From an uncultured Veillonella sp. (GTDB taxonomy: Bacteria; Bacillota; Negativicutes; Veillonellales; Veillonellaceae): DNA of 7,305 bases. Both the position numbers and the translations under genes were made by a program. Of the stretch, positions 1-7,305 are shown in pieces. Position 1 is the first letter of the stretch, and each line of letters begins with the position of its first letter. A model generated the notes under the pieces. It did no database searches, was not told the origin of the DNA, and worked only from the letters and a program-made list of their open reading frames with translations. The DNA is taken from positions 1 through 7,305 of the forward strand of contig NZ_CAJLUB010000097.1 in the NCBI RefSeq assembly GCF_905209685.1, given 5' to 3'.

Positions 1-244
1 GAGCCATGCGTCTATTGTTGTTCTTGAGGACGATAAACATTTATATCCGTCGTATCTTTGTGGTAATGTCGTTAGAATGGATGTGTTAAAGAAGCATCCT
101 GAGCTAGAAGCGGTATTACTAAAATTGACACATACGATTACGGATCAGGATATGTCATATATGAACTATGAGGTGGAATCGGAAGGACAGAAACCTCATG
201 ATGTTGCTGAGCGATACTTACGCACCAAAGGTTTGTTATACTAA
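1..244 (+). CDS. Glycine betaine/carnitine/choline-type ABC transporter substrate-binding protein, C-terminal end (partial)
   Basis: Only the last 80 residues are inside the window (frame starts at base 2, stop TAA at 242-244). The visible peptide begins SHASIVVLEDDKHLYPSY and ends in a segment reading DVAERYLRTKGLLY. The LEDDK...PSY block, the following 'PELEAVLLKL' helix, the 'ITDQDMSYMNYEVE' stretch and the terminal 'VAxxYLxxKGLL' match the conserved C-terminal lobe of OpuAC/OpuC/OsmF-type binding proteins, which capture quaternary-amine osmolytes such as glycine betaine, choline or carnitine outside the membrane and pass them to an ABC permease. Whether it is a separate lipoprotein or fused to a permease domain, as in some OpuC-like systems, cannot be seen. 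No clear terminator follows it. The exact substrate is not determinable from this fragment. Confidence 0.8.
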   Translation, partial: SHASIVVLEDDKHLYPSYLCGNVVRMDVLKKHPELEAVLLKLTHTITDQDMSYMNYEVESEGQKPHDVAERYLRTKGLLY

Positions 245-294
245 CGTGGGTTGCTAAAGGGTACATAGTATTGTTTTGTGATTATAAGATTACA

Positions 295-323
295 TTTACA
301 TCTATAATTAATTCCCCTATAAT
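295..323 (+). promoter_or_regulatory. Sigma-70-type promoter for the crotonase gene
   Basis: A -35 box TTTACA (295-300, five of six consensus bases) and a perfect -10 box TATAAT (318-323) are separated by exactly 17 bp. Transcription would start near 330, leaving a 5' UTR of about 48 nt before the ATG at 378. It lies in an AT-rich gap after the upstream ABC-transporter gene, so the crotonase is probably transcribed on its own. Confidence 0.7.
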
Positions 324-377
324 AGAAATATATAATCGAATTTTTTCGAAAACAGATTTTCATATAGGAGAACTCAT

Positions 378-1169
378 ATGATTTATAATACAATTCAATA
401 CGTAGTGGACAACGGCATTGGTACGTTGACATTTAATCGTCCGGCTGTGGCGAATGGTTTTAACATTGAAATGTGCAAGGAGATTCTTGAGGTTTTAGAT
501 AAAGCACATAATGATGAAAGTGTTCGTGCATTGCTCATCAATGCAGAAGGTAAGGTGTTCTCTGCTGGTGGCGATTTAACAGAAATGGAACGGGCTGTAA
601 ATGATGGTGATACAGAGTCTTTATTTGAAATCGTTGAACTAGTAGCCCAAATTTCTATGGCTATGAAACGCTTGCCAAAACCTGTTATCATGAGCCTTCA
701 AGGCGCTGCAGCAGGTGCGGCGTTCAACATGGCGTTAGCTGCAGACTTTGTTATAGCAGCTAATAACGTACGCTTTATTCAAGCTTTCGTAAACGTAGGT
801 CTTGCTCCTGATGCAGGCGGTTTATTCTTGTTGACTCGATCCATTGGCATGAACCGTGCTATGCATATCGTTATGACTGGCGAAGCCGTATCTGCTGAAA
901 AAGGTAAAGAACTTGGCTTTGTATATAAAGTTTGTGAATTAGAAGATTTAGAAACGGCTACAAGACGTCTTGTAGAGAAATTAGCTAAAGGTCCTGCACA
1001 ATCTTACCGCGTTATGAAGGAAATGATGTGGAATAGTTTCTTAGCTGGCTGGGAAGAGTACAAGAAGTTTGAAGTAGAAAATCAATGCTCTTTAGGACTT
1101 TCCGAAGATTTTAAAGAAGGCGTAAGAGCTTTCACAGAACGTCGTCGTCCTAAATTTGGTCAAAAATAA
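378..1169 (+). CDS. Enoyl-CoA hydratase/isomerase (crotonase) family protein
   Basis: 263 residues, the usual length for a single-domain crotonase, with an AGGAG ribosome site (366-370) 7 nt before the ATG. Landmarks in order: the N-terminal NRP-type motif (FNRPAVANGFN, about 19-29), the first oxyanion-hole segment FSAGGDL (61-67), the second oxyanion segment GAAAGAAFNMALAAD (109-123), and GLAPDAGG (141-148). These enzymes bind acyl-CoA thioesters and stabilise an enolate. The two glutamates that catalyse hydration in classical crotonase are absent: by alignment they are Asn117 and Phe137. An Asp sits at 145 in the PDAGG motif, as in PaaG-type isomerases. An isomerase or other acyl-CoA reaction is therefore more likely than hydration; the substrate is unknown. 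It has its own promoter and terminator and no fatty-acid or phenylacetate genes beside it. Confidence 0.88.
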   Translation: MIYNTIQYVVDNGIGTLTFNRPAVANGFNIEMCKEILEVLDKAHNDESVRALLINAEGKVFSAGGDLTEMERAVNDGDTESLFEIVELVAQISMAMKRLPKPVIMSLQGAAAGAAFNMALAADFVIAANNVRFIQAFVNVGLAPDAGGLFLLTRSIGMNRAMHIVMTGEAVSAEKGKELGFVYKVCELEDLETATRRLVEKLAKGPAQSYRVMKEMMWNSFLAGWEEYKKFEVENQCSLGLSEDFKEGVRAFTERRRPKFGQK

Positions 1170-1233
1170 TAATTATTCTCTTGTAATTCTTTGAAATATA
1201 ATGTATTTTATAAGCAGTTACTAATATAATTCG

Positions 1234-1272
1234 AACCGATGTGGCTCTATATATTGAGTTACATCGGTTTTT
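1234..1272 (+). terminator. Rho-independent terminator after the crotonase gene
   Basis: The 14-nt arms AACCGATGTGGCTC (1234-1247) and GAGTTACATCGGTT (1256-1269) pair along their whole length, with two G-U pairs in the middle and an 8-nt loop. The right arm runs straight into a T-tract to 1272. It closes the crotonase unit and separates it from pgl. Confidence 0.88.
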
Positions 1273-1297
1273 GCTTTCATAAAAAAGCAAAAGTGTA

Positions 1298-1317
1298 TAT
1301 AATAGTACTATTATAAT
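1298..1317 (+). promoter_or_regulatory. Putative pgl promoter -10 region overlapping an 18-bp palindrome
   Basis: Two perfect TATAAT hexamers lie at 1298-1303 and 1312-1317 just upstream of pgl. The perfect 18-bp palindrome TATAATAGTACTATTATA (1298-1315) contains the first and overlaps most of the second. No good -35 box is seen at the right distance from either; the best fits are poor. The likely reading is the pgl-tatA-HMA promoter with a possible operator, but AT-rich palindromes also arise by chance. Confidence 0.45.
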
Positions 1318-1339
1318 AGTTTTAGGAGGTCATTATTAC

Positions 1340-2095
1340 ATGGCTCAAGATACAATTAAATGTTATGACGGTCCTAGTGATGTAGTCCAAGCATTGGCGG
1401 AGGATTTTATTGATTTTACTAATGATGAAATTAGCCGTACTGAAACGTGCATCGTTGGTATTACTGGGGGTACTGTTATAAATGGTTTGTTAGAATTACT
1501 TAACTCTCCTGAATATATTGAGCGCCTTAATTGGGAACGTATATTCTTCTTGTGGACTGATGAGCGTTTCTTACCACAAGCGCATGAGGATAATTACTTC
1601 AATCGCGTAAAACCTCATTTGCTATGCAAGGCAAAGGGGGCTGCTCATTTCTTGCCAATTAATACGGATTCTAAAACCGTACATGAAGCGGCTGAAGAAT
1701 ATGAAAAAGAGGTTCGCAATGTCCTAAAGGCATGTAAAAAATCTGGTCTTGATTTAGCGTTGCTTGATTTAGGCGAGGATGGTCATACGGCAGGATTATT
1801 TGCAGGCTCTCACGCACTGCGTGTAGCTGATCAAGATGTAGTGGCCGTTGAAGATGGCAAGGTATGGGAACGCATTTCTATGACATTTTCTTTCCTAGCA
1901 AAATCTGATGCTGTCTGGTTTACTGTGACTGGTGAAAGCAAGCGAACTGCATTGACAAAGGTATTATACCAACGCGAAGATTACGAGGATTTAACGTGGG
2001 AAAAACGCATTGGTCGTACATTGCCTGGTGCTGTGCTTTCACAAGAAGCTGTGACCTGGTATGTGGACAAGGCAGCCTATAATGATGTACACTAA
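1340..2095 (+). CDS. pgl: 6-phosphogluconolactonase (SOL/DevB family)
   Basis: 251 residues, normal for the DevB/SOL-type Pgl that hydrolyses 6-phosphogluconolactone to 6-phosphogluconate in the cytosolic oxidative pentose phosphate pathway. The sequence shows the sugar-phosphate-isomerase-like fold markers: the glycine-rich phosphate loop GITGGT (40-45, usually G-x-S-G-G-S/T), the TDERFLP motif (73-79), and the family signature DLGEDGHTAGLF (143-154), with the catalytic His at 149. An AGGAGG site (1324-1329) lies 10 nt before the ATG. No zwf or gnd is next to it, so it is detached from its pathway partners here. It is followed after 36 nt by tatA with no terminator or obvious promoter between, so the two are probably co-transcribed. 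The GlcN6P-deaminase family is related, but the LGEDGHTA signature fits Pgl better. Confidence 0.9.
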   Translation: MAQDTIKCYDGPSDVVQALAEDFIDFTNDEISRTETCIVGITGGTVINGLLELLNSPEYIERLNWERIFFLWTDERFLPQAHEDNYFNRVKPHLLCKAKGAAHFLPINTDSKTVHEAAEEYEKEVRNVLKACKKSGLDLALLDLGEDGHTAGLFAGSHALRVADQDVVAVEDGKVWERISMTFSFLAKSDAVWFTVTGESKRTALTKVLYQREDYEDLTWEKRIGRTLPGAVLSQEAVTWYVDKAAYNDVH

Positions 2096-2131
2096 AAGAT
2101 GTAAGTTTTAGTAAATATAAAGGAGATACAT

Positions 2132-2374
2132 ATGGGATCTATAGGAACACCTGAATTAATAGTTATATTAGTGATCGCTTTAGTTATCTTCGGACCTGGT
2201 AAATTACCTGAAGTAGGTAAAGCTATTGGTAAGGGCATCAATGAATTTAAAGATGCTATTTCGGGCCCTAAAAAAGCTGTTGATGAAACGAAAGAAGCCG
2301 TTAAAAAGGCGACTACTATCGACGTAACAGCAGGGGCTAAAAACGACGATAAACATAAAGAATCTAATGATTAA
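2132..2374 (+). CDS. tatA: Sec-independent protein translocase subunit TatA/TatE
   Basis: 80 residues with the typical TatA layout: a short N-terminus, one membrane helix (about residues 7-20, [14 protein letters not shown]), the hinge [10 protein letters not shown] (19-28), an amphipathic helix ([17 protein letters not shown], about 29-45) and a charged, Lys/Glu-rich tail. TatA oligomerises to form the path for folded proteins carrying twin-arginine signals. A Glu at position 8 occupies the conserved polar position at the start of the helix. A good AAGGAGA site lies just before the ATG. No tatC is in the window, so the receptor subunit must be elsewhere. The tail is short, so TatE or a minimal Firmicute-type TatA are equally possible names. 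Confidence 0.92.
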
Positions 2375-2388
2375 TAGGAGGTATCACT

Positions 2389-2697
2389 ATGTGTAAAGAT
2401 TGTGGTTGCGGTGAAGATAATGGCGTTGTAACAAAGGTATTTACTGTACCTGGTATGATGTGCAATAACTGTAAAGAAACTGTTGAAGGTGCATCCCTTG
2501 GTTTACCTGGCGTTTTGAGCGCAGAGGTAAATTTGCCAGAGAAAACAGCGACTGTTTCTTTTGATCCAGCAAAAGCATCTGTTGAAGTTATTACAAAAGC
2601 TATTGAACGTACAGGCTTTGAAGTAGAAAGCGTTGCAGATGGTGTACAAGAACATAGTCATGGTTTACTAGGAACATTGAAACGTTTCTTCAAATAA
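2389..2697 (+). CDS. CopZ-like heavy-metal-associated (HMA) domain protein with Cys-rich N-terminus
   Basis: 102 residues. The core is one HMA ferredoxin-like domain (about 14-82) with the metal-binding motif GMMCNNC (22-28), followed by the usual G-V-x-x-A-E-V-N-L and F-D-P strands and the I-x-x-A-I-x-x-x-G-F helix. Copper chaperones and the N-terminal domains of CopA ATPases have this fold; Cu(I) is the likely ligand but other soft metals are possible. Two additions are unusual for a bare CopZ: an N-terminal C-x-x-C-x-C cluster (Cys2, 5, 7) and a C-terminal tail with HSH (89-91) ending in a basic amphipathic stretch. Its ribosome site AGGAGG lies in the 14-nt gap after tatA, so the two are almost certainly co-transcribed. 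No copper ATPase is visible in the window. Confidence 0.85.
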   Translation: MCKDCGCGEDNGVVTKVFTVPGMMCNNCKETVEGASLGLPGVLSAEVNLPEKTATVSFDPAKASVEVITKAIERTGFEVESVADGVQEHSHGLLGTLKRFFK

Positions 2698-2709
2698 TCG
2701 AACCCATAG

Positions 2710-2746
2710 GGCTGTATTGAAACACTGTTTCGATGCAGCCTTTTTT
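2710..2746 (+). terminator. Strong rho-independent terminator between the HMA gene and the cupin gene
   Basis: The arms GGCTGTATTGAAAC (2710-2723) and GTTTCGATGCAGCC (2727-2740) form 14 continuous pairs, two of them G-U, around a 3-nt loop, followed by six T residues (2741-2746). It ends the pgl-tatA-HMA unit. The cupin ATG is only 17 nt beyond the T-tract, so cupin mRNA made from upstream must read through it. Confidence 0.9.
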
Positions 2747-2763
2747 CATAAAGAGGTAATAAA

Positions 2764-3207
2764 ATGATACGCAAGTTTGATGCTAAAAATTTCAAGTGGG
2801 ATGGCGTCGATACCTTGGTATATAAACAAGATGGTAGCCCTTTTAAAGATGTAACACGTCAAGTTTTATACGATGGGGCCTTTGATATTCCATGCCAATT
2901 CCGCTATTTTGAATGCTTGCCAGGTGGGTATTCTACGCTTGAATATCATGAACATACACATATGGTTATGATATTCCGTGGGAAGGGGCAAGTCTTATTA
3001 GGCGATGAAATCCATGATGTAGAAGCTGGTGATTTTATTGAAATTCCAGGTAAAACGATACATCAATTTCGGGCTAATAAAGGCGATTATATCGGGTTCC
3101 TTTGCTTAGTTAACCAAGATCGGGACAAGGTAAAATTATTAACCCCTGAAGAGATGGATACATTGCGCTCTAATCCAAAGATTAAAGAATTTTTGGAAAG
3201 TTGCTAA
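2764..3207 (+). CDS. Single-domain cupin protein
   Basis: 147 residues containing one cupin beta-barrel. Motif 1 lies around PGGYSTLEYHEHTHMVMIF (53-71) with candidate metal ligands His62, His64 or His66 and possibly Glu60. Motif 2 is GDFIEIPGKTIHQFRAN (89-105) with His100. The family includes metal-dependent isomerases, dioxygenases and sugar- or ligand-binding proteins; this small type with the 'RYFECLPGGYSTLE.HEH' and 'GFLCLVN' signatures has no assigned reaction that I can name. The start is supported by an AAAGAGG ribosome site (2750-2756). It is followed by its own terminator. No promoter fits between the upstream terminator and its start, so it depends either on read-through or on a promoter inside the HMA gene. 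Confidence 0.82.
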   Translation: MIRKFDAKNFKWDGVDTLVYKQDGSPFKDVTRQVLYDGAFDIPCQFRYFECLPGGYSTLEYHEHTHMVMIFRGKGQVLLGDEIHDVEAGDFIEIPGKTIHQFRANKGDYIGFLCLVNQDRDKVKLLTPEEMDTLRSNPKIKEFLESC

Positions 3208-3209
3208 TT

Positions 3210-3249
3210 TATATGGCGGTTATGTGTGATGACCGCCATATAGTTTTTT
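3210..3249 (+). terminator. Rho-independent terminator after the cupin gene
   Basis: The perfect 11-bp stem TATATGGCGGT (3210-3220) / ACCGCCATATA (3232-3242) can extend three pairs into the loop. It is followed by G and six T residues (3244-3249). It separates the cupin gene from the transporter gene. Confidence 0.87.
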
Positions 3250-3296
3250 ATAATCAACAGTAACTATTGATATGTGTAGTTTGATAGGGAGGTTCT

Positions 3297-4700
3297 ATGA
3301 ATACCTTTACACGCGCCGCACTGACGGTACTGGTAGGACTTGTAATTTGGTTCTTGCCTCACACGGAGGCGATTAAGCCTGAAGGATGGCATTTATTAGC
3401 TATCTTCACGGCTACAATTGTAGGTTTTATTTTACGACCTTGGCCAACAGGTATTATGGCACTCTTTGGTATTGTTGCTGCGGTAGCAACAAATTCTATT
3501 ACCATGGTGCAAGCATTAGGTGGTTACGCTGAAGCCAATGTATGGCTTATCGTAGCAGCTGTATTCTTTTCTAGAGGTATTATTAATTCTGGCCTTGGTA
3601 AGCGTATCGCGTATACTTTGATTCGGTCCTTTGGTACTAGTTCCTTAAAGTTAGCTTATGCATTGGCTTGTACGGATCTTATTATTTCTCCTGCCACGCC
3701 ATCTAATACGGCTCGTGGAGGCGGTATTATTTTCCCAATTGTACAAAACATTTCGTTAGCCTTTGATTCTGAGCCAAATGGTAGTACGGCACGTCGTATT
3801 GGGGCATACTTGATGACAACGGCTCATACGATAAACACCATTACTGTAACAATCTTCTTAACTGCTTGTAGTGGTAACTTATTGATTACATCCTTAGGTG
3901 CAAAATTGTTTGGCTATGATATTTCATGGTGGGAATGGTTCCAAGCAGGTGTCATCCCTGGTGTAATTTGTATGATTTTGATGCCTTGGTTTATTTATAA
4001 AATCTATCCGCCTGAAATCAAGGAAACACCTCAAGCAGCAGTAATGGCCCAAAAAGAGCTAGATATACTAGGTCCTATTACAAAGGCTGAAATTTCAGTG
4101 GCTATTATTTTTGTACTTTGTATTTTGCTGTGGTCCACAGCGATTTGGACGAAGTTACATCCTACTGTAGTTGCTATGATGGGCGTACTTGCTTGTGTAG
4201 TTACAGGCTCCCTTACATGGGAAGATATTCTAGGTGAACGCACAGGTTGGGATATTCTAATCTGGATGGGTACCCTCGTTGGTATGGCTGGTTTACTTGG
4301 CAAGCTCGGTGTTGTTGCAGTATTTGCTGATTTTGTAAGTCAACATCTTGTAGGTATTGATTGGTTCTGGGCATCCTTCATTATCTCTGCAACCTTTGTA
4401 TACTCTCAATATTTCTTTGCCAGTGGTACAGCTCGTATTACAGCGTTATTCTCCGCCTTTGCAGCTATCTTGGTAGCAATGGGGGCACCAATTCCGTTTA
4501 CCATTTTGCTCTTTGGTTTGATGAACAGCCCTGGCTGTACATTAACGCATTACAGCTCTGGTGTAACACCAATCTTCTTCGGTGCAGGCTATGTACCGCA
4601 AGGAACATGGTGGCGTGTAGGTCTTGCTATTTCTGTGGTTAGCTTCTTAATTCACTTCTGGGGCGGTACCCTTGGCATGTGGCTATTCGGTATTCTATAA
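3297..4700 (+). CDS. DASS-family (SLC13/CitT-like) di/tricarboxylate anion transporter
   Basis: 467 residues, strongly hydrophobic throughout with about a dozen membrane segments, the right size for the divalent anion:sodium symporter family. Diagnostic motifs: WHLLAIFTATIVGFIL near the N-terminus (31-46), the first re-entrant-loop motif SPATPSNTARGGG (131-143) with Ser-Asn-Thr at 136-138, the ARRIGAYLM helix (165-173), and the C-terminal re-entrant region LTHYSSGVTPIFFGAGY (416-432). These align with E. coli CitT (APFTPSNTARTGG, ARRIGGYLM, LTPYATGPGVIIYGCGY), so citrate, succinate, malate, tartrate or 2-oxoglutarate exchange is likely. Substrate and direction cannot be fixed from sequence. 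An AGGGAGG site (3286-3292) precedes the ATG with a short 4-nt spacer. It is a single-gene unit bounded by terminators on both sides; the promoter is not clear. Confidence 0.9.
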   Translation: MNTFTRAALTVLVGLVIWFLPHTEAIKPEGWHLLAIFTATIVGFILRPWPTGIMALFGIVAAVATNSITMVQALGGYAEANVWLIVAAVFFSRGIINSGLGKRIAYTLIRSFGTSSLKLAYALACTDLIISPATPSNTARGGGIIFPIVQNISLAFDSEPNGSTARRIGAYLMTTAHTINTITVTIFLTACSGNLLITSLGAKLFGYDISWWEWFQAGVIPGVICMILMPWFIYKIYPPEIKETPQAAVMAQKELDILGPITKAEISVAIIFVLCILLWSTAIWTKLHPTVVAMMGVLACVVTGSLTWEDILGERTGWDILIWMGTLVGMAGLLGKLGVVAVFADFVSQHLVGIDWFWASFIISATFVYSQYFFASGTARITALFSAFAAILVAMGAPIPFTILLFGLMNSPGCTLTHYSSGVTPIFFGAGYVPQGTWWRVGLAISVVSFLIHFWGGTLGMWLFGIL

Positions 4701-4705
4701 TATTC

Positions 4706-4738
4706 AAAAAGTCCCTCACAGTAGTGAGGGACTTTTTT
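4706..4738 (+). terminator. Rho-independent terminator after the anion transporter
   Basis: The arms AAAAAGTCCCTCAC (4706-4719) and GTGAGGGACTTTTT (4724-4737) are perfectly complementary around the tetraloop AGTA. The T-tract after the GC core serves the + strand, and the A-tract before it would also allow termination of minus-strand transcription. It isolates the transporter from the ilv leader region. Confidence 0.93.
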
Positions 4739-4872
4739 GTTCTACCTATTTACTAGTTTGTTATCGATTTATTTTCTATGTGTATTAGATATGTAGTGTA
4801 TTATTGTTATTGCTATAGTTTTTATATATGGTAAACTTTAAAAATTTATATAATAAATCTATAGAATATTTA
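4739..4872. other. AT-rich intergenic DNA upstream of the ilv leader promoter
   Basis: This stretch is very AT-rich and holds no convincing gene on either strand. An isolated TATAAT occurs at 4849-4854 but has no -35 box at the right distance. It could hold an upstream activating element or a regulator site for the ilv promoter, but I see no clear palindrome. Confidence 0.5.
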
Positions 4873-4901
4873 TTGCACGACATTATATAAAATGTTATTA
4901 T
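4873..4901 (+). promoter_or_regulatory. Putative promoter of the ilv leader transcript
   Basis: A -10-like TATTAT (4896-4901, five of six) stands 17 bp after a weak -35 TTGCAC (4873-4878, three of six including TTG). Transcription would begin near 4908, about 28 nt before the leader ORF, which is a typical distance for an attenuator leader. No better promoter is seen between the transporter terminator and ilvD. Confidence 0.5.
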
Positions 4902-4935
4902 TATTTTATGATTACAGATTACTTTAGGAGGAAAC

Positions 4936-5067
4936 ATGTTGGGTTTAGTCATTAGCTTGTTGATTATCGCGCTCGTCGTGATTATTAAAGACATTCGAAT
5001 TATGAACAACAACTTAACACGTTTTTGTCTTAGAAGTTCCACGAATGGTTTAATATACAATCAATAA
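4936..5067 (+). CDS. Putative branched-chain amino acid leader peptide (43 aa) of the ilvD-ilvA unit
   Basis: A small ORF starting at ATG 4936 with a perfect AGGAGG (4926-4931) 4 nt upstream and ending TAA 5065-5067. The peptide begins MLGLVISLLIIALVVIIKDI. Residues 2-22 contain 15 branched-chain residues (5 Leu, 3 Val, 7 Ile), including Leu-Leu-Ile-Ile and Leu-Val-Val-Ile-Ile runs, much like the E. coli IlvL leader. The run uses GTC twice and CTC once, codons uncommon in the neighbouring genes, where GTA/GTT and TTA/TTG/CTT dominate. The second half is polar with no domain. It lies just before a leader RNA with alternative folds and a terminator in front of ilvD, which argues for a translated attenuation sensor. 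The alternative is a real small membrane protein, since the same residues would make one hydrophobic helix (about 2-17). Confidence 0.7.
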   Translation: MLGLVISLLIIALVVIIKDIRIMNNNLTRFCLRSSTNGLIYNQ

Positions 5068-5200
5068 GATTTGACTATACGGTTTGTTTCTTATGTGTAT
5101 TTATTCCAAGGGATACATAGGTCGTTTATGTACATAGGAATTCTGTAAACAAAAGGAATATCATTTGTAAACTTTTAAGACGATTCATAAGAATCGTCTT
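4988..5200 (+). promoter_or_regulatory. Candidate translation-coupled transcription attenuator of ilvD-ilvA
   Basis: Four segments fit the classical 1-2-3-4 scheme. Segment 1 AAGACA (4988-4993), at codons 18-20 of the leader ORF, complements TGTCTT (5026-5031). Segment 2 TTGTCTTAGAAGTT (5025-5038) can make 14 consecutive pairs, two of them G-U, with segment 3 AACTTTTAAGACGA (5170-5183). Segment 3 overlaps the left arm of the terminator (5177-5186), whose right arm, segment 4, is 5191-5200. Thus 2:3 pairing excludes both 1:2 and 3:4. Between segments 2 and 3 nested stems are possible: 5083-5089 with 5147-5153, 5103-5107 with 5137-5141, and 5114-5119 with 5127-5132. A competing helix, 5031-5040 with 5137-5145 (one bulge), would also tie up segment 2. 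All pairings were found by eye, not by folding software. No T-box motif (TGGNACCGCG) is present. Confidence 0.6.
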
Positions 5201-5205
5201 TTTTT
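5177..5205 (+). terminator. Rho-independent terminator in the ilvD leader (attenuator terminator)
   Basis: The perfect 10-bp stem AAGACGATTC (5177-5186) / GAATCGTCTT (5191-5200) around the tetraloop ATAA is followed by five more T residues, giving a seven-T tract (5199-5205). It points at ilvD, 54 nt before the ATG, and no promoter is evident between the two, so it must be bypassed for ilvD expression from the leader promoter. Confidence 0.88.
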
Positions 5206-5211
5206 ATTAAG

Positions 5212-5240
5212 TTGAAAGGCATCCAAGTGGATGCTTTCAA
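5212..5240 (+). other. Bulged hairpin in the 5' UTR just before the ilvD ribosome site
   Basis: TTGAAAGGCATCC (5212-5224) and GGATGCTTTCAA (5229-5240) form a 12-bp stem with a single bulged G and the 4-nt loop AAGT. No T-tract follows, so it is not a terminator. It lies between the attenuator terminator and the Shine-Dalgarno (5248-5253). It may protect the mRNA 5' end or keep the ribosome site unpaired; this is inference. Confidence 0.55.
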
Positions 5241-5247
5241 GAAAAGT

Positions 5248-5253
5248 GAGGAG
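5248..5253 (+). promoter_or_regulatory. Ribosome binding site that fixes the ilvD start
   Basis: GAGGAG sits 6 nt before ATG 5260. This supports ATG 5260 over the in-frame TTG at 5212, which lacks a ribosome site and would place the hairpin 5212-5240 inside the coding region. Confidence 0.85.
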
Positions 5254-5259
5254 ATTAAC

Positions 5260-6930
5260 ATGAGTTGTAGAAGTGACAATTTAAAAACAGGCGTAGCACG
5301 TGCACCACACAGATCTTTGCTAAAAGCTCTTGGTTTTGTTGATGAAGAAATGGGCAGACCAGTCATTGGTATTGCGAACTCTTTCAACGAAATTATCCCT
5401 GGTCACGTGGGCTTGAAAAATATTGTACAAGCCGTAAAAGACGGCATTCGCAACGCAGGTGGTGTGCCAATCGAGTTCAATACAATTGGTATTTGTGACG
5501 GCTTGGCGATGAACCACATCGGTATGAAATACTCCTTGGTAACTCGTAATATCATCGCTGATTCCATCGAAGCAACAGCTATGGCAACACCATTTGATGC
5601 TATGGTATTCATTCCAAACTGCGATAAAGTAGTACCTGGTATGTTGATTGCTGCAGCTCGTCTAAACATTCCATCCGTATTCGTATCCGGTGGTGCTATG
5701 CTTGCAGGCGTACACAATGGCAAAAAAATCGGTTTGTCTGATGTATTCGAAGCAGTAGGTAAACATCAAACTGGTGAAATGGATGATGCTGAGTTATCTG
5801 AAATCGAAAATACGGCATGTCCTACATGTGGTTCTTGCTCTGGTATGTACACAGCTAATACAATGAACTGCTTAACAGAAGCTCTTGGTATGGGCCTTCC
5901 TGGTAATGGTACAATTCCAGCAGTATACTCTGAACGTTTACGTCTTGCTAAATTAGCAGGTATGCAAGCAGTAGAGGTATTGAAAGCAAATCTTCGGCCT
6001 AAAGACATTATGACACGCGAAGCTTTTGAAAATGCAGTAGCTCTAGATATGGCTTTGGGTGGTTCCTCTAATACAGCACTTCATTTGCCAGCTATCGCTC
6101 ACGAAGCAGGTGTACCATTGTCCTTGGACGACTTCGATCGCATTGCACAAAACACACCTCAATTGTCCAAACTTTCTCCATCTGGTAAATACTTCATCGA
6201 AGACTTGTATGCTGCAGGCGGCGTATCTGCAGTGTTGAAACGTTTAGCAGAAAATGGTCGTTTGCATACAGATTGCAAAACTGTAGCTCTTAAAACACAA
6301 GGTGAAATTGCAGCGGTAGCTCATGTAACTGATGAAGACGTTATTCATCCTTGGAATAATCCTGTTCATGAAACAGGTGGTATTGCCGTTCTTAAAGGTA
6401 ACCTTGCTGTAGACGGTTCCGTTGTAAAAGCAGGTGCCGTAGATGAAGATATGCTTGTTCACTCTGGTCCAGCAAAGGTATTCAACAGCGAAGAAGAAGC
6501 TGTTGAAGCTATTACAGGCGGTAAAATCGTAAAAGGTGATGTGGTAGTTATCCGTTACGAAGGTCCTAAAGGCGGCCCTGGCATGCGTGAAATGTTAACA
6601 CCAACATCCATGATCGCAGGTATGGGTCTTGATAAAGACGTAGCCTTGTTGACTGATGGTCGTTTCTCTGGTGCTACACGTGGTGCATCCATTGGTCACG
6701 TATCTCCAGAAGCTGCGGCTGGTGGTACAATCGCTGTTGTTGAAGATGGTGACATTATCAACATCGATATTCCAAACGGTAAATTGGAATTGGCTGTATC
6801 TGATGAAGAAATCGCTCGTCGTAAAGCCGCATTGAAACCATTCAAATCCAATGTAACTGGATACCTAAAAAAATACGCTCTTCATGTATCCTCTGCAGCA
6901 CAAGGTGCTATCGAAGTATTTGAAGACTAA
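5260..6930 (+). CDS. ilvD: Dihydroxy-acid dehydratase
   Basis: 556 residues from ATG 5260, a normal length for the shorter bacterial IlvD forms; E. coli IlvD (616 aa) has an extra insertion. It dehydrates 2,3-dihydroxy-isovalerate and 2,3-dihydroxy-3-methylvalerate to the keto acids that give valine/leucine and isoleucine. Visible motifs: the N-terminal AxxRxLLKALG region (13-25), [10 protein letters not shown] (119-128) with Fe-S ligand Cys121 and the Lys123 position that is carbamylated in the family, [18 protein letters not shown] (187-204) with Cys193, [10 protein letters not shown] (about 267-276), [11 protein letters not shown] (about 432-442) and [11 protein letters not shown] (466-476) with the catalytic-position Ser470. 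The third ligand Cys of [2Fe-2S] types is replaced ([11 protein letters not shown], 39-49), as in E. coli. It is followed after 41 nt by ilvA. Edd (phosphogluconate dehydratase) is homologous, but the motifs fit IlvD better. Confidence 0.96.
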
Positions 6931-6971
6931 TAGTAGATTTTCGTTAATACTAACTAGAGGAGATAGAGTAC

Positions 6972-7305
6972 ATGCATAAGTTGTATGATTTTATGGAGGC
7001 TCGTGAGCGATTAAGCACAATCACGGTGAAAACAAAATTGCTTCACAGTGATGTGTTCTCCGATGAAAGTGGCAATGATGTATATATCAAGCCAGAAAAC
7101 TTGCAAATAACAGGTTCCTTTAAGGTTCGTGGTGCCTATAATAAAATTGCAAAATTAACAGAAGAAGAAAAGGCGCGCGGCGTTATTGCCGCATCTGCCG
7201 GTAACCATGCGCAAGGTGTAGCGCTTGCTGCAAAACGTCTAGGCATTAAAGCGACAATCGTCATGCCAAAACATACACCTCTCATCAAGGTGAATGCTAC
7301 AAAAC
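6972..7305 (+). CDS. ilvA: Threonine ammonia-lyase (threonine deaminase), N-terminal part
   Basis: The first 111 residues are visible; the gene runs off the window end. It converts threonine to 2-oxobutanoate and ammonia, the first committed step to isoleucine. Fold-type II PLP motifs are clear: KPENLQITGSFKVRGA (40-55) with the PLP-binding Lys at 51, and SAGNHAQG (75-82), the phosphate/substrate-binding loop. The start at ATG 6972 is supported by AGAGGAGA (6956-6963), 8 nt upstream. With only 41 nt after ilvD and no terminator or promoter between, it is probably co-transcribed and shares the attenuator. Whether a C-terminal ACT regulatory domain is present (biosynthetic IlvA) or not (catabolic TdcB) cannot be seen; the ilvD linkage favours the biosynthetic role. 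Confidence 0.88.
   Translation, partial: MHKLYDFMEARERLSTITVKTKLLHSDVFSDESGNDVYIKPENLQITGSFKVRGAYNKIAKLTEEEKARGVIAASAGNHAQGVALAAKRLGIKATIVMPKHTPLIKVNATK

Follow-up and report, generated by a model that had tools for sequence, protein, structure and literature searches.

The window analysed here, a 7,305-nt stretch of DNA from an uncultured Veillonella sp., carries ilvD (dihydroxy-acid dehydratase, 5260-6930) and the start of an ilvA-type gene for a PLP-dependent enzyme (6972-7304) that is truncated by the window end, both assigned with Pfam and, like the leader elements described below, located on the forward strand. The encoded IlvD matches the V. infantium protein with 100% identity, and the gene of a related locus (L027) at the position matching the ilvA-type gene encodes a threonine ammonia-lyase. 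A plasmid search gave no match. The gap between ilvD and the preceding transporter gene, which ends at 4700, houses a promoter-like site, a Shine-Dalgarno sequence, a short ORF and an intrinsic terminator. Two further hairpins lie in this gap. The one 3' of the transporter gene (AAGUCCCUCAC-AGUA-GUGAGGGACUU with a T run, 4709-4738) was seen by eye, is not in the terminator scan and is probably the terminator of that gene. The other (GAAAGGCAUCC-AAGU-GGAUGCUUUC, 5214-5238) lies between the terminator and the Shine-Dalgarno sequence of ilvD; L014 and L021 carry a differently sequenced hairpin with the loop UAGU at its place, again seen by eye.

Transcription is predicted to start at about 4908, from a promoter-like site at 4873-4901 (TTGCAC-17-TATTAT, with TG at 4893-4894). 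This places the putative start upstream of the ORF and not downstream of 5205, where the preliminary description of this DNA had held that a start would speak against attenuation. The best promoter match of all ten V. parvula-type leaders falls 62-70 nt 5' of the leader ATG with a 17-nt spacer, and nine of the ten possess the TG element. Singly these promoters are weak, 2 to 26 of 100 shuffles scoring equally high, and because 12/100 shuffles score as high as the window site, its assignment rests on the conserved place in relatives. The same scan returned no convincing promoter match for the V. ratti group and L095.

Behind a Shine-Dalgarno sequence (AGGAGG, 4926-4931) lies an ORF of 43 codons (4936-5067), identified from the sequence and by comparison with relatives and predicted to be translated, in which 15 of codons 2-22 (4939-5001) encode Leu, Ile or Val, in agreement with the preliminary description. 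Ten Veillonella loci contain 2411 ATG starts with 22 or more open codons; seven of these reach at least 15 Leu/Ile/Val in codons 2-22, and all seven are the ilvD leader; the leaders of the three remaining loci (L003, L006, L008) fall below this threshold.

The conserved Leu/Ile/Val-rich ORF that had been proposed as a feature to seek in relatives was found in Veillonella-type loci and in the order of Leptotrichia. All Veillonella-type loci whose upstream sequence is long enough have it before ilvD; at L010 and L098 the contig ends too early. Short ORFs that follow a Shine-Dalgarno sequence and have at least 13 Leu/Ile/Val in codons 2-25 occur in 52/55 Veillonella/Fusobacteria ilvD loci and in 1/58 other ilvD loci (L080). 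These counts enter some genomes twice and leave out loci with less than 400 nt upstream, which in the first group are L010, L033 and L098. The three misses (L028, L030, L031) are all fusobacterial. Within the order of Leptotrichia, 33/45 loci have the leader, a count that drops five of 50 loci without an alignable IlvD start and scores L180, with 176 nt upstream, as a miss; it comprises all 28 loci with the closest IlvD (L143-L170) and 5/17 more distant loci, where L190 looks spurious. Other Veillonellales loci (L104-L118, IlvD 50-62% identical) have no such leader, their best Leu/Ile/Val count being below 10/24. In more distant Fusobacteriales (L169, L170, L172, L182, L184), ilvD is preceded by short ORFs rich in Ile and by terminator-like hairpins of different sequence.

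Leader peptides range from 29 to 56 aa. Within the V. parvula-type group, changes in the Leu/Ile/Val codons are mostly synonymous or exchange one of these residues for another, with single departures to Phe, Ala and Thr. We aligned 20 leaders out of 35 (alignment A1; 16 Veillonella-type and 4 Leptotrichiaceae), leaving out the VA142 group, L013, L023-L025, L029 and near-duplicates, and in this alignment indels in the Leu/Ile/Val stretch are multiples of three. Close species differ in C-terminal frame through a single-base indel in the T run (5022-5026). Frameshifted relatives had been named as evidence that would count against the attenuator; the C-terminal frame of L005-L007 does differ, but only 3' of segment 1, and the Leu/Ile/Val part is intact. 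Compared with the window's clade, L087 has a T run one T shorter and one extra C downstream (leader nt 85-110), which puts a few codons (FVLEVP) into the other frame and leaves the C-terminus as in the window. The VA142 group (L008, L009, L011, L026, L034) varies from 264 to 410 nt in the distance from leader ATG to ilvD despite near-identical leaders, owing to extra DNA 3' of the terminator.

Between the leader ORF and the first gene, the terminator scan and the alignment place an intrinsic terminator (5177-5205), a 3:4 hairpin (5177-5200) followed by a T run. Its arms AAGACGAUUC/GAAUCGUCUU (5177-5186 with 5191-5200) form the perfect 10-bp stem already described, closed by the loop AUAA. Duplex energies and the alignment also define segment 2 (5025-5049), the 5' strand of the antiterminator, which lies within the leader ORF, and segment 3 (5160-5183), the 3' strand, whose own 3' part is the left arm of the terminator. 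The helix 5025-5038/5170-5183 of the preliminary description has 14/14 standard pairs but was drawn too short, since 5041-5049/5160-5168 add to it and the antiterminator runs over 5025-5049/5160-5183. RNAduplex scores the window leader against the terminator left arm at -24.0, compared with -9.9 +/- 2.4 for shuffles, none of 500 reaching -24.0. An antiterminator that shares a strand with the terminator is kept in relatives, the 2:3 duplex being matched by at most 5/500 shuffles in 28/35 leaders and not significant by this test in the other seven (L008, L011, L012, L013, L023, L029, L034). The terminator finder returned none in L024 and L025, whose arms were set by hand for the duplex test; a pattern search did not locate the segments in L001, L003, L150, L156 and L158 and returned a false site in L154, and the segments of L150, L154, L156 and L158 were read by eye.

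Across the 20 leaders of A1, 90.4% of cells in the 2:3 helix are paired versus 40-56% when the strands are slid, with row L087, shifted one column in segment 2, counted partly as unpaired; the terminator is 98.5% paired. Compensating changes had been expected in both stems. Pairing is kept but few such changes were found: double substitutions occur at 3/14 pairs of the 2:3 helix, a count reached by 84/500 shuffles, and the covariation score is reached by 3/500 and the number of further pair types by 411/500. At the clearest 2:3 substitutions, Veillonella has GUC/GAC, most Leptotrichiaceae leaders have GCC/GGC, and L022 and L164, two loci with the same leader peptide, have ACC/GGU; the VA142 group builds 2:3 from a different sequence pair. 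V. ratti-type, V. caviae-type and most Leptotrichiaceae leaders translate segment 2 as (V/A/T)LKVS or a similar peptide, whereas the window, V. parvula, V. atypica and V. montpellierensis use another frame there. The leaders of L005-L007 stop at the end of segment 2.

Free folding of the window leader from the predicted start to the terminator (-68.9) retains the terminator and predicts two upstream pairings, one between segment 2 and the putative protector strand, segment 1 (4992-5013), and one between part of the Leu/Ile codons (4956-4965) and the stop-codon region (5059-5068). In the segment 1 region, CATTCGAATTATGAACAACAACTTAACA is invariant in the ten rows of alignment A2. Where the window has 4956-4965/5059-5068, V. 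intestinalis/V. ratti-type leaders pair UUAGCUUGC with GCAAGCUAA, and the V. ratti-type outer helix (CCAUGA or CCGUGA with UCAUGG) differs in sequence from CAUUCG/CGAAUG. A different competitor for segment 2, the helix 4988-4993/5026-5031, had been proposed earlier; it is present in the window but intact in only 2/10 close relatives. It rests on codons 18-19, and no codon among 1-25 varies more in amino acid than codon 19; because the AAGACA strand is kept only in the window and L001 among the ten A2 rows, we rejected 4988-4993 as a conserved segment 1. The local protector fold of the window is no better than shuffled sequence (24/100), the whole leader has slight support (4/100), and four of five V. 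ratti-type leaders form a strong local hairpin (0/100 shuffles each; L103, 26/100). In terminator-bearing folds from 4908, UUACAGAU in the 5' UTR (4912-4919) is predicted to pair with 5163-5170, half of segment 3, a possible fifth element.

Constrained folding, which the preliminary description had recommended, shows a switch in the window, with the terminator when the leader is free and 2:3 when enough of its 5' part is covered, but the folds depend on start point and footprint. Forcing 2:3 in the full-length fold of the window gives -60.5, a cost of 8.4 kcal/mol. With leader nt 1-75 or 1-90 covered, a 12-bp 2:3 core becomes the minimum free energy (MFE) structure and 5 bp of the terminator are left; covering nt 1-60 or 1-70 yields an 8-bp 2:3 core beside a 9-bp terminator, as does covering everything up to 5005. 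For a single footprint at Ile17, the stop codon or segment 2, the MFE of the transcript from 4908 contains the terminator, while folds begun at the ATG with a ribosome at the stop give the antiterminator or a P(terminator) of 0.4-0.5. In the free window leader, the modelled P(terminator) is 0.99. Moving the A site along the ORF changes it to 0-0.5 over codons 4-16, 0.6-0.9 over codons 17-22, at least 0.9 over codons 23-40 and 0.4-0.5 from codon 41 to the stop. A stall at Ile codons 16-22 had been predicted to favour read-through; the best stall point within the run differs in detail between fold models. Equilibrium curves across relatives are mixed: L009, L012 and L023 show little or no switch, L014, L016, L032 and L095 a weak one, and L005, L008, L024 and L025 a low P(terminator) even when free, the zero values of L024 and L025 being unreliable because their arms were set by hand.

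Before segment 4 exists, P(2:3) is 0.95 in the ribosome-free window, and because 2:3 already wins at this stage the protector would need kinetics. At the same stage, P(2:3) of L012, L017, L022 and L029 rises from 0.13-0.29 when free to 0.44-0.86 when the ribosome is stalled. A ribosome over segment 2 abolishes the helix (P(2:3) 0.00) in 25/26 modelled leaders, the value of 0.70 for L003 arising from a segment 2 start placed too far upstream, and in L023 2:3 is absent in every modelled state. The protector step is thus putative and is weakly supported in the window's own clade.

Sequence and comparison show a leader ORF, a terminator and a 2:3 helix that excludes it; relatives retain these parts and have the gene order ilvD-ilvA-ilvB-ilvN. 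We regard 4873-5205 as very likely to be an attenuator of transcription before ilvD that is mediated by the ribosome, and the leader-peptide interpretation of the preliminary description is supported by the kept Leu/Ile/Val codons, the in-frame indels and the 2:3 and 3:4 pairing. We propose that the leader ORF senses charged tRNA through its Leu/Ile/Val codons. When amino acids are plentiful, the ribosome would run through the ORF across the coding segment 2, after which the leader would refold into the protector and the terminator would form. When branched-chain amino acids (BCAA) are scarce, the ribosome would stall in the codon run 5' of segment 2 and mask segment 1; segment 2 could then capture segment 3, and RNA polymerase would read into the operon.

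The window element lies 5' of ilvD in Veillonella with a terminator between, and from this place it is very probably the published ilvD motif (WRC-18-2), for which 73 representatives, all from Veillonella, have been presented as a weak riboswitch candidate (PMC8632094). Genus, gene, position 5' of ilvD, the intervening terminator of some representatives and the long stems are shared; the published account differs in its riboswitch reading, and the section on the motif mentions no ORF (PMC8632094). A search of open-licence full text found no account of the Veillonella ilvD element as a leader-peptide attenuator.

That published candidacy favours a metabolite- or ppGpp-binding riboswitch, in which a conserved RNA binds the ligand and the ORF is incidental, as do the invariance of the RNA around segment 1 in ten close relatives and the terminator downstream of it. 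We consider this very unlikely, since codons for Leu, Ile and Val stay in place and in frame from Veillonella to Leptotrichia although the RNA is for the most part altered, Rfam riboswitch families give no match, and the paper proposing the motif concedes weaknesses itself (PMC8632094). Scarcely credible is a small membrane protein gene with an unrelated terminator: its Leu/Ile/Val run would be a transmembrane helix, which the peptide does resemble, and sequence databases hold 53 homologues with E <1e-4, but no Pfam family matches, the product varies from 29 to 56 aa with a C-terminus frameshifted between close species, the ORF stands before ilvD in the loci seen and segment 2 pairs with the terminator arm.

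A variant attenuator in which the protector has no function deserves more weight, yet we still judge it unlikely. Here the translating ribosome would sweep the coding segment 2 and an untranslated leader would be read through. The position of segment 2 within the ORF, the loss of 2:3 under a ribosome in 25/26 leaders, the P(2:3) of 0.95 in the ribosome-free window before segment 4 and the weak local protector in the window's clade all fit this variant. Against it, the full-length free fold retains the terminator (-68.9 versus -60.5 with 2:3 forced), strong local hairpins occur in four of five V. ratti-type leaders, and a ribosome on segment 2 would need to trail the polymerase by ~130 nt.

The preliminary description had also stated that Firmicutes mostly control ilv genes by T-box or CodY. 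T-boxes are indeed present in 10/10 genomes searched, one of them on leuA, but CodY was not found. A T-box at the ilvD leader was rejected, there being no covariance-model match at the site, where no Rfam family reaches its cut-off (one scan gave no hits, another thirteen weak ones, all below). V. parvula has six T-boxes, before thrS, cysS, leuA, ileS, glyQ-glyS and trpE-trpG, and the leuA T-box lies within ~0.6 kb upstream of its gene in 4/4 genomes. CodY regulation was likewise rejected, as CodY was detected in 0/6 genomes (4 Veillonella, 2 Fusobacteriota) by a search that recovered CodY in B. subtilis and L. lactis, the two positive controls. Within a single genome, the pathway would apparently be divided between two sensors of tRNA charging, the leuA T-box and the ilvD leader peptide.

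Judged by sequence, a device of the same kind precedes ilvD in Leptotrichiaceae. ilvD, ilvB and ilvC are clustered on one strand in 4/4 Veillonella genomes, with the order ilvD-ilvA-ilvB-ilvN-ABC ATPase-ilvC in V. parvula SKV38; Leptotrichia hongkongensis and Fusobacterium gastrosuis have ilvD-ilvA-ilvB-ilvN in common, interrupted behind ilvD by an esterase-like ORF in the former and continued by leuA-leuC in the latter. Inserted ORFs were seen in V. parvula (ABC-type ATPase between ilvN and ilvC; L027, 11165-11947) and in Leptotrichia (esterase-like, between ilvD and ilvA; L015, 7687-8553). Each of 14 genomes searched from the window's genus has one IlvD match. A quick IlvD tree (79 rows, midpoint root) nests Veillonella among Fusobacteriota and rejects a single fusobacterial clade (p-AU 0.0076), from which we infer that operon and attenuator probably moved together, the attenuator travelling with its operon by horizontal transfer.

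A broader reading, which in its full form we regard as possible though doubtful, is that the Veillonella ilvD motif, rather than being a riboswitch, represents one branch of an attenuator cassette that is carried horizontally and shared across phyla with Leptotrichiaceae. The antiterminator strand of this cassette would itself be coding, formed in most relatives by the sequence for the (V/A/T)LKVS-like stretch of the leader peptide, and the ribosome would be both the starvation sensor and the protector that wipes out the antiterminator. The attenuator reading offers a concrete, testable mechanism for an orphan RNA motif already in the literature and would shorten the list of riboswitch candidates by one. 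The data further suggest that inheritance across phyla can carry a leader-peptide attenuator along with its operon, a point relevant to the earlier question of whether such attenuators evolve many times or spread (PMC2965389). The main points of interest are this cross-phylum spread and the coding antiterminator.

The enterobacterial ilvGMEDA, leu, trp and his attenuators follow a four-segment logic in which 2:3 competes with 3:4 and control codons lie in the leader, and in their textbook geometry a ribosome at the leader stop masks segment 2. The window shares the logic and the control codons but not this geometry, since its segment 2 (5025-5049) is coding and the stop codon (5065-5067) lies 3' of it. 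Leader-peptide ilv attenuators are already in print for Staphylococcus (PMC5794164) and Listeria (PMC5864092). Listeria Rli60, likened here by arrangement and not by sequence, likewise combines a BCAA leader peptide with a 3:4 terminator and an antiterminator before ilvD, but has a 13-aa leader, is also controlled by CodY and has been tested experimentally (PMC5864092). The S. aureus ilvD attenuator shares an Ile/Leu-rich leader ORF and a terminator before ilvD; unlike 2:3 of the window, its proposed antiterminator spares the terminator stem and pairs with the poly-U tail, and CodY also acts (PMC5794164). The sibling ilvB motif has been re-read as a uORF attenuator in a paper whose main text names neither ilvD nor Veillonella (PMC10272879). 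The Corynebacterium ilvB-II and Leptospira ilvB motifs, from other genes and phyla, are parallels in that they too began as orphan RNA motifs and have since been reinterpreted as BCAA uORF attenuators (PMC10272879).
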